Virus record (IMG/VR): IMGVR_UViG_3300020156_000446
Coordinates: 1-46,079 of that record
Source: a virus
Reading direction: 5' to 3' (one strand)
DNA length: 46,079 bases
Part shown: one piece after another, positions 1-46,079 of the stretch
Layout of the letters: each line of letters starts with the position of its first letter
Position numbering within the stretch: position 1 is the stretch's first letter
Program-made: the position numbers and the translations under genes
Notes under the pieces: model-generated
Databases searched by the model: none
What the model saw: only the letters and a program-made list of their open reading frames with translations
What the model was told of the DNA's origin: nothing

Positions 1-204
1 ATGAGCGCCATCCATCGTTGCGTCGTCTTCATCGACCTGCACGACCAGGACCTGCTGTTCCGCCGCGCCACGGAGGAGTTCACTAAGTCCGATGGCGAGC
101 CGCCCGCTGGGGCGTGGACCGTGACCCAGGCTGTCGTCGAATGCCTGACGAGCGGCTTGGCTCCTGCCGACTGCGGCTTCGACATTCTGTCCACGGAGGG
201 CTGA
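1..204 (+). CDS. hypothetical protein, 67 aa
   Basis: Small soluble protein opening with MSAIHRCVVFIDLHDQDLLF. I recognise no family. It is the first of three closely spaced plus-strand genes (gap of 4 bp to the next) that run convergently toward the integrase, so the three probably form one transcript ending at the hairpin at 882-916. The ATG is the first base of the window, so a longer reading frame upstream cannot be excluded. The genes may be phage accessory genes, part of a neighbouring element, or host flank; nothing in the sequence decides this. Confidence 0.5.
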   Translation: MSAIHRCVVFIDLHDQDLLFRRATEEFTKSDGEPPAGAWTVTQAVVECLTSGLAPADCGFDILSTEG

Positions 205-208
205 CACG

Positions 209-379
209 ATGACCTATCGCCTGTCCGTCTTCGTCCCCGTGGTCGATCGCCACGTCGTTCACGTCTTCCTGGTCCGGGTGGACCGCTCGCTCTCGTGGGT
301 GCGGCAGCACGCCGATGAACTCGCCGCCGAGTGCCTGCCCAACACCCGGTACAACGCCCTGATGGTCGAGGAGGGCTGA
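209..379 (+). CDS. hypothetical protein, 56 aa
   Basis: Short reading frame starting MTYRLSVFVPVVDRHVVHVF and ending with EEG. It follows the previous stop by 4 bp and lies 3 bp before the next gene, and the preceding gene ends with a GGAGGG-type ribosome-binding site (CGGAGGGCTGACACG before the ATG), which supports translation. A beta-strand-rich N-terminus followed by a helix is suggested by composition. No family is recognised. It belongs to the same small operon as its neighbours. Confidence 0.5.
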   Translation: MTYRLSVFVPVVDRHVVHVFLVRVDRSLSWVRQHADELAAECLPNTRYNALMVEEG

Positions 380-382
380 GCA

Positions 383-901
383 ATGGCAAAGCGCTACACC
401 AACGAGGAGCGGGCAAGGGATCTTCATGACCTGCTTCGCCGGATCCGCCTCACCACCGTCGATCCGACCATCTACCGGCAGGCCCACGAAGCGGGGGAAT
501 TGGCGTCCGCGGCGGTAGGGGCCTTTAACAACGCCAGGGCCATGGATGCCGACTTCGGCGGCGGAAGCAGCGTGGCGTGGTCTGATCGCTCCAAGGGCTC
601 TCGGTGGCTCGCCAAAGCACGGAAGATCCTTCAGGGCATCGGAGACGATACCGCAAAGGCGCCGCGCGGCACGCCCAGCATTGCCAACGTGCTGTTCTTG
701 CGCCGTGTCGCGGAGAAGGCCCACACCGGGGAGCGCTTCCGGGCGCTGATGGTCGACAAGTACGAGTTCGACCCCTGCGTCGGCGCAGGCTGGATAGAGA
801 TGCGGGCGCCGAATTGCGACCCCTATTGGGTGTTGACCGCCGCCGGGTCCGACATCCTCGCCCGCTTCTCTGACCTTGCCGAGGGCATAGAGGCCGCCTG
901 A
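383..901 (+). CDS. hypothetical protein, 172 aa
   Basis: Reading frame starting MAKRYTNEERARDLHDLLRR with the ribosome-binding site GAGGAGGGCTGAGCA just before the ATG. The protein is soluble, helical and charged at its N-terminus; I recognise no domain. It is the last gene of the left plus-strand trio. Its stop codon lies in the loop of a perfect 15-bp inverted repeat, so transcription likely ends exactly at the gene end, facing the convergent integrase operon. Origin (phage accessory gene or flanking element) is undecided. Confidence 0.55.
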   Translation: MAKRYTNEERARDLHDLLRRIRLTTVDPTIYRQAHEAGELASAAVGAFNNARAMDADFGGGSSVAWSDRSKGSRWLAKARKILQGIGDDTAKAPRGTPSIANVLFLRRVAEKAHTGERFRALMVDKYEFDPCVGAGWIEMRAPNCDPYWVLTAAGSDILARFSDLAEGIEAA

Positions 902-916
902 CGGCCTCTATGCCCT
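882..916. terminator. perfect 15-bp hairpin between convergent operons
   Basis: The arms AGGGCATAGAGGCCG (882-896) and CGGCCTCTATGCCCT (902-916) are exact reverse complements with a 5-nt loop holding the stop codon of the upstream gene. There is no T tract on either side, but the stem is long and symmetrical and lies between two converging operons, so a bidirectional terminator is the natural reading. A recombination-related palindrome is the alternative. Confidence 0.7.
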
Positions 917-932
917 GTCGTCATCAGTGGGC

Positions 933-998
933 TTCCAACCGCGTAATACGATTCTGCTCACGCGGTCCCTGGACGCGTTCCAACCGCGTAATGCGAAT
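933..998. repeat. direct repeat pair beside integrase gene (possible att or arm sites)
   Basis: TTCCAACCGCGTAAT occurs at 933-947 and again at 978-992, and both copies continue with similar bases (ACGATT and GCGAAT). The copies are 45 bp apart and lie just past the 3' end of the integrase gene, where attachment and arm-type sites are usually found. I found no matching copy near the right end of the window, so this is not shown to be an att core. Confidence 0.4.
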
Positions 999-1003
999 AG
1001 CCC

Positions 1004-2113
1004 TCATTTCGTTCCCACCTCGACCCACTCCGATCCGCGGGAATCGCGGTAGAGCGCGGTCATCTCCGCCGACTTGTGCCCGAGCAGCGCCTGGGCGTTG
1101 ACGCCCTCCTTGTCGTAGAGGCGGGCGGCCAGGGAGCGGATCTCGTGGAAGCTGGGCGGCGTGCCGTCGGGCCATCTCCGCCCCGTCTTGTCCCGCGCCT
1201 CCGCGAACCACTGCGTGATGGTGTGGGCCCGCACCTTGTCGCCCGGCTTGGCGCGGCCGGCGAACGCCGCGTGGTGGATGAGGTGGCGGCTCAGCACGTT
1301 GTCGCGGCAGCGCGCGATCACCTCCCCCACCGACCAGTTTACCGCCTGCAGGCGCAGGTCGAGCGGGATGCAGATCCGCACCTTGTGCTTCTCGGTCTTC
1401 TTCGGGATCACCCACAGCTTGCCGTCGCGGACGTCGCGCGGCCCGAGGGCGGCGATGTCCTCCCGGCGCTGCCCGGTCACCAGCGCCAGTTCCATGGCGC
1501 GCGCCAGCCAGGGTGCGTACTCCTTGACGGCCACCTCGTGGATGGCCTGGAAGTCCTCCAGCGACAGGCGCGCGCGCCGCACCTCCACCTCTGGAGCCTT
1601 CGTCGGCTCCACGGGGTTGGACTTCACCCAGCCCTTGGCCTGGGCCGACCGGAAGAAGTCGTAAGCCAGCGACCGCATCGCCTGGGCCATGCGCGCCTTA
1701 CCGGCGCTCTCCCACTGGTCCAGGAAGTCAGCGATGTCGCGGGTGGTCACGGCGTCGATGCGCATCTCGCCCCAGGCCTTGCGGAACTGCTCCATGCGCC
1801 GGCCGAAGTCGATCCGCGTGGAGGCGGCGATCTTCTCCGCCTCCCGGCGCGCGTCCAACATCTCCAGGTACCGGTCGCACCATGCCGAGACGCTGTTGTC
1901 CTTGCCGGTGGCCAGCCTGTCGACGAGCCCGCGCTTGCCACGCGCCCCCTCCACCTCGTGGTTGGCGGCGATGGCCTGGGCGACAGCTGAACGCCGGTCG
2001 CGGCCCAGCCCGTACTCCTTGCCGTCGCGGGGGTCGCGCCACGCGAAGTACCCGCCCCGCTCGTAGAGGTTGGACGGCAGGTTGCGCGTCTTGGAGCTAC
2101 GCCGCCTTCCCAC
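1004..2113 (-). CDS. int: tyrosine-type phage integrase
   Basis: Site-specific recombinase of 369 aa for integration and excision. The N-terminus (about 1-60) with GGYFAWRDPRDGKEYGLG resembles the lambda-type arm-binding domain; a SAM-like core-binding domain follows (about 70-165). The catalytic domain shows the first arginine in TGQRRED (R216 or R217), HEIR (H323, R326), LLGHKS (H346) and the nucleophile in TALYRDSRG (Y355). The length is normal for the family and all key residues are present, so it looks intact. It is the last gene of the minus-strand early block and overlaps the excisionase gene by 17 bp, the usual xis-int coupling. It converges on the left plus-strand genes. Confidence 0.95.
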   Translation of the reverse strand: MGRRRSSKTRNLPSNLYERGGYFAWRDPRDGKEYGLGRDRRSAVAQAIAANHEVEGARGKRGLVDRLATGKDNSVSAWCDRYLEMLDARREAEKIAASTRIDFGRRMEQFRKAWGEMRIDAVTTRDIADFLDQWESAGKARMAQAMRSLAYDFFRSAQAKGWVKSNPVEPTKAPEVEVRRARLSLEDFQAIHEVAVKEYAPWLARAMELALVTGQRREDIAALGPRDVRDGKLWVIPKKTEKHKVRICIPLDLRLQAVNWSVGEVIARCRDNVLSRHLIHHAAFAGRAKPGDKVRAHTITQWFAEARDKTGRRWPDGTPPSFHEIRSLAARLYDKEGVNAQALLGHKSAEMTALYRDSRGSEWVEVGTK

Positions 2114-2363
2114 GACGGATCCTTTCCACCAGCGACACGTTGGCGGCTCGCATCATGCGCGGCGTCGGCGTCGTCACGATGGGCTTGGTCGGGTCAATAT
2201 ACCGCGCGTCCGGCTGCACGAAGTAGGACCGGCCGTGCTTCTCGGGGGCCGGGTAGATTTTCCCTTCGCTCGCCCACCGACGCAGCGTGACGATGTGCGG
2301 CCGGTTGTCGCCATAGACGCTCGCGGCCCACTGTTCGAGCGTCAGAAGCTTCGGCTCTCCCAT
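2097..2363 (-). CDS. xis: excisionase-like protein
   Basis: An 88-aa protein with the excisionase family pattern: LLTLEQWAASVYGDNRPHIVTLRRWASEGKI followed by YPAPEKHGRSYFVQPDARYID. This is a winged-helix MerR-like fold in which the first stretch contains the recognition helix and the HGR-Y-V-PDARY segment forms the wing. Excisionases bend DNA at attP and attR and steer the integrase to excision. The gene directly precedes and overlaps the integrase gene, and lies 1 bp after the upstream gene. Expression with the early-left operon after induction from PL is expected. Confidence 0.9.
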   Translation of the reverse strand: MGEPKLLTLEQWAASVYGDNRPHIVTLRRWASEGKIYPAPEKHGRSYFVQPDARYIDPTKPIVTTPTPRMMRAANVSLVERIRRGKAA

Positions 2364-2364
2364 G

Positions 2365-3075
2365 CTACGCCTCCTCCCTGGTGGCGGCCGGCCGGATGCC
2401 CATGCGCTGCCATGCCCACTCGGCCCCGTGGGCGCGCATGGCGGTCTGCCACAGCAGGTACGCTTGATCCGCGCTCGTGCGCTCCGGTCCTCCCTCGCGC
2501 GCCGGCCGAAGCTTTTCGATGATGCGTTGTGGCGTCTGCGCCATGCTCACGCCTCCCCATTGTCGCCAGCGTCCACCCCATCGCCCTGGCTGGCGGCGGG
2601 GGCGGGCCTTGACCATTTCGTCACGCAACCCGCCAGCGTCATCCAGGATGACCTTGCGCGTCAGGGCGCCCCGGTCGAGCGGGCCGGGCTTGAAGCCAAG
2701 GGCGTGCAGTAGCGCGTCCCGGTCGGCAGCCGCCGCATCCCGCTCGGCAGCCGCAGCGTCCAGGGCGTCGGCGGCGCCACGCAGCACGCGAGGCAGGGCC
2801 TGCCAATCCATCGGCTGCATCTCGCTCGGCCGTTCTACGGCATCGGCTGCGCCCCGGAGTTGGCAGGGCGAAATGGTGTCATCGGCCCCCGCCGGCCGCG
2901 CGGAGAGGCGGGCAGACAGGGCGCGCAGGTGCCCCAGCGTCAGCGGCGTATCCTCTCCACTGCCGCCGTCCCAGTCATCCCACATCATGTGTATGGTTGC
3001 GCTGTCCGGGACTTCGTCAGTGCCGGCGACGAACGCCGAAAGCGCGGCGTCCTCGCTCAGCGGCTCGGTGGTCAT
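2365..3075 (-). CDS. hypothetical protein, 236 aa (possible two overlapping genes)
   Basis: Starts MTTEPLSEDAALSAFVAGTD; the middle is alanine-rich and helical (DALDAAAAERDAAAADRDAL, likely a coiled coil). An internal ATG at 2544, preceded by GGGGAGGCGTGAGC, would start a 59-aa product beginning MAQTPQRIIEKLRPAREGG. The sequence before that ATG (RPRRQPGRWGGRWRQWGG) looks like a reading frame passing through a ribosome-binding region, so the long frame may be an N-terminal gene fused to, or overlapping, a separate small gene. The start overlaps the upstream gene by 4 bp (ATGA). No family recognised. Confidence 0.5.
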   Translation of the reverse strand: MTTEPLSEDAALSAFVAGTDEVPDSATIHMMWDDWDGGSGEDTPLTLGHLRALSARLSARPAGADDTISPCQLRGAADAVERPSEMQPMDWQALPRVLRGAADALDAAAAERDAAAADRDALLHALGFKPGPLDRGALTRKVILDDAGGLRDEMVKARPRRQPGRWGGRWRQWGGVSMAQTPQRIIEKLRPAREGGPERTSADQAYLLWQTAMRAHGAEWAWQRMGIRPAATREEA

Positions 3076-3239
3076 GGCGTCACCTCGTTGGCGTGCTCAG
3101 CGCGCCATTCCTCGGCGCGCTCGCGGTCGTAGAAAGGCCCGTGCGGGTGGTCGTCATCGTGCAGCGGGCCGACGTACCAGCCGGCGGAAGGCTCCACGTC
3201 GGTGCACTGGTGGGCGGAGACGTGGTAGACGCTGGGCAT
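3072..3239 (-). CDS. hypothetical protein, 55 aa
   Basis: Starts MPSVYHVSAHQCTDVEPSAG and ends ERAEEWRAEHANEVTP. This start was preferred over a longer in-frame one because it lies 4 bp after the previous stop and the longer N-terminus would overlap the upstream gene in an implausible Cys/Trp-rich stretch. The body (GWYVGPLHDDDHPHGPFYDR followed by a helix with EEW) resembles small phage proteins that carry a hydrophilic beta hairpin plus helix. Function unknown. Confidence 0.55.
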   Translation of the reverse strand: MPSVYHVSAHQCTDVEPSAGWYVGPLHDDDHPHGPFYDRERAEEWRAEHANEVTP

Positions 3240-3243
3240 GGCG

Positions 3244-3594
3244 TCAGTCCTTCGCCACAGTGGGAACGGGAAGAACCGCATCCGCCAGATAGCCGACGCC
3301 GAGCAACAGCGACCGCACATCGTCTGGAATGTCCTTCCTGGTCGCGCACAGGCTGCGCATCGTCCTGCGGATCAGGGCGAGCGCCGGGAACATCCGGTCG
3401 TAAGAGGCGGCCATAATCAGCGCCATTTCCTCGGCGGACGGATTGCCGCCGATGGGAGGCGCCGGCACGCGGGCCACGATGGGGAACATCGCGTCGTACC
3501 CTCCGTAGATGATCAGGTCCCCGTCGCGCCATTCGACCAGCCACGGCTTGCGGTCCATGATCTTTTCGGCCGATGATTTGTATTGGTCGGACAT
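3244..3594 (-). CDS. hypothetical protein, 116 aa
   Basis: Starts MSDQYKSSAEKIMDRKPWLV. Soluble, mixed alpha/beta composition, with no transmembrane segment and no recognised motif. It sits between the MazG-fusion gene (gap of 3 bp) and the 55-aa gene in one tightly packed minus-strand run, so co-transcription in the early-left operon is very likely. Function unknown. Confidence 0.55.
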   Translation of the reverse strand: MSDQYKSSAEKIMDRKPWLVEWRDGDLIIYGGYDAMFPIVARVPAPPIGGNPSAEEMALIMAASYDRMFPALALIRRTMRSLCATRKDIPDDVRSLLLGVGYLADAVLPVPTVAKD

Positions 3595-3597
3595 GGG

Positions 3598-4623
3598 TTA
3601 GCCCTCCCCGCCAGTCGGTGCCGGCGGCGTGGGGAGGGGCGCGAACCTGCCGTCATCGAACTCGGCAGCCGGGCGGACCCACACGCGGCCGTTGGCGTCG
3701 TCGTAGACCACGACCGGCGACAGGTCGGCCTCCAGTTCGGCGCGCGTGATGACCCGGTACAGGCCGCCCTTGCGGTGCTGGTGCGTCGGCCTCCACCCCT
3801 GCTGTCCCTGCTGCGACAGGGCGGCGTCGGAGGCTGCCAGCTGGCGGATCTCGGCGGCGATGCCGGCCTTGTCGACAAGCCACATGCTCGGCGCCTGAAT
3901 GGTCGGCAGCGACCAGTTTTCGACAATGCGGGCCGCCTTCTCCAGCGCCTCCCGCACCGCCGTCCATGCCGGCGCAGGCTGCGGGAGCGACGACAGGGCA
4001 GGCGCCTCCGGCAACGGGCTGCCCTTCGGCTTGGCGGCCTGCTTGGCGCGGATCTGCTCCACCTTTGTCCAGATGCGGGCGAGTTCGGTTTCGGCCGCCG
4101 CGTGCATGTCGAGGCCCTGGGCCAGACACAGCGCGGCGAGCGTCACCATCACGCCGCCGACTTCCTGGGCCTTCTCGCCGACCGGCCGGCCGTAAACGTA
4201 TTCGACCAGCTGGTGCGCTTCGTCCTTCGTGCAGCCGCAGGCCTGCACCAGTTCCAACGCCTCCTCCAGGAAGCGATGGTTGCGCTCCACCGTGTCGGCG
4301 GCGATCTCGGGGCCAAAGCACGCCAGCATCCACGGCTGCACGCGGGACTGGAACGGCCACAACTCCTCGGCTCGCACCGCCGCCCCCGTATCGGAGGGAG
4401 TGGCGGACGGAGTGGCGTCGTCGCGACGGTTCCATCCGGCAGTGGCCGATTTGCCGGACTGGTCGAAATTGTCTCCGGCCATCTCGGCCAAGCACACGCC
4501 GCAACGGACGACAGGATAGGCCCGGTCGAGCGGGTCATAGCGTGACCTCTCGGTGCAGGTGGGCAGGTACAGCTTGGCCGCATCGCCGCCGCAGAACGGG
4601 CAGGGCTTGAGGTTGTCGGTCAT
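3598..4623 (-). CDS. Lar-like zinc ribbon, MazG-like and DUF1653-like fusion protein
   Basis: 341 aa, with the start chosen at MTDNLKPCPFCGGDAAKLYL; the longer frame upstream has shadow composition. Three modules can be read. Residues 1-70 form a CPFCGG...C..C...WN-R zinc ribbon of the Lar/restriction-alleviation type. Residues 90-210 look like a MazG-family nucleotide pyrophosphohydrolase (FLEEALELVQA, then an ExxE-like helix and EVGGVMVTLAAL). Residues 290-341 (GLYRVITRAELEADLSPVVVYDD...VWVRPAAEFDDGRF) match the DUF1653 pattern. Such a protein could adjust nucleotide pools and counter host defence. The family assignments are by motif only. It lies in the early-left operon. Confidence 0.7.
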   Translation of the reverse strand: MTDNLKPCPFCGGDAAKLYLPTCTERSRYDPLDRAYPVVRCGVCLAEMAGDNFDQSGKSATAGWNRRDDATPSATPSDTGAAVRAEELWPFQSRVQPWMLACFGPEIAADTVERNHRFLEEALELVQACGCTKDEAHQLVEYVYGRPVGEKAQEVGGVMVTLAALCLAQGLDMHAAAETELARIWTKVEQIRAKQAAKPKGSPLPEAPALSSLPQPAPAWTAVREALEKAARIVENWSLPTIQAPSMWLVDKAGIAAEIRQLAASDAALSQQGQQGWRPTHQHRKGGLYRVITRAELEADLSPVVVYDDANGRVWVRPAAEFDDGRFAPLPTPPAPTGGEG

Positions 4624-4687
4624 TTCGGATCCTCTGGACAGCGGCAGCGCCCGTCTCAGCGCTGCTTCGTCATGGGTGGGGAGGGGG

Positions 4688-5041
4688 TCAGGCGGCTTGG
4701 GACTGCTGAAGAGCGGCCATCTCCTCGACCCAGCGCGCGAAGCCGGAGAGGATGGGCTGGACGTTCTTGTTGTCCGCCCAGCCGGCGAACCCGATGAAGC
4801 CGTCCGCGTTGAACGACACCGCCTCGCGGCCGGTGAAGTAGTCGGACTTGCAGCGCAAGAAGGCCGCCGACGGCCCACGCAGCCCAAGGCCGGGCAGCAT
4901 CCTGAACGTCCCGCGCATGGAGCCAGACGCCTTCATGGCTTCGTTTATGCAGGCGATCAGCCGGCGCAGATTTTCGGCCGTCAGAACGCTGTAGTCCAAG
5001 CCGCTGGCGGCGAACAGGGCGCGCGCTTCATCTCTGGTCAT
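4688..5041 (-). CDS. hypothetical protein, 117 aa
   Basis: Starts MTRDEARALFAASGLDYSVL. It is a soluble protein with an N-terminal helical half and a C-terminal half rich in aromatic residues (FNADGFIGFAGWADNKNVQ). I do not recognise the family, though the composition and place, just behind the recombination genes, are those of an early phage protein. It follows the 93-aa gene by 7 bp and precedes the MazG-fusion gene by 64 bp. Confidence 0.6.
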   Translation of the reverse strand: MTRDEARALFAASGLDYSVLTAENLRRLIACINEAMKASGSMRGTFRMLPGLGLRGPSAAFLRCKSDYFTGREAVSFNADGFIGFAGWADNKNVQPILSGFARWVEEMAALQQSQAA

Positions 5042-5048
5042 GGCGTCC

Positions 5049-5330
5049 TCACGCTGCGGAGGTGTTGGTGGTGGCGTCTCGGTCGGCAGCCTTCCGCGCG
5101 CGGTATTCGGCGCTTCGGTTGGCCCGACGCGCGTCCAGGCGCTCGGCGTTCTGGACGGAACGGATCAGCGCGTTCAGCGGCTGCTCGGCGCGCGGCCGGA
5201 TGCCCAAGCCCTGCGACAGGCTCAGCAGCAGGTCGCGGCGCTCGGCTCCGTTGATGCGCCCGTCGGCGTGCAGGTCCTCGATGCGGCCCGCGCGCTGGCG
5301 GTAGAGGTCGAGGAGTTGCGGCTCGATCAC
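5049..5330 (-). CDS. hypothetical protein, 93 aa, GTG start
   Basis: Starts at a GTG that overlaps the stop of the ATPase gene as GTGA, giving (M)IEPQLLDLYRQRAGRIEDLH. The protein is charged and helical (DGRINGAERRDLLLSLSQGL), ending in a basic tail with NRSAEYRARKAADRDATT. Translational coupling to the ATPase gene is likely from the overlap. It may be a small accessory to the recombination module, but that is inferred from position only. Confidence 0.6.
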   Translation of the reverse strand: MIEPQLLDLYRQRAGRIEDLHADGRINGAERRDLLLSLSQGLGIRPRAEQPLNALIRSVQNAERLDARRANRSAEYRARKAADRDATTNTSAA

Positions 5331-6310
5331 GGCCGGTCTCCGGGGAAGTCGTCGGCGGCGGGCTGGGTGCCGTTCTGGGCGGCGGCCAGCACCTCGGCGC
5401 AGCGGTCGGCGAGGCTCGGCACCTTGGCGGCGATGCCCTCGACCCACTCGCTGTGCTGCCGGATCAGCGCCGGGCCGGCCTTGGCGAGCGCATCCAGGGC
5501 GGCTGTCGCGCCAGCGCCGGTGCGCGGGAAGCTCCCGACGCCCTCCAGGTCCATCATGGCCGGCGCCTTGGCTGCCTGCTGCTGCGGCTGGCCGACGCTC
5601 TCGCCGCGGGCCCAGCGGGCAAGGAGTTCGCCGTGCTGCTCCGACAGCTGGTCGCCGTCGCGGAACATGCTGCGGTGCTGCCCCTCCATCTTGTGGGGCA
5701 GCGACAGGTCGATGACACCCTGCCGGTCCTGCTGCAGCATGAAGCTGACCGTCACCTCGAACGGGAACGCCTTGTTGCAGATCGGCGCCCATTCGGCCTT
5801 CACGTCCCGGCCTTCCTTCTTCGCCTTCTCCTCGGCGCGCATCGAGAACACGATGGGCATGCGGCGCTGCAAGAAGCCGTAGACCATGGCCTTGTGCGCC
5901 ATCTTCGGCTTGATCCAGGACGCCAGCTTGAGCGCCTCGCGGCTGCCCATGCGCTCGAACTCTTCGGACTGCCAGTCGAGCACGCCGCCCAGGCCAACCC
6001 ACTCCATGCTGAAGCTGTCGATCACCAGCACGTCGTACCCGGCATCTTCGGCGGCGCGCGCGGCCTCCGCGTAGCGTTCCGGCCGATGCGGCGGGTCCAG
6101 CATCATCACGTCGAACTGAAAATCCTTCTTCAGGTGCAGCGTTCGGCCGCCCTCGGTGTCCACCACTGCTATCTTGCCGGACGGGCCGGCGATGCCGCGA
6201 GCGAGCCGCAAGGCGGAGAAAGTCTTGCCGGAATTCGTGCCACCGGCGAGGGCGACGAACAGGCCGTGCCGCTCGGTGAACGAGCCGGCGGGTCGGAATG
6301 CGATGGTCAT
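5327..6310 (-). CDS. P-loop ATPase (RecA/RAD55-like phage AAA protein)
   Basis: 327 aa, starting MTIAFRPAGSFTERHGLFVA; an upstream in-frame start exists but would overlap the exonuclease gene. The Walker A motif AGGTNSGKT lies at 22-30, and a hydrophobic strand with aspartate (YDVLVIDSFS) serves as Walker B. Proteins of this kind occur in phage recombination cassettes and act on DNA as RecA/Sak4-like ATPases, probably promoting strand annealing. It sits 2 bp behind the RecE-like exonuclease gene, and no RecT or Beta annealase is present, so it is the likely annealing or pairing partner. The exact subfamily is not certain. Confidence 0.8.
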   Translation of the reverse strand: MTIAFRPAGSFTERHGLFVALAGGTNSGKTFSALRLARGIAGPSGKIAVVDTEGGRTLHLKKDFQFDVMMLDPPHRPERYAEAARAAEDAGYDVLVIDSFSMEWVGLGGVLDWQSEEFERMGSREALKLASWIKPKMAHKAMVYGFLQRRMPIVFSMRAEEKAKKEGRDVKAEWAPICNKAFPFEVTVSFMLQQDRQGVIDLSLPHKMEGQHRSMFRDGDQLSEQHGELLARWARGESVGQPQQQAAKAPAMMDLEGVGSFPRTGAGATAALDALAKAGPALIRQHSEWVEGIAAKVPSLADRCAEVLAAAQNGTQPAADDFPGDRP

Positions 6311-6312
6311 GG

Positions 6313-7260
6313 TCAGGCACTCAGCGGGGCTTGCCACGCGATCATCTGGTCGCGGGTCTTGTCGTTCAGGTTCGCGGCCCGGTCGTTGGCCGGCCGGCGC
6401 TGCTTCTGCTCCGCGCGCTCAGCCTTCCACTCCTCGTACCGATGAGCCGCGTAGCCGGGCAGGTCGATCAGCACGGGTTCGTCGGCGTAGCCGGGCCACT
6501 CGTTGCGCTTCATGCACTCGGCGTAGGTGTCGATGGCGGCCCGGGCGAGGTCGGCGCCGATGTGCAGGGCGGACGGCGTCGGCCGGAACAGCGTCACGCA
6601 GTGGGGCGGCTTGGTCGCGATGCACAGCCACAGCCACTGCGGCCGGATGCCTGTCAGGATCTCGTGCGCGTCGCTGTAGTAGGCCGCCTGGATGTGGTGC
6701 CCGTTGTCGTGCATGCGGGCGCGGAAGCTGGCCGGCGACGCGCTGGCCGACGTCTTCACGTCCACGATCAGCCGGTGGTCGTCGCTCACCCAGTCGGGCC
6801 GGGCCTTGCACCGGACGCCGGTCAGCAGGTCGCGCCAGAGGTAGGTGACTTCGGCCTTGCCGCCCTTGAACTGGTCGCCGACCGTCAGCGCCACGGCCTC
6901 GCGCATCGCCAGCACCTGCTCCTGATGCTTCGGCAGCAGCGGCACCTTGCCGGTGGCACGGGCGGCGGCGCGAGCCTCCTGGGCGGCCTTGGACCGGTAG
7001 CTGTCGGCCTCAATGACGACGGTCTCCGCGTCGAATAACTCGGGCTGCAGGACCAGCAGGTGAGCCGCCGTGCCGATGTCGAAGGCGGTGGCGTCCTCCT
7101 CCTCCCGCTCCGGGTTCAGGTACTCGTGCCAGAACACCGCCGGGCAGTCGTCGTGCAGCACCTTCAGGCCGCCGGAACTCAGCGCCGGGAGCGCGTGGTA
7201 CTGGTCGGCCGGCACGCCGTGGTGCACGCCGTCGGGCCAGTCGTTGACGAAATCAGGCAT
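6313..7260 (-). CDS. RecE-like PD-(D/E)XK exonuclease
   Basis: 315 aa, beginning MPDFVNDWPDGVHHGVPADQ. It carries the pattern of the RecE-type PDDEXK family (DUF3799): LSSGGLKVLHDDCPAVFW, FDIGTAAHLLVLQPE, CKARPDWVSDDHRLIVDVKT with the D...D-K catalytic core, then SPASFRARMHDNGHHIQAAYY. It is expected to resect double-stranded ends for single-strand annealing. It is the first gene of the recombination cluster, directly upstream of the ATPase gene. A 51-bp region separates it from a divergent HTH gene and should contain its promoter. The ribosome-binding site GAGGATGGGAAGCA precedes the ATG. Confidence 0.85.
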   Translation of the reverse strand: MPDFVNDWPDGVHHGVPADQYHALPALSSGGLKVLHDDCPAVFWHEYLNPEREEEDATAFDIGTAAHLLVLQPELFDAETVVIEADSYRSKAAQEARAAARATGKVPLLPKHQEQVLAMREAVALTVGDQFKGGKAEVTYLWRDLLTGVRCKARPDWVSDDHRLIVDVKTSASASPASFRARMHDNGHHIQAAYYSDAHEILTGIRPQWLWLCIATKPPHCVTLFRPTPSALHIGADLARAAIDTYAECMKRNEWPGYADEPVLIDLPGYAAHRYEEWKAERAEQKQRRPANDRAANLNDKTRDQMIAWQAPLSA

Positions 7261-7311
7261 TGCTTCCCATCCTCAATGGTATTATTTCTCACACAACTGA
7301 TGGGGGTGCTG

Positions 7312-7680
7312 ATGAGGCAGTCGACACCACATCGTGAAGTCTCGCACTTCTACCTCGCGCTCGTGGATGAGCTTCGGAGGCACATTCGCCGTCGCGGGTG
7401 GAGCCTTGCCGAGTGCTGCGACAGGTCCGGCTTGAACGACGGACACGTTCAGCACCTGTTGACGCCGCTCTCCAAGACGGGCCGCGTCGGGCGGTACGAC
7501 ACGATTGACACGCTGATTGAAGCCCTGGCCGGGCGCGGCTACTCGGTGGTGATCCTGCCGGCCGACCGGAAGCCCCGCCGCCGTCGCCGCATGCCCGACC
7601 CGATGCAGCGCGAACTGCCGCTGCTCCTGCCGGCCGCGAACGGCAACACGCAACTGCGGCTGGACCTGCGGGCGGCGTGA
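7312..7680 (+). CDS. small HTH DNA-binding protein embedded in minus-strand operon
   Basis: 122 aa. Start MRQSTPHREVSHFYLALVDE was chosen because GGGGGTG precedes that ATG at 6 bp; two in-frame ATGs upstream lack a ribosome-binding site. Residues 15-75 (LRRHIRRRGWSLAECCDRSG then HVQHLLTPLSK...YDTIDTLIEALAGRGYSVVIL) look like an XRE-type helix-turn-helix. The C-terminus is basic and ends in LPAANGNTQLRLDLRAA. It is the only plus-strand gene inside the early-left block, divergent from the exonuclease gene and meeting the Cys-rich gene tail to tail with 4 bp between stops. It may repress the recombination genes from the shared promoter region. Confidence 0.65.
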   Translation: MRQSTPHREVSHFYLALVDELRRHIRRRGWSLAECCDRSGLNDGHVQHLLTPLSKTGRVGRYDTIDTLIEALAGRGYSVVILPADRKPRRRRRMPDPMQRELPLLLPAANGNTQLRLDLRAA

Positions 7681-7684
7681 CACG

Positions 7685-8017
7685 TCAGGCTTCCGGCTTG
7701 CCGAAGGCGCCGCAGTAGCCGCGCGGCGGCGACACCTCGTTCTTGTCCGCGTTGGTGATCTCGCTGACCGGCTTTCCGGTGCGCTTCCGCACGATGTTCT
7801 CGGCGTACTGGTGGCGGATGCGCTTGTCTTTCTCGCTCTCCCCCCGCCACGCCATGCACTCGGAGCCGATGCAGCGCGTCCCCTCGCGCACCCACGCGGT
7901 CTGCGCAGCGCCGGGTCCGGCTTCCCTATTGCAGGCGGTTGCGTCGCTGGTGGCGGAGAACTTGAACAGGCTGTTCGGGCACCACTTCGTCTTTGCCTCT
8001 TCCTCGGTCCACAACAT
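7685..8017 (-). CDS. cysteine-rich small phage protein, 110 aa
   Basis: Starts MLWTEEEAKTKWCPNSLFKF after AAGGAGGCGAG; the longer frame upstream runs into an inverted repeat. Conserved-looking cysteines occur in WCP, ACNRE, RCIGSEC and GYCG, with CMAWRG, a layout I know from small phage proteins of unknown function and suggestive of a metal-bound fold. It converges with the plus-strand HTH gene and is cut off from the genes upstream by 222 bp that include an inverted repeat, so it may have its own promoter. Confidence 0.7.
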   Translation of the reverse strand: MLWTEEEAKTKWCPNSLFKFSATSDATACNREAGPGAAQTAWVREGTRCIGSECMAWRGESEKDKRIRHQYAENIVRKRTGKPVSEITNADKNEVSPPRGYCGAFGKPEA

Positions 8018-8031
8018 CTCGCCTCCTTGGT

Positions 8032-8063
8032 GACTGCCGCCCCCGACCAAGAGAGCGGCAGTC
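8032..8063. terminator. 9-bp inverted repeat upstream of Cys-rich gene
   Basis: GACTGCCGC (8032-8040) pairs exactly with GCGGCAGTC (8055-8063) around a 14-nt loop. It lies in the 222-bp gap between the end of the 146-aa gene and the start of the Cys-rich gene on the minus strand. No T tract follows on either strand, so it could be a terminator, an attenuator or an operator. The rest of the gap (8064-8239) holds only GC-rich sequence in which I see no supported gene. Confidence 0.4.
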
Positions 8064-8239
8064 CCACCACCAACTCCTCATCTATCCTGACGAGGGAATG
8101 CGCCGCCCACTTCCGGCGGGGCGGCTTGGCCGTCTGGGTGTTCGGTTGCCGGGCCTCTCACCCGGCTCGGCGGTCTCTCCCGCTGGTCACGGCCGGTTCC
8201 CGCCGTTCGGAGCACCCACGGGCCGGCCGCGGTGGTGCC

Positions 8240-8680
8240 TCAGGCCGCCGCAGTGTCCGCGGCGGTGTTCGTGTTCGCGGCGTCGGCCGCCAGGGCGGCG
8301 GCGCGCAGGTGCTGGGCGACGGCGGCGCTGTAGTCGGCGCGCGCATGGCCCAGCCACACGCGCATCTGGCCGACGATCTGGCGGTGCTGCTCGCGGTGCG
8401 CGCGCAGGTCGGCCAACGCCTCCTCCAGCGTCTTCGCCTCGTGGTCGACGATGCCAGCGCGCAGTCCGGCGGCACGCATGGACCGAATGGCGACAACCAG
8501 CGTGCGCACCTGCCACTGCCGATCCTTCGCCCTGGCGCGCCAGCGAGCGGCCATCGCCGCCGGGGCGCGGTCGTCCAGGCCAGCCGCCAGCCGCGCCCGC
8601 TCCAGCCGCCGAACGCCGCCCGACGTGTGCGCGCTGTCGTCCATCTGCTCAAGCTCGGGCACGGTCAACACGGTCAGCAT
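8240..8680 (-). CDS. hypothetical helical protein, 146 aa
   Basis: Start MLTVLTVPELEQMDDSAHTS chosen at 8680, which overlaps the upstream gene by 7 bp; the longer frame is shadow sequence. The protein is almost entirely helical with long coiled-coil-like stretches (DHEAKTLEEALADLRAHREQ) and an alanine-rich C-terminus. Function unknown. It is the last gene of the tight four-gene cluster behind PL. Confidence 0.6.
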   Translation of the reverse strand: MLTVLTVPELEQMDDSAHTSGGVRRLERARLAAGLDDRAPAAMAARWRARAKDRQWQVRTLVVAIRSMRAAGLRAGIVDHEAKTLEEALADLRAHREQHRQIVGQMRVWLGHARADYSAAVAQHLRAAALAADAANTNTAADTAAA

Positions 8681-8976
8681 CGGGCACCGTCCAGCGCGTA
8701 GTCGGCCGCGCAAAAGAACGGATCGGCGGTGTCGGCCTTCGGGCCGTACAGGGCGTCCATAAGGCGCTGGGCCAGTGCAACCCGCCCTTCCTTTCGCAAT
8801 TCCTCGATCTCGTCCCTCAACGCCTGGATGGCTATCGGGCAGCGACCCCAGCCTTTGTAGGTTTCCAGCGCGGCGCCTAACTGGATCCATGTGATTGCGT
8901 CGTGCGCGCCACGCTCTTCATAGTAATCGAAAAGTTCCCACTCGACCCGACCGGCCGGTGTTCTTGGCCTGTACAT
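8674..8976 (-). CDS. hypothetical protein, 100 aa
   Basis: Starts MYRPRTPAGRVEWELFDYYE with GGAGGTGCGCG before the ATG, and its ATG overlaps the stop of the upstream gene as TGATG. The sequence is acidic and helical with several aromatic residues (WIQLGAALETYKGWG) and ends ADPFFCAADYALDGARC. No family is recognised. It is one of four consecutive small early-left genes. Confidence 0.6.
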   Translation of the reverse strand: MYRPRTPAGRVEWELFDYYEERGAHDAITWIQLGAALETYKGWGRCPIAIQALRDEIEELRKEGRVALAQRLMDALYGPKADTADPFFCAADYALDGARC

Positions 8977-9194
8977 CACGCGCACCTCCGGTCCATCGCG
9001 ATCCCGATCCGGCGCGCCAGTTCCGCGCCGATGCCGTTGGTCGGCGCGCTGATGAGGTGGGTCAGGTCGCCGCCCTCGCGCTGGTTCGGGTAGACCGTGG
9101 CGCGCTCGCCGTTCAGCACGATCGACATGCCGCCCGTGATCCTGTGCAGCCGCGCGTACTGGTCCAGCTGCTGTTGCAGGTGCTGGAGGTTCAT
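8976..9194 (-). CDS. hypothetical protein, 72 aa
   Basis: Starts MNLQHLQQQLDQYARLHRIT. An N-terminal helix is followed by a strand-rich part (GGMSIVLNGERATVYPNQRE) and a C-terminal helix (GIGAELARRIGIAMDRRCA). It lies 3 bp behind the first gene of the operon and its stop overlaps the next ATG. Small early phage protein of unknown function. Confidence 0.6.
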   Translation of the reverse strand: MNLQHLQQQLDQYARLHRITGGMSIVLNGERATVYPNQREGGDLTHLISAPTNGIGAELARRIGIAMDRRCA

Positions 9195-9197
9195 CGG

Positions 9198-9377
9198 TTA
9201 GGCCTCCCCGCGGGCCTTGACGAACGCGGCGGCGCTCTCGGCGCACATGCTGCCGACGAAGTTGCCGGCGGCGTCGTAGATCGAATGAGCGCCCGGCCCG
9301 CGGCTGCGCTCGTCGCGCCGGTGCGTGTAGCCAGCGGCGGCCAAAAGTTCGTGCACGCTGCGGTCGGTGTTACTCAT
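9198..9377 (-). CDS. hypothetical protein, 59 aa, first gene behind PL
   Basis: Start MSNTDRSVHELLAAAGYTHR chosen at 9377, preceded on the transcript by GGGGAGGCAGGG. The sequence contains HSIYDAAGNFVGSMCAESAA, a short strand-turn-helix pattern. No family recognised. As the first gene of the early-left transcript it sits about 100 nt downstream of PL, behind a long leader hairpin. Early first genes of lambdoid operons are often antiterminators or host-takeover factors, but nothing in this sequence shows that. Confidence 0.6.
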   Translation of the reverse strand: MSNTDRSVHELLAAAGYTHRRDERSRGPGAHSIYDAAGNFVGSMCAESAAAFVKARGEA

Positions 9378-9391
9378 CCCTGCCTCCCCTC

Positions 9392-9434
9392 TCCCCAAAG
9401 GCAGGCGCCCCGATGGCGCCCGCGAGTTTGGGGA
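9392..9434 (-). promoter_or_regulatory. nested leader hairpin of the early-left transcript
   Basis: TCCCCAAA (9392-9399) pairs with TTTGGGGA (9427-9434), and inside it GGCGCC (9404-9409) pairs with GGCGCC (9415-9420) around CCGAT. The structure lies in the untranslated leader between PL and the first early-left gene, ending shortly before its ribosome-binding site. It could act as an attenuator or as an RNA antitermination site of the put kind; both are inferences from position. Confidence 0.45.
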
Positions 9435-9473
9435 AGACCGCCCGTCCGGGGTAACCGGGTGGGCTGAGAGGAA

Positions 9474-9502
9474 GCCTAATAGGAACTATCCGATCATGTC
9501 AA
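9474..9502 (-). promoter_or_regulatory. early-left promoter PL
   Basis: On the minus strand a perfect -35 hexamer TTGACA lies at 9502-9497. The -10 region is less clear: TTAGGC at 17 bp, TAGGCT at 18 bp or TATTAG at 15 bp. The promoter lies between and across two repressor operators and fires toward the early-left genes. Its position and arrangement match a lambda-type PL. Confidence 0.6.
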
Positions 9503-9518
9503 TAGGGTGTTTCCTATT
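9478..9518. promoter_or_regulatory. left operators (two sites)
   Basis: Site 1 is AATAGG-AACTAT-CCGATC (9478-9495). Site 2 is AATAGG-GTGTTT-CCTATT (9501-9518), with perfect dyad half-sites. Both match the sites at 11391-11444 beside the repressor gene. They flank and overlap the TTGACA hexamer of PL, so bound repressor would block it. The consensus is AATAGG-N6-CCTATT, with GAA commonly continuing the left half as AATAGGAA. Confidence 0.7.
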
Positions 9519-9589
9519 AGCCGCGCGATTTTTCGTGCGCCATACTCGGGCCGGTAGAACGGGCCGGGTAGACGCAACGTGAGGGACTG

Positions 9590-10108
9590 ATGCGGGGTGC
9601 GCTTTGGGTAACGGTTGCGGCGTGCGTTCTGGCAGGGTGCGCTGACACTCACGTAGTCCATAGGGTCGTCGAGACGCAGCAGAAGTTGTCCGCAGCCGCG
9701 TCGGCCTATGTCTCCGTGCCTGCCGATGGGCGCTACGGCAAGACGATCTACGAGGGGTCGGGCCGGATGACCTCCACCATTGTGGCTGGCGCCTTCATGC
9801 GGCACCTCGCTAGGGTGGAGAGCGCCGACCGCCTCCAGTCTCCGGAGGAAGCCATAGCTGCGGCGCGGAGGGCCGGCGCCACCTACCTCGTCACTCCCGA
9901 CATCGTGCACTGGGAAGATCGGGCAACCGAATGGTCGGCTAAGCCGGATCGCGCTGAGGTGCGCATCCGTGTCGTCGATACGGCTTCGGAGCGCGTTATC
10001 GCCTCAGGGATCGTCAGCGGGCGGAGCGGGCTGGCGACGCTGGGAGGTGATCATCCTCAGGATCTGCTTCCCCAGCCGACCGCAGAGTATGTCGCTTCGC
10101 TGTTTTGA
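9590..10108 (+). CDS. lipoprotein, DUF4823-like (likely lysogenic conversion gene)
   Basis: 172 aa with a signal peptide MRGALWVTVAACVLAGC whose lipobox LAGC places the lipidated cysteine at residue 17. The mature part (AYVSVPADGRYGKTIYEGSG...AGATYLVTPDIVHWEDRATE) fits my memory of the DUF4823 lipoprotein family, anchored in the bacterial envelope. It lies between PL and the repressor gene on the opposite strand from both and outside the lytic operons, as do genes expressed from a lysogen. A role in altering the host surface or excluding other phages is plausible but not shown. No clear promoter was identified. Confidence 0.75.
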   Translation: MRGALWVTVAACVLAGCADTHVVHRVVETQQKLSAAASAYVSVPADGRYGKTIYEGSGRMTSTIVAGAFMRHLARVESADRLQSPEEAIAAARRAGATYLVTPDIVHWEDRATEWSAKPDRAEVRIRVVDTASERVIASGIVSGRSGLATLGGDHPQDLLPQPTAEYVASLF

Positions 10109-10235
10109 CAACGGCGTGCGGGGGCGATCCGCTTACCGGGCGTTGCGGTTCATCTCTCGAATTTTGGCCAAGTGAACAATAAGGCTGCGCTCAATCTCCG
10201 CCGGCGATTGTCCGTCTTTCGGCTGACTGAAAAAA

Positions 10236-10664
10236 TCAAAGCCCCCCCTCTGTCTCGTCCTTTACTAAAAGCCGAATACCTGACGTAACGAGACACAGCC
10301 CGCTTTTTGCGTCGCGTACGATAATGGTTTTTCTTCCGAAATACCTGTACTCAATGCCAATTACGCTAACGGCATCATCTTTGATGGGTCGATCAAGTAA
10401 TAATTCAATCTGACTAAACTGAATTGGTTCGCTTCCGAATAATGATAGTGGCCCCGCGTCAGCTGCATTACGTGAAGCCTCACGCCTATCCTCCTGCGCT
10501 TTTATTTTAGCATTCTCATTAGCTATGACGTGGGAGGCCAAATTGATCATATCGCCGCCGGATAGGCACTCCGCCGAGAGCACGCCGCGCGCCTCCTGCG
10601 CCAAGAGGGGAATGACCAACGCCATCGACGCGATTTGGATCCCGAGCAGTCGCCCCCAGCGCAT
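10236..10664 (-). CDS. small exported protein co-transcribed with repressor
   Basis: 142 aa with an N-terminal signal-like segment (MRWGRLLGIQIASMALVIPL) and two cysteines in the mature part (AECLSGG and GLCLVT) that could form a disulfide. AGGGGGATGA precedes the ATG. It starts 12 bp after the repressor stop, the position of the rex genes in lambda, so it should be expressed in the lysogen from the repressor promoter. Its DNA between about 10230 and 10540 is clearly more AT-rich than all surrounding genes, a sign of recent acquisition. No family recognised; superinfection exclusion is a hypothesis. Confidence 0.65.
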   Translation of the reverse strand: MRWGRLLGIQIASMALVIPLLAQEARGVLSAECLSGGDMINLASHVIANENAKIKAQEDRREASRNAADAGPLSLFGSEPIQFSQIELLLDRPIKDDAVSVIGIEYRYFGRKTIIVRDAKSGLCLVTSGIRLLVKDETEGGL

Positions 10665-10675
10665 TCATCCCCCTG

Positions 10676-11368
10676 TCACACTCTCCGCCCAAGCCACAGG
10701 ACGCGCCCGATCACATCAACCGTATCCGGGTCGATACCCTCCCAGGTCGGGTAAGCCGGGTTGTCCGAGATGATCGTCAGCGTGTTGTCGCGCGGGCTGA
10801 TCGCGATGCGCTTCACCTGCAGTTCGTCCCCGCGCCGAATGCCGTAAATGCCGTCACGCTGGGGCTGTCTGCTCAGCAGGTGGATCAGCACCTGATCCCC
10901 GCTGCGCAGCGTAGGCTCCATCGAATCGCCATCTACCTGCGCCAGCATCAGATGCCCCAGGTCGGCGTTCGTGATCGAGCGAAGCCACTGGAAACGCGCG
11001 GGCTCGAAGTAGAGCGGCGTCCCGTCGCCCTCGGTCCAGGCGCCGGGGCCGGCTGAAAGCCGAAGGTCGTAGACCGGGAGGAGCGCGTACTCCTCGCCAG
11101 CAATCGTGACGACGCGCCCTTCGGGGGCCTTCGCGACCGGGGCTTGATCCATCTTTTTCGGCACCGCCTTAAACTGATCAGGCGGAACGCCGAAGTGCCG
11201 GCCAAGTTCCTCGCGCACATCTTCCGGCAAGTTCCGCGGGCTCCCGCGTTTGATGAACTGCTGCAAGTAGGCGTGGTTGCGACCGATCGATTCGGAAACC
11301 GTCTTCAGGTCGGTTTCGCGGTCGGCGATCAGTTCCAAAAGGCGTAGGCGAGGCGGGTCAAGCTCCAT
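10676..11368 (-). CDS. CI-like repressor with S24/LexA peptidase domain
   Basis: 230 aa starting MELDPPRLRLLELIADRETD. An N-terminal helix-turn-helix (about 10-65: LKTVSESIGRNHAYLQQFIK) is joined to a LexA/CI-type domain. The autocleavage bond is likely A106-G107 in RLSAGPG, the nucleophile S149 in GDSMEPT and the general base K186 in LQVKRI. It should hold the prophage silent and be inactivated by RecA after DNA damage. Operators lie directly upstream and, 2 kb away, at PL. The start codon is adjoined by a hairpin that can cover its ribosome-binding site. All key residues are present. Confidence 0.93.
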   Translation of the reverse strand: MELDPPRLRLLELIADRETDLKTVSESIGRNHAYLQQFIKRGSPRNLPEDVREELGRHFGVPPDQFKAVPKKMDQAPVAKAPEGRVVTIAGEEYALLPVYDLRLSAGPGAWTEGDGTPLYFEPARFQWLRSITNADLGHLMLAQVDGDSMEPTLRSGDQVLIHLLSRQPQRDGIYGIRRGDELQVKRIAISPRDNTLTIISDNPAYPTWEGIDPDTVDVIGRVLWLGRRV

Positions 11369-11385
11369 GGGGAGGCATGCTCCCC
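11369..11385 (-). promoter_or_regulatory. hairpin covering repressor ribosome-binding site
   Basis: On the repressor mRNA, GGGGAG and CTCCCC form a 6-bp stem around CATGC, ending one base before the AUG. GGGGAG is the only Shine-Dalgarno-like sequence in front of the gene, so the hairpin would hide it. It may keep repressor translation low. Pairing is exact; function is inferred. Confidence 0.5.
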
Positions 11386-11390
11386 GAACG

Positions 11391-11444
11391 TATAGGAAAT
11401 CTCCAATAGGAAGTGTCCGCTTGACCGATATGGAGTTTCCTATT
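11391..11444. promoter_or_regulatory. right operators (three sites) between repressor and Cro-like genes
   Basis: The sites are TATAGG-AAATCT-CCAATA (11391-11408), AATAGG-AAGTGT-CCGCTT (11405-11422) and, read on the minus strand, AATAGG-AAACTC-CATATC (11444-11427). They share AATAGGAA with the two left operators. Three sites in a divergent promoter region repeat the lambda OR layout. The first overlaps TATACG (minus strand, 11394-11389), the likely -10 of the repressor promoter. Confidence 0.7.
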
Positions 11445-11449
11445 AACGT
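11421..11449 (+). promoter_or_regulatory. early-right promoter PR
   Basis: TTGACC at 11421-11426 is followed at 17 bp by TAACGT (11444-11449), or at 14 bp by TATTAA (11441-11446). The third right operator fills the spacer, so repressor binding would block it. A start around 11456 would leave only a few bases before the Cro-like ATG at 11460, which has no ribosome-binding site, so a leaderless or nearly leaderless mRNA is likely. Confidence 0.55.
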
Positions 11450-11459
11450 CCTATCTGCC

Positions 11460-11690
11460 ATGACCATGACACACGATCCCATTCTGGAAGACGTCGAGCG
11501 CTACCTCGCGCAGAGCGGGTTGACGCCGACCGCGTTCGGGAAGGCCGCACTCGGCGACCCGAAGTTCGTCTTTGATCTGCGCGACGGTCGCGAGTGCCGA
11601 CGCGCCACTAGGGAGCGGGCGCGCGCCTTCATGCACGCGAACCCGCCCGGCGCGGCCCAGCCGCCGCCCGCTCAAGCCGCCGCGGAGTAG
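11460..11690 (+). CDS. Cro-like small HTH protein
   Basis: 76 aa from MTMTHDPILEDVERYLAQSG; an alternative start lies 6 bp downstream. The stretch LTPTAFGKAALGDPKFVFDLRDGRECRRATRERARAFM fits a small helix-turn-helix group common beside repressors in alphaproteobacterial prophages. It is the first gene rightward of the operators and is expected to act on them opposite to the CI-like repressor. The C-terminus (PPGAAQPPPAQAAAE) is low-complexity. No ribosome-binding site precedes the start, which lies about 10 bp past PR. Confidence 0.75.
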   Translation: MTMTHDPILEDVERYLAQSGLTPTAFGKAALGDPKFVFDLRDGRECRRATRERARAFMHANPPGAAQPPPAQAAAE

Positions 11691-11719
11691 TCCGCCACCA
11701 TCATCTCAGGGAGGGGAGC

Positions 11720-11962
11720 ATGCGCCAGAGTAGCGCCGGGCCGACCGGCACAACCGCGCACCATGCAGGAGCCGCAGTTCCGGCCCCGGATCGTACCATC
11801 GCCGCTAGCATGCAGCGCGGCCAGCCGAGCCGCTACCGCGCGGATGGAGAGGTGGGGTCCCGCTCCGGTGGTGCCTCCATCGATTGGGGCATGGTGCTGC
11901 TGGCGGTCCTGCTGGTGGGCATCGTGACGGTGCTGCGCGCCGTCCTGCGTGGGGGTCTGTGA
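11720..11962 (+). CDS. small protein with C-terminal membrane helix
   Basis: 80 aa. The N-terminal 55 residues are polar and low-complexity; the C-terminal WGMVLLAVLLVGIVTVLRAVL is a clear transmembrane helix followed by RGGL. GGGAGGGGAG precedes the ATG. It is the second gene of the early-right operon and ends 1 bp before the next ATG. Type and function unknown; a holin role is unlikely this early. Confidence 0.6.
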   Translation: MRQSSAGPTGTTAHHAGAAVPAPDRTIAASMQRGQPSRYRADGEVGSRSGGASIDWGMVLLAVLLVGIVTVLRAVLRGGL

Positions 11963-11963
11963 C

Positions 11964-12434
11964 ATGGCTGCTGCCTCTCAGCTGTCGTTGTTGCCGGCCC
12001 ATGTGCCGGCCCAGGTGGTCAGGATCGCGGCGCCCGTGCAGGCTGCCTTGTTCGGCCCCGATGAGCTACAGCCTGCCGCCAAGCCGGCCGTGGACGAAAT
12101 TGCGAATTCTGACCTCGAATTTCACGGTCCGCGCGCATCGAAGGAGGAGCGGGCCGAACGGCTGCCCGTGATCCTGCGCAAGCTGCTGGTGCTGGAGGGC
12201 TCCCGCAGCCTCACCAAGCAGCTGCTGCGCCTGCTGGAGCAGAAGACCGGCCGCCGGTACGTGGAGCGGACCGTGCGCGGCTGGTTCGACGGCCGGGAGC
12301 CCGAGGCGGACGCCTGGGAGGATCTGCAGCTGATCTTCGGCCGGGGCCTGCGCGCCTACGTCTACTACCCGGAATCACCCGAGGCCCGCGCGTGGTGGGC
12401 GGACGTCTACCAGCGCGCCGGGGGTGCCCGGTGA
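11964..12434 (+). CDS. hypothetical protein, possible DNA-binding, 156 aa
   Basis: Starts MAAASQLSLLPAHVPAQVVR after GGGGGTCTGTGAC. The first 60 residues are low-complexity; the C-terminal two-thirds are helical, with SLTKQLLRLLEQKTGRRYVE followed by RTVRGWFDGREPEADAWEDL, which reads like a helix-turn-helix with a recognition helix (ERTVRGWFDG). It could regulate early or late genes. It is coupled to the next gene by a GTGA overlap. Confidence 0.55.
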   Translation: MAAASQLSLLPAHVPAQVVRIAAPVQAALFGPDELQPAAKPAVDEIANSDLEFHGPRASKEERAERLPVILRKLLVLEGSRSLTKQLLRLLEQKTGRRYVERTVRGWFDGREPEADAWEDLQLIFGRGLRAYVYYPESPEARAWWADVYQRAGGAR

Positions 12435-12724
12435 GCCGCTCGACCGTCACGCCGCTCGACCGTCACGCCGCGCATCGCCTGCGCCAGCGATACGGCCTCG
12501 ACCTGACCGACGCCATGAAGGGCGAGATCTTCGCCCACATCGAAGCCGCCCGCCGCGCCGGTGGCCGCTCCCCGCTCGCCTGCATCATCGAGGCCCAGCC
12601 CAACCACCGGGAACGCTGGATCGTCAGCGTCGGCGGCACCGTGGTGCAGGTCGTCGTGCCGGCCGCCGTGCTCATCACCTTCCTGCCCCTCAACGCCGGG
12701 CCTCTGCCCGCCAACCAGCCGTGA
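12431..12724 (+). CDS. hypothetical protein, 97 aa, GTG start
   Basis: Starts at a GTG overlapping the upstream stop, giving (M)SRSTVTPLDRHAAHRLRQRY. The sequence LRQRYGLDLTDAMKGEIFAH followed by ERWIVSVGGTVVQVVVPAAVLITFL suggests a helix then several strands. Similar small proteins occur in phage early regions, but I cannot name the family. It is translationally coupled to the gene before it. Confidence 0.55.
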   Translation: MSRSTVTPLDRHAAHRLRQRYGLDLTDAMKGEIFAHIEAARRAGGRSPLACIIEAQPNHRERWIVSVGGTVVQVVVPAAVLITFLPLNAGPLPANQP

Positions 12725-12732
12725 GGCCCGCC

Positions 12733-12963
12733 ATGTACTGCTCCCTGCAGGACGCCCGAATCGTTTCCGCAGCATGGGACGCCGGCAACGCCGCCGTCAT
12801 CCTCTCCAGCGGCGCCATCCACATCCAGACCCCGCGCGCGTCCGGCTTCATGGTGCCCGTCGGCGGGCCGGCCGGCTCTTTGGCGGAAACCGCGCTGGCC
12901 CTCGTCTGCAACTCCGCCGTCCACGCCAACAGCAACACCCGGCAGCCCGTGCCGGTCGCCTAA
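12733..12963 (+). CDS. hypothetical protein, 76 aa
   Basis: Starts MYCSLQDARIVSAAWDAGNA 8 bp after the upstream stop. The gene is short, soluble and of mixed composition, ending SNTRQPVPVA. No motif is recognised. It lies between the coupled pair of small genes and the GapR fusion gene in the early-right operon. Confidence 0.5.
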   Translation: MYCSLQDARIVSAAWDAGNAAVILSSGAIHIQTPRASGFMVPVGGPAGSLAETALALVCNSAVHANSNTRQPVPVA

Positions 12964-12991
12964 CCCCAAACCCCAACCAGAGGCAGAACCT

Positions 12992-13966
12992 ATGGACATC
13001 ATCGGCAGCAATTCGTCCGCCCTTCTCAACTCGCTGATCAGGCGCGTCGAAGCCCTGGAAGAAGAGAAGCGCGGCATCCAAGCCGACATTACCGAGGTCT
13101 ACAAGGAGGCCAAGGACGCCGGCTTCGACACCAAGATCATGCGCATGCTCGTCAAGGAGCGCCGCATGTCGGTCGGCGAGCGCGCCGAGGTCGAGGCGCT
13201 TCTGGACACGTACCGGCACGCACTCGGCATGCTCGCCGACACGCCGCTGGGCAGCGCCGCCATCGCGCGCGCGGGCGGTGGGCAGATCGACATCGAGGAC
13301 GCCATCAAGGCCGCGCCCACGGCCGGCGAAGAGGAGCCTCAGGGGGTGGGGGATCTCGTCCCGGGCCAGGACGTCGGCGCGCTGTTCAGCCTGATGGAGG
13401 CCCAGCCCCTGGAGGCGAACGGCGAGCAGGTGCGCGCGTGGCGCCTGCTGCACAAGGGCGCGGAGGTGTTCGCGCCGGTCGGGGATCAGCAGTTCGTGCA
13501 GGAGTGCGTCGACCAGCTGAACGACGCGGTGCACGTCGATGGCAGCGACCTGTCCATCAAGGACATCCGCTCGACCGTCGCCCGCATCATCGGTATGTAC
13601 GCCTCGCTGGACCGCCCGGTGGCGCCGCTGTTCACCCCGCCCTACGACGCGGACGAGCAGCCGAACGGTGAACAGCAGGACGAGCCCGCCGCCGAGGGCG
13701 CCAAGCGCGGCCCGAAGACCGCCGCCGAGAAGCTGGCCGCCTACTTCGACGGTTATGACCAGGCGCAGGGGGGCGCGAGCATTGATACCTGCCCCTTCAA
13801 GCGTGGCGCCCTGAAGGACGAGTGGCAGCTGGGCTGGTCGCATGCCAAGGACGGCAAGGCGCCGAGCTACGTGCGGCCCACGCCGCCGGCCGCGAACGAT
13901 GACAGCGAGCGCCCCCTGTTCGGCGAAGGCCCGCAGGGCCAGGACGTTCAGACGTCGGCGGCCTGA
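12992..13966 (+). CDS. GapR/DUF2312-like protein with RMF-like C-terminal domain
   Basis: 324 aa. Residues 1-80 (LLNSLIRRVEALEEEKRGIQ, then AKDAGFDTKIMRMLVKERRM and EVEALLDTYRHALGM) match the DUF2312/GapR family of DNA-binding, coiled-coil proteins that track overtwisted DNA in alphaproteobacteria. A linker and a middle domain of unknown kind follow. Residues 245-290 (KLAAYFDGYDQAQGGASIDT, then CPFKRGALKDEWQLGWSHAK) resemble the ribosome-modulation-factor/CrpP fold. It opens the replication half of the early-right operon, just before the resolvase gene, so a DNA-topology role in phage replication is plausible. The domain pairing is unusual. Confidence 0.75.
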   Translation: MDIIGSNSSALLNSLIRRVEALEEEKRGIQADITEVYKEAKDAGFDTKIMRMLVKERRMSVGERAEVEALLDTYRHALGMLADTPLGSAAIARAGGGQIDIEDAIKAAPTAGEEEPQGVGDLVPGQDVGALFSLMEAQPLEANGEQVRAWRLLHKGAEVFAPVGDQQFVQECVDQLNDAVHVDGSDLSIKDIRSTVARIIGMYASLDRPVAPLFTPPYDADEQPNGEQQDEPAAEGAKRGPKTAAEKLAAYFDGYDQAQGGASIDTCPFKRGALKDEWQLGWSHAKDGKAPSYVRPTPPAANDDSERPLFGEGPQGQDVQTSAA

Positions 13967-13968
13967 CC

Positions 13969-14439
13969 ATGAACCGCACCATCCTCGCGCTCGACATCGG
14001 CACCTCGTGTGGCTGGGCCTGCCAGCGCCGATCCGGCAGCATCGAATCCGGCCGCGTGCAACTGCCGAAAGGCGAGCGCGAGGGGGTGCGTGTCCACGCC
14101 TTCCGCAACTTCCTCGCCGACGTGCTCACCCGCGCCGGCGACATCGACTTCGTCGCCTGGGAGCACGCGTTCCACCAGCTGGGAGAGGCCAATCAGGTGC
14201 ATCACCGGCTGGTGGGCGTGCTGCTCGACTTCTGCGAGCGCAACCGCATCGGCTATCTGTCGGTACCCACTTCCACCCTGAAGAAATTCGCCACCGGTAG
14301 CGGCCGGGCCGACAAGCTCGCCATGATCGAGGCCGCCCGCCGCGCCGGTTTCAACGTCGCCAGCCACGATGAGGCGGACGCGCTGCATGTCCTGCGCTTG
14401 GTCCTCGCCCGCGGGCTGATCGAGAAGGACGCAGCATGA
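13969..14439 (+). CDS. RuvC-like Holliday junction resolvase
   Basis: 156 aa with the RNase-H-like RuvC core: first strand ILALDIGTSCGWA carrying D9, second acidic residue E65 in FVAWEHA, and the C-terminal pair in HDEADAL (D134, D137). A KKFATGSGRADK loop is typical of the family. It should resolve branched recombination or replication intermediates before packaging. It starts 2 bp after the GapR fusion gene and overlaps the next gene by 4 bp. All four acidic residues are present. Confidence 0.85.
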   Translation: MNRTILALDIGTSCGWACQRRSGSIESGRVQLPKGEREGVRVHAFRNFLADVLTRAGDIDFVAWEHAFHQLGEANQVHHRLVGVLLDFCERNRIGYLSVPTSTLKKFATGSGRADKLAMIEAARRAGFNVASHDEADALHVLRLVLARGLIEKDAA

Positions 14440-14624
14440 CGCTGAAGCCCAGCCGCGAACCGTTCATGGAGCGCTTGGCGCCCCACATCCGTCCGCACAC
14501 CACCGGCTGGACGGCCGATTACGCCGGATGCCGCGCGTGGTGGGCCGATCACCCCGAGCAGCAGGATGGGCAGCAGCCGGCGCCGACCTGGGAGCAGATG
14601 CTGGAGGAGGCCGGGGCCGCATGA
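14436..14624 (+). CDS. hypothetical protein, 62 aa
   Basis: Starts MTLKPSREPFMERLAPHIRP with an ATGA overlap to the resolvase gene. The segment TAGWTADYAGCRAWWADHPE-like region (TTGWTADYAGCRAWWADHPE) is tryptophan-rich and polar. No family recognised. It is part of a chain of translationally coupled small genes between the resolvase and initiator genes. Confidence 0.55.
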   Translation: MTLKPSREPFMERLAPHIRPHTTGWTADYAGCRAWWADHPEQQDGQQPAPTWEQMLEEAGAA

Positions 14625-14824
14625 TGACCACCAGATACGCCGGCATGCTGGCCGCCATCGAGAACGGCGTCAGGCGCGGCAAGCTGCAACCCCACATCGG
14701 CCGCGAGCTCGACCGCCTGTTCCGCGACCACGAGCGACGCGGCTACCCCATCACGCTCGCCCACAGCGAGGCCGTGGAGCGGCGCCTGCTGCCGCCCCTA
14801 CGCCAGGGAGTGACGCCGGAATGA
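14621..14824 (+). CDS. hypothetical protein, 67 aa
   Basis: Starts MMTTRYAGMLAAIENGVRRG; a second ATG follows at 14624. The gene overlaps both neighbours by 4 bp (ATGA). The product is basic and helical (KLQPHIGRELDRLFRDHERR). Function unknown. Confidence 0.55.
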   Translation: MMTTRYAGMLAAIENGVRRGKLQPHIGRELDRLFRDHERRGYPITLAHSEAVERRLLPPLRQGVTPE

Positions 14825-15066
14825 CCGCCACCGTCCACGCCTTCCCGCTCCAGCGCCACACCGTCGACGACATCGTGAGCGCCGCCAACCGAAAATGCGA
14901 CGCCCTGCGCGCCTACATGGCCGCCAGGACCGACGACAACCGCGCCGCGCTGATCGAGGCGCACCGCGACCTCCTTACCGCCCAGCACCGCGGCGATGCC
15001 GCACAGGTGGCAGAGGGCATGCGGCGGTTCGAGCGCGACCTGAACCTTGCCGAGGAGCTGCCGTAA
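14821..15066 (+). CDS. hypothetical protein, 81 aa
   Basis: Starts MTATVHAFPLQRHTVDDIVS, overlapping the previous gene by 4 bp and the initiator gene by 1 bp (TAATG). It is helical with a strongly charged C-terminal half (AEGMRRFERDLNLAEELP). No domain is recognised. The unbroken overlaps indicate one polycistronic early-right message. Confidence 0.55.
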   Translation: MTATVHAFPLQRHTVDDIVSAANRKCDALRAYMAARTDDNRAALIEAHRDLLTAQHRGDAAQVAEGMRRFERDLNLAEELP

Positions 15067-15884
15067 TGGCCCGCATCCGTTCCGTCCACCCTGGCCTGTT
15101 CACCGACGAGGCGTTCGTCTCGTGCTCCGCCCTTTCCCGCGTGCTGTTCATCGGCCTGTGGACGGAGGCGGATGACCAGGGCCTGTTCGAGTGGAAGCCG
15201 ATCACCATCAAAATGCGGCTCCTCCCCGTCGACAACGCCGACGTTCCGGCTTTGCTGGAGGAACTTGAGGCCGCCAACATGATCCGGCGGTACGAGCATG
15301 ATGGCCGCCAGTTCGGAGCAATTCGGAACTTCTGCAAGTTCCAGCGCCCGAAAAAGCCGAATGCCGTCCACTTCATGCCGCCAGAGTTCCGAACTTACGT
15401 GGCTTCAAGTGCCGCCAGTTCGGTACCGGACAAGGCGTCACCCATCATCGGTGGGAAACCGGCGAACGATGATGCCCAACCAGTTCCGCAAAAGGGGGAA
15501 ATCGCTCCGCAGATGGAGGATGGAGGAGGGAGAGTAGAGGAGGAGGAAGAGAAAGAGGGGGGCGGGCGCGCTACCGCGCGCTCGGGTTCGTACGCCTTCG
15601 AGGGGCGGGTGATCAGGCTCAAGCCGAAGGATTACCGGGCCTGGAAGCAGGCGTACCACGCGATCCCCGACTTCGACGCCGAGTTGAACAGCCTGGATGC
15701 GTTCTACGCCTCCGAGCCGAAGGGCAAGCTGGGGAACTGGTTCGTCCGCGCGTCGACGGCGCTGAACAACAAGCACCAGGAACACGCCGCACGCCAGAAG
15801 CCGCCGGAGAAGCCGCGCCCCCAGGCCGCCAACTGGGACCTGCCCGAGTTCTTCGACGCCCCCACGCCCGCCAAGGCCGGATAG
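15066..15884 (+). CDS. phage replication initiator (O-like)
   Basis: 272 aa. The N-terminus MARIRSVHPGLFTDEAFVSC, followed by SRVLFIGLWTEADDQGLFEW and RQFGAIRNFCKFQRPKKPN, fits the winged-helix domain of phage replication proteins of the O/DnaD type. A flexible acidic linker (DGGGRVEEEEEKEGGG) separates it from a C-terminal part (YAFEGRVIRLKPKDYRAWKQ...NWFVRASTALNN) that resembles the helicase-recruiting domain. It lies 3 bp before the DnaB-like gene, the usual initiator-helicase pair. A possible origin could lie within this gene, as in lambda, though I see no clear iterons. Confidence 0.8.
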   Translation: MARIRSVHPGLFTDEAFVSCSALSRVLFIGLWTEADDQGLFEWKPITIKMRLLPVDNADVPALLEELEAANMIRRYEHDGRQFGAIRNFCKFQRPKKPNAVHFMPPEFRTYVASSAASSVPDKASPIIGGKPANDDAQPVPQKGEIAPQMEDGGGRVEEEEEKEGGGRATARSGSYAFEGRVIRLKPKDYRAWKQAYHAIPDFDAELNSLDAFYASEPKGKLGNWFVRASTALNNKHQEHAARQKPPEKPRPQAANWDLPEFFDAPTPAKAG

Positions 15885-15887
15885 CCC

Positions 15888-17252
15888 ATGACCACCGAGC
15901 AAACCGCATTCACCGTGCAGCAGCTGCGCGCCCACCCGACGGTCGGGACGATCCTGGAGGGGTTGAGCCGCGCCGACATCGAGCAGGCGCTGTTGGGCAC
16001 GCTGCTGGCCCGCGGGCAGCTGGTCGCCAAGACGGCCGGGATCATCACCGCCGAGGACTTTGCCGACCCGATGCACGGCGCCGTGTTCCAGGCGATCGCC
16101 GACCGCGTGAGCCGCGGCGAGGCTGTGGATCCGCGCCTGCTGAACGACGTGGCGCAGCGCTTCTCCGGGGAATTCGAGGATCAGCAGGCCGCCCAGCGCT
16201 ACCTCGCCGACCTGCTGAGCGCAGCCGGCCTGCCGAGCAATGTACGCGGCTACGCCGATGCCCTGGCGGAGGCGTCGAAGCGCCGCCGGCTGGTCGACGC
16301 CAGCCTGCAGGCCATCGCCGAAGCGGCGGAGACTGACCAGCCGTTCGGCGACGTCGCGTCGGCGGCGATCACCGCAGCCGAGAGGTTGCTGGAGAGCCGG
16401 CGCGTCCGCACGCGCGCCCAGGTGCTGGCCGACATGGTGGCGCAGATGGAGCGCCCGGCGGCGATCTACCCCACGGGCCTCGCCTGCCTCGACAAGGCCA
16501 TGGGCGGCGGCATGCACGCCGGGCGGATGTACTGCTTCGCCGGCAAGGGGAAGTCCGGCAAGTCGCTGCTCGCGGGCACCATCAGCCACGCGCTCAACCG
16601 GGCCGGCGTCAAGCACGCCTACTTCGCGTTCGAGATGGGCGCCGTCCAGATCGAGCACCGGCAGGTGGCGCGCGACCTGAACACGCACAGCATGGCGTTG
16701 CTGGGCAAGGTGTCCGACCGGGTGCTGGCCGACGCCGGGAGGTACACAGCGCTGGTGCAGGCGAACGGCCTGGACAACGTGCTGTACGTCGACATGCCGG
16801 GCGGCTCGTTCGCTGAACTGCGCGCCGAGGTCATGGCCGCTCGCCATCAGCACGGCGCGACGGGGATCATCGTCGACTACTGGCAGCTGGTGAAGGGCCG
16901 GGATGCGCGCACCAGCGAGGAGGAGCACCTGCGCATGGTCGCCGAGTGGTTGGCCGCCGCCGTCGCCCGGCTGGGGATCTGGTGCCTCGTGCTGGCCCAG
17001 CTGACCGACGACGGCGAGGCCACGGCGGTGAGCCGTACCGCAATGAACCGAAACGCCGATCAGGTGTACTTCATCCGCAGCGATCCGGATGGCCTCGACC
17101 GATGGTTCGAGATGAAGTTCAGCCGATACACGCCCGCCAGCGACGTGGGCTCGAAGCAGGAACCGGCCGTGAAGCTGGTGTACCCCGGCCCGCACTTCAT
17201 GGACCTGACCAGCACGCCCGAGCGCCAGGCGCAGCGGGAGATGGGGGAGTGA
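15888..17252 (+). CDS. DnaB-like replicative helicase
   Basis: 454 aa with a DnaB N-terminal helical domain (about 30-130: EQALLGTLLARGQLVAKTAG, AVFQAIADRV) and a RecA-type motor. Walker A is GKGKSGKS at 219-226; Walker B ends at D330 in GIIVDYWQLV; a basic motif and QLTDDGEATAVSRTAMNRNA follow. It should unwind DNA at the phage fork as a hexamer loaded by the upstream initiator. It overlaps the next small gene by one base. Length is normal for DnaB relatives. Confidence 0.88.
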   Translation: MTTEQTAFTVQQLRAHPTVGTILEGLSRADIEQALLGTLLARGQLVAKTAGIITAEDFADPMHGAVFQAIADRVSRGEAVDPRLLNDVAQRFSGEFEDQQAAQRYLADLLSAAGLPSNVRGYADALAEASKRRRLVDASLQAIAEAAETDQPFGDVASAAITAAERLLESRRVRTRAQVLADMVAQMERPAAIYPTGLACLDKAMGGGMHAGRMYCFAGKGKSGKSLLAGTISHALNRAGVKHAYFAFEMGAVQIEHRQVARDLNTHSMALLGKVSDRVLADAGRYTALVQANGLDNVLYVDMPGGSFAELRAEVMAARHQHGATGIIVDYWQLVKGRDARTSEEEHLRMVAEWLAAAVARLGIWCLVLAQLTDDGEATAVSRTAMNRNADQVYFIRSDPDGLDRWFEMKFSRYTPASDVGSKQEPAVKLVYPGPHFMDLTSTPERQAQREMGE

Positions 17253-17398
17253 TGGACCCCGCCTTGCGCATCGCTCTGGCGTCGCTGAACGCCCAGGCTC
17301 AGGCCTACACCCAGGCCCGTAAAGAGGCGCCGATCTGGTGCGCCATCGGCATGATCATCGCGGCGGCAGCCATTGTTGCCGCCGAGCGCCTCGCCTGA
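17252..17398 (+). CDS. small membrane protein, 48 aa
   Basis: MDPALRIALASLNAQAQAYT then RKEAPIWCAIGMIIAAAAIVAAERLA: a polar N-terminus and one C-terminal transmembrane helix. The ATG overlaps the helicase stop (GTGATGG). It is the last gene of the early-right operon, meeting the minus-strand HTH gene 14 bp later. It is a candidate for an anchoring or lysis-related membrane protein; its early position makes a holin uncertain. Confidence 0.5.
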   Translation: MDPALRIALASLNAQAQAYTQARKEAPIWCAIGMIIAAAAIVAAERLA

Positions 17399-17412
17399 CC
17401 GGCGGGGTTTCG

Positions 17413-17640
17413 TCATTTCGGCCGCGGCGCGACCACACCGCGTTTCGCCGCCGGCACCATCTCGAACAGCTTCAGGAACGGCCCGACCCACAGCGGCGGG
17501 CCGTTGCCGTCTTCGGCAGCCCACCGGCACACCGTCACCTCGTGCGCCCCCGTCATCAGCCCGAACACCTTGTTGGACAGCCCCAGGCGCCGCAACGCCG
17601 CGCGGAACTCAGCGCCGCTCATCGGATCAGGCCCCGACAT
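17413..17640 (-). CDS. small HTH regulator at early/late boundary
   Basis: 75 aa starting MSGPDPMSGAEFRAALRRLG after GAGGGGGCG. LSNKVFGLMTGAHEVTVCRW is a typical helix-turn-helix, followed by AAEDGNGPPLWVGPFLKLFE. It lies alone on the minus strand between the early-right operon and the late genes. Upstream are a late-type promoter element facing it and two perfect palindromes over that promoter, which suggests that the protein represses its own gene and perhaps others. It is the best candidate regulator of the late switch, though whether it activates late promoters cannot be read from the sequence. Confidence 0.75.
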   Translation of the reverse strand: MSGPDPMSGAEFRAALRRLGLSNKVFGLMTGAHEVTVCRWAAEDGNGPPLWVGPFLKLFEMVPAAKRGVVAPRPK

Positions 17641-17652
17641 CGCCCCCTCGCA

Positions 17653-17690
17653 TTAGCACACGGCTAAGCTGGCACTTAGCGAGCGGCTAA
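17653..17690. promoter_or_regulatory. TTAGC-N5-GCTAA operator pair
   Basis: Two perfect 15-bp palindromes, TTAGC-ACACG-GCTAA (17653-17667) and TTAGC-GAGCG-GCTAA (17676-17690), are 23 bp apart start to start, about two helical turns. Half-sites follow at 17711 (TTAGC) and 17740 (GCTAA). They overlap both core elements of the minus-strand promoter at 17667-17701. The natural ligand is the HTH protein encoded immediately downstream. Confidence 0.75.
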
Positions 17691-17701
17691 CCCAACGCAC
17701 G
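17667..17701 (-). promoter_or_regulatory. late-type promoter element H (minus strand)
   Basis: Read on the minus strand: CGTGCG-TTGGGT, then 17 bp, then CCAGCT. It has the upstream 10-mer CGTGCGTTGG exactly and one change in the second element (CCA for GCA). It ends about 26 bp before the HTH gene start, leaving room for a leader with a ribosome-binding site. It is the only member facing left. Confidence 0.6.
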
Positions 17702-17864
17702 AGCCGCCGATTAGCATCCTGTAGAGCCCCCGACAGATTGCTAATTCCGCCCTCGCTGGACCCGTTGGAAACCCTGGCCCAAATGCGTGTCCCTTGACAC
17801 GCCCCCAGCCCATCCATCACCCTCGCGCGCCCGTCTCCCCCACAGCGACCGCTCCGCAAGCCTC

Positions 17865-17899
17865 CGTGCGTTGCCACGCGCGCACCCGCCGCCGCACCC
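17865..17899 (+). promoter_or_regulatory. late promoter element G (terminase)
   Basis: CGTGCG-TTGCCA, 17 bp, GCACCC, then TCGCGGCC and the ATG of the small terminase gene at 17908. The element differs from the consensus by one base in TTGG. No ribosome-binding site stands before the ATG, so the transcript may be leaderless. The remaining region 17702-17864 holds half-operators but no gene that I can support. Confidence 0.65.
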
Positions 17900-17907
17900 T
17901 CGCGGCC

Positions 17908-18468
17908 ATGAGCGACGCACCCACCACCTCCGAACGCCTCGACCTGCCAGACCACGCCGCGCCGGCCCGCATCGGCCGCCCGCCCGTCTGGACGCCCGAG
18001 CGCATCGCCGAGGCGCAGGTAGCCATCCTCAACCACATCGCCGACGGCCGCTCGATCCGCCGCATCTGCGCCATGGACGACATGCCGGCGTGGGAGACGG
18101 TGCGTCGTTGGCTCCGTGATGACGTTGCGTTCGCAGCACAGTACGCGCGCGCCCGTGAGGCCGCCGCCGACCAGCTGGCGGCCCGCGTGGTCGACATCGC
18201 CGAGGACGTGGCCGACGGCAAGCTGGACGCCCAGGCAGGCCGGGCAGCCATCGACGGGCTGAAGTGGGCCGCCTCCAAGCTGAACGCCCGCGTGTACGGC
18301 GACCGCCTGGACCTGAACGCGAACGTCAACGTGACTGGGCAGGTGGCCGGCTACATCATCGACCTGAGGCCCGACGACGGGCGGACAGCAGTCCTCGATG
18401 GGACAGCGGTCCAGGCTGATGCAGCGCTCCCCGCGCCCACCGACCTACCAGATGTGGTGGCGGAATGA
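17908..18468 (+). CDS. terminase small subunit
   Basis: 186 aa starting MSDAPTTSERLDLPDHAAPA. ARIGRPPVWTPERIAEAQVA, RSIRRICAMDDMPAWETVRR and WLRDDVAFAAQYARAREAAA form the DNA-binding helical domain typical of Sf6-type small terminases; AARVVDIAEDVADGKLDAQA follows. It recognises the packaging site and regulates the large subunit. The start immediately follows a late promoter element and lacks a ribosome-binding site. The large subunit is encoded 775 bp downstream, after a GC-rich stretch and a kinase-like gene. Confidence 0.85.
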   Translation: MSDAPTTSERLDLPDHAAPARIGRPPVWTPERIAEAQVAILNHIADGRSIRRICAMDDMPAWETVRRWLRDDVAFAAQYARAREAAADQLAARVVDIAEDVADGKLDAQAGRAAIDGLKWAASKLNARVYGDRLDLNANVNVTGQVAGYIIDLRPDDGRTAVLDGTAVQADAALPAPTDLPDVVAE

Positions 18469-18781
18469 AGTCCGTAGCGAATAATCTCGGGACAGCGCTG
18501 AAACGCCTTGCGCATCAACGGCTTGGGCTCACTGCGAAAGTCGCAGAGGTAGCAATATGGAAAGCGGATGCCGCCCCGCCTGTGACTGCCGTCCGCTCCC
18601 CTGTCCTATCGCCCGCCGTCCGGGCCGCCCGGTCGAGGGGGTGGGGGTGGGGTCGCGCGGGCCGGCGCGCCGCGGGCCGGGGCGGGGGCAAAAACGCGCG
18701 CCTCGTCCCTCTGCGGGGCATCCTCTCACAACTTTTCCCCTCCCCCAAGTGCGTAACATTCTGTCGTGAGGCCGTGACCGC
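18469..18781. other. GC-rich intergenic stretch with G-quadruplex potential
   Basis: This gap between the terminase small subunit gene and the kinase-like gene has an open frame of 106 codons from an ATGA overlap at 18465, but its product is a run of Arg/Gly/Ala residues typical of shadow frames, so I do not call it. At 18637-18661 four G tracts (GGGGG, GGGGG, GGGG, GGG) are separated by loops of one to six bases; another three G tracts lie at 18674-18689. A packaging site is a reasonable guess from location beside terminase genes. Confidence 0.4.
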
Positions 18782-19240
18782 ATGAGTTCCCTTGCAGACC
18801 TGCCGCGCACCGTCCAGATGGAACTGAACGACCTGTTCGTGGGCGACCTGATCGGCGCGGGCACGTATCGCGAAGTCTACGCGCACGCGCTGGATCCATC
18901 GTTGGTCGTGAAGGTCGAGTTGCGCCCCCGCGGTTTCAGCAACGTGGCGGAGTGGGAGGTTTGGCAGGAATCGGAGGGCTACCCCGACATCCGCCGATGG
19001 CTGGCGCCTTGCGTCGCGATCTCGTTCTCCGGCTCCGTGCTCGTCCAGCGCCGTACGCAGCCCATCACCCGCCTGCCGAAGGAGTTGCCGGACTTCCTGT
19101 GCGACATCAAGCGCTCGAACTTCGGCCGGATCGGGCGGCAGGTCGTCGCCCACGACTACGGCAACCACCCGCACTACACGCGCAGCTTCCGGAGGTGGCG
19201 GATGCGGCCCGTGTCGGCCGATGACATGGTGAGGATTTAG
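18782..19240 (+). CDS. miniature protein-kinase-like protein, 152 aa
   Basis: The protein carries the ordered core motifs of the kinase fold in a very short chain. The nucleotide loop is GAGTYREVY (25-33), the strand with the ATP-binding lysine is LVVKVE (K44), a helix with acidic residues is at 53-65 (NVAEWEVWQESEG), the catalytic loop is DIKRSN (D108, K110, N113), and the metal motif is DYG (D125-G127), 12 residues past N113 as in real kinases. The large C-lobe after DYG is reduced to about 25 residues. It lies 2 bp before the large terminase gene. Phosphotransfer activity is untested; it may be a structural relic or a minimal kinase. Confidence 0.6.
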   Translation: MSSLADLPRTVQMELNDLFVGDLIGAGTYREVYAHALDPSLVVKVELRPRGFSNVAEWEVWQESEGYPDIRRWLAPCVAISFSGSVLVQRRTQPITRLPKELPDFLCDIKRSNFGRIGRQVVAHDYGNHPHYTRSFRRWRMRPVSADDMVRI

Positions 19241-19242
19241 GT

Positions 19243-21000
19243 ATGGCGGCGGATCCGCAGGGAACTGATGCCTTTCTTGTTGACCTGCGCTCCCATGCCT
19301 CACGTGTCGGCGGTGCGCATGGGCAGGCGCTGGCGGCGGCAGCCGACGACCTGGAGAAGGCGACGGTCGCCTACTACGCGCTCCCGGTCGGTGTTACGCC
19401 CGAAGCCTCGGCGGCGGCGCGGGATGCGATGCTCGCCAGCCGGAAGCGCGCGGTGGATGCCCTGGCAGCGGCGAAGGGGCGGCGAGAGGGCGTTCCTGCC
19501 GGCATGGTGACCTACCGCCCCGACGGCGAGACGCTGCGGCAGTTCCTGATGAACCGGGCGTCGCGACTGCTGTGCATCCAGGGGCCGGTCGGGTCGGGTA
19601 AGTCGACGGCTTCGGCCATGTTCCTGTTCCAACTGGCGGTGACGCAGCAGCCGGGCCCGGACGGGAAGCGCCGCACCAAGTTCCTGGTGGTGCGCAACAC
19701 GTTCAACGAGTTGAAGACCACCACCATCGCGACGTGGAAGGCGCTGTTCCCCGAGGGGGTGTATGGCAAGTTCTACGACACGCCGCCCTTCAAGCACGAG
19801 ATGCGGTGGGCGGACGTCGAATGCGACGTGCTGTTCATGGCGATGGACGACGAGGCCGACCGGAAGAAGCTGCTGTCGCTGGAGATCACGGCGGCCTGGG
19901 TGAACGAGGCGCGCGAGGTGCCGCGGGCGATCATCTCGACGCTGATGGAGCGCATCGGCCGGTATCCCCGGATGATCGAGGGCGGTCCGACGCGCTCGTG
20001 CGTGGTGCTGGACACCAACGCCCCGGCGGACGACCACTGGATCCCGATCATGCGGGGCGACGTGCCGCCGCCGGCCGGGCTGAGCGAGGATGAGCGCCGG
20101 GCGCTGGTGAAGCCGGACGACTGGGCGTTCTTCAACCAGCCGGGCGGGCTGGCGGAGGTCACCGACGACGAGGGCAACCACGTCCGGTTCGAGCCCAACC
20201 CGCTCGCCGAGAACACGCGCTTCCTGCCGCCCGGCTATTACGAGAACGCGGCGAAGGGCCGGCCGGTGGACGAGTGCCGGATTTCGCTGTGCAACCAGCT
20301 GGGCCGGATGAAGGCCGGCAAGCCGGTGTGGCCGATGTTCAAGCCGGCGCTGCACGTGGCGAAGCAGGAACTGTTGCCGGTCGAGGGGCATCCGATCCAG
20401 GTGGGCGTCGACTTCGGGCTGACGCCGGCCGCGCTGATGGGCCAGCACATCAACGGCCGGTGGCTGATCCTGGACGAGTTGGTGGCGGACAGCGACGCCG
20501 GCATGGGCGCCATCACGTTCGCGCCGCTGCTGAAGCGCGAGTTGGCCTCGCGGTTCCCCGGCTTCCGGTACAGCCTGACCGGCGATCCGGCCGGCGACCA
20601 GCGCGCGCAGAGCGATGAGCGCACCCCGTTCATGATCTTCCGGGCGGCCGGGCTGCCGATCCTGCCGGCCTCCACCAACGATTTCACGGTGCGCAAGGAG
20701 GCGGTGGAGAGCGCGCTGAACCGCCTGGTCAACGGCTACCCCGGCCTGCTGATCTCTCCCCGGTGCGTCCGGTTCCGCGCCGCGGTCGAATGGGGCTACC
20801 GCTACGCCAAGCTGAAGACCGGCGGCGACCGCTACAGCGAGGCCCCGGTGAAGGACGAGCACTCGCACGTCGCCGACGCCGGGCAATACCTGCTGCTGGG
20901 CGGCGGGGAGGGCCGCATGCTCCTGACCGGCTCCGCCGCGCGCAAGGCCCCCGTGAACGCCAAGGTGGCGTGGTCTCCGCACTCGCGGAGCCGCCGATGA
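19243..21000 (+). CDS. terminase large subunit
   Basis: 585 aa. The ATPase half has Walker A GPVGSGKS (114-121) and a Walker B-like segment SLEITAAWVNEARE; the coupling region includes VVLDTNAPADDHW. The RNase-H-like nuclease half shows VGVDFGLTPAALM, then a typical DPAGDQRAQSDERTPF segment and SHVADAGQYLLLGGG. It cuts and pumps phage DNA into proheads, docking on the portal encoded downstream. Length and motif order are normal. It starts 2 bp after the kinase-like gene and overlaps the next gene by 4 bp. Confidence 0.92.
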   Translation: MAADPQGTDAFLVDLRSHASRVGGAHGQALAAAADDLEKATVAYYALPVGVTPEASAAARDAMLASRKRAVDALAAAKGRREGVPAGMVTYRPDGETLRQFLMNRASRLLCIQGPVGSGKSTASAMFLFQLAVTQQPGPDGKRRTKFLVVRNTFNELKTTTIATWKALFPEGVYGKFYDTPPFKHEMRWADVECDVLFMAMDDEADRKKLLSLEITAAWVNEAREVPRAIISTLMERIGRYPRMIEGGPTRSCVVLDTNAPADDHWIPIMRGDVPPPAGLSEDERRALVKPDDWAFFNQPGGLAEVTDDEGNHVRFEPNPLAENTRFLPPGYYENAAKGRPVDECRISLCNQLGRMKAGKPVWPMFKPALHVAKQELLPVEGHPIQVGVDFGLTPAALMGQHINGRWLILDELVADSDAGMGAITFAPLLKRELASRFPGFRYSLTGDPAGDQRAQSDERTPFMIFRAAGLPILPASTNDFTVRKEAVESALNRLVNGYPGLLISPRCVRFRAAVEWGYRYAKLKTGGDRYSEAPVKDEHSHVADAGQYLLLGGGEGRMLLTGSAARKAPVNAKVAWSPHSRSRR

Positions 21001-21470
21001 TCACTGAGTGGCACGTCGCGTTCTTCGACCGGCCCGGCCCGACGTTCTGGTGGGACACCTTCACCCGGCCGGGCTTCCGGCACGTCATGGCCTTCGGCTT
21101 CGACCCGGACGCGCGGGTGTGGCTGTTCTACGACCCGGCCCTGCAGGGCACCACCGTGGACGCCATGGCGCCCGACGCGGCCGGGAAGCTGATCACCGGC
21201 ATCACCCACGCGGCGACGGCGATCCTGCGCTGCAAGCCCGCGGCGGAGACGGGGCGGCTGCCGCGCATCGGCTTCTGGTGCGTGCCGGCCATCTGCCACC
21301 TGCTGGGCTACCGGCCGCCGCTGGCCCGTGCGTTGGCCCCGTACCCCTTCTACCAGCACCTTCTCGACCGAGGATGCCAGCCATCGTTCGAGAGGGTGCG
21401 AGATGAGTTTCGGCGGGGGCGGGTCGCCGCCCGAGGAGGATCCGGCGGTGAAGGAGGCGCGGCAGCGTGA
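20997..21470 (+). CDS. hypothetical protein, 157 aa (Cys/His pattern)
   Basis: Starts MITEWHVAFFDRPGPTFWWD. FRHVMAFGFDPDARVWLFYD and IGFWCVPAICHLLGYRPPLA recall small phage proteins with a papain-like cysteine-containing helix, found near terminase and portal genes, but I cannot confirm a peptidase. It overlaps the terminase stop by 4 bp. Its C-terminal 22 residues (RRGRVAARGGSGGEGGAAA-like) overlap the next gene by 68 bp and look low-complexity, so the functional part probably ends near residue 130. A late promoter element lies inside the gene. Confidence 0.6.
   Translation: MITEWHVAFFDRPGPTFWWDTFTRPGFRHVMAFGFDPDARVWLFYDPALQGTTVDAMAPDAAGKLITGITHAATAILRCKPAAETGRLPRIGFWCVPAICHLLGYRPPLARALAPYPFYQHLLDRGCQPSFERVRDEFRRGRVAARGGSGGEGGAAA
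21327..21361 (+). promoter_or_regulatory. late promoter element F, inside coding sequence
   Basis: CGTGCG-TTGGCC, 17 bp, GCACCT, wholly inside the 157-aa gene and ending 41 bp before the ATG of the 69-aa gene at 21403, which is followed by the portal gene. All ten bases of the upstream consensus are present. It would give the portal group its own transcript. Confidence 0.6.
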
Positions 21471-21612
21471 GCAGCAGCGCGCCGAAGCCGACCGGCTGAA
21501 GGAGACGCAGGATGCGCTGCGCACTGAGACCTCGATGCGCTCCAGCCGCTTCGGCGGGCGCTCGCTGCTGACGAACAGCGGCATCGGCTTCCGCTCGTTG
21601 CTGGGCGGCTGA
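21403..21612 (+). CDS. small virion-region protein, 69 aa
   Basis: MSFGGGGSPPEEDPAVKEAR, then a charged helical middle and SRFGGRSLLTNSGIGFRSLL at the C-terminus. The glycine-rich start and the FGGRSLL...GFRSLLGG ending are a pattern of short proteins placed just before portal genes in podovirus-like prophages. It ends 1 bp before the portal ATG. Function unknown; possibly a minor head or ejection protein. Confidence 0.65.
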   Translation: MSFGGGGSPPEEDPAVKEARQREQQRAEADRLKETQDALRTETSMRSSRFGGRSLLTNSGIGFRSLLGG

Positions 21613-21613
21613 C

Positions 21614-23152
21614 ATGGCCGGCCCCGACGACGAACTGCTGAAGGAGGCGCGCCGGCGCAAGCAGCGCGCCCTCACCGACAAGCAGCGGTTCACCCCGCGC
21701 ATCAACGACATCTACCGGCTGGTGATGCCCCACCGCACGCAGGTGGACGGCACCCAGCCGGCCGACGTGGTGGACGACATCTTCGACAGCACGGCGCCCC
21801 AGGCGCTGAAGGACTTCACTAGCGACATGCTGCACACGTTCACGCCGATCAGCGCGGACTGGGTGAGCATGAAGGCGGCGCCTGAGGCGGTGCGCAACGG
21901 GCTGAACGAGCGCGACCTGAACGCCGCCGTTGCGGAATACCAGGAGTTCCTCTTCGCCGAGATCAACCGCAGCAACTTCCACGCGGCGGCGCGCGAGGCG
22001 TATGCGGACCTCGCCATCGGCACCGCGGCGCTGCTGATCCAGGACGTGCACCCGGCGCGTCCGATCCGCTGCGAGGCGGTGCCCATCACGCAGCTGATCA
22101 TCGAGCGCGGCCCCGGCGGCGTCATCGACGGCCGGTTCTGGACGTACAAACTGCGGGTGGACCTGATCAAGCCCACGTGGCCGCAGGCCAAGCTCTCGGA
22201 TCAGCTGAAGGCGGAGATCCGCGACAAGACCGACCGCGAGGTGGAAATCACCCAGTGCCTGTGGCGCGACTGGAAGAACGTCGGCACCGAGACGTGGCGG
22301 TACATCGTCCACACGGAATCGGAGGTGTTGGTCAACGCCACCTTCACCGGCGCCGGCTCGTGCCCGCTGATCGTCGCCCGCTGGGACGTGGACAGCACCA
22401 CCGCGTGGGGCACCGGCCCGCTGTACGACGCGCTGCCGGACATCAAGACCGTCAACAAGGCGGTCGAACTGGTGCTGAAGGCCGGAGACAAGGCCATCGA
22501 CCCGCCGACGCGCTACGACGACGACGGTGTGATCGACCCCAGCCGCGGCATCGTGCCGGGCACCTGGATCCCATCCATGCCGGGGTCCAAGATCGAGCCC
22601 ATCGAATCGGCGACGCGCTTTGACGTGTCGCAACTCGTGCTTGATGAACTGCGGCACGCGATCCGGCGCGCGCTGTTCCAGGACCGCCCCGACCAGCGCG
22701 GCAAGACCCCGCCCACCGCGACGCAGTGGCTGGACGAGGCGCAGGAGACGGCGCGCCGCATGGGCGCCCCGGCCGGCGGGCTGATCGACGACTGGCAGAA
22801 GGCCATCGTCCGCCGGTTCGCCTACCTGCTCGCGAAGCGCGGCACGCTGCCGAAGGTCGAGTTGGGCGGCAATCTGGTCTCGCTCGATCCCGTGTCGCCG
22901 CTGATCCGCTCGCACGAGCAGGAGGAGGCCCGCCGGGTTGAGCGGTGGGAGGCCGGCGCCATTCAGCGCCTGGGGCCGGAGCAGGCGGGCGTGATGATCA
23001 ACCTTCGCGCGGTGGAGGAGTACCTGGCGCAGCGGGACGGCATGCCAGCGCACTTCGTGCGCAGCGAGGCCCAAATCCAACAGCAGATGGCGCAGATGGC
23101 GCAGGTCGCGGCCTCTGCCGGGATGGTGCCGGGCATGGGAGGAAAACGGTGA
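21614..23152 (+). CDS. portal protein (head-tail connector, T7 gp8-like)
   Basis: 512 aa. The opening (RKQRALTDKQRFTPRINDIYRLVMPHR), TQPADVVDDIFDSTAPQALK and DFTSDMLHTFTPISADWVSM match the head-to-tail connector family of podoviruses. GPLYDALPDIKTVNKAVELVLKAGDKAI and a long C-terminal helical part (QIQQQMAQMAQVAASAG) complete the layout. It forms the dodecameric DNA-entry ring. This family, rather than the siphovirus portal families, is the main evidence that the virion is podovirus-like. Confidence 0.9.
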   Translation: MAGPDDELLKEARRRKQRALTDKQRFTPRINDIYRLVMPHRTQVDGTQPADVVDDIFDSTAPQALKDFTSDMLHTFTPISADWVSMKAAPEAVRNGLNERDLNAAVAEYQEFLFAEINRSNFHAAAREAYADLAIGTAALLIQDVHPARPIRCEAVPITQLIIERGPGGVIDGRFWTYKLRVDLIKPTWPQAKLSDQLKAEIRDKTDREVEITQCLWRDWKNVGTETWRYIVHTESEVLVNATFTGAGSCPLIVARWDVDSTTAWGTGPLYDALPDIKTVNKAVELVLKAGDKAIDPPTRYDDDGVIDPSRGIVPGTWIPSMPGSKIEPIESATRFDVSQLVLDELRHAIRRALFQDRPDQRGKTPPTATQWLDEAQETARRMGAPAGGLIDDWQKAIVRRFAYLLAKRGTLPKVELGGNLVSLDPVSPLIRSHEQEEARRVERWEAGAIQRLGPEQAGVMINLRAVEEYLAQRDGMPAHFVRSEAQIQQQMAQMAQVAASAGMVPGMGGKR

Positions 23153-23445
23153 GTTGGGACGACATGCAGAAGGGCGAGGCGCAGCCCAGCGAAAATGCGA
23201 AGCGTCTCCGCGAGTTGTTTGGGCTCGTGTTCCAGTCGCCCGAAGGCCTGGAGCTGTTGGCGCGGCTGCGGGAGGAGACGGTTGAGCGCCCGCTTCCGAG
23301 CGACGTTCCCGAGCGTGCGTTGGCCTTCCTCGAAGGACAGCGGCAGCTTGTGCTCGCAATCGAACGACGAGCCGCCAATGCCCTCGACCTTCACCCGACC
23401 GAACTGCGCCGCCGGTACCCCGCGCTGGGGCCGCGCCGCGAATGA
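23149..23445 (+). CDS. Bbp19-like protein, 98 aa, GTG start
   Basis: Starts at a GTG overlapping the portal stop, giving (M)SWDDMQKGEAQPSENAKRLR. ELFGLVFQSPEGLELLARLR followed by ALAFLEGQRQLVLAIERRA resembles the short Bbp19-type proteins of Bordetella phage BPP-1 and its relatives (a G-x-x-L-L motif, then an F-x-EGQR motif). It is encoded in the same place there, between portal and capsid genes. Its role is unknown. A late promoter element lies inside the gene. Confidence 0.65.
   Translation: MSWDDMQKGEAQPSENAKRLRELFGLVFQSPEGLELLARLREETVERPLPSDVPERALAFLEGQRQLVLAIERRAANALDLHPTELRRRYPALGPRRE
23314..23348 (+). promoter_or_regulatory. late promoter element E, inside coding sequence
   Basis: CGTGCG-TTGGCC, 17 bp, GCAGCT, lying within the Bbp19-like gene and ending 112 bp before the scaffold ATG. 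It would lead the scaffold-capsid-cement group, which must be strongly expressed. The 12-base upstream half is identical to elements A, B, D and F. Confidence 0.6.
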
Positions 23446-23460
23446 CCACGAGGTGGCGTG

Positions 23461-24231
23461 ATGCTGCGCCGCTGGTCCTTCCTTCCGTTCATGAATGCCG
23501 ATGCCGGGGGCGGCTCCGGTGGTGGCGCTGCCGACGCGGGCGGCGCTGCCGCGGCCGGTGATGCCGGCGGCGCTGCTGCCGGCGATGCTGGTGGTGGATC
23601 CGCCGCCGCGACGGTGACGCGCCCCGAAGGGCTCCCGGAGGATCTGTGGGACGCCACGGCCGGCGCGCCCAAGGTGGACGATCTGGTCAAGCGGTTCGGC
23701 GACCTCGCCAAGTTCAAGGGCGACCACGACGCGCGCCTGTCGCAGCGGCCGGAGAAGCCCGACGCCTACGCCGCCGACCTGCCGAAGGACTTCCAGGTGC
23801 CCCAGGGCATGGAGTTCAAGGTGGACCCGGCCGACCCGCTGCTTCAGCTGGGCCGCCAGATCGCGCACGAGGCCGGCCTGTCGCAGGACGAGTTCACCGC
23901 CAAGCTGGTGGCGCCGTACGCCAAGCACCTGCTCGAACAGCAGCGCGCGGCGGCGACCGCCGAGGCGGAGCGCAGGGCCGCCGAGGTGGCGAAGCTGGGC
24001 GAGAACGCCTCGGCGCGCCTCGACACGGTGACCTCCTGGCTGAAGGCCAACCTCTCCGGCGAGGAGGGCGAGGCGCTGGCCGGCGTCATCACCTCCGCCG
24101 CCGCCGTCCAGGCGGTCGAAAAGCTGATCACGCTGGCCGGCGGTCCGCAGGTCCAGGCCGGCGGCCAGGGCGGAGGCGGTGAGGCGCTGTCGCCCGTCGA
24201 ATACTTCAAAGAACTCTTCAAGAACTCGTAA
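23461..24231 (+). CDS. capsid scaffolding protein
   Basis: 256 aa starting MLRRWSFLPFMNADAGGGSG; GAGGTGG precedes the start and a later ATG at 23491 lacks a ribosome-binding site. A glycine/alanine-rich N-terminus is followed by PEGLPEDLWDATAGAPKVDD, PEKPDAYAADLPKDF and long helices (AEAERRAAEVAKLGENASAR), the usual form of scaffold proteins placed directly before the capsid gene. It would be removed from the mature head. Identification is by position and composition. Confidence 0.75.
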   Translation: MLRRWSFLPFMNADAGGGSGGGAADAGGAAAAGDAGGAAAGDAGGGSAAATVTRPEGLPEDLWDATAGAPKVDDLVKRFGDLAKFKGDHDARLSQRPEKPDAYAADLPKDFQVPQGMEFKVDPADPLLQLGRQIAHEAGLSQDEFTAKLVAPYAKHLLEQQRAAATAEAERRAAEVAKLGENASARLDTVTSWLKANLSGEEGEALAGVITSAAAVQAVEKLITLAGGPQVQAGGQGGGGEALSPVEYFKELFKNS

Positions 24232-24243
24232 CGGAGCCCGGCA

Positions 24244-25185
24244 ATGCCGCTCGATACCCTGCGCACGATCGCTCTGGAAAAGAGCAAGAAGCAGCCGAAG
24301 CAGATCGACCACCTCACCGAAGAGGCGCCGATCCTGAACGCCGTCCCCTTCGCGTCCACGACCCACGACATGTGGCACGTGGCCGAGGAGGTGACCTCTG
24401 CCGACACCATCGGCTTCGTCGCGATGGACGCGCCGCTGCCGGCCGTGGATTCCAGCACGAAGCTGATCCGCTTCGATCTGGCGAAGATGGGCGGCCTGAT
24501 GGAAGTGGGCGAGGACAAGGCCCGCCAGTACGGCGGCAAGGAGAAGTACTTCGCCGACCGCACCGGCCCGGTGCTGAAGATGACCGGCATGAACACCGAG
24601 AAGGTCATCGTGTACGACAACCTGCGCCAGTACGCCATCGACCAGTTCAAGGCCGGCAAGACCACCAAGACCATCTACGACGCGGGCGGCACCGGGTCGG
24701 CCAACTACAGCATCGTCGCCGTCCGGTTCGAGGAGGGCGTGTGCTCGGGCCTCTACAACCCGGCCGGCTTCGGCAGCGGGACGATGTTCGACACGCAGCC
24801 GATCAACGGCGGCCAGCTCTACAAGAACTCCGACGGCGTGCTGGTCTACGGTGTCCGCATGAAGTGCGACCTGGGCTTCCAGCTGACGGGCGTGCGCAAC
24901 GTCGGCGCCATCGTCAACATCGACCCGGCCAACAGCAAGGTGCCGACCGCGACGCAGATCGACGACCTGCTGGCCGACATTCGCGCCACCGATTCCGGCC
25001 GCACGATGCTCTTCATGCACACCCGCGTGAAGAACCTGCTGTGTCGCACGTTCAAGGACGGCCGCGTGCAGATGCGCCCGGCCGACAAGATCATCGACCG
25101 CCAGCTGGAGGCGTGGGGCGGCGTGCCGTTCATGACCTCCTACAACATGTACGACGGCTCCGAAGCTCGCGTCGTCCTGTCCTAA
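24244..25185 (+). CDS. major capsid protein
   Basis: 313 aa starting MPLDTLRTIALEKSKKQPKQ, with CGGAGCCCGGCA before the ATG. LTEEAPILNAVPFASTTHDM, VGEDKARQYGGKEKYFADRT and VPFMTSYNMYDGSEARVVLS at the C-terminus fit the capsid proteins of BPP-1-like podoviruses, predicted to have the HK97 fold. It lies between scaffold and cement genes. It should be one of the most abundant virion proteins. Confidence 0.87.
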   Translation: MPLDTLRTIALEKSKKQPKQIDHLTEEAPILNAVPFASTTHDMWHVAEEVTSADTIGFVAMDAPLPAVDSSTKLIRFDLAKMGGLMEVGEDKARQYGGKEKYFADRTGPVLKMTGMNTEKVIVYDNLRQYAIDQFKAGKTTKTIYDAGGTGSANYSIVAVRFEEGVCSGLYNPAGFGSGTMFDTQPINGGQLYKNSDGVLVYGVRMKCDLGFQLTGVRNVGAIVNIDPANSKVPTATQIDDLLADIRATDSGRTMLFMHTRVKNLLCRTFKDGRVQMRPADKIIDRQLEAWGGVPFMTSYNMYDGSEARVVLS

Positions 25186-25201
25186 CCTGGGAGATCCGGC
25201 C

Positions 25202-25621
25202 ATGTACAAGGTCGACGGACTGAAGCACTACGTGGACATCCACGGGCAGAACCTCGCGAAGGCGCAGACGCTGCCGCAGAACACCAGCGCGGACGGCAAC
25301 GGCGGCGCTGTCAAGATGGGCGGCATCCTGGGCGCCGTGGAGATCGTCGCCCGCGTCAACGCCGCGGTCACCATCGCCGACACGAAGGCGCTGACGATCA
25401 AGGTACAGCACGCGGACACCGCGGGCGGCAGCTACGCCGACCTCGGCACTGTCTACACGCTGACCGCCGCCAGCGGGAACGGCGCGCTGGCGAAGGATAC
25501 CGAACTGGGCCGCTTCGCGCTGCCCTCGACGGTGAAGGACTTCATCAAGGCGGTCATCACCACCACCGACGCCTCGGCGGCCGGCAAGGTGGACGTGATC
25601 CCCGTCTATCTGCCGCGCTGA
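25202..25621 (+). CDS. Bbp16-like capsid cement protein
   Basis: 139 aa starting MYKVDGLKHYVDIHGQNLAK. The strand-rich middle (AVEIVARVNAAVTIADTKAL then TIKVQHADTAGGSYADLGTV) and SGNGALAKDTELGRFALPST match the Bbp16-type cement proteins that stabilise the capsid of BPP-1. It directly follows the capsid gene, as in that phage. Family assignment is from memory of the pattern. Confidence 0.75.
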   Translation: MYKVDGLKHYVDIHGQNLAKAQTLPQNTSADGNGGAVKMGGILGAVEIVARVNAAVTIADTKALTIKVQHADTAGGSYADLGTVYTLTAASGNGALAKDTELGRFALPSTVKDFIKAVITTTDASAAGKVDVIPVYLPR

Positions 25622-25631
25622 GGTGGCGACG

Positions 25632-26078
25632 ATGCCCGATAAGCTTCACGTCATCGCCCGCAACGCGGGCCACTACGGCGGCCATCGCCGGCCGGGCGAC
25701 AGGTTCGAGTTGTTGTCGGCCGATGACTTCGCGCCCAACTGGATGCAGGCGGTGGGCTGGGAGCCCGCCGGCCCGGCTCCCGACCAGCCGGCCCCGAAGC
25801 CCGGCCCGACCGCCGAGGAGCACGCCAACGTTCTGAGCCAACTCGCCGAGGTCCAGGCCGCCGCGAAGGAGTGGCATGCCCGCGCCCTGGAGCTTCACGA
25901 CAAGATGGATGCTCTGTCCGTCGAGCATGTGAAGGAGCGCCAGGAACTGCGGGACCGCATCGAGGACCTGGAGGCCCAGCTTGCGGCGGCCACGGCCCCG
26001 AAGCCCGTGGCCGAACCGCCGAAGCCGGCCCCGGCCCCCGCGCCGAAGGCCGAAGCGAAGACCGCCACCAAGAGCTGA
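25632..26078 (+). CDS. hypothetical virion-region protein with coiled coil, 148 aa
   Basis: Start MPDKLHVIARNAGHYGGHRR chosen at the ATG following GAGGTGGCGACG; a GTG 9 bp upstream is an alternative. An N-terminal globular part (HRRPGDRFELLSADDFAPNW) is followed by a helical coiled coil (ERQELRDRIEDLEAQLAAAT) and a Pro/Ala/Lys-rich tail. It is the last gene before a strong terminator that ends the capsid group. Function unknown; probably a head completion or minor structural protein. Confidence 0.6.
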   Translation: MPDKLHVIARNAGHYGGHRRPGDRFELLSADDFAPNWMQAVGWEPAGPAPDQPAPKPGPTAEEHANVLSQLAEVQAAAKEWHARALELHDKMDALSVEHVKERQELRDRIEDLEAQLAAATAPKPVAEPPKPAPAPAPKAEAKTATKS

Positions 26079-26110
26079 CGACCGGCGTCTGCCTCCGTCG
26101 GTCGGCAGAT

Positions 26111-26136
26111 GGGCGCTCCGGGAAACCGGGGCGCCC
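26111..26136 (+). terminator. rho-independent terminator after capsid group
   Basis: GGGCGCTCCGG and CCGGGGCGCCC pair over 11 positions (one G-T wobble) around a GAAA tetraloop, followed by TTCTCGTTT. It ends the capsid transcripts, and late promoter A starts 16 bp downstream. Confidence 0.85.
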
Positions 26137-26151
26137 TTCTCGTTTCGGGGC

Positions 26152-26186
26152 CGTGCGTTGGCCCGCGCCCACACGCGGGGGCATCG
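26152..26186 (+). promoter_or_regulatory. late promoter element A (tail tubular genes)
   Basis: CGTGCG-TTGGCC, 17 bp, GCATCG, then TCGGCCC and the ATG at 26194. The spacer contains a CCCGCG...CGCGGG dyad. It follows a terminator and precedes the tail tubular A gene, so it begins a new transcription unit. With only 7 nt between element and start codon the mRNA may be leaderless. Confidence 0.7.
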
Positions 26187-26193
26187 TCGGCCC

Positions 26194-26760
26194 ATGGAAA
26201 CGAACCTCACCATCATCAACGCGGCCCTGACCGCGACCGGGAACGGGACGATTGCCTCCCTGGAGGATGGGCAGGCATCGGCCATGATCGCAGCCCAGAA
26301 CTACGACCGCCTCGTGCGCGCCGAGTTGGAGGCGCATCCCTGGACCTGGGCGGCCAGCACCTGGGCGCTGAACCTGCTGAGCGGCACCCCGGCGACCGGC
26401 GGACAGTTCGCGTGGCAGCTGCCCGGCGACGTGGCGAAGGTCCAGCGCGTCGAGGTGGCGGGCCGGCCGATCACCTACACCCGCATGGCCGACCAGATCC
26501 GTTGCGACCATGACGCGGGCGTGGTGCTGGTCGGCATCCGCCGGCCGGACGAGAGCGAGTGGCCGGCCAACTTCGCGTCCGCGATGGTGATCCGCCTGGA
26601 GGCGCTGTTCCTGCGCGCCATCGGCGAGGACTACGACAAGGCGCAGGCCCGCGACAAGGATGCCGATCTCGCGTTCCGGCTGGCCCGCGTCTCCGACAGC
26701 CAGGGCAAGACCGCGCAGGACCCCTATCAATCCGCGCTCCTGAGGGCTCGCCGTGCCTAA
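26194..26760 (+). CDS. tail tubular protein A-like (T7 gp11-like)
   Basis: 188 aa starting METNLTIINAALTATGNGTI. NYDRLVRAELEAHPWTWAAS, followed by FAWQLPGDVAKVQRVEVAGR and SEWPANFASAMVIRLEALFL, is the recognisable pattern of podovirus adaptor proteins that bind the portal. It is encoded directly before the gp12-like nozzle protein, overlapping it by 8 bp. It opens a separate late unit behind promoter A. Confidence 0.85.
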   Translation: METNLTIINAALTATGNGTIASLEDGQASAMIAAQNYDRLVRAELEAHPWTWAASTWALNLLSGTPATGGQFAWQLPGDVAKVQRVEVAGRPITYTRMADQIRCDHDAGVVLVGIRRPDESEWPANFASAMVIRLEALFLRAIGEDYDKAQARDKDADLAFRLARVSDSQGKTAQDPYQSALLRARRA

Positions 26761-28876
26761 GCTCTGGACCGAGAAGACGACGTTCGGCGCGGGCGAGTTA
26801 GCCCCGTCGATGCAGCGCCGCAGCGACACCCAGCAGTACGCCGACGGCGCCAAGATGATGCGCGACGTCCGGGCGCTGAACGGCGGCGGCGTGACGCGCC
26901 GGCCCGGCACGCGGTACATCTGCGACCTGCCGGCGGGCGCCCGGCTGGTCGAGTTCACGTTCAGCGAGGATCAGACCTACCTCCTCGCGTTCAGCGCCGG
27001 CCGCATGGACGCTTTCACCGTGGAGGGTGTGCCCGCCGGCAGCGCGACCGGGCAGCCCTGGACCGCCGACGACGTGCACGACATGACCTGGGTGCAGTCG
27101 GGCGACGTCGTGTTTCTGGCGTGGGAGCGCTTCCACCCCATCGTCGTGCGCCGCACCGGCGCGTCGTCCTGGTCGGTCGGGCTATGGGAGGCCGACGCCG
27201 GCCCCGGCGGCGCGCTCATGCAGCCCTACTACAAGTTCGCGCCTCCCGCCTCGACGATCCAGCCAACCGGGCGCCTGGGCTCCGTGTCCGTCACGGCGTC
27301 GGAGGACGTGTTCAGCCCCCTGCACGTCGGCCAGCGCATCCGCTACGTCGGGCGCGAGATGCTGGTGACCGCGTTCTCTCACCCGTCGCTGGTGACCGCC
27401 CTGGTGGTGCAGGAACTGCCGTCGACGCTGCGCCTCACCGTCGAGAACATCGGCGGCTTCCGTGTGCAGCAGGTGGTCGAGGGGCGCAACACGGCGGCCA
27501 AGGGCGAGGTGGTGGCCATCGACGGCGGCGCCTCCACCATCGACGTGGTGATCATCGACGGGCTGATCTGGTTCGGCGTCAACGAGGAGTTGGACGGCCC
27601 GGACAGCAAGACGAAGATCACCGCCGTGGAGGAGGTGGCGCCCGGCGCTTTCCGCGATTGGGACGAGCAGTACCTGTCCCCGGTCTACGGCTACCCGGCG
27701 GCGGTGGGGCTGCACCGCTCGCGCCTGTGGTTCGGCGGACACCCGGCGCTGCCGTCGTCGGTGCTGGCGTCGCGGGTCGCGCAGTACTGGAACTTCGACC
27801 TCGGCACCCAGGAGGATGCGGAATCCATCTTCGAGGACGTGGGCGACCAAGCGGTGGCCCGCATCCGCCACTTCGCGTCGGCCGAACAGCTGCTGATCCT
27901 GACCGACCAGGGGCCGTACTACGTGCCGGAGAGCGCGGCCAACCCGCTGCGCCCCACCTCCATCGCCTTCAACCGCATCAGCGCCCACGGCTGTGGCCGC
28001 GCCCGCCCGCAGGCGTTCGATGAGGGTACGCTGTACATGCACGCCTCGGGCGCCGCCGTGATGGACGTGCGGCCGACCGGCGACCAGACCAAGCCGTGGA
28101 GCGGCGTGGACGTGGCGCTGTTGGCGCCGCACCTGCTGAACGACCCGGTGGACGCCGCAGCCACCCACGGCGCCCGGGGCGAGCCCGAGCGCTACGCCTA
28201 CTTCGTCAACGCCGACGGCTCGCTGGCGGTGCTGCACTCCATCCAGTCTCAGCAGGTGCAGGGATGGAGCCTGTGGACCACGGAGGGCGGCAAGTTCCGC
28301 TCCATCGCCGTCATCGGCCGCGTCGTCTATGCCGCTGTGGAGCGCGCCATTGCCGGCGCGACCCGCTGGACCCTGGAGCGCTTCGACAGCGCCTTGCGCG
28401 TCGACTGCGCGGTGGAGGTGGCCAGCACCGCCGTGCCCGTCACGCTCTACGCCGGGGACACGGTGCGCGTGACGGCTGGCGACGGCGACTTGGGCGACGC
28501 CACGGTGAGCGCTGGGGGCGTGCTCGACCTCGCGTGGCCGGCTGACGGGCCGCTGGTCGTCGGCCGGCGGTTCGTGCCGCGCGTGTCGCCGCAGACCCCG
28601 GAGCCGCGCCTGCAGAACGGTAGCACCGCCGGCCAGGTCAAGCGGGTGTGCAAGGTGCGCGCCTTCCTGCTGGACAGCACCTCGCGCCTGACCATCAACG
28701 GCGTGGCGCTGAGTGCCTACCGGGGCGGCGACGACCTGTCGCTGCCGGCGCCGCAGCGAACCGCCTGGGTGGAACTGCCGCTGCTGGGCCGCTCCCCGGA
28801 TCCCGTGGTGGTGATCGAGCAACCCGACGCCGCGCCCTTCACGGTGCTGGCCGTCTCCATGGAGGTGATCGTCTGA
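26753..28876 (+). CDS. tail tubular protein B-like (T7 gp12-like nozzle)
   Basis: 707 aa, with a GTG start overlapping the previous gene. The opening PKLWTEKTTFGAGELAPSMQ, then RRSDTQQYADGAKMMRDVRA and LNGGGVTRRPGTRYICDLP, is diagnostic for the podovirus tail nozzle/stabilisation family. A strand-rich body follows (LHRSRLWFGGHPALPSSVLA, PQAFDEGTLYMHASGAAVMD). It forms the end of the short tail through which internal proteins and DNA leave. It overlaps the next gene by one base. Confidence 0.87.
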   Translation: MPKLWTEKTTFGAGELAPSMQRRSDTQQYADGAKMMRDVRALNGGGVTRRPGTRYICDLPAGARLVEFTFSEDQTYLLAFSAGRMDAFTVEGVPAGSATGQPWTADDVHDMTWVQSGDVVFLAWERFHPIVVRRTGASSWSVGLWEADAGPGGALMQPYYKFAPPASTIQPTGRLGSVSVTASEDVFSPLHVGQRIRYVGREMLVTAFSHPSLVTALVVQELPSTLRLTVENIGGFRVQQVVEGRNTAAKGEVVAIDGGASTIDVVIIDGLIWFGVNEELDGPDSKTKITAVEEVAPGAFRDWDEQYLSPVYGYPAAVGLHRSRLWFGGHPALPSSVLASRVAQYWNFDLGTQEDAESIFEDVGDQAVARIRHFASAEQLLILTDQGPYYVPESAANPLRPTSIAFNRISAHGCGRARPQAFDEGTLYMHASGAAVMDVRPTGDQTKPWSGVDVALLAPHLLNDPVDAAATHGARGEPERYAYFVNADGSLAVLHSIQSQQVQGWSLWTTEGGKFRSIAVIGRVVYAAVERAIAGATRWTLERFDSALRVDCAVEVASTAVPVTLYAGDTVRVTAGDGDLGDATVSAGGVLDLAWPADGPLVVGRRFVPRVSPQTPEPRLQNGSTAGQVKRVCKVRAFLLDSTSRLTINGVALSAYRGGDDLSLPAPQRTAWVELPLLGRSPDPVVVIEQPDAAPFTVLAVSMEVIV

Positions 28877-29409
28877 TGGCATGGGCCCCTCTCGCCATGA
28901 TGGCCGTTGCCACCGCCGTGCAGGTGGCGAGCGCATCGAGCCAAGCCGCCGCGGCGGAAGAGCAGGCGAACTACGAAAAGGAGATGATGCGCCGGCGCGA
29001 GGAGGAGGCTCACACCGCAGCGCTCCAAGCCGAAGCCGAGCGCCGCCGGGAACTGAACGCCACGCTGAACACCATCTCCGCCGTCCGGGCCGGTCGCGGC
29101 CTGTCCGACACGTCGATGGGCGCGACGGTGCTGCGCGACGCGGTGAGCGACGACCAGATGCGCGACCTGCGGAACGAGCGCCTGAGCCTTCTGTCCGGCG
29201 CCGACGCGGCGCGCGCGGCCGGCGTCCAGGCCGGCAACCGGGCTTCGGCTGCCAGGACGGCGGGCAATTTCGCCATCGCCGGCTCGCTGCTGAACTTCGG
29301 CACGAAGGTGGCTGGCGGGCTCGGGGGTGGCGGTGGTGCCGGCCCCATCGGCGCGGGCACGAACGGCGGCTGGTACGGCGGCAACGCGAACAGCGCGGAC
29401 TGGAGGTAG
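28876..29409 (+). CDS. internal virion protein-like, 177 aa
   Basis: MAWAPLAMMAVATAVQVASA is a hydrophobic N-terminal helix, followed by a coiled coil (EEQANYEKEMMRRREEEAHT). Then come AGRGLSDTSMGATVLRDAVS and a glycine-rich C-terminus. The hydrophobic helix with long charged helices and the place between nozzle and transglycosylase genes fit the small internal proteins of podoviruses that enter the cell envelope during ejection. The start overlaps the nozzle stop by one base. Confidence 0.7.
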   Translation: MAWAPLAMMAVATAVQVASASSQAAAAEEQANYEKEMMRRREEEAHTAALQAEAERRRELNATLNTISAVRAGRGLSDTSMGATVLRDAVSDDQMRDLRNERLSLLSGADAARAAGVQAGNRASAARTAGNFAIAGSLLNFGTKVAGGLGGGGGAGPIGAGTNGGWYGGNANSADWR

Positions 29410-29412
29410 GGC

Positions 29413-31986
29413 ATGCCCGGCACTGGACTTCCCACGGGGCGCGGCGGTGGCCGCGTCCTGTTGCAGCAGACCCCGATCTACGGCGGGGGCGGCGGGCAGA
29501 ACTACACCTGGGGCACCCTGTCGCAGCTTGGGCAGCAGCTGGAGCAGTTCGGCGAGAAGATGGCCGTCCGGCAGGCCGCGCAGGACGGCGAGCAGGCCGT
29601 GGTGCGGGACGAGCAAGGCCGCCTCAGGGTGGAACTGCGCGACCCCTGGACGGCGGCCGACGAGACGTACAACCGCGTCGCGCTCACCCGCTACATGGCG
29701 AAGCTGGACACCGACGTCCGGGCCAAGCAGGTGGAGTTGTCGCAGCAGTACCGCGACGATCCGGACGGCTTCAACGCAGCCTGGAAGGGCTTCACCGACG
29801 GGACGCTGGGCGCGGTCGACCGCCGGGTGGGCGAGCACGCGATGGACGCGCTGGAGCGCGCCCGCGTCGAGACCTGGGGCCACTTGACGGAGCAGAAGCG
29901 CCGGCAGGACACGGCGTTGACCACGCAGACGCTGAAGGCCGATGTCGAGGCGATGCGCGCCGATGTGCTGAGTCTCGCCTATTCGGGCGGCGCCAACACC
30001 CCGCAGTTCGAACACCACCTCTCCCGGTTGAAGGAGAAGATGGAGGCCGGCGTCGGCGCGAAGCTGTGGGACAGCAAGTACGTCGAACTGTTCCTCGACA
30101 AGGCGGAGAGCGAGGCAAAGGCCGAAGCCCTGGTCGGCGGCGTCGAGCGCATCTACCGCGCGAAGGGCGCCGACGCGGCGCTGGAGCACGTTCGCGCCGT
30201 CGCCACGGACACCGAACTGACCGGCCTGAAGCCGACCGAGCGCGAAGCGTTCATGCACCGCGCGCAGTCGCAGATCCGCCTCTGGGAGAGCGAGCGCAAG
30301 GGCGACCTCGCCGAGGTGAAGGTGGTCGCGCAGGAGATGCGCCAGAAGCTGGCGACCGGCATGCCCGTGGACGACCGCGAGTTCGACGGCGTGGTGGCGA
30401 CGCTGCGCCGGGCCGGCGGGGTGGGCGAGGCGGCCCGCCTGCTGCGCGCGAAGGCGACCTTCGACGTTCTGCAGGGCATCGGCAAGCTGCCGCCGGACGA
30501 GCAGGAGAAGGCGCTGGAGGGCGTCGAGAGCCGGTTGCGCCCGCTCGCTGACCGGATCATCGGCGCGGAGTGGAGCCCGAGCGGCCCGAACAAGAACCCG
30601 AACAGCAGCGCGACCGGCCCCGGCCAGTTCATCGACGGCACGTGGCTCCCGCTGGTGAAGCGCGCCGCCCCCGAGGTTGCCGCCGGCAAGACGGATGCGC
30701 AGATCCTGGCGCTGCGCGACGACACCTCGCCCGCCGGCCGCACGCTGGCCCGGCGCATGGTGGAGGCGCACGCGGCGGAGAACCGGGCCGCCCTGGACGA
30801 GCGCGGCCTGCCCAGCGATGACGGCGCCGTGTACCTCGCCCACTTCGCCGGCATCGGCGGCGCATCCAAGGTGCTGAGCGCCGCGCCGGCAACGCCCGTC
30901 GAACAGCTTCTGGACGCCGGGGCCATCAGCGCCAACCCGTTCCTGCGCGGCAAGACCGCCGGGGATTTGCGCGCCTGGGCGGAGCAGAAGGTGGGCGGGT
31001 CGTCCATCGATGCCGAGACGCTGAAGGAACTGCGGCAGATGCCCGGCCGCACCCGCGAGGCGCTGAAGGCGGACCCGCTGGCCCATGCCGCGCGGATCGG
31101 TGTGGTGCCGAGCCTGCCGGACATCGACTGGTCGAACGGGGATGCCGCCACCGCTGCGCTGGTGCAGCGCCAGAAGGCCGCGCGCGTGGTCGAGCAGCAC
31201 TACACCTTGGGCGCGGTGCCGGTGTTCCGCCGCGACGAGATCGACGCGCTGAAGGCCACGTACGACCGCCTGGACAGCGACGGCCGGGCCGGGCTGCTGG
31301 GCACCCTCGCCAAGAGCCTGGACGGCGACCACCTGACCGCGACGCTGGAGAAGGTGGCCGGCGACCGCCCGCTGTTCGCCTGGGCCGGCGCGCTTTACAC
31401 CCGGAACCCCGAGGTGGCGCGCAGCGTGATCCACGGCGAGGCCGTGATGAAGTCGCTGGACAAGGCGGTGGTGCCGAAGGACGACGCCACCACCAGGCAG
31501 ACCATCGCCGACAAGCTGGGCACCGCCATGCAGCACCTGCCGCAGGCGCGCGCCGCGGCGACGCAGGCGGCCATGGCCCGCTACGCCGACCTGTCGGCCA
31601 AGGCCGGCGACTTCTCGGGCGCGCTGGACACCAGCCGAATGGAACAGGCCATCAGCGACGTGACCGGCGGCATCGTCTTGTGGGGCGGAAGCTGGCTCAG
31701 CGGCCAGACGAAGACCACGGTTGTGCCGCCCCAGCCCGGCATGAGCGGATCCGACTTCGGGAAGCTGATGGACAGCCTCACGGACACCGACGTGGCCGGC
31801 GCGCGCACCGCCAAGGGCACCGCCATCTCCGCCGCCGACCTGCGCCGCCTGGGCCGCCTGCACGACGCGGGCGAGGGCCGTTACCTCGTGGAGATGGGCG
31901 GCGGCTTCGTTCAGAGCGCCGACGGCAAGCCCTACGTGCTGGACCTGGGAAGGAAGATCCGTGCCGCTCAATACCTTCAGCCGTGA
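29413..31986 (+). CDS. internal virion protein with lytic transglycosylase-like domain
   Basis: 857 aa. Around 380-480 the chain reads IIGAEWSPSGPNKNPNSSAT, then GPGQFIDGTWLPLVKRAAPE, the soluble-lytic-transglycosylase pattern (Glu followed by the N-x-SSATG-x-GQF motif), and later HFAGIGGASKVLSA. The flanking regions are helical. Such ejected proteins open the peptidoglycan locally during infection. It overlaps the next gene by 26 bp. Its position among ejectosome genes supports the assignment. Confidence 0.85.
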   Translation: MPGTGLPTGRGGGRVLLQQTPIYGGGGGQNYTWGTLSQLGQQLEQFGEKMAVRQAAQDGEQAVVRDEQGRLRVELRDPWTAADETYNRVALTRYMAKLDTDVRAKQVELSQQYRDDPDGFNAAWKGFTDGTLGAVDRRVGEHAMDALERARVETWGHLTEQKRRQDTALTTQTLKADVEAMRADVLSLAYSGGANTPQFEHHLSRLKEKMEAGVGAKLWDSKYVELFLDKAESEAKAEALVGGVERIYRAKGADAALEHVRAVATDTELTGLKPTEREAFMHRAQSQIRLWESERKGDLAEVKVVAQEMRQKLATGMPVDDREFDGVVATLRRAGGVGEAARLLRAKATFDVLQGIGKLPPDEQEKALEGVESRLRPLADRIIGAEWSPSGPNKNPNSSATGPGQFIDGTWLPLVKRAAPEVAAGKTDAQILALRDDTSPAGRTLARRMVEAHAAENRAALDERGLPSDDGAVYLAHFAGIGGASKVLSAAPATPVEQLLDAGAISANPFLRGKTAGDLRAWAEQKVGGSSIDAETLKELRQMPGRTREALKADPLAHAARIGVVPSLPDIDWSNGDAATAALVQRQKAARVVEQHYTLGAVPVFRRDEIDALKATYDRLDSDGRAGLLGTLAKSLDGDHLTATLEKVAGDRPLFAWAGALYTRNPEVARSVIHGEAVMKSLDKAVVPKDDATTRQTIADKLGTAMQHLPQARAAATQAAMARYADLSAKAGDFSGALDTSRMEQAISDVTGGIVLWGGSWLSGQTKTTVVPPQPGMSGSDFGKLMDSLTDTDVAGARTAKGTAISAADLRRLGRLHDAGEGRYLVEMGGGFVQSADGKPYVLDLGRKIRAAQYLQP

Positions 31987-34312
31987 CGCCGCCGACCTGA
32001 TCGACTTCGCCGCGCGCAACCCCACGCCCGACCTGCCGCCGGCCTTCGCCCAAGCCTGGAGCGCTTCGACCGAGGAGGCGCGGCGCTTCACCTCCTCCGA
32101 CGCGCAGTGGCGCAACCGGCACGAGGCGGTTCAGCGCGCGCTTGATGCGCTGGAGGACGCGACCGGCGAGGTGTACGCCAACCCGGAGGCCGCGCCCGCC
32201 GGCCCGAACCGCGACGCGCTGGTGAAGGCCATCCGCAGCCGGTTCGACAACCTCGCCCGCGAGCGGCCCGACCTGGGCCTGCGCTACCCGACCGACGAGG
32301 AGATCGAGGCCGGCGCGGTCGAGCGGGCACGCGGCGCTCGCGATGCGCGCGAGGCCATGTCGGCGGCCAACACCACCATGGCCGGCCGGGCTGGTGCGTT
32401 CCTGGGCGACCTGTGGGGCGCCGGCACCGACCCCCTGAACCTTTTGACCATGCCCTTCGGCGCGTCGGCCGCGTCTGGCGTGCTGCGTACGGCGCTCGTG
32501 GAGGGCGCCCTGTCGGCCGCCTCGCAGGCGGCCATCGAGGCGGGCACCGCCGGGTTCAAGCAGCAGGTCGACCCCACCTTCAGCCTGGGCGAGGCGGCGG
32601 CGAATGTCGGCATGGCCGGCGCGGCGGGGGCGGTGATCGGCGGCGGCATCCGGGGCGCGGCCGACTTGCTGGCCCTGGCGCGCGGGAAGAAGCTGGCGCG
32701 CGAGGGCGCCGACGCGGTGAACGTGCTGGAGCGCGAGCAGCACCTGGGCGACACGGCCCCGCTGCCGGGCGTCGCGGGCGAGGTGGTGCACCGCGAGGCG
32801 CTGAGCCGGGCCGCGGCGGACCTGGAGGCCGGGCGGCAGCCGGCGGTGCAGGACATCACCAGCGCCGCGCCCGCCCCGCCGCCGAACACCGGCCGCGTCT
32901 ACACCTCCGCCGGCCGGGCCGTTGACGTGGAATACCGGGTGGTCGAGGCTGATTCCCTTGTCGCCTCGCATACGGCTGAGGGCCTTGAAAACCCTGCGTT
33001 TCCGCCCGAGTTGCAGCCGCGCGACCGGACCCGCGTCGCGTCGCAGGCGCAGATTGCCGAGATGGCCGGGCAGCTTCAGCCCGAACGCTTGGGCCGCTCG
33101 CCGGACGCGGCCACCGGCGCGCCCATCGTCGGCCCCGACATGGTGGTGGAGAGCGGCAACGGCCGGGCGCTGGCGATCCGCACCGCCTACGATGCCGGTG
33201 GCGACGCGGCGACGCGCTACCGGGCCTTCGTGGAGCAGCAGTTCCCCGACGCCGCCGGCATGCAGCGGCCCGTGCTGGTGGCTATCCGCCGCACCGACCT
33301 GGACCCCGCCGGCCGTGTCGCCTTCACCGGCGAGGCGAACGCCGCCACGGCGGCCCGCCTGTCGCCGACCGAGCTTGCCCTGGCCGATGCCCGCCACCTG
33401 GACGACGCGCTGATGGAGCGGTTCAGCGGCGGCGAGGTGAGCGCGGCGAGCAACAGGCCGTTCGTGCGCGCCTTCCTCGACCGGCTGCCGGCGGCGGAAC
33501 GCGGCGCCCTGGTGGATGCGGATGGCGCGCTCAACGTCGAGGGTGCGCGCCGTGTGCAGGGCGCCTTGCTGGGCCGGGCCTATGGTGACGCCCGGATCAT
33601 CGGCCGCATCGTCGAGGACGCGGACAGCGACATCCGGGCCATCGGCGGGGCGCTGCTGGACGTGGCCGGCCCGTGGGCGAAGCTGCGCGCGGCTGCCGCC
33701 CGCGGCGACCTCGCCCCCGGCATGGACGTGACCGACGACCTGCTGTCCGCCGTGCGCATGGTCGCGGAAGCCCGCTCCGCCGGCCGGAACGTGCGGGAAC
33801 TGGCCGACCAGATGGGGTTGTTCGGGGGCGAACTGTCGCCCGTCGGCCGCGCCTTCCTGAATGCCCTGTTCCGCGACACGGACTTCAGCAAGCCCGCCGG
33901 CCGCGCCAGGGTGGCCGATGCCCTGCGCAGCTACGTGGACGAGGCCGTGAAGAACACCAGCGGGCCGCGCCTGTTCGGCGAGCCGCTGACAGCGGAGCAG
34001 ATCCTTACGGGCGGGGGGCGCGCCACCAACGAGCCCACGCGCCCGACTGCCCGTCCGATCAACGACAACGCCCCCCGCCCGGCGGAGGAGATGGTTGCCG
34101 CCAAGGAACTGGACGACGCGCTGTTCCACGACGTGAACCGGCTGCTGGCCGAGCGCGATCTGGAGGTGGCGGTGGGCGAGACCATCGACCCGGAGACCGG
34201 GCGCGTCGTCACGCTGAAGCGTTCGGCCATGGACGTGATGGACGACGCCGACAAGGAAATCGCCGAGGTGGAGCAGCTTGCCGCCTGCGTCTTCGGCATG
34301 GCCGCGGAGTAA
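31961..34312 (+). CDS. internal virion protein with DdrB/ParB-like domain
   Basis: 783 aa. The N-terminal third is helical, with a Gly/Ala-rich segment (GMAGAAGAVIGGGIRGAADL) that may insert in membranes. At about 320-430 comes VDVEYRVVEADSLVASHTAE, then QPRDRTRVASQAQIAEMAGQ and DMVVESGNGRALAIRTAYD, the pattern of the ParB/DdrB-like domain known from P1 defence proteins and large phage internal proteins. The C-terminus is acidic and helical. It would be ejected with the DNA. Antirestriction is possible by analogy with P1 DdrB but is not shown. Confidence 0.75.
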   Translation: MPLNTFSRDAADLIDFAARNPTPDLPPAFAQAWSASTEEARRFTSSDAQWRNRHEAVQRALDALEDATGEVYANPEAAPAGPNRDALVKAIRSRFDNLARERPDLGLRYPTDEEIEAGAVERARGARDAREAMSAANTTMAGRAGAFLGDLWGAGTDPLNLLTMPFGASAASGVLRTALVEGALSAASQAAIEAGTAGFKQQVDPTFSLGEAAANVGMAGAAGAVIGGGIRGAADLLALARGKKLAREGADAVNVLEREQHLGDTAPLPGVAGEVVHREALSRAAADLEAGRQPAVQDITSAAPAPPPNTGRVYTSAGRAVDVEYRVVEADSLVASHTAEGLENPAFPPELQPRDRTRVASQAQIAEMAGQLQPERLGRSPDAATGAPIVGPDMVVESGNGRALAIRTAYDAGGDAATRYRAFVEQQFPDAAGMQRPVLVAIRRTDLDPAGRVAFTGEANAATAARLSPTELALADARHLDDALMERFSGGEVSAASNRPFVRAFLDRLPAAERGALVDADGALNVEGARRVQGALLGRAYGDARIIGRIVEDADSDIRAIGGALLDVAGPWAKLRAAAARGDLAPGMDVTDDLLSAVRMVAEARSAGRNVRELADQMGLFGGELSPVGRAFLNALFRDTDFSKPAGRARVADALRSYVDEAVKNTSGPRLFGEPLTAEQILTGGGRATNEPTRPTARPINDNAPRPAEEMVAAKELDDALFHDVNRLLAERDLEVAVGETIDPETGRVVTLKRSAMDVMDDADKEIAEVEQLAACVFGMAAE

Positions 34313-34315
34313 CCC

Positions 34316-37303
34316 ATGGACCGCTTGAGGAAGTGCCTGACCGCCCGCGTCGACGCCGGGGTGTTCAGCCAGGACAAGGCCGACATGATGGAGGCCCTGG
34401 TGAAGGATCTGGAGCGGGAGTACCGCGACCAGATGGCGCCGGAACTTGCCGGGCAGGCCGCCGCCGCCGAGGCGGTGCGCATCATGCGCGAGGCGGCCCA
34501 GCGGCATAAGCGGCGCGAGGCGTTGCAGATCATGGCGGAAGCCCTGGTGCTGGACAACGCGGCCTCGCACCCCGACGGCATCGTGGCCGGGGCCATGGCG
34601 ACCCTCACCCGCGACATTCGCGGCAAGGCCACCTACAGCAACGTGGAGAGCCGGCGCGAGGTGGTGCTGGGGCAAATCTACCGCCGCTTCGAGGTGGGGC
34701 TGAACGCCTACCGCCCGAAGGCCGCCGGCCTGACGCAGGACACAATCGGCATCCGCAATCTCGTCCGCGAGTTGTTCGGGGAGGGCACGAACGACCCTGT
34801 GGCGAAGGCCGCCGCCCAGGCGTGGCGCGACGCCTCCGACTACGCCGCCAAGCGCTACGCCGCGGCCGGCGGCGACCTCGTGGAGCGCGAGGACTGGCGC
34901 CTGCCGCAGGTGCATGACGAGGCCAGGATGCGCAAGGCCGGGTTCGAGGCGTGGCGGGACGCCATCATGCCGTTGCTGGACGACGGCACGTGGCGCCGCC
35001 TGGAGAGCGTTCGGCAGGAACTGATCGGGCAACGGGGCGAGGTGGACAAAGCCCTGCAGGACGGCATCAAGGAGCGCGACCGCCTGCGCGCCAGCGCCGC
35101 CGGGGCCAAGGGCGAGTTCGACGCCGCCACCCGCAGCAAGGCCACGGCCGAACGGCGCATCGGGCAGCTGGAAAAACAGCTGGGCGAGGTGGAGCGCGAG
35201 CTTGAGACCCAACAGAAGCGCGCCATGGAGGCCATGCTGCGCAGCCGCGAGCGGCGCATGGACGAGGTGGGCGACGCGCTGGTGGAGGGCGATCAGGATC
35301 TGCGAGCCGCCGCCCGCCGCGGCGACCGGAAGGCCGAGCGCGACCGGACCCGCGCTGCCGAGGGCGACACGAGCATTCGCCGGCTGGAGGGCCGCCGTGA
35401 CGACCTGCGCCGGCAACTCGACGGCCAGCGCGCGAAGGTTGGTGACGCCGAGCAGGCCCTGGCCGGCAAGTCGGGGCAGTGGCAGGCGTACGAGGAGGAT
35501 CTGCGCAAGGTCGAACAGCGCATCGGCGACCTGCGCGAGAACCGCCGCATCATCGCCGAGCGCATCGACGGCGAGCCGGGCGAGATCAGCGCCGCGCACC
35601 GGGAGGACGTGCTGCGCTACATCTTCGACCAGATCACGTCCCCGGTTCCCAAGAACCTGCTGCCCGGCACCATGTCCGTGAGCCGCCACAACGCCCGGCG
35701 TTTTTTCGTGTTCAAGGATGCCGAATCCTGGCTGCGCTATCAGGACCAGTTCGGCGCCGGCCGTCAGGTCTACGACGTCATGGTGGGGCACATGGAGGCC
35801 ATGGCCCGCGACATCGCCCTGACCGAAGTGCTGGGGCCGAAGCATGGCACCACCATGCGCCGTCTTCAGGAGGCGGCCCATGAGGGCGCTGCGGCCGGCG
35901 CGAAGACCATGGGCGCCCTGGAGAGCCCCGCCGCCATCGCCCGCACCTACGACGTGGTGTCCGGCCGGCTGGGGACGGTGCAGAACGAGTTCGTCGGCGC
36001 CCTTTTCGGCGGCCTGCGGAACTGGATGACGGCGACCAAGCTGGGCGGCGCGCTGATTTCGGCGGTGCCGTCCGATACCGTCATGGCGACCTGGGCGGCG
36101 AAGGCGAACGGCATCCCGGCGGTGAAGCTGCTGGGGCAGGTGGTGAAGCAGCTGAACCCGGCGTCGGATGCCGACCGGGCGTTCGCGCTGCGCCTGGGCA
36201 TCGTGTCGTCAGCGGTGCAGGACGCGGCCTTGGGCAGCAAGCGGTTCGCCGATGAGATCGTGGGCGAGGGCATCACGGCGCGGCTCGCCTCGTTCATCGT
36301 CCGCGCGCAGGGGTTGAGCGCGTGGACCAACGGCATGAAGAACGCCTTCATGCTGGAGTTCATGGGCTACATCGCCGACAGCGCCGACAAGCCGCTGGCG
36401 GAGGTGTCCAAGCCGCTCCGCCGGATGCTGCGGCGCTACGGGTTCAGCGCTGCCGACTGGGATGCGATCCGCGCCGCGCCGATGATCGAGCACGTGGGCG
36501 CGCGCTTCTTCGACCCCGGCGCGGTGGCCGACCGCCGCCTGGGCGAACGGCTGATGGAGGCCATCATCGAGGAGCGGGCATTCGCGGTGCTGGAGCCGGA
36601 CGCAAGAGTACGGCAGATCACCACCGCCGGCCTTCAGCGCGGCACCGTCATGGGCGAGGTCGCGCGGTCTGGCATGCTGTTCAAGTCGTTCGCGCTGACC
36701 ATGATCACCACGCACATGCTGCGCGCCGCCCAACAGGAGACGGCGCTGGGCAAGCTGGCCCACTTCGGCGCGTTCACCGGCCTGCTGACGGTGGCGGGTG
36801 CCGCGGCGATGCAGGCAAAGGCGCTGGTGGCCGGCAAGGACCCACGCCGGATGGACGACCCGGCGTTCTGGGGCGCGGCCATGTTGCAGGGCGGCGCGCT
36901 GGGCATCTTCGGCGACTTCCTCTCGACCGGCTACACGCGCGGGGATCGCGGGTTCGTCGCCACGGCGGCCGGCCCGGTGCTGGGCGGGCTGACGGAGGAC
37001 GTGGCGCGGGTGACCCTGCCGAACGTCCGGCAGCTTTACGAGGGCGAGCCGACGCGCATGGGCGCGGAACTGGCCCGCCTCGTCCGCCAGAACCTGCCCG
37101 GCACGAACCTATGGTACGCGCGCCTGGTCATGGACCGCACCCTCATGGACGGCATCCAGTCGCTTGCCGACCCGGAGTACCGGCAGAGCTTCGCGCGGAT
37201 GGAGCGGAAGGCCCGTCAGGACTTCGGGCAGCGGTTCTGGTGGCGGCCGGGGCAGACGGCCCCCGAGCGCGCGCCGGACCTGGGGGCGATGCTGCCGCAG
37301 TAG
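34316..37303 (+). CDS. large internal virion (ejectosome) protein, 995 aa
   Basis: Starts MDRLRKCLTARVDAGVFSQD. It is almost wholly helical, with a long coiled coil at about 240-420 (EKQLGEVERELETQQKRAME) and a C-terminal third with hydrophobic helices (FGAFTGLLTVAGAAAMQAKA). It is the last and largest of four adjoining internal-protein genes, in the place of T7 gp16, and is expected to build the periplasmic or inner-membrane conduit during ejection. No enzyme motif was seen. A perfect hairpin follows its stop codon. Confidence 0.75.
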   Translation: MDRLRKCLTARVDAGVFSQDKADMMEALVKDLEREYRDQMAPELAGQAAAAEAVRIMREAAQRHKRREALQIMAEALVLDNAASHPDGIVAGAMATLTRDIRGKATYSNVESRREVVLGQIYRRFEVGLNAYRPKAAGLTQDTIGIRNLVRELFGEGTNDPVAKAAAQAWRDASDYAAKRYAAAGGDLVEREDWRLPQVHDEARMRKAGFEAWRDAIMPLLDDGTWRRLESVRQELIGQRGEVDKALQDGIKERDRLRASAAGAKGEFDAATRSKATAERRIGQLEKQLGEVERELETQQKRAMEAMLRSRERRMDEVGDALVEGDQDLRAAARRGDRKAERDRTRAAEGDTSIRRLEGRRDDLRRQLDGQRAKVGDAEQALAGKSGQWQAYEEDLRKVEQRIGDLRENRRIIAERIDGEPGEISAAHREDVLRYIFDQITSPVPKNLLPGTMSVSRHNARRFFVFKDAESWLRYQDQFGAGRQVYDVMVGHMEAMARDIALTEVLGPKHGTTMRRLQEAAHEGAAAGAKTMGALESPAAIARTYDVVSGRLGTVQNEFVGALFGGLRNWMTATKLGGALISAVPSDTVMATWAAKANGIPAVKLLGQVVKQLNPASDADRAFALRLGIVSSAVQDAALGSKRFADEIVGEGITARLASFIVRAQGLSAWTNGMKNAFMLEFMGYIADSADKPLAEVSKPLRRMLRRYGFSAADWDAIRAAPMIEHVGARFFDPGAVADRRLGERLMEAIIEERAFAVLEPDARVRQITTAGLQRGTVMGEVARSGMLFKSFALTMITTHMLRAAQQETALGKLAHFGAFTGLLTVAGAAAMQAKALVAGKDPRRMDDPAFWGAAMLQGGALGIFGDFLSTGYTRGDRGFVATAAGPVLGGLTEDVARVTLPNVRQLYEGEPTRMGAELARLVRQNLPGTNLWYARLVMDRTLMDGIQSLADPEYRQSFARMERKARQDFGQRFWWRPGQTAPERAPDLGAMLPQ

Positions 37304-37326
37304 GGTATGGGCGTCATGCCCATACC
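37304..37326 (+). terminator. hairpin terminator after ejectosome genes
   Basis: GGTATGGGC and GCCCATACC form a perfect 9-bp stem around GTCAT, starting at the base after the stop codon of the 995-aa gene. Only TTG follows, so it lacks a classical T tract. It closes the tail and ejectosome unit. The sequence from 37327 to 37548 has no gene that I can support; it contains a repeated CTGCATA at about 37524 and 37535. Confidence 0.65.
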
Positions 37327-37548
37327 TTGCCGACCCTGTTGAAAAGCGCGCGAATCAACAAAACCCGAAATCCGTCGCTGATTGTCAACGGGCCGCCGAT
37401 GGTGACCAGCCGCAGCAGGATCGCCACCCCGTTGGTAGGCCCGAAACCGTTGCGGCGCTTGTCTTTTGGAGCAGGATGAAGGCGAACAGGTGGCGACCGC
37501 TGGCCGGGTGGTCACTGCCTCTCCTGCATAGGATCTGCATAATTTCCG

Positions 37549-37569
37549 TCCGATATCGGAATTCCGATA
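37549..37569. promoter_or_regulatory. overlapping perfect palindromes upstream of promoter B
   Basis: TCCGATATCGGA (37549-37560) and TATCGGAATTCCGATA (37554-37569) are perfect 12- and 16-bp palindromes sharing seven bases. They end 6 bp before element B, at the position expected for an activator or upstream repressor. No second copy was noticed elsewhere in the window. The ligand is unknown and could be a host regulator. Confidence 0.6.
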
Positions 37570-37575
37570 ACGGCC

Positions 37576-37610
37576 CGTGCGTTGGCCGGGCCGCCCCGCC
37601 GGTGGCAGCG
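37576..37610 (+). promoter_or_regulatory. late promoter element B (exported protein)
   Basis: CGTGCG-TTGGCC, 17 bp, GCAGCG, followed by TCGGGG. It stands behind a terminator and a palindromic site and ends 26 bp before the ATG of the 175-aa gene. No clear ribosome-binding site lies between. Confidence 0.65.
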
Positions 37611-37636
37611 TCGGGGCACTGAACGTGCAACCACCC

Positions 37637-38164
37637 ATGGATCAACCCATGTCCCGTTCCGCCTTCTGCGCCGCCATCGGCCTCGCCCTTTCGCTCTTCG
37701 TCTGCCACAAGACCGTCTTCGCCGCGCCCATCGTGTCGGCCGACGCCGGCTCCTGCTTCGTGGTGATCGCGCTGCCGGACGGCGCGCACCACACCGTGGA
37801 GGTCCCGCCCCGCTTCTTCACCGACGAGAAGCAGCCGCAGGCCGGCGACTACCTCGTGATCTACCAGCCCGACGGCTACGTGTCGTGGAGCCCCAAGGCC
37901 GCGTTCGAGGCGGGCTACAGCCAGCCCAGCGACCAGCCGTCCGCCGTCCGCGCCAAGTTCGTCGCCCACTACATCCAGCCCGGCGACGGTCAGGAGACGG
38001 TGCACATGCACGCCGTCTACTCGCCGGACCCGGACAGCCCGAACTACACGTGGTCGAAGGCGACGCCGGGCGGCAACCTGACCATGGCGGTGAGCAACCC
38101 GGCCGCCATGGGTCAGTTCAAGCAGGGCACGGAATACCTCATCGACTTCACGCCCGCCGCCTGA
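37637..38164 (+). CDS. late phage protein with signal-like N-terminus, 175 aa
   Basis: Starts MDQPMSRSAFCAAIGLALSL, with a second ATG at 37649; the N-terminal hydrophobic run ending VFAAPIVSA looks like a cleavable signal peptide. The body (LPDGAHHTVEVPPRFFTDEK, GDYLVIYQPDGYVSWSPKAA) and the C-terminus (TWSKATPGGNLTMAVSNPAA, then FKQGTEYLIDFTPAA) resemble a conserved phage protein of unknown function found near tail genes; a signal peptide on it is unexpected. It is a single-gene unit between two terminators with its own late promoter, so it may be controlled separately. Confidence 0.65.
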   Translation: MDQPMSRSAFCAAIGLALSLFVCHKTVFAAPIVSADAGSCFVVIALPDGAHHTVEVPPRFFTDEKQPQAGDYLVIYQPDGYVSWSPKAAFEAGYSQPSDQPSAVRAKFVAHYIQPGDGQETVHMHAVYSPDPDSPNYTWSKATPGGNLTMAVSNPAAMGQFKQGTEYLIDFTPAA

Positions 38165-38189
38165 CCCCGCGACCAAGTGATCGCGCAAG

Positions 38190-38211
38190 GGCCGCCCCTC
38201 ACCGGGCGGCC
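38190..38211 (+). terminator. rho-independent terminator
   Basis: GGCCGCCC and GGGCGGCC form a perfect 8-bp stem around CTCACC, followed directly by TTTTCGTTTTT. It ends the single-gene unit of the signal-bearing protein; element C begins 15 bp later. Confidence 0.88.
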
Positions 38212-38225
38212 TTTTCGTTTTTGGG

Positions 38226-38260
38226 CGTGCGTTGGTTCCCGCGCGCGGGCGCCCGCACGA
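38226..38260 (+). promoter_or_regulatory. late promoter element C (tail fibre unit)
   Basis: CGTGCG-TTGGTT, 17 bp, GCACGA. It follows a strong terminator and precedes the XhlA-like and tail-fibre genes. The spacer contains the palindrome CCCGCGCGCGGG. A leader of about 20 nt with GAGGGA precedes the ATG at 38287, unlike elements A, D and G. Confidence 0.65.
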
Positions 38261-38286
38261 TGCGGCATCGCCACCGAGGGACCGTC

Positions 38287-38556
38287 ATGGACACCGCACC
38301 CAGCGCCTTAACCCAGCTTGTGCTCGACCGCCTCGACAAGATCGAACAGAAGCTGGAGATCGCCGTGCGCATCCAGGAGCGCCAGGAGCGGCACCGTTTC
38401 GACATCAACGCGCTTCAGGACGCTCTCGCGAAGGCGACCGCGCGTCTCGATACCCTGGAAGCGCGCATCAACCGCGTCCTGTGGATGGCGATGGGTGGAT
38501 GGGGCGTCGTGGCCGCCCTGGTGTGGCTGTACGAGAAGTTCGGGAGCCGGCTGTGA
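38287..38556 (+). CDS. XhlA-like coiled-coil membrane protein, 89 aa
   Basis: MDTAPSALTQLVLDRLDKIE, then a coiled coil (QEALAKATARLDTLEARINR-like heptads) and one C-terminal transmembrane helix VLWMAMGGWGVVAALVWLYE. This layout is that of haemolysin XhlA-type proteins that assist phage lysis or anchor tail components. It overlaps the fibre gene by 4 bp. It is the best small candidate for a holin-like partner of the endolysin, but its place next to the fibre gene is also compatible with a structural role. Confidence 0.65.
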   Translation: MDTAPSALTQLVLDRLDKIEQKLEIAVRIQERQERHRFDINALQDALAKATARLDTLEARINRVLWMAMGGWGVVAALVWLYEKFGSRL

Positions 38557-40241
38557 AGATCGAAGACACCGAGCCGAGGCGCGAATACAGCGTCGGCGGC
38601 ACCCCGCAAAGCGCCTTCGCGATCCCCTTCACCTTCTACTCGACCGACGACATCCGCGTGTGGGTGGCCGGCGCCGAGTTGACCAGCGGCTTCACCGTCA
38701 CGGGCGTCGCCGACCCGGCCGGCGGCTACAGCAGCGGCACCGTCACGCTCACCACGCCCGTCAGCAGCGCCACCGTCGTGGTCGCTCGCGAGGTGGCGCG
38801 CACCCGCAAGACCGAGTTCCCGGCGTCGGCGCAGTTCAGCATCCCGGCCCTGAACCGGGAGTTGGGCCGCATCGTGCAGATGGTGCAGGACGCGTGGGCG
38901 ATGCTGACGCGCTCGCTGCGCGGGCCGGATCTGGAACCCGCGATGGATCCGGTTCCGGCGAAGGCCAACCGCGCCGGCCGCGTGCTGGGCTTCGACGCGG
39001 ACGGCAATCCGACCGTGGGCGCCACCGTCGCGCAGGTGAACGCCGCCGTGGTCGCCGCCTACACCGCCGGAAAGGTGGTGCAGGCGTTCGGCCCGTTCAC
39101 GGCCAACGGCTCGACCAGCACGTTCGACACGGGGTTCAGCGACCTGTCCCTGCCGGCCCAGGTCCATGTGACCGTGGGCGGGGTGCCGCAGTTCGGCAGC
39201 TTCACCGTGTCGGGCGCCAACATCGTCTTCAGCGAGAGCCCGCCGGCCGGCGCCGTGGTCGAGGGCGTGGTGTACGGCGCCGCCGTGGACGCCACGGGCG
39301 CCCAGGCCATCGCCGCCAAGAACGCAGCGGAGACGGCGGAAGCCAACGCGGAAGCCGCGCAGGCGGCTGCGGCTGCGTCCCAATCGGCCGCTGCATCCTC
39401 GGCATCGGCTGCCGCCTCGTCCGCCAGCACCGCCACCACCCAGGCGACCGCCGCAGCGACCAGCGCCACCGCCGCGCAGACCGCCCGCACCGGAGCCGAG
39501 ACGGCCCAGGCCGCAGCCGAGACGGCGCGCACCCAGGCGCAGACCGCGAAGACCGCAGCCGAGAGCGCCCGCGATGCTGCCCAGGCCAGCCAGACCGCTG
39601 CCGCCACGTCGGCGAACAGCGCCAGCACCAGCGCGTCGTCGTCGGCCACCTCCGCCACGGCGGCGGCGGGCAGCGCGTCGGCGGCTTCGACCTCCGCGAC
39701 GAGCGCCGCGAGCAGCGCCACGGCTGCCGCCTCGTCCGCCACCAGCGCGGCTGACAGCCTGACCAACATCAACGCCACCATCTCCGGCGCGATCAGCACC
39801 GCCACCGCCACGGCAACGACGGCGGCCACCAACGCGGCGAACAGCGCGTCGGCCGCGTCCACGTCGGCCGGCAACGCCGCATCGTCGGCCACCGCAGCCG
39901 CCGGCAGCGCGAGTGCTGCAGCCACGTCCGAGACCAACGCCGCCGCTTCGGCCGCGTCCGCCTCCGGGGCCGCGACATCGGCCGTTGAGGCTGCGGTCAC
40001 GCAGGTGGCGATGGCGCGTGACGACCTCGCCGAGACGAATTCCGCGCTGACCGACCTGTCGGACCGGGTGACGAGCGTCACTGAGATGCTCGTCACGCAG
40101 GTGGCCGCCGCCCGCGACGATCTCGCCGCCGTGTCCGGCCCGCTGACGGACGCCGCCGACGATGCCGCCGCCGCTGCGGCCGGCGTCCTAGTGGGCGCCT
40201 TCTACCGCACCGGCTCCGCCGTCAAAATCCGTGTCTCCTGA
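38553..40241 (+). CDS. tail fibre protein (T7 gp17-like N-terminus)
   Basis: 562 aa, GTG start. Residues 1-130 (YSVGGTPQSAFAIPFTFYST, DDIRVWVAGAELTSGFTVTG, RELGRIVQMVQDAWAMLTRS) are the T7-type virion-attachment domain. A second such module follows (FGPFTANGSTSTFDTGFSDL). From about 250 to 500 the chain is nearly all Ala, Ser, Thr and Asn in coiled-coil repeats, a long fibre shaft. The C-terminus is short (GVLVGAFYRTGSAVKIRVS) with no receptor-binding head, so the following genes probably supply the tip. Confidence 0.85.
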   Translation: MKIEDTEPRREYSVGGTPQSAFAIPFTFYSTDDIRVWVAGAELTSGFTVTGVADPAGGYSSGTVTLTTPVSSATVVVAREVARTRKTEFPASAQFSIPALNRELGRIVQMVQDAWAMLTRSLRGPDLEPAMDPVPAKANRAGRVLGFDADGNPTVGATVAQVNAAVVAAYTAGKVVQAFGPFTANGSTSTFDTGFSDLSLPAQVHVTVGGVPQFGSFTVSGANIVFSESPPAGAVVEGVVYGAAVDATGAQAIAAKNAAETAEANAEAAQAAAAASQSAAASSASAAASSASTATTQATAAATSATAAQTARTGAETAQAAAETARTQAQTAKTAAESARDAAQASQTAAATSANSASTSASSSATSATAAAGSASAASTSATSAASSATAAASSATSAADSLTNINATISGAISTATATATTAATNAANSASAASTSAGNAASSATAAAGSASAAATSETNAAASAASASGAATSAVEAAVTQVAMARDDLAETNSALTDLSDRVTSVTEMLVTQVAAARDDLAAVSGPLTDAADDAAAAAAGVLVGAFYRTGSAVKIRVS

Positions 40242-40252
40242 GGGCCTGACCC

Positions 40253-41473
40253 ATGACGACCCCTGCACCCATCGTGATCCTCGACGCCCGCGGCCGGTAC
40301 GCCAAGTCCGGCCTGTCGGTGAGCCGCAACAGCACGAAGTACGTCTTCAACCCGGCCGGCGTGCTGGTGCCCGTGTCGGCCAACATCGCGCCGTGGGACT
40401 GCGATCCGCTGACCGGCGCGGAGCGCGGCCTGCTGGTCGAGGAGCAGCGCACCAACCTGCTGCTGCGGGCGGCCGAGTTCGACAACGCGTCGTGGCCTGG
40501 CGCCAACATCACGGTTACGGCCAACGCAGCGTTGGGTCCCGACGGGACGCTGACCGCCGACAAGCTGGCGAAGACGGCGAGCGGAAGCGGGTACAAGGGG
40601 CAGGCCTTATTGTTTTCGGCCGCGACGTATGCGTACTCCGTTTGGGCCAAGGCGTCGACATTGGGCAACGAGGTTGCGTTGTTGCTACAGCCGTCGTACG
40701 CCGATCGTGTCGCGGCTGTATTCAACCTCGCGACGGGGACCGTGCGCGGCGCGCAGGCGCCGGGCGGCAGCGGGTCGGTCGTAGTCGGGTCGTCGGTCGA
40801 GAGCGGTGGCGGTGGGTGGTACCGGTGCACGCTGGTGGCCACCACAGCGGCGGGGTCCGGGTACGTCTACGTCGGCCCGACCGACGGCGCCCAAGCGGTT
40901 ACCGACCCGTTCGGCGGGTCCATCCTCGCCGACTGCTACCTCTGGGGCGCGCAGGTGGCCACGGGTGCGCTCCAAACCAGTCCGATCCTGACGACCAGCG
41001 CCACGGCCACCCGCCTTGCCGACGTGGTGACGCTGGCGCTGGGCAGCTGGTTCAACACTGCCGAGGGCTCGCGCATCCTCCGGGGCCGCACCGCCAAGGG
41101 CAGCGGCACGCAGGTGTTCGGCCAGATCGACGACGGCAGCGAGAGCAACCGCGTCCGCATCGTCCGCGACAGCAGCAACGTGATGCGGTGCATCGTGACC
41201 GTGGCCGGCGTCGAGGTGGCGAACCTGAACCTGGGCACCGTGGCGAACGACACCGCCTTCGCCGTGGGCTTCAGTTGGGCAGCCAACAGCTTCACGGCCA
41301 CGCTGAACGGCGGCACGGAGGTGACCGACACCAGCGGCGCCGTACCCAGCGGCCTGACCACGTGGCGCGTGGGGGCCTCGTTCACCGGCGAGCACGCGAA
41401 CGGCCACATCCTGCGGGACGTGTACTATCCGCGCGCCCTGGCCGCCGCCGTCCTCAAGCAGCGCACCAAGTAG
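40253..41473 (+). CDS. tail protein with carbohydrate-binding-like domains, 406 aa
   Basis: MTTPAPIVILDARGRYAKSG, then SRNSTKYVFNPAGVLVPVSA and EEQRTNLLLRAAEFDNASW: the pattern of phage tail proteins in which an N-terminal domain joins two lectin-like jelly rolls (FSAATYAYSVWAKAST, and VRIVRDSSNVMRCIVTVAGV then NGHILRDVYYPRALA). It may bind host polysaccharide. Bases 40590-40720 are poorer in GC than their surroundings, hinting at module exchange. Confidence 0.75.
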   Translation: MTTPAPIVILDARGRYAKSGLSVSRNSTKYVFNPAGVLVPVSANIAPWDCDPLTGAERGLLVEEQRTNLLLRAAEFDNASWPGANITVTANAALGPDGTLTADKLAKTASGSGYKGQALLFSAATYAYSVWAKASTLGNEVALLLQPSYADRVAAVFNLATGTVRGAQAPGGSGSVVVGSSVESGGGGWYRCTLVATTAAGSGYVYVGPTDGAQAVTDPFGGSILADCYLWGAQVATGALQTSPILTTSATATRLADVVTLALGSWFNTAEGSRILRGRTAKGSGTQVFGQIDDGSESNRVRIVRDSSNVMRCIVTVAGVEVANLNLGTVANDTAFAVGFSWAANSFTATLNGGTEVTDTSGAVPSGLTTWRVGASFTGEHANGHILRDVYYPRALAAAVLKQRTK

Positions 41474-41485
41474 GGAACCTCGACC

Positions 41486-41770
41486 ATGGCCTATCTCCGC
41501 CTCCGCTTTGCCGACGAAGACGAAGCCCGTCAGCACCTCGCCGCGTTCGTCGGTCCGGACGGCGCCTGGACCGGCGCCGACACGCTGGTGGTGCTCGGGA
41601 CGCTGTATGAGCGGCCGACCGTCAACCCGGACGACACGGTGACGCCGGGCGCCGCCAAGCCCGGCTACCACGCCGACCTGATCACCGAGGACCCGGCGCT
41701 CATCGCCGCTCTGGAGCCCTACAACGTCTCCCCCGTGGCCAGCCCGGATCACACCATCCTGGGCGCCTGA
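41486..41770 (+). CDS. hypothetical tail-region protein, 94 aa
   Basis: Starts MAYLRLRFADEDEARQHLAA. A small alpha/beta protein: DTLVVLGTLYERPTVNPDDT, then GYHADLITEDPALIAALEPY and a C-terminal VSPVASPDHTILG. Small proteins of this sort occur between tail-fibre genes and may help assembly. No family is named with certainty. Element D follows 11 bp after its stop. Confidence 0.65.
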   Translation: MAYLRLRFADEDEARQHLAAFVGPDGAWTGADTLVVLGTLYERPTVNPDDTVTPGAAKPGYHADLITEDPALIAALEPYNVSPVASPDHTILGA

Positions 41771-41780
41771 CCGCCGCCCC

Positions 41781-41815
41781 CGTGCGTTGGCCCGCCCGCG
41801 CGGGCTGACGCATCG
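41781..41815 (+). promoter_or_regulatory. late promoter element D (tail spike unit)
   Basis: CGTGCG-TTGGCC, 17 bp, GCATCG, then TCGGCGGC and the ATG at 41824. The spacer holds GCCCGCGCGGGC. It differs little from element A in both halves and in the bases up to the ATG, again without a ribosome-binding site. Confidence 0.7.
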
Positions 41816-41823
41816 TCGGCGGC

Positions 41824-43410
41824 ATGAGCAGCCGAAACCACCTCCCGCAGTTCACCCGCAAGACCCCCACCTTCGACCAGAAGGTGAAGCAGGTGGTCGA
41901 CACCGTGGGCGTTCAGCCGCGCGGCGTGCCGTCGGTGGACCTGACCACCCGCGTCGCGGCCCTGGAAGGCACCGTCTCATCGGGCGGCACCGGCCCCGTC
42001 GCGGCCTCGCGCATCACCGGCACCATCTCCATCGCCAACCTGCCGCCCACCGCCCTGGAGCGGCTGGTGATCGTGGCGGACGACGCCGCCCGGCTGGCGC
42101 TGACGGCGGGCACCGTGCAGAACGGCGACACGGTGAAGGTCACCACCAGCGGCAAGATGTGGTTCGTGGTGAACGATGCGCTGCTGGGCACCGGATCGGC
42201 CGCCAGCGCGTTCGAGGAGTACACCGTGGGCACCGCCGCGTCCGTGCCGTGGGCCGGCATCACGGGCAAGCCCAGCGCCTTCCCACCAGAGGCCCACACC
42301 CAGGACTGGAGCACGATCACGGGGCGGCCCAGCACGTTCCCGCCGTCCGCCCACACGCACGCCATGTCGGACATCACCGGCCTGGGCAGCGGGCTTGCGT
42401 CGCTGACGGCGGACCAGACGTTCACCGCAGAGAACCGATTCTTCTACACCGGAGCCAACACCGACAAGGTGTGGCTGAGCCGCGTCGATAGCGGCCCGCC
42501 CGAGTTGTTCAACGCCTGGAGCTACCGCTCTCCGCTGGCCGTCAGCATGCGCAGCGACGTGGACGTCAGCACGAAGTCCGGCAACACCGACGACGGGATC
42601 GCGAAGTTCTACTACGAGGTGCACGGCTCAACACCGGCGGTGTGGAACGGGGACAATACGGCGGTGGCGGCGACGGGCGGCATCTGGCCCGGCGTGCAGA
42701 TCGACATGCACAAGTACAAGAACTCGTCGGCCCACTGCATCACGGCGAGCGGGGTTCTGCACGAGTGCGACCCCAACAACGGGTATCCAGGATACAACGA
42801 GGCCGGCCTATACCAAGGCTCCATGTTCAACGCCGGGTCGTACTACGGGCTGCTGGAAGGTATCGGGCTTCAGATTTACGACACGCACGATCCTCTCGGC
42901 GAGGGTTTGGTGGCCTACCGGGCGAACGCGCGTGCCACGGCGATGACTGGTATGGTGCTAAACCTGCACAAATACTCAAGCACCTTCGATCCAGGTAAGT
43001 ACAACACGAACGGGATCATCATCAACAGCGTCGGCGATTACGCGATACATCGCGGCATCAACCTGTCTGGGGGGATGTACATCGGCGTTGATTTCCGAGA
43101 AGGCAACTACCTTACGTCAGCTGTGTTGATGAAGGAAGATCAGAGCATTTACTGGAGTTACAGCGGAGGCGGCAACAAAGACATGTCAATTCGCATGTCT
43201 CCCTCTGGGGCTTTGCAGGTTCGCTCGCACGGATTTCATGCCGATGCGTCCCTTAAGGTTCAAGATTACTATGGAGTTACAAAATTTCAAGTCGCTATCA
43301 TGTCGTCTGACCCAGTATACATGATGTTCGATGGAGCTCTAAAGCAGGTCAGGCAAGGCAATCCGGACAGCGCCGGCACTGGGTGCCGCATTTTGTACGT
43401 ACCGAACTGA
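41824..43410 (+). CDS. tail spike or fibre tip protein, 528 aa
   Basis: MSSRNHLPQFTRKTPTFDQK begins a short virion-proximal domain. SRITGTISIANLPPTALERL, the repeated ITGKPSAFPPEAHTQ/ITGRPSTFPPSAHTHA and MSDITGLGSGLASLTADQTF are typical fibre-shaft segments. The C-terminal 200 residues (NGYPGYNEAGLYQGSMFNAG onward) form a strand-rich receptor-binding region, encoded by DNA clearly lower in GC (about 42780-43380) with different codon use. This shows a swapped host-range module. The stop overlaps the next ATG by one base. Confidence 0.75.
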   Translation: MSSRNHLPQFTRKTPTFDQKVKQVVDTVGVQPRGVPSVDLTTRVAALEGTVSSGGTGPVAASRITGTISIANLPPTALERLVIVADDAARLALTAGTVQNGDTVKVTTSGKMWFVVNDALLGTGSAASAFEEYTVGTAASVPWAGITGKPSAFPPEAHTQDWSTITGRPSTFPPSAHTHAMSDITGLGSGLASLTADQTFTAENRFFYTGANTDKVWLSRVDSGPPELFNAWSYRSPLAVSMRSDVDVSTKSGNTDDGIAKFYYEVHGSTPAVWNGDNTAVAATGGIWPGVQIDMHKYKNSSAHCITASGVLHECDPNNGYPGYNEAGLYQGSMFNAGSYYGLLEGIGLQIYDTHDPLGEGLVAYRANARATAMTGMVLNLHKYSSTFDPGKYNTNGIIINSVGDYAIHRGINLSGGMYIGVDFREGNYLTSAVLMKEDQSIYWSYSGGGNKDMSIRMSPSGALQVRSHGFHADASLKVQDYYGVTKFQVAIMSSDPVYMMFDGALKQVRQGNPDSAGTGCRILYVPN

Positions 43411-43598
43411 TGGAAACCACCATGCAAAAGAGCGCCCGCAACGCCCTCCTCTTCCTCGAACGCATCACGCTCCGCCCGGCGGAGATCGAGCCCTTCATGC
43501 AGGCCGCCGGCATGCTGACGGACATCGCCGAGGGTCGGCTGATCGTGCAGCCGCCGGCCCAGCCGGTGCCCGCGTCGGGGGGCGCCGATGACGCTTGA
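43410..43598 (+). CDS. small hypothetical protein, 62 aa
   Basis: METTMQKSARNALLFLERIT followed by LRPAEIEPFMQAAGMLTDIA: a helical protein with a proline-rich tail. A second start at 43422 is possible. It overlaps both neighbours (TGATG at the front, 11 bp at the end) and may be a small chaperone or linker for the tail tip, which is inferred from position. Confidence 0.6.
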   Translation: METTMQKSARNALLFLERITLRPAEIEPFMQAAGMLTDIAEGRLIVQPPAQPVPASGGADDA

Positions 43599-44193
43599 CC
43601 GCGCCTCCTCCGCCATGGTCGAGCACCAGGGGCAGCCGCTGAGCGACTTCCTGGAGGGCCTGGGCGCGTCTATCCCCACCGGCGCGCTTCTCGACTACGC
43701 CGGGGCCGCCGCGCCGTCCGGCTGGCTGCTGTGCGACGGATCGGCGGTGAGCCGCACCACCTACGCCGCCCTGTTCGGCGTGTTGGGCGCCACTTACGGG
43801 GCCGGCGACGGCTCCACCACCTTCAACCTGCCGGACCTGCGCGGCCGGGTGACCGCCGGCCGGGACGACATGGGCGGCACCGCGGCCAACCGCCTGACCA
43901 GCGCCGGGGGCGTGGTGGGCGCCACCTTGGGCGCGGCGGGCGGCTCGCAGACGCACACGCTCACCACCGCGCAGATGCCGCAGCACAACCACGCCACGTC
44001 CGTCAGCAGCCCGACCGGCATCGCCGTGGGCATCCTCGACGTCGTGCAAAACATGACCGGCAGCGGCGTGGGCGCAGTCACCGGCACGTCGGGCCAGCGC
44101 TGGCAGTCCGCCGCCCTGACCGATGCCGGCGGCGGTGCGGCGCACCCGAACGTTCAGCCCACCCTCATCGTGACCAAGATCATCAAGACCTGA
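43588..44193 (+). CDS. tail collar domain protein, 201 aa
   Basis: The core PTGALLDYAGAAAPSGWLLC, DGSAVSRTTYAALFGVLGAT and GDGSTTFNLPDLRGRVTAGR is the phage tail collar domain. The C-terminal part (QTHTLTTAQMPQHNHATSVS and AHPNVQPTLIVTKIIKT) contains the His-x-His pattern that can bind metal in fibre tips. It probably forms a tip or collar of the fibre complex together with the spike protein. All conserved segments are intact. Confidence 0.88.
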   Translation: MTLDRASSAMVEHQGQPLSDFLEGLGASIPTGALLDYAGAAAPSGWLLCDGSAVSRTTYAALFGVLGATYGAGDGSTTFNLPDLRGRVTAGRDDMGGTAANRLTSAGGVVGATLGAAGGSQTHTLTTAQMPQHNHATSVSSPTGIAVGILDVVQNMTGSGVGAVTGTSGQRWQSAALTDAGGGAAHPNVQPTLIVTKIIKT

Positions 44194-44201
44194 GAGGCCC
44201 C

Positions 44202-44969
44202 ATGAGCGCGCACACCACGATCCCCCCGCAAGCCGTCGAGATGGTGAAGCATTTCGAGGGCTGCTACCTGAACGCCTACCGCTGCCCGGCGGGCGTGTCG
44301 ACCATCGGCTACGGCCACACGGCCGGCGTCAAGATGGGCGACAGCATTTCCCTGGTGGATGCCGAGATCACGCTGGCGCGCGACCTGACCGAAGCCGCCG
44401 CGCAGGTCGACAAGCTGGTGACCGTGCCGCTGAACGACGAGCAGCGCGGCGCCCTGGCGTCCTTCGTCTTCAACCTGGGCGCCGGCAGCCTGAAGGGCTC
44501 CACGCTGCTGAAGAAGCTGAACGCGGGCGACATCGAGGGCGCGTCCGGCGAGTTTGGGAAGTGGGTCTACGCCACCGTGAAGGGCAAAAAGCAGGTGCTG
44601 CCCGGCCTGGTCAAGCGCCGGGAGGCGGAGCGCTTCATGCTCCTGGGGCTGGACTGGCGGGACGCCGACGCCGTGCGCCCGGCCATGCCCCAGCGCGTGA
44701 CCACCTCCGAGGCCGCCAAACCCCTCACGCAGTCGGTCACCGTCAAGGCGGCGGTCGGCGGTGTCGCCACGGCGGTGGGCGTGGCTCCCGGCATCGCCAC
44801 CGGCCTGGGCGAGATGGTCGAGCAGGTCGAGCAGGCGAAGGCCCTGCGCGACGGGCTGGCCGGCCTGCTGCCCAGCAACGTGACCATGGCCGTGGTGGTG
44901 GCCCTGCTGCTGGTCACCGTCGGCGCGGTGCTGTGGCGCCGGGTGAAGATGGCGCGGGAGGGGGCGTAG
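44202..44969 (+). CDS. endolysin (GH24 lysozyme) with C-terminal membrane helix
   Basis: 255 aa. Residues 12-150 form a T4-type lysozyme: VKHFEGCYLNAYRCPAGVST then IGYGHT, giving E19, C28 in the place of the T4 aspartate (as in some active phage lysozymes) and T34. The C-terminal 85 residues contain a weakly hydrophobic Gly/Ala/Val stretch (AAVGGVATAVGVAPGIATGL) and a strong transmembrane helix VTMAVVVALLLVTVGAVLWR, followed by a basic tail. The enzyme cleaves peptidoglycan at lysis. No separate holin follows, so the membrane part may anchor the enzyme or aid its release. A terminator ends the operon. Confidence 0.88.
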   Translation: MSAHTTIPPQAVEMVKHFEGCYLNAYRCPAGVSTIGYGHTAGVKMGDSISLVDAEITLARDLTEAAAQVDKLVTVPLNDEQRGALASFVFNLGAGSLKGSTLLKKLNAGDIEGASGEFGKWVYATVKGKKQVLPGLVKRREAERFMLLGLDWRDADAVRPAMPQRVTTSEAAKPLTQSVTVKAAVGGVATAVGVAPGIATGLGEMVEQVEQAKALRDGLAGLLPSNVTMAVVVALLLVTVGAVLWRRVKMAREGA

Positions 44970-44976
44970 GGGCCAC

Positions 44977-45010
44977 CGGATGGGCGGGCGGCCAAGCACC
45001 CGCCCATCCG
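44977..45010 (+). terminator. 12-bp perfect hairpin ending late region
   Basis: CGGATGGGCGGG and CCCGCCCATCCG pair exactly over 12 bp with a 10-nt loop, 7 bp after the endolysin stop. It lacks a T tract (AAATCG follows) but is very stable. It marks the end of the phage late operon. Confidence 0.75.
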
Positions 45011-45410
45011 AAATCGCCTGATATGTTATTGATCTTGCTGCTGCGTGTCGCAGCGATTTTGCGGTGTATCACGGCAGCCTTTCAGCGACCCATCTATTTG
45101 ATGCGCAAGGCTAATTCGCTCATCATCCAGATTTGCATGGTCTGTACGGTTCATTGAGGAACCGCCTCGGGCACGAGTCATGGTCCGGCCGATCGCCTAC
45201 AGAAACGGCACTGTTCACCGACTTAACCTTTGCCGTTGCAGCGGATACACACGCATGGAGGGTTTTTCCCTGTTCCGGGCGGGGAAATGACTCGGCGCGG
45301 GCTGTATCAATTTCACCGGAACGCCTCGCATGCGCAGCATTTGGCTTGACTACGCTTGATTGCACGGGCGAGATAGATGGCGCTTTCGGGGTAGGCTTGG
45401 GGGATTAGCC
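45011..45410. other. gene-poor stretch at right phage boundary
   Basis: 400 bp of less GC-rich sequence after the late terminator. Two overlapping opposed frames (45133-45408 plus, 45123-45365 minus) lack ribosome-binding sites and family resemblance and are not called. No tRNA gene and no copy of the repeats at 933-998 were found, so the expected attR cannot be placed. GGCTTGGGGGATTAGCC before 45411 is the ribosome-binding site of the next gene. Confidence 0.4.
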
Positions 45411-46079
45411 ATGCGGGCGAAGTGGGGTACGGCACTGCTGGTGACGGCGGCCATGATTGGCGCGGCGCAGGGTGCTGCGGCGGCTGAACGCCGGCCGCTG
45501 GGCGACCCCAATGATCTGTGGTCCTGGCGCGGCCAACACGCCGTTCAGGCTCCCGCCGTGCAGGAAGCGGCCCCCATGCAGGCGAACGCCCGGCTGACCG
45601 ACGTGGTGCTGTCCGGCCGCTCCTCCGACCTGCCCCCGGACCTGCAGGTCATCCGCGTCGCCACGGCGCCGGACGCCTCGGCCCGGCCGATGCCCGATCA
45701 CCAGACCAGCCAGATGATGGCCACGCCGATGCTGCCGGCGGCGGACAACCTGCCGGACGACGTCCGCTCGGGCTGGGGCTGCCTGATCGGCGGCACCGTC
45801 GGCACCGGCATCGCCATGGCGGCGAACGCCGAGAACCTGATCAACGTGATCGCCGGCGGCATCGTCGCCCCGGCCAGCCCGGCGGTGCTCGCTATCGGCC
45901 TTGCCGGCGTGGTGTTCGGCACCTTCTGCACGCTGGGGCAGGCCGTCACCCCGCTCTACGTCCACTACTTCGTGGACCAGGACGAGAACAAGCCGCCCAA
46001 GGAAGTGGCGATGTCCAATACCCGCCCGCCGGCCAACAAGGCGCCGGACGTGGTGGTCAACCTGTCCGGCCGCCGCTGA
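45411..46079 (+). CDS. exported or membrane protein, 222 aa (possible host flank)
   Basis: A signal peptide MRAKWGTALLVTAAMIGAAQ followed by GAAAAERRPLGDPNDLWSWR precedes a Pro/Ala-rich linker (to about 125). The segment WGCLIGGTVGTGIAMAANAE with NLINVIAGGIVAPASPAVLA and IGLAGVVFGTFCTLGQAVTP contains two or three hydrophobic helices with two cysteines, and a polar tail follows (QDENKPPKEVAMSNTRPPAN). I cannot name the family. It lies outside the late terminator and has typical host base composition, so it may be bacterial; a lysogenic conversion gene is the alternative. The stop is the last codon of the window. Confidence 0.6.
   Translation: MRAKWGTALLVTAAMIGAAQGAAAAERRPLGDPNDLWSWRGQHAVQAPAVQEAAPMQANARLTDVVLSGRSSDLPPDLQVIRVATAPDASARPMPDHQTSQMMATPMLPAADNLPDDVRSGWGCLIGGTVGTGIAMAANAENLINVIAGGIVAPASPAVLAIGLAGVVFGTFCTLGQAVTPLYVHYFVDQDENKPPKEVAMSNTRPPANKAPDVVVNLSGRR

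Follow-up and report, generated by a model that had tools for sequence, protein, structure and literature searches.

A small HTH gene with its own putative operators, apparently exchanged as one cassette, between the replication and packaging genes of Azospirillum-type prophages

The HTH gene and its promoter

The DNA analysed, called the window below, is the whole stretch of 46,079 bp of IMG/VR record IMGVR_UViG_3300020156_000446. A simple gene model together with PHROGs places a minus-strand HTH gene after the helicase gene and before TerS and TerL, and thus at the border between the replication genes and the packaging genes (Table 1). The gene occupies 17413-17640 and encodes the protein P0001, to which an earlier interpretation made from the letters alone (the sequence-only reading) gave 75 aa; homologues suggest that its start codon may be the second ATG (17622), for a protein of 69 aa, instead of the one at 17640. 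P0001 was considered as the CI repressor and rejected, since a separate gene matches CI, and P0001 has 75 aa and sites only at its own late-class promoter. Near the CI-like gene, two TTAGC half-sites lie 12 bp apart, at 10507 and 10519.

Table 1. Coordinates of the features discussed (window positions unless another contig is named; operator positions of types I to IV are relative to the GTGCGTT box)
Feature	Position	Strand	Remarks
Integrase	1004-2113		gene model and PHROGs
Excisionase	2097-2363		gene model and PHROGs
Exonuclease VIII-like gene	6313-7260		gene model and PHROGs
CI-like repressor	10676-11368	minus	candidate immunity repressor of the phage; phrog_4 E 3.1e-30, phrog_6201 E 1.4e-18
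Replication initiator	15066-15884		gene model and PHROGs
DnaB-like helicase	15888-17252		gene model and PHROGs
HTH protein P0001	17413-17640	minus	75 aa; 69 aa if ATG 17622 is the start
Inferred exchangeable cassette (HTH gene, promoter, putative operators)	17413-17748	minus	alignment
Putative operator O1, TTAGC-N5-GCTAA	17653-17667		over -10 end and expected start
CAGCTT, -10-like hexamer of HTH promoter	17666-17671	minus	22 bp after GTGCGTT
Putative operator O2, TTAGC-N5-GCTAA	17676-17690		in promoter spacer
GTGCGTT box of HTH promoter (element H)	17694-17700	minus	upstream element
TTAGC half-site	17711-17715
GCTAA half-site, outermost	17740-17744		split inverted pair with 17711, gap 24
GTGCGTT box of TerS promoter	17866-17872	plus	CACCCT 17895-17900, ATG 17908
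Terminase small subunit (TerS)	17908-18468	plus	phrog_1482 E 1.8e-34, Pfam Sf6_terminase E 1.3e-30, both computed on the longer ORF 17794-18468
GTGCGTT promoter copies	17866, 21328, 23315, 26153, 37577, 38227, 41782	plus
GTGCGTT promoter copy	17700	minus
Type I (window)	+10 and +33		TTAGC-N5-GCTAA
Type II (G006, L053, G018)	+28; -16 and +14		TGTAGCC-N5-GGCTACA at +28; split pair at -16 and +14
Type III (G001, L049)	-37 or -38 and +19		CGAGTSACTY; third inverted copy in L049
Type IV (G002, L051, L067)	-23 and +7		AACCGGCTGTT at -23, its inverse at +7
Type IV methyl-directed HNH restriction enzyme gene	L018:3062-4183		behind HTH gene, type II prophage

The two perfect TTAGC-N5-GCTAA palindromes that the sequence-only reading had seen over the HTH promoter, with centres 23 bp apart, were confirmed and are far beyond chance. 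They are the only two copies in the 46,079 bp, and nowhere else in the window does the motif occur with one mismatch or fewer. When the upstream 130 bp were shuffled 2000 times with dinucleotides preserved, two copies of one gapped palindrome arose in 2 of the shuffles, and for arms as improbable as TTAGC the expected number of such pairs is 0.0005 (whole window, 69.4% G+C). Two further gapped-palindrome pairs of the window, with GCCGC and TCGGC arms, are to be expected because these arms are G+C-rich. The pair at the HTH promoter is not due to chance. The half-sites announced at 17711 and 17740 are also present, as TTAGC and GCTAA respectively, and 6 of the 16 TTAGC/GCTAA half-sites of the window fall in one 92-bp stretch at this promoter. 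Both palindromes are located between the start of the HTH ORF and the GTGCGTT box: O2 starts 3 bp past the box, inside the promoter spacer, and O1 shares 2 bp with the -10-like hexamer and spans the expected start. In a blind test of the putative operator, the paired motif was also found in five unrelated viral contigs (L068-L072), in none of which tblastn found a gene like that of P0001 (best E 0.17), indicating that the motif alone does not predict P0001 and that other regulators use it too. In L072, two short ORFs (11006-11272 and 11301-11537) flank the paired palindromes, one on each side, the second of which presumably encodes a ribbon-helix-helix protein, to judge by reading.

The HTH promoter is, as judged from its sequence, real as a pattern and a member of a phage-wide class, GTGCGTT-N22-YAnnnT. 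Eight copies of GTGCGTT-N21..23-YAnnnT are present in the window against a mean of 0.2 and a maximum of 2 in shuffles, of which those at 21328 and 23315, inside or just before late ORFs, may partly reflect coding conservation. Copies were found in relatives too, and for G001 (see below) there are 5 against 0.26 in shuffles (maximum 3), with an extra GTGCGTA copy before TerS. The layout of the TerS promoter is the same in relatives, and all nine HTH loci have a GTGCGTT box ahead of the HTH gene, with a box-to-hexamer spacing of 22-23 at the loci other than that of the window. At several copies of the class the ATG lies 6-7 nt past the -10-like hexamer, which suggests leaderless mRNA. A literature search covering listings and the starts of abstracts found no published description of the HTH cassette or of a GTGCGTT phage promoter. 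With a late promoter class in common, the phages of this group offer a direct way to search for their missing late activator, and two early proteins without PHROG match (11964-12434 and 12431-12724), kept in 4 of 4 relatives compared, are candidates for it. The approximately 115 bp from the operators to the TerS promoter (17749-17865) hold blocks kept in eight aligned phages, TGTCAAG, GCGCGCGAGG and CAA.GGGT (minus strand), which may be a site for packaging or for a late activator.

Neither the window nor G001 has any minus-strand copy of the class apart from the HTH promoter. For G002, the prophage pieces contain one more match on that strand, within the early region. Since this sole minus-strand late promoter points at dnaB, its firing leftward into the 3' end of the replication operon might shut that operon by transcription interference, the HTH protein trimming the pulse. 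However, the early operon ends carry hairpins of their own in G001 and L051 (by reading), and we consider such a valve very unlikely.

Relatives, HTH types and exchange of the cassette

TerL led to G001 (IMGVR_UViG_3300012802_000001), Azospirillum rugosum (L013 = G002), G006, G018, L048, L049, L051 and L053, with G006 and G018 as two further among 82 genomes of the order. L048 was taken as the same phage as G006, their HTH, TerS and TerL being identical. All eight distinct phages whose TerL are at least 66% identical pairwise (window, G001, G002, G006, G018, L049, L051 and L053) have an HTH gene on the minus strand, located between TerS and the helicase region; L067, which was found through its HTH and not via TerL, completes the nine HTH loci. 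None of eight more distant TerL relatives (L052, L012 and L031-L036) has the gene: the minus strand of L052 (TerL 59%) is without it, and L031-L036 and L012 gave no HTH match (best E 0.14). By tblastn, P0001 finds the HTH genes of G006 (E 4e-8) and G018 (E 3e-6), indicating that the HTH genes are related, and BLASTP with P0004 alone gave no match. Named phages have no match to the region (blastn), to P0001 (tblastn) or to the window protein 24244-25182, and their matches to TerL are distant only. Three contigs found with P0001 as query (L003-L005) were set aside, the match area of L004 being read as an unrelated gene, and the HTH matches L063 and L064 (loose) and L060-L062 (three of one kind) are other regulators.

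When the sites are aligned at the GTGCGTT box, the four SPECIFICITIES differ by HTH type, with one putative operator set each. The identity between HTH proteins is 72-99% within a type and 25-45% between types (L067 was left out of this comparison and assigned to type IV by its sequence). The putative operators of types II-IV were selected post hoc; shuffling one locus at a time gave weak to moderate results, about 0.5-0.7 for the palindrome statistic and 0.005-0.17 for the longest-repeat statistic at the eight non-window loci. The type II split pair around its box has a gap of 23, close to that of the 17711/17740 pair in the window, and in type III, G001 and L049 have retained the sites, with many of the intervening bases changed. 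Four matched HTH/putative-operator pairs, with one fold and at one genomic place, constitute a ready test bed for how small repressors change their DNA specificity.

L048 (type II) and L051 (type IV) have TerL 100%, TerS 97% and HTH 33% identical. Their homology stops at L048:1310/L051:3439 and resumes at 4002 in both (blastn), from where the identity is 96.8% up to the end; within the gap, L048 has a 58-bp piece that matches L051 elsewhere. On the right, the exchange has its edge 10-11 bp beyond the outermost operator arm. As homology resumes just outside the outermost operator, the HTH gene, its promoter and its operators appear to be exchanged as one cassette, with the TerS control region, by the same alignment, outside the exchanged unit. 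The exchange is seen directly for this pair, and the limits of the cassette in the window come from alignment: starting at 17749, 4 bp past the GCTAA half-site, 29 bp are identical to A. rugosum (type IV). These data suggest that a self-repressing regulator for which no partner gene is known can be exchanged as a sealed unit.

Targets of the protein and comparison with known regulators

In the phage DNA examined (prophages in part), each operator type is located only at its own HTH promoter. When whole genomes were scanned with up to one mismatch allowed, G006 and G018 each had the type II palindrome at one place, and G002 had the type IV operator pair at one; G002, itself type IV, also has one loose match to the type II palindrome, with one mismatch. 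As a control, the reversed type II pattern gave 4, 5 and 2 chance matches when one mismatch was allowed; a single place is thus to be read as an absence of further sites and not as enrichment. Operator placement, the lack of other sites, co-variation and exchange give good support to the self-limiting regulator proposed by the sequence-only reading. Its other proposal, a protein timing late transcription, is not supported. A control by P0001 of the TerS operon or of other late promoters as well could be conceived from the position of the HTH gene next to TerS and from the half-sites at 17711 and 17740, which reach toward TerS, and it has a precedent in LfsT, an XRE protein described as acting on phage structural genes including terS (PMC9769523). 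The main doubt comes from the other seven GTGCGTT promoters of the window, none of which has a TTAGC half-site within 80 bp. Moreover, some 120 bp separate the end of the operators from the TerS promoter, the side of which is 97% identical between prophages differing in HTH/operator type and is thus nearly unchanged when the type is swapped. We consider a late-gene timer very unlikely.

The AlphaFold model built from seven HTH sequences has five helices (mean pLDDT 83.2, pTM 0.70). The profile matches are Aca10 (E 1.1e-4), P22 C2 (1.1e-4) and Aca3 (3.2e-4), and VIA-align gave Z scores of 9.0 for SO3848, 8.5 for Aca2, 7.9 for Aca10 (rmsd 1.6 over 57), 7.5 for MqsA, 7.4 for Aca1, 7.1 for HigA2, 6.3 for C.Kpn2I and 4.8 for C.AhdI, values of 7-9 being middling for small helical proteins. 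None of the Foldseek matches reached E <=0.001, and none of the Pfam HTH models matches P0001. Since the matched folds are common HTH arrangements, no function is shown by them.

Aca proteins are described as autorepressors with one or two inverted repeats, one always in the core promoter and the second, similar one upstream or downstream of it (PMC9410906). P0001 resembles them as a small HTH protein (model and matches), by an inverted repeat inside the core promoter, alone or with a second one (sequence pattern), and by having Aca10 as its best named profile and fold match, together with Aca1 and Aca2. In contrast to Aca, whose promoter is a consensus early one, the HTH promoter is of the phage late class, and the HTH cassette is exchanged between four specificities. 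An acr-aca operon was also considered and rejected, the promoter standing directly before the HTH start at all nine loci, so that no acr lies ahead of it.

For the controller proteins of restriction-modification systems, the Kpn2I case offers a comparison for a small HTH protein with palindromes at its own promoter and negative feedback (PMC6237814). The HTH gene shares with it the small HTH protein, the paired palindromes at its own promoter and a proposed negative feedback, and in the type II relatives a restriction gene follows it; it differs in that no methyltransferase/endonuclease pair lies beside it in the window. As to linkage with restriction-modification, nothing is seen beside the gene in the window, and a type IV enzyme gene is present only in the type II relatives. 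The PADLOC Control_protein profile matches P0007 weakly (E 0.0039) and P0001 not at all. A switch in which low amounts of P0001 activate the promoter and high amounts repress it would suit the small HTH protein with paired palindromes, the leaderless-type promoters of types III and IV, the type IV restriction gene downstream in type II and the fold matches to C.Kpn2I and C.AhdI. However, both full sites of the window follow the upstream box, a placement that makes activation unlikely, and the promoter class is common to genes without operators; we regard such a switch as unlikely. From these comparisons, the HTH protein would work like an Aca or a controller protein, but we file it under neither, because the neighbour genes that define these classes were looked for beside it and not found. 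A HigA/MqsA-type antitoxin was set aside as well, the likeness being one of fold and the gene having no same-strand neighbour (toxin) in the window.

In CI/Cro immunity modules, repressor and operators co-vary and move together, and so do the HTH protein and its putative operators. However, the CI-like gene lies elsewhere in this phage and only the HTH gene's own promoter carries sites. Four specificities and the exchange of whole cassettes could point to a second immunity or exclusion locus, at which the protein of a resident prophage represses an incoming cassette of the same type and the types diversify like CI/operator pairs. Against this stand the separate CI-like repressor, the limitation of the repressed genes to the HTH gene and its cargo, and a late-class promoter that may be silent in the lysogen, which leave this locus highly improbable. 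A broader idea, also unlikely though somewhat less so, is that the early/late boundary is a conserved plug-in site of Azospirillum-type prophages where exchangeable one-target repressor cassettes with different specificities would provide an immunity typing separate from CI, diversified because the resident protein silences a same-type incoming cassette and its defence cargo.

Proposed mode of action and cargo

Our preferred reading, to which we give a probability of about three in four, is that P0001 is a small homodimeric HTH repressor whose sole target in the phage would be its own promoter, carried by an exchangeable cassette of at least four specificities with optional cargo. The sites, their placement, the absence of other sites, the co-variation, the exchange and the neighbours are taken from the sequence, and from these we infer the dimer, its binding, the repression, the late timing of the HTH gene's own expression and the control of the cargo. 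As its promoter (GTGCGTT-N22-YAnnnT) is of the late class, the HTH gene would be turned on together with the late genes. The P0001 dimer would then bind the two palindromes, in the promoter spacer and in the -10/start region, and exclude RNA polymerase, so that its own leftward transcript would be capped. Repression by exclusion of polymerase from such sites is presented as proposed and tested for Aca proteins (PMC9410906). Gene, promoter and operators would form one cassette, traded among closely related prophages.

Same-strand cargo in some relatives suggests that the likely task of this repressor is to restrain a small leftward transcription unit offering an optional slot for cargo; in the window this slot is empty. 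In G006 (type II), the HTH gene is followed on the same strand by the gene of a 373-aa HNH protein (Pfam HNH), identified by PADLOC as a type IV methyl-directed restriction enzyme (E 5.4e-24), and G018 and L053 share the low-G+C region of G006 (by reading). The HTH gene of A. rugosum is followed by a resolvase-like ORF, which falls slightly short of the curated Pfam cut-off (E 8.9e-5) and whose possible ATG start overlaps the HTH stop (ATGA, L013:3660-3668). No same-strand cargo was seen after the gene at five of the nine loci (window, G001, L049, L051 and L067), and a role in cargo control is therefore optional at best. Just before the HTH region of G001, the segment L006:1500-2700 reads like a DNA cytosine methyltransferase gene.

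What the first reader, a model, noticed from the sequence alone, without database searches (positions are those of the whole stretch)
18782..19240. Minimal kinase-like protein of 152 residues between the terminase genes
GAGTYREVY, VVK (K44), D108-I-K110-R-S-N113 and D125-Y-G127 occur in the order and with nearly the spacing of the ATP loop, VAIK lysine, catalytic loop and DFG motif of protein kinases, yet the chain ends 25 residues after DYG, without the usual large C-lobe. A kinase of this size would be exceptional. Its place directly before the packaging ATPase gene suggests a packaging or virion link.
Basis: partly seen in the sequence, partly recalled or inferred. Interest (0 to 1): 0.75.

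Follow-up and report, generated by a model that had tools for sequence, protein, structure and literature searches.

The report
Miniature phage kinase without its C-lobe
A small phage gene lying between the two DNA-packaging genes encodes a stripped-down protein of the kinase superfamily: it keeps the ATP-binding half and all the catalytic residues but lacks almost the whole second half, and it belongs to a widespread, uncharacterised phage family.

Summary
ORF 18782-19240 (+, 152 aa) lies between terS and terL and carries every motif quoted. It belongs to PHROG 4301 (unknown function; E 3e-29). AlphaFold2 predicts, confidently (pLDDT 93), a kinase N-lobe plus catalytic loop, beta7-beta8 hairpin and DYG, without the alpha-D, E or F helices. 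Foldseek's 50 best PDB matches are all kinase-superfamily folds, led by the minimal kinases OspG and HopBF1 and by Rio2. A second PHROG 4301 branch (115-138 aa) often ends 2-5 residues after the DYG Asp. So it is a C-lobe-less kinase-superfamily protein with an intact catalytic set. Activity and substrate are unproven. "Exceptional" is partly right: C-lobe-less phage kinase domains were described in 2017, and some GenBank records already call relatives kinases. The packaging link is weak to moderate: the gene lies near terL more often than chance predicts, in varied orders, but in Yuavirus it sits in an early/DNA-metabolism block, and five sampled phages with related TerL (BcepC6B-type) lack it, so it is accessory cargo there.

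The parts
18782..19240 (+). Miniature kinase-superfamily protein, 152 aa, PHROG 4301 family
18854..18880 (+). Glycine-rich loop GAGTYREVY (residues 25-33) between beta1 and beta2; R30 invariant in 86 relatives
18911..18913 (+). K44, the beta3 (VAIK-type) lysine; invariant
18950..18952 (+).
19103..19120 (+). Catalytic loop D108-I-K-R-S-N113 (D108 invariant, K110 85/86, N113 84/86)
19154..19162 (+). D125-Y-G127, the DFG-equivalent after the beta7-beta8 hairpin; D125 and Y126 invariant
17794..18468 (+). Terminase small subunit (context)
   Evidence: phrog_1482
19243..21000 (+). Terminase large subunit (context); BcepC6B-type relatives

Best explanation
The gene encodes a C-lobe-less member of the protein-kinase superfamily (PHROG 4301), most likely a working ATP-dependent phosphotransferase. 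Shown by sequence and model: a kinase N-lobe (beta1, Gly-rich loop, beta2, beta3 with K44, alpha-C with E57, beta4, beta5) joined by a short helix-free linker to a catalytic loop (D108, K110, N113), a beta7-beta8 hairpin and DYG (D125), after which the chain almost ends. Inferred from the superfamily: K44-E57 anchors ATP, N113 and D125 bind Mg2+, and D108 and K110 catalyse transfer of the gamma-phosphate. Because the usual substrate-binding C-lobe is absent, the substrate or a partner protein probably completes the active site. Further inference: it is an accessory phage gene that modifies a host (or phage) protein during infection. The substrate is unknown.
For: PHROG 4301, E 3.3e-29. Invariant K44, E57, D108, D125 (86/86) and N113 84/86, including 12 relatives not selected on these residues. 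pLDDT 93.1, pTM 0.86, with motif residues at the expected secondary-structure positions. The 50 best PDB matches are all kinase-superfamily folds, led by OspG, Rio2 and HopBF1, E 1e-4. VIA-align Z up to 9.2 to kinases and APHs, 33 chains at Z >= 8. Weak sequence hits mostly point the same way: OspG 0.27, Rio2 0.23 and NleH1 0.92, YrbL in 14 of 86 members. A second branch of PHROG 4301 keeps the same residues and topology.
Against: No activity data. Sequence matches to known kinases are individually non-significant. Foldseek TM-scores are modest (0.4-0.5 of the query), as expected if half the kinase fold is missing, but still modest. A protein without alpha-E/alpha-F could bind ATP without transferring phosphate.
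Confidence: 0.7

Rival explanations
1. Catalytically weak or dead ATP-binding pseudokinase: the miniature N-lobe acts as a nucleotide-sensing adaptor for a partner rather than as an enzyme.
For: Loss of alpha-E/alpha-F and of the HRD histidine-arginine (family has F/L-T-D); some short-branch members end 2-5 residues after the DYG aspartate, leaving no activation segment.
Against: K44, E57, D108 and D125 invariant and K110/N113 at about 98% over 86 diverged sequences is not the pattern of a pseudokinase, which typically loses one of them.
Confidence: 0.15
2. Kinase acting on RNA, nucleotides or a small molecule rather than protein, in the manner of the archaeal tRNA kinase ArkI or of aminoglycoside phosphotransferases.
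For: Archaeal RNA kinase structures (7vnx, 8yv4, 8yv5) and APH(2'') are among the fold matches; no protein-substrate groove remains; many relatives sit in DNA/nucleotide metabolism blocks.
Against: The lysine two residues after the catalytic Asp (D-x-K-x-x-N), 85/86, is the Ser/Thr protein-kinase form of the loop (superfamily knowledge); the fold cannot tell substrate classes apart.
Confidence: 0.2
3. Packaging-specific kinase that phosphorylates a terminase, portal or head protein.
For: In 16 of 48 records with both genes the kinase gene lies within 1.6 kb of terL on the same strand (expected 5.6; 13 of 37 against 2.7 for records over 30 kb); immediate neighbours include TerL, portal, terS and MuF head proteins more often than more distant genes do.
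Against: Order is not conserved (terL-KIN, KIN-terL, terS-KIN-terL, KIN-x-terS-terL); it is 6-50 kb from terL in many records, and in Yuavirus lies in an early block; five phages with related TerL lack the family entirely; the proximity counts are not corrected for shared ancestry.
Confidence: 0.15
4. Chance resemblance of motifs in a protein of unrelated fold.
For: None beyond the fact that the sequence matches to known kinases are individually non-significant.
Against: Family-wide invariance and fold prediction.
Confidence: 0.02

Closest known systems
PHROG 4301 (phage protein family, unknown function)
   Same: Full-length family match (E 3e-29); includes YuA gp39, PaMx11 gp73, Lacusarx gp62 and Pan1 gp02, some members labelled kinase in GenBank
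   Different: Nothing structural; the window copy sits between terS and terL and lacks the C-terminal K-x-x-W motif common in the family
OspG / NleH minimal effector kinases
   Same: Best Foldseek match (OspG 1.2e-4); reduced kinase fold with intact catalytic residues
   Different: No significant sequence relation; 159-171 residues in the solved chains against 152 here, and the phage model has no helix between beta5 and the catalytic loop; OspG is activated by host E2~ubiquitin (PMC11078946), absent from bacteria
HopBF1
   Same: Minimal atypical kinase, Foldseek 2.5e-4, VIA-align Z 7.8 (rmsd 4.7, 127 aligned)
   Different: Larger (175 residues in the structure); secreted effector acting on HSP90; no significant sequence match (NCBIfam 0.11 in one member)
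C-lobe-less kinase domains of polyvalent proteins (Iyer et al. 2017, PMC5512222)
   Same: Phage kinase domains that lost the entire C-terminal subdomain but keep the active site; [quoted passage not shown] stand-alone versions exist
   Different: Described mostly from Verrucomicrobia-Chlamydia and Bacteroidetes (pro)phages and often as parts of large multidomain proteins; have a conserved His, an insert before the catalytic Asp and a Glu before strand 2, not seen here. Direct sequence comparison was not possible
RIO kinases and YrbL (PF10707)
   Same: Rio2 among top fold and profile hits; YrbL shares GxGxxRxxY and a following lysine
   Different: Both have longer chains (YrbL 210 aa; Rio2 chains about 270 residues); sequence similarity confined to the Gly loop-beta3 region and not significant

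Membership tests
PHROG 4301 | Match to the family profile over most of the protein | tested here: met
   E 3.3e-29, residues 13-132
Protein-kinase superfamily | Gly-rich loop, beta3 Lys, alpha-C Glu, catalytic Asp, Mg-binding Asn and DFG-type Asp, in order and conserved | tested here: met
   K44, E57, D108, D125 86/86; N113 84/86; G27 85/86
Protein-kinase superfamily | Kinase N-lobe and catalytic-core topology | tested here: met
   Predicted model pLDDT 93.1; top 50 PDB matches all kinase-superfamily; VIA-align Z up to 9.2
Protein-kinase superfamily | Complete C-lobe with alpha-E and alpha-F | tested here: not met
   No helix between beta5 (86-90) and the catalytic loop, 25 residues after DYG. 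It works like a reduced member rather than being a canonical kinase
Protein-kinase superfamily | Phosphotransfer activity | not testable with these tools
   -
OspG/NleH or HopBF1 minimal kinases | Sequence-family match | tested here: not met
   phmmer OspG 0.27; profile NleH1 0.92; NCBIfam HopBF1 0.11 in one member
OspG/NleH or HopBF1 minimal kinases | Reduced kinase fold | tested here: met
   Best Foldseek matches
C-lobe-less kinases of polyvalent proteins | Loss of the C-terminal subdomain with intact active site | tested here: met
   description
C-lobe-less kinases of polyvalent proteins | Conserved Gln in the last N-lobe strand | tested here: met
   Q89 66/86, Met in the other 20
C-lobe-less kinases of polyvalent proteins | Glu before strand 2; conserved His with an insert before the catalytic Asp | tested here: not met
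   Position 31 variable (E in 13/86), no conserved His directly before D108; the published alignment could not be read
YrbL (PF10707) | Score above Pfam's gathering cut-off | tested here: not met
   14.2 bits against 31.5; 14 of 86 members match weakly, best E 0.0015
Virion or packaging protein | Conserved linkage to terminase genes | tested here: inconclusive
   Enriched near terL but not conserved
Virion or packaging protein | Presence in virions | not tested
   The 'structural protein' label in PAC9 is given to many neighbouring genes and carries no weight; the YuA proteome paper is not held

The most novel reading that the evidence does not exclude
PHROG 4301 proteins are the smallest free-standing active kinases known: a single N-lobe with a catalytic loop (down to about 115 residues in the short branch, ending just after the DYG motif) that becomes a complete enzyme only when it docks on its substrate or on a phage partner such as terminase, whose surface supplies the missing C-lobe.
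Probability: 0.3. Interest if true: 0.85.

Novelty: new variant of a known kind. Interest (0 to 1): 0.58.

Why it matters
The kinase C-lobe is normally held to be needed for substrate binding and for holding the catalytic loop. A large natural family that keeps every catalytic residue while dropping almost the whole lobe would make the minimal requirements of phosphotransfer directly testable. Only two phage protein kinases are counted as characterised (T7 and 933W, per PMC8008677), so a family found in about 90 sequenced phage records, including many P. aeruginosa phages, is a practical route to a new way in which phages modify their hosts.

Tried and rejected
Single-protein and first alignment scans of IMG/VR and the GTDB genome scan found no relatives. 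The PDB profile search with the first 15 sequences gave only an unrelated chance hit. NCBIfam and PADLOC gave nothing significant, so it is not a listed defence protein. hhalign against E. coli YrbL aligned only 26 residues at the Gly loop (probability 11%, E 0.0028), better than two unrelated controls (E about 0.2) but not conclusive. I considered whether the conserved catalytic residues were an artefact of the DNA pattern used to collect loci: the pattern fixes D108, K110, N113, G115 and DYG, but not K44, E57, R30 or N54, and 12 relatives found without it show the same conservation. N-terminal extensions of some ORFs (L047, L050, L087) looked like possible fusions but read as frame read-through upstream of the real start (judged by eye). 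I rejected reading the PAC9 label 'structural protein' as virion evidence. Papers on R26L, Lydia and related phages say nothing about this gene's function.

Full report
Observation. It lies between a terminase small subunit gene (17794-18468, phrog_1482) and the large subunit gene (19243-21000, phrog_2); the terL ATG follows two bases after its stop codon. The window is an IMG/VR virus record.

Family. The protein matches PHROG 4301, a family without assigned function, at E 3e-29. tblastn finds 95 phage records, mostly Yuavirus and other Pseudomonas phages, also Sphingomonas, Stenotrophomonas, Dinoroseobacter, Erythrobacter and Vibrio phages; most are annotated hypothetical, a few as kinase (AN14, Lydia, PAKlein3, XM05, and 'cyclin-dependent kinase-like 5' in Pan1). 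IMG/VR scans gave over 100 further relatives. Weak relatives lie on Rhizobium, Agrobacterium and Methylobacterium plasmids.

Conservation. In an alignment of 86 diverged members (29-56% identical to the window protein), R30, K44, N54, E57, A75, P103, D108, G115, D125 and Y126 are invariant; G27 85/86, K110 85/86, N113 84/86. Many members were collected with a DNA pattern that fixes the catalytic-loop and DYG residues, so for those residues the unbiased evidence is the 12 relatives from the search for related loci (K44, E57, D108, D125 12/12; N113 10/12) and the 15-sequence alignment headed by the window protein, in which K44, E57, D108, N113 and D125 are all invariant.

Structure. AlphaFold2 with the 86-sequence alignment and no templates gives pLDDT 93.1 and pTM 0.86. 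Strands 20-26, 30-35 and 41-46, helix 53-66, strands 77-80 and 86-90, then a linker without helices, catalytic loop, strands 114-117 and 120-123, and DYG: this is the kinase N-lobe plus the catalytic and metal-binding loops, without alpha-D, alpha-E or alpha-F. Foldseek against the PDB returns OspG (1.2e-4), Rio2 (1.9e-4) and HopBF1 (2.5e-4) first, and kinase-superfamily folds for all 50 listed. VIA-align gives Z up to 9.2 (rmsd 4.0, 135 aligned) for kinases and aminoglycoside phosphotransferases. Among viral models the nearest are family members, then jumbo-phage proteins and viral kinases.

A shorter branch. Fifteen distant members (115-138 aa) from AT-rich and large phages, all also PHROG 4301, keep the R, K, N-x-x-E, D-x-K-x-x-N-x-G and DY residues, and several end 2-5 residues after the DYG aspartate. 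Their model (pLDDT 85.8) has the same topology and matches Rio2, Mps1 and the RNA kinase Ark1. These members were all found by the DNA pattern, so their D, K, N and DYG are selected; the Gly-loop R, the lysine and N-x-x-E are not.

Genome context. In the records with both genes that could be placed, the kinase gene is within 1.6 kb of terL on the same strand in 16 of 48 (5.6 expected for random placement), and in 13 of 37 records over 30 kb (2.7 expected). Immediate neighbours matched TerL, portal, terS or MuF/minor head families in at least 24 of 152 cases, against 3 of 78 for genes at least five genes away (Fisher p 0.005; hand-tallied from per-family counts, so approximate). Orders differ: terL-KIN in Nanhaivirus-like phages, KIN-terL, terS-KIN-terL here, KIN-peptidase-terS-terL. 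These counts do not correct for shared ancestry. In Yuavirus and relatives the gene is in an early or DNA-metabolism block, kilobases from terL. Among five phages with TerL related to the window's (BcepC6B, Hodr, Mwe-JY08, MEP301, RHph_TM3_14A) none has the family anywhere; BcepC6B has terS and terL only 132 bases apart. So the gene is dispensable for this type of packaging motor, and the spot next to terL looks like a place where small accessory genes accumulate.

Mechanism. Shown: family, conservation, predicted fold. Inferred: ATP binding by K44-E57 and the Gly loop, Mg2+ by N113 and D125, catalysis by D108 with K110. Because the C-lobe that normally binds the substrate and braces the catalytic loop is missing, a partner or the substrate itself probably completes the site; OspG, which binds E2~ubiquitin to activate its kinase activity, is the precedent (PMC11078946). 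A host target in infection, as for the T7 kinase, is the most natural guess for the substrate; it is not shown.

Known or new. Iyer et al. 2017 (PMC5512222) described phage kinase domains lacking the entire C-terminal subdomain, mainly in polyvalent proteins of Verrucomicrobia-Chlamydia and Bacteroidetes prophages; the present family shares the principle and a conserved Gln in the last N-lobe strand but not the other described signatures, and direct comparison was not possible. Hence a new variant of a known kind. What appears not to be described in the papers searched is that PHROG 4301 as a whole is such a kinase-like family, that it is widespread in tailed phages, and that its shortest members end at the DYG motif.

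Noticed in passing
window 18465-18785 (+): A 106-codon ORF overlaps the terS stop and the kinase start by ATGA-type overlaps, but is low-complexity and extremely GC-rich with long G tracts; it may be non-coding (BcepC6B has only 132 bases between terS and terL).
   Followed up: partly
L153 (pAMS5a) and L154 (pRphaN671a): Relatives of the miniature kinase on Methylobacterium and Rhizobium plasmids, beside ParA/ParB-type and mobF relaxase genes.
   Followed up: no
L043, L054, L057, L077, L091, L105, L107, L108, L110, L111, L117, L118, L142, L145, L146: A shorter branch of PHROG 4301 (115-138 aa), several members ending 2-5 residues after the DYG aspartate.
   Followed up: yes
L133:3-662 and L133:647-1501 (minus strand): Two neighbouring ORFs on a 67-kb viral contig both carry diverged kinase-like domains of this family behind long N-terminal regions, a possible tandem duplication.
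   Followed up: no
L101, L106, L141, L149 downstream of the kinase gene: MuF-type head morphogenesis proteins lie directly downstream of the kinase gene; four downstream neighbours also match the Bxa ADP-ribosyltransferase family phrog_16625.
   Followed up: partly
L177 (MEP301) around terL: Three tiny ORFs between terS and terL and a putative acetyltransferase directly after terL: the terminase neighbourhood appears to gather small accessory genes.
   Followed up: no
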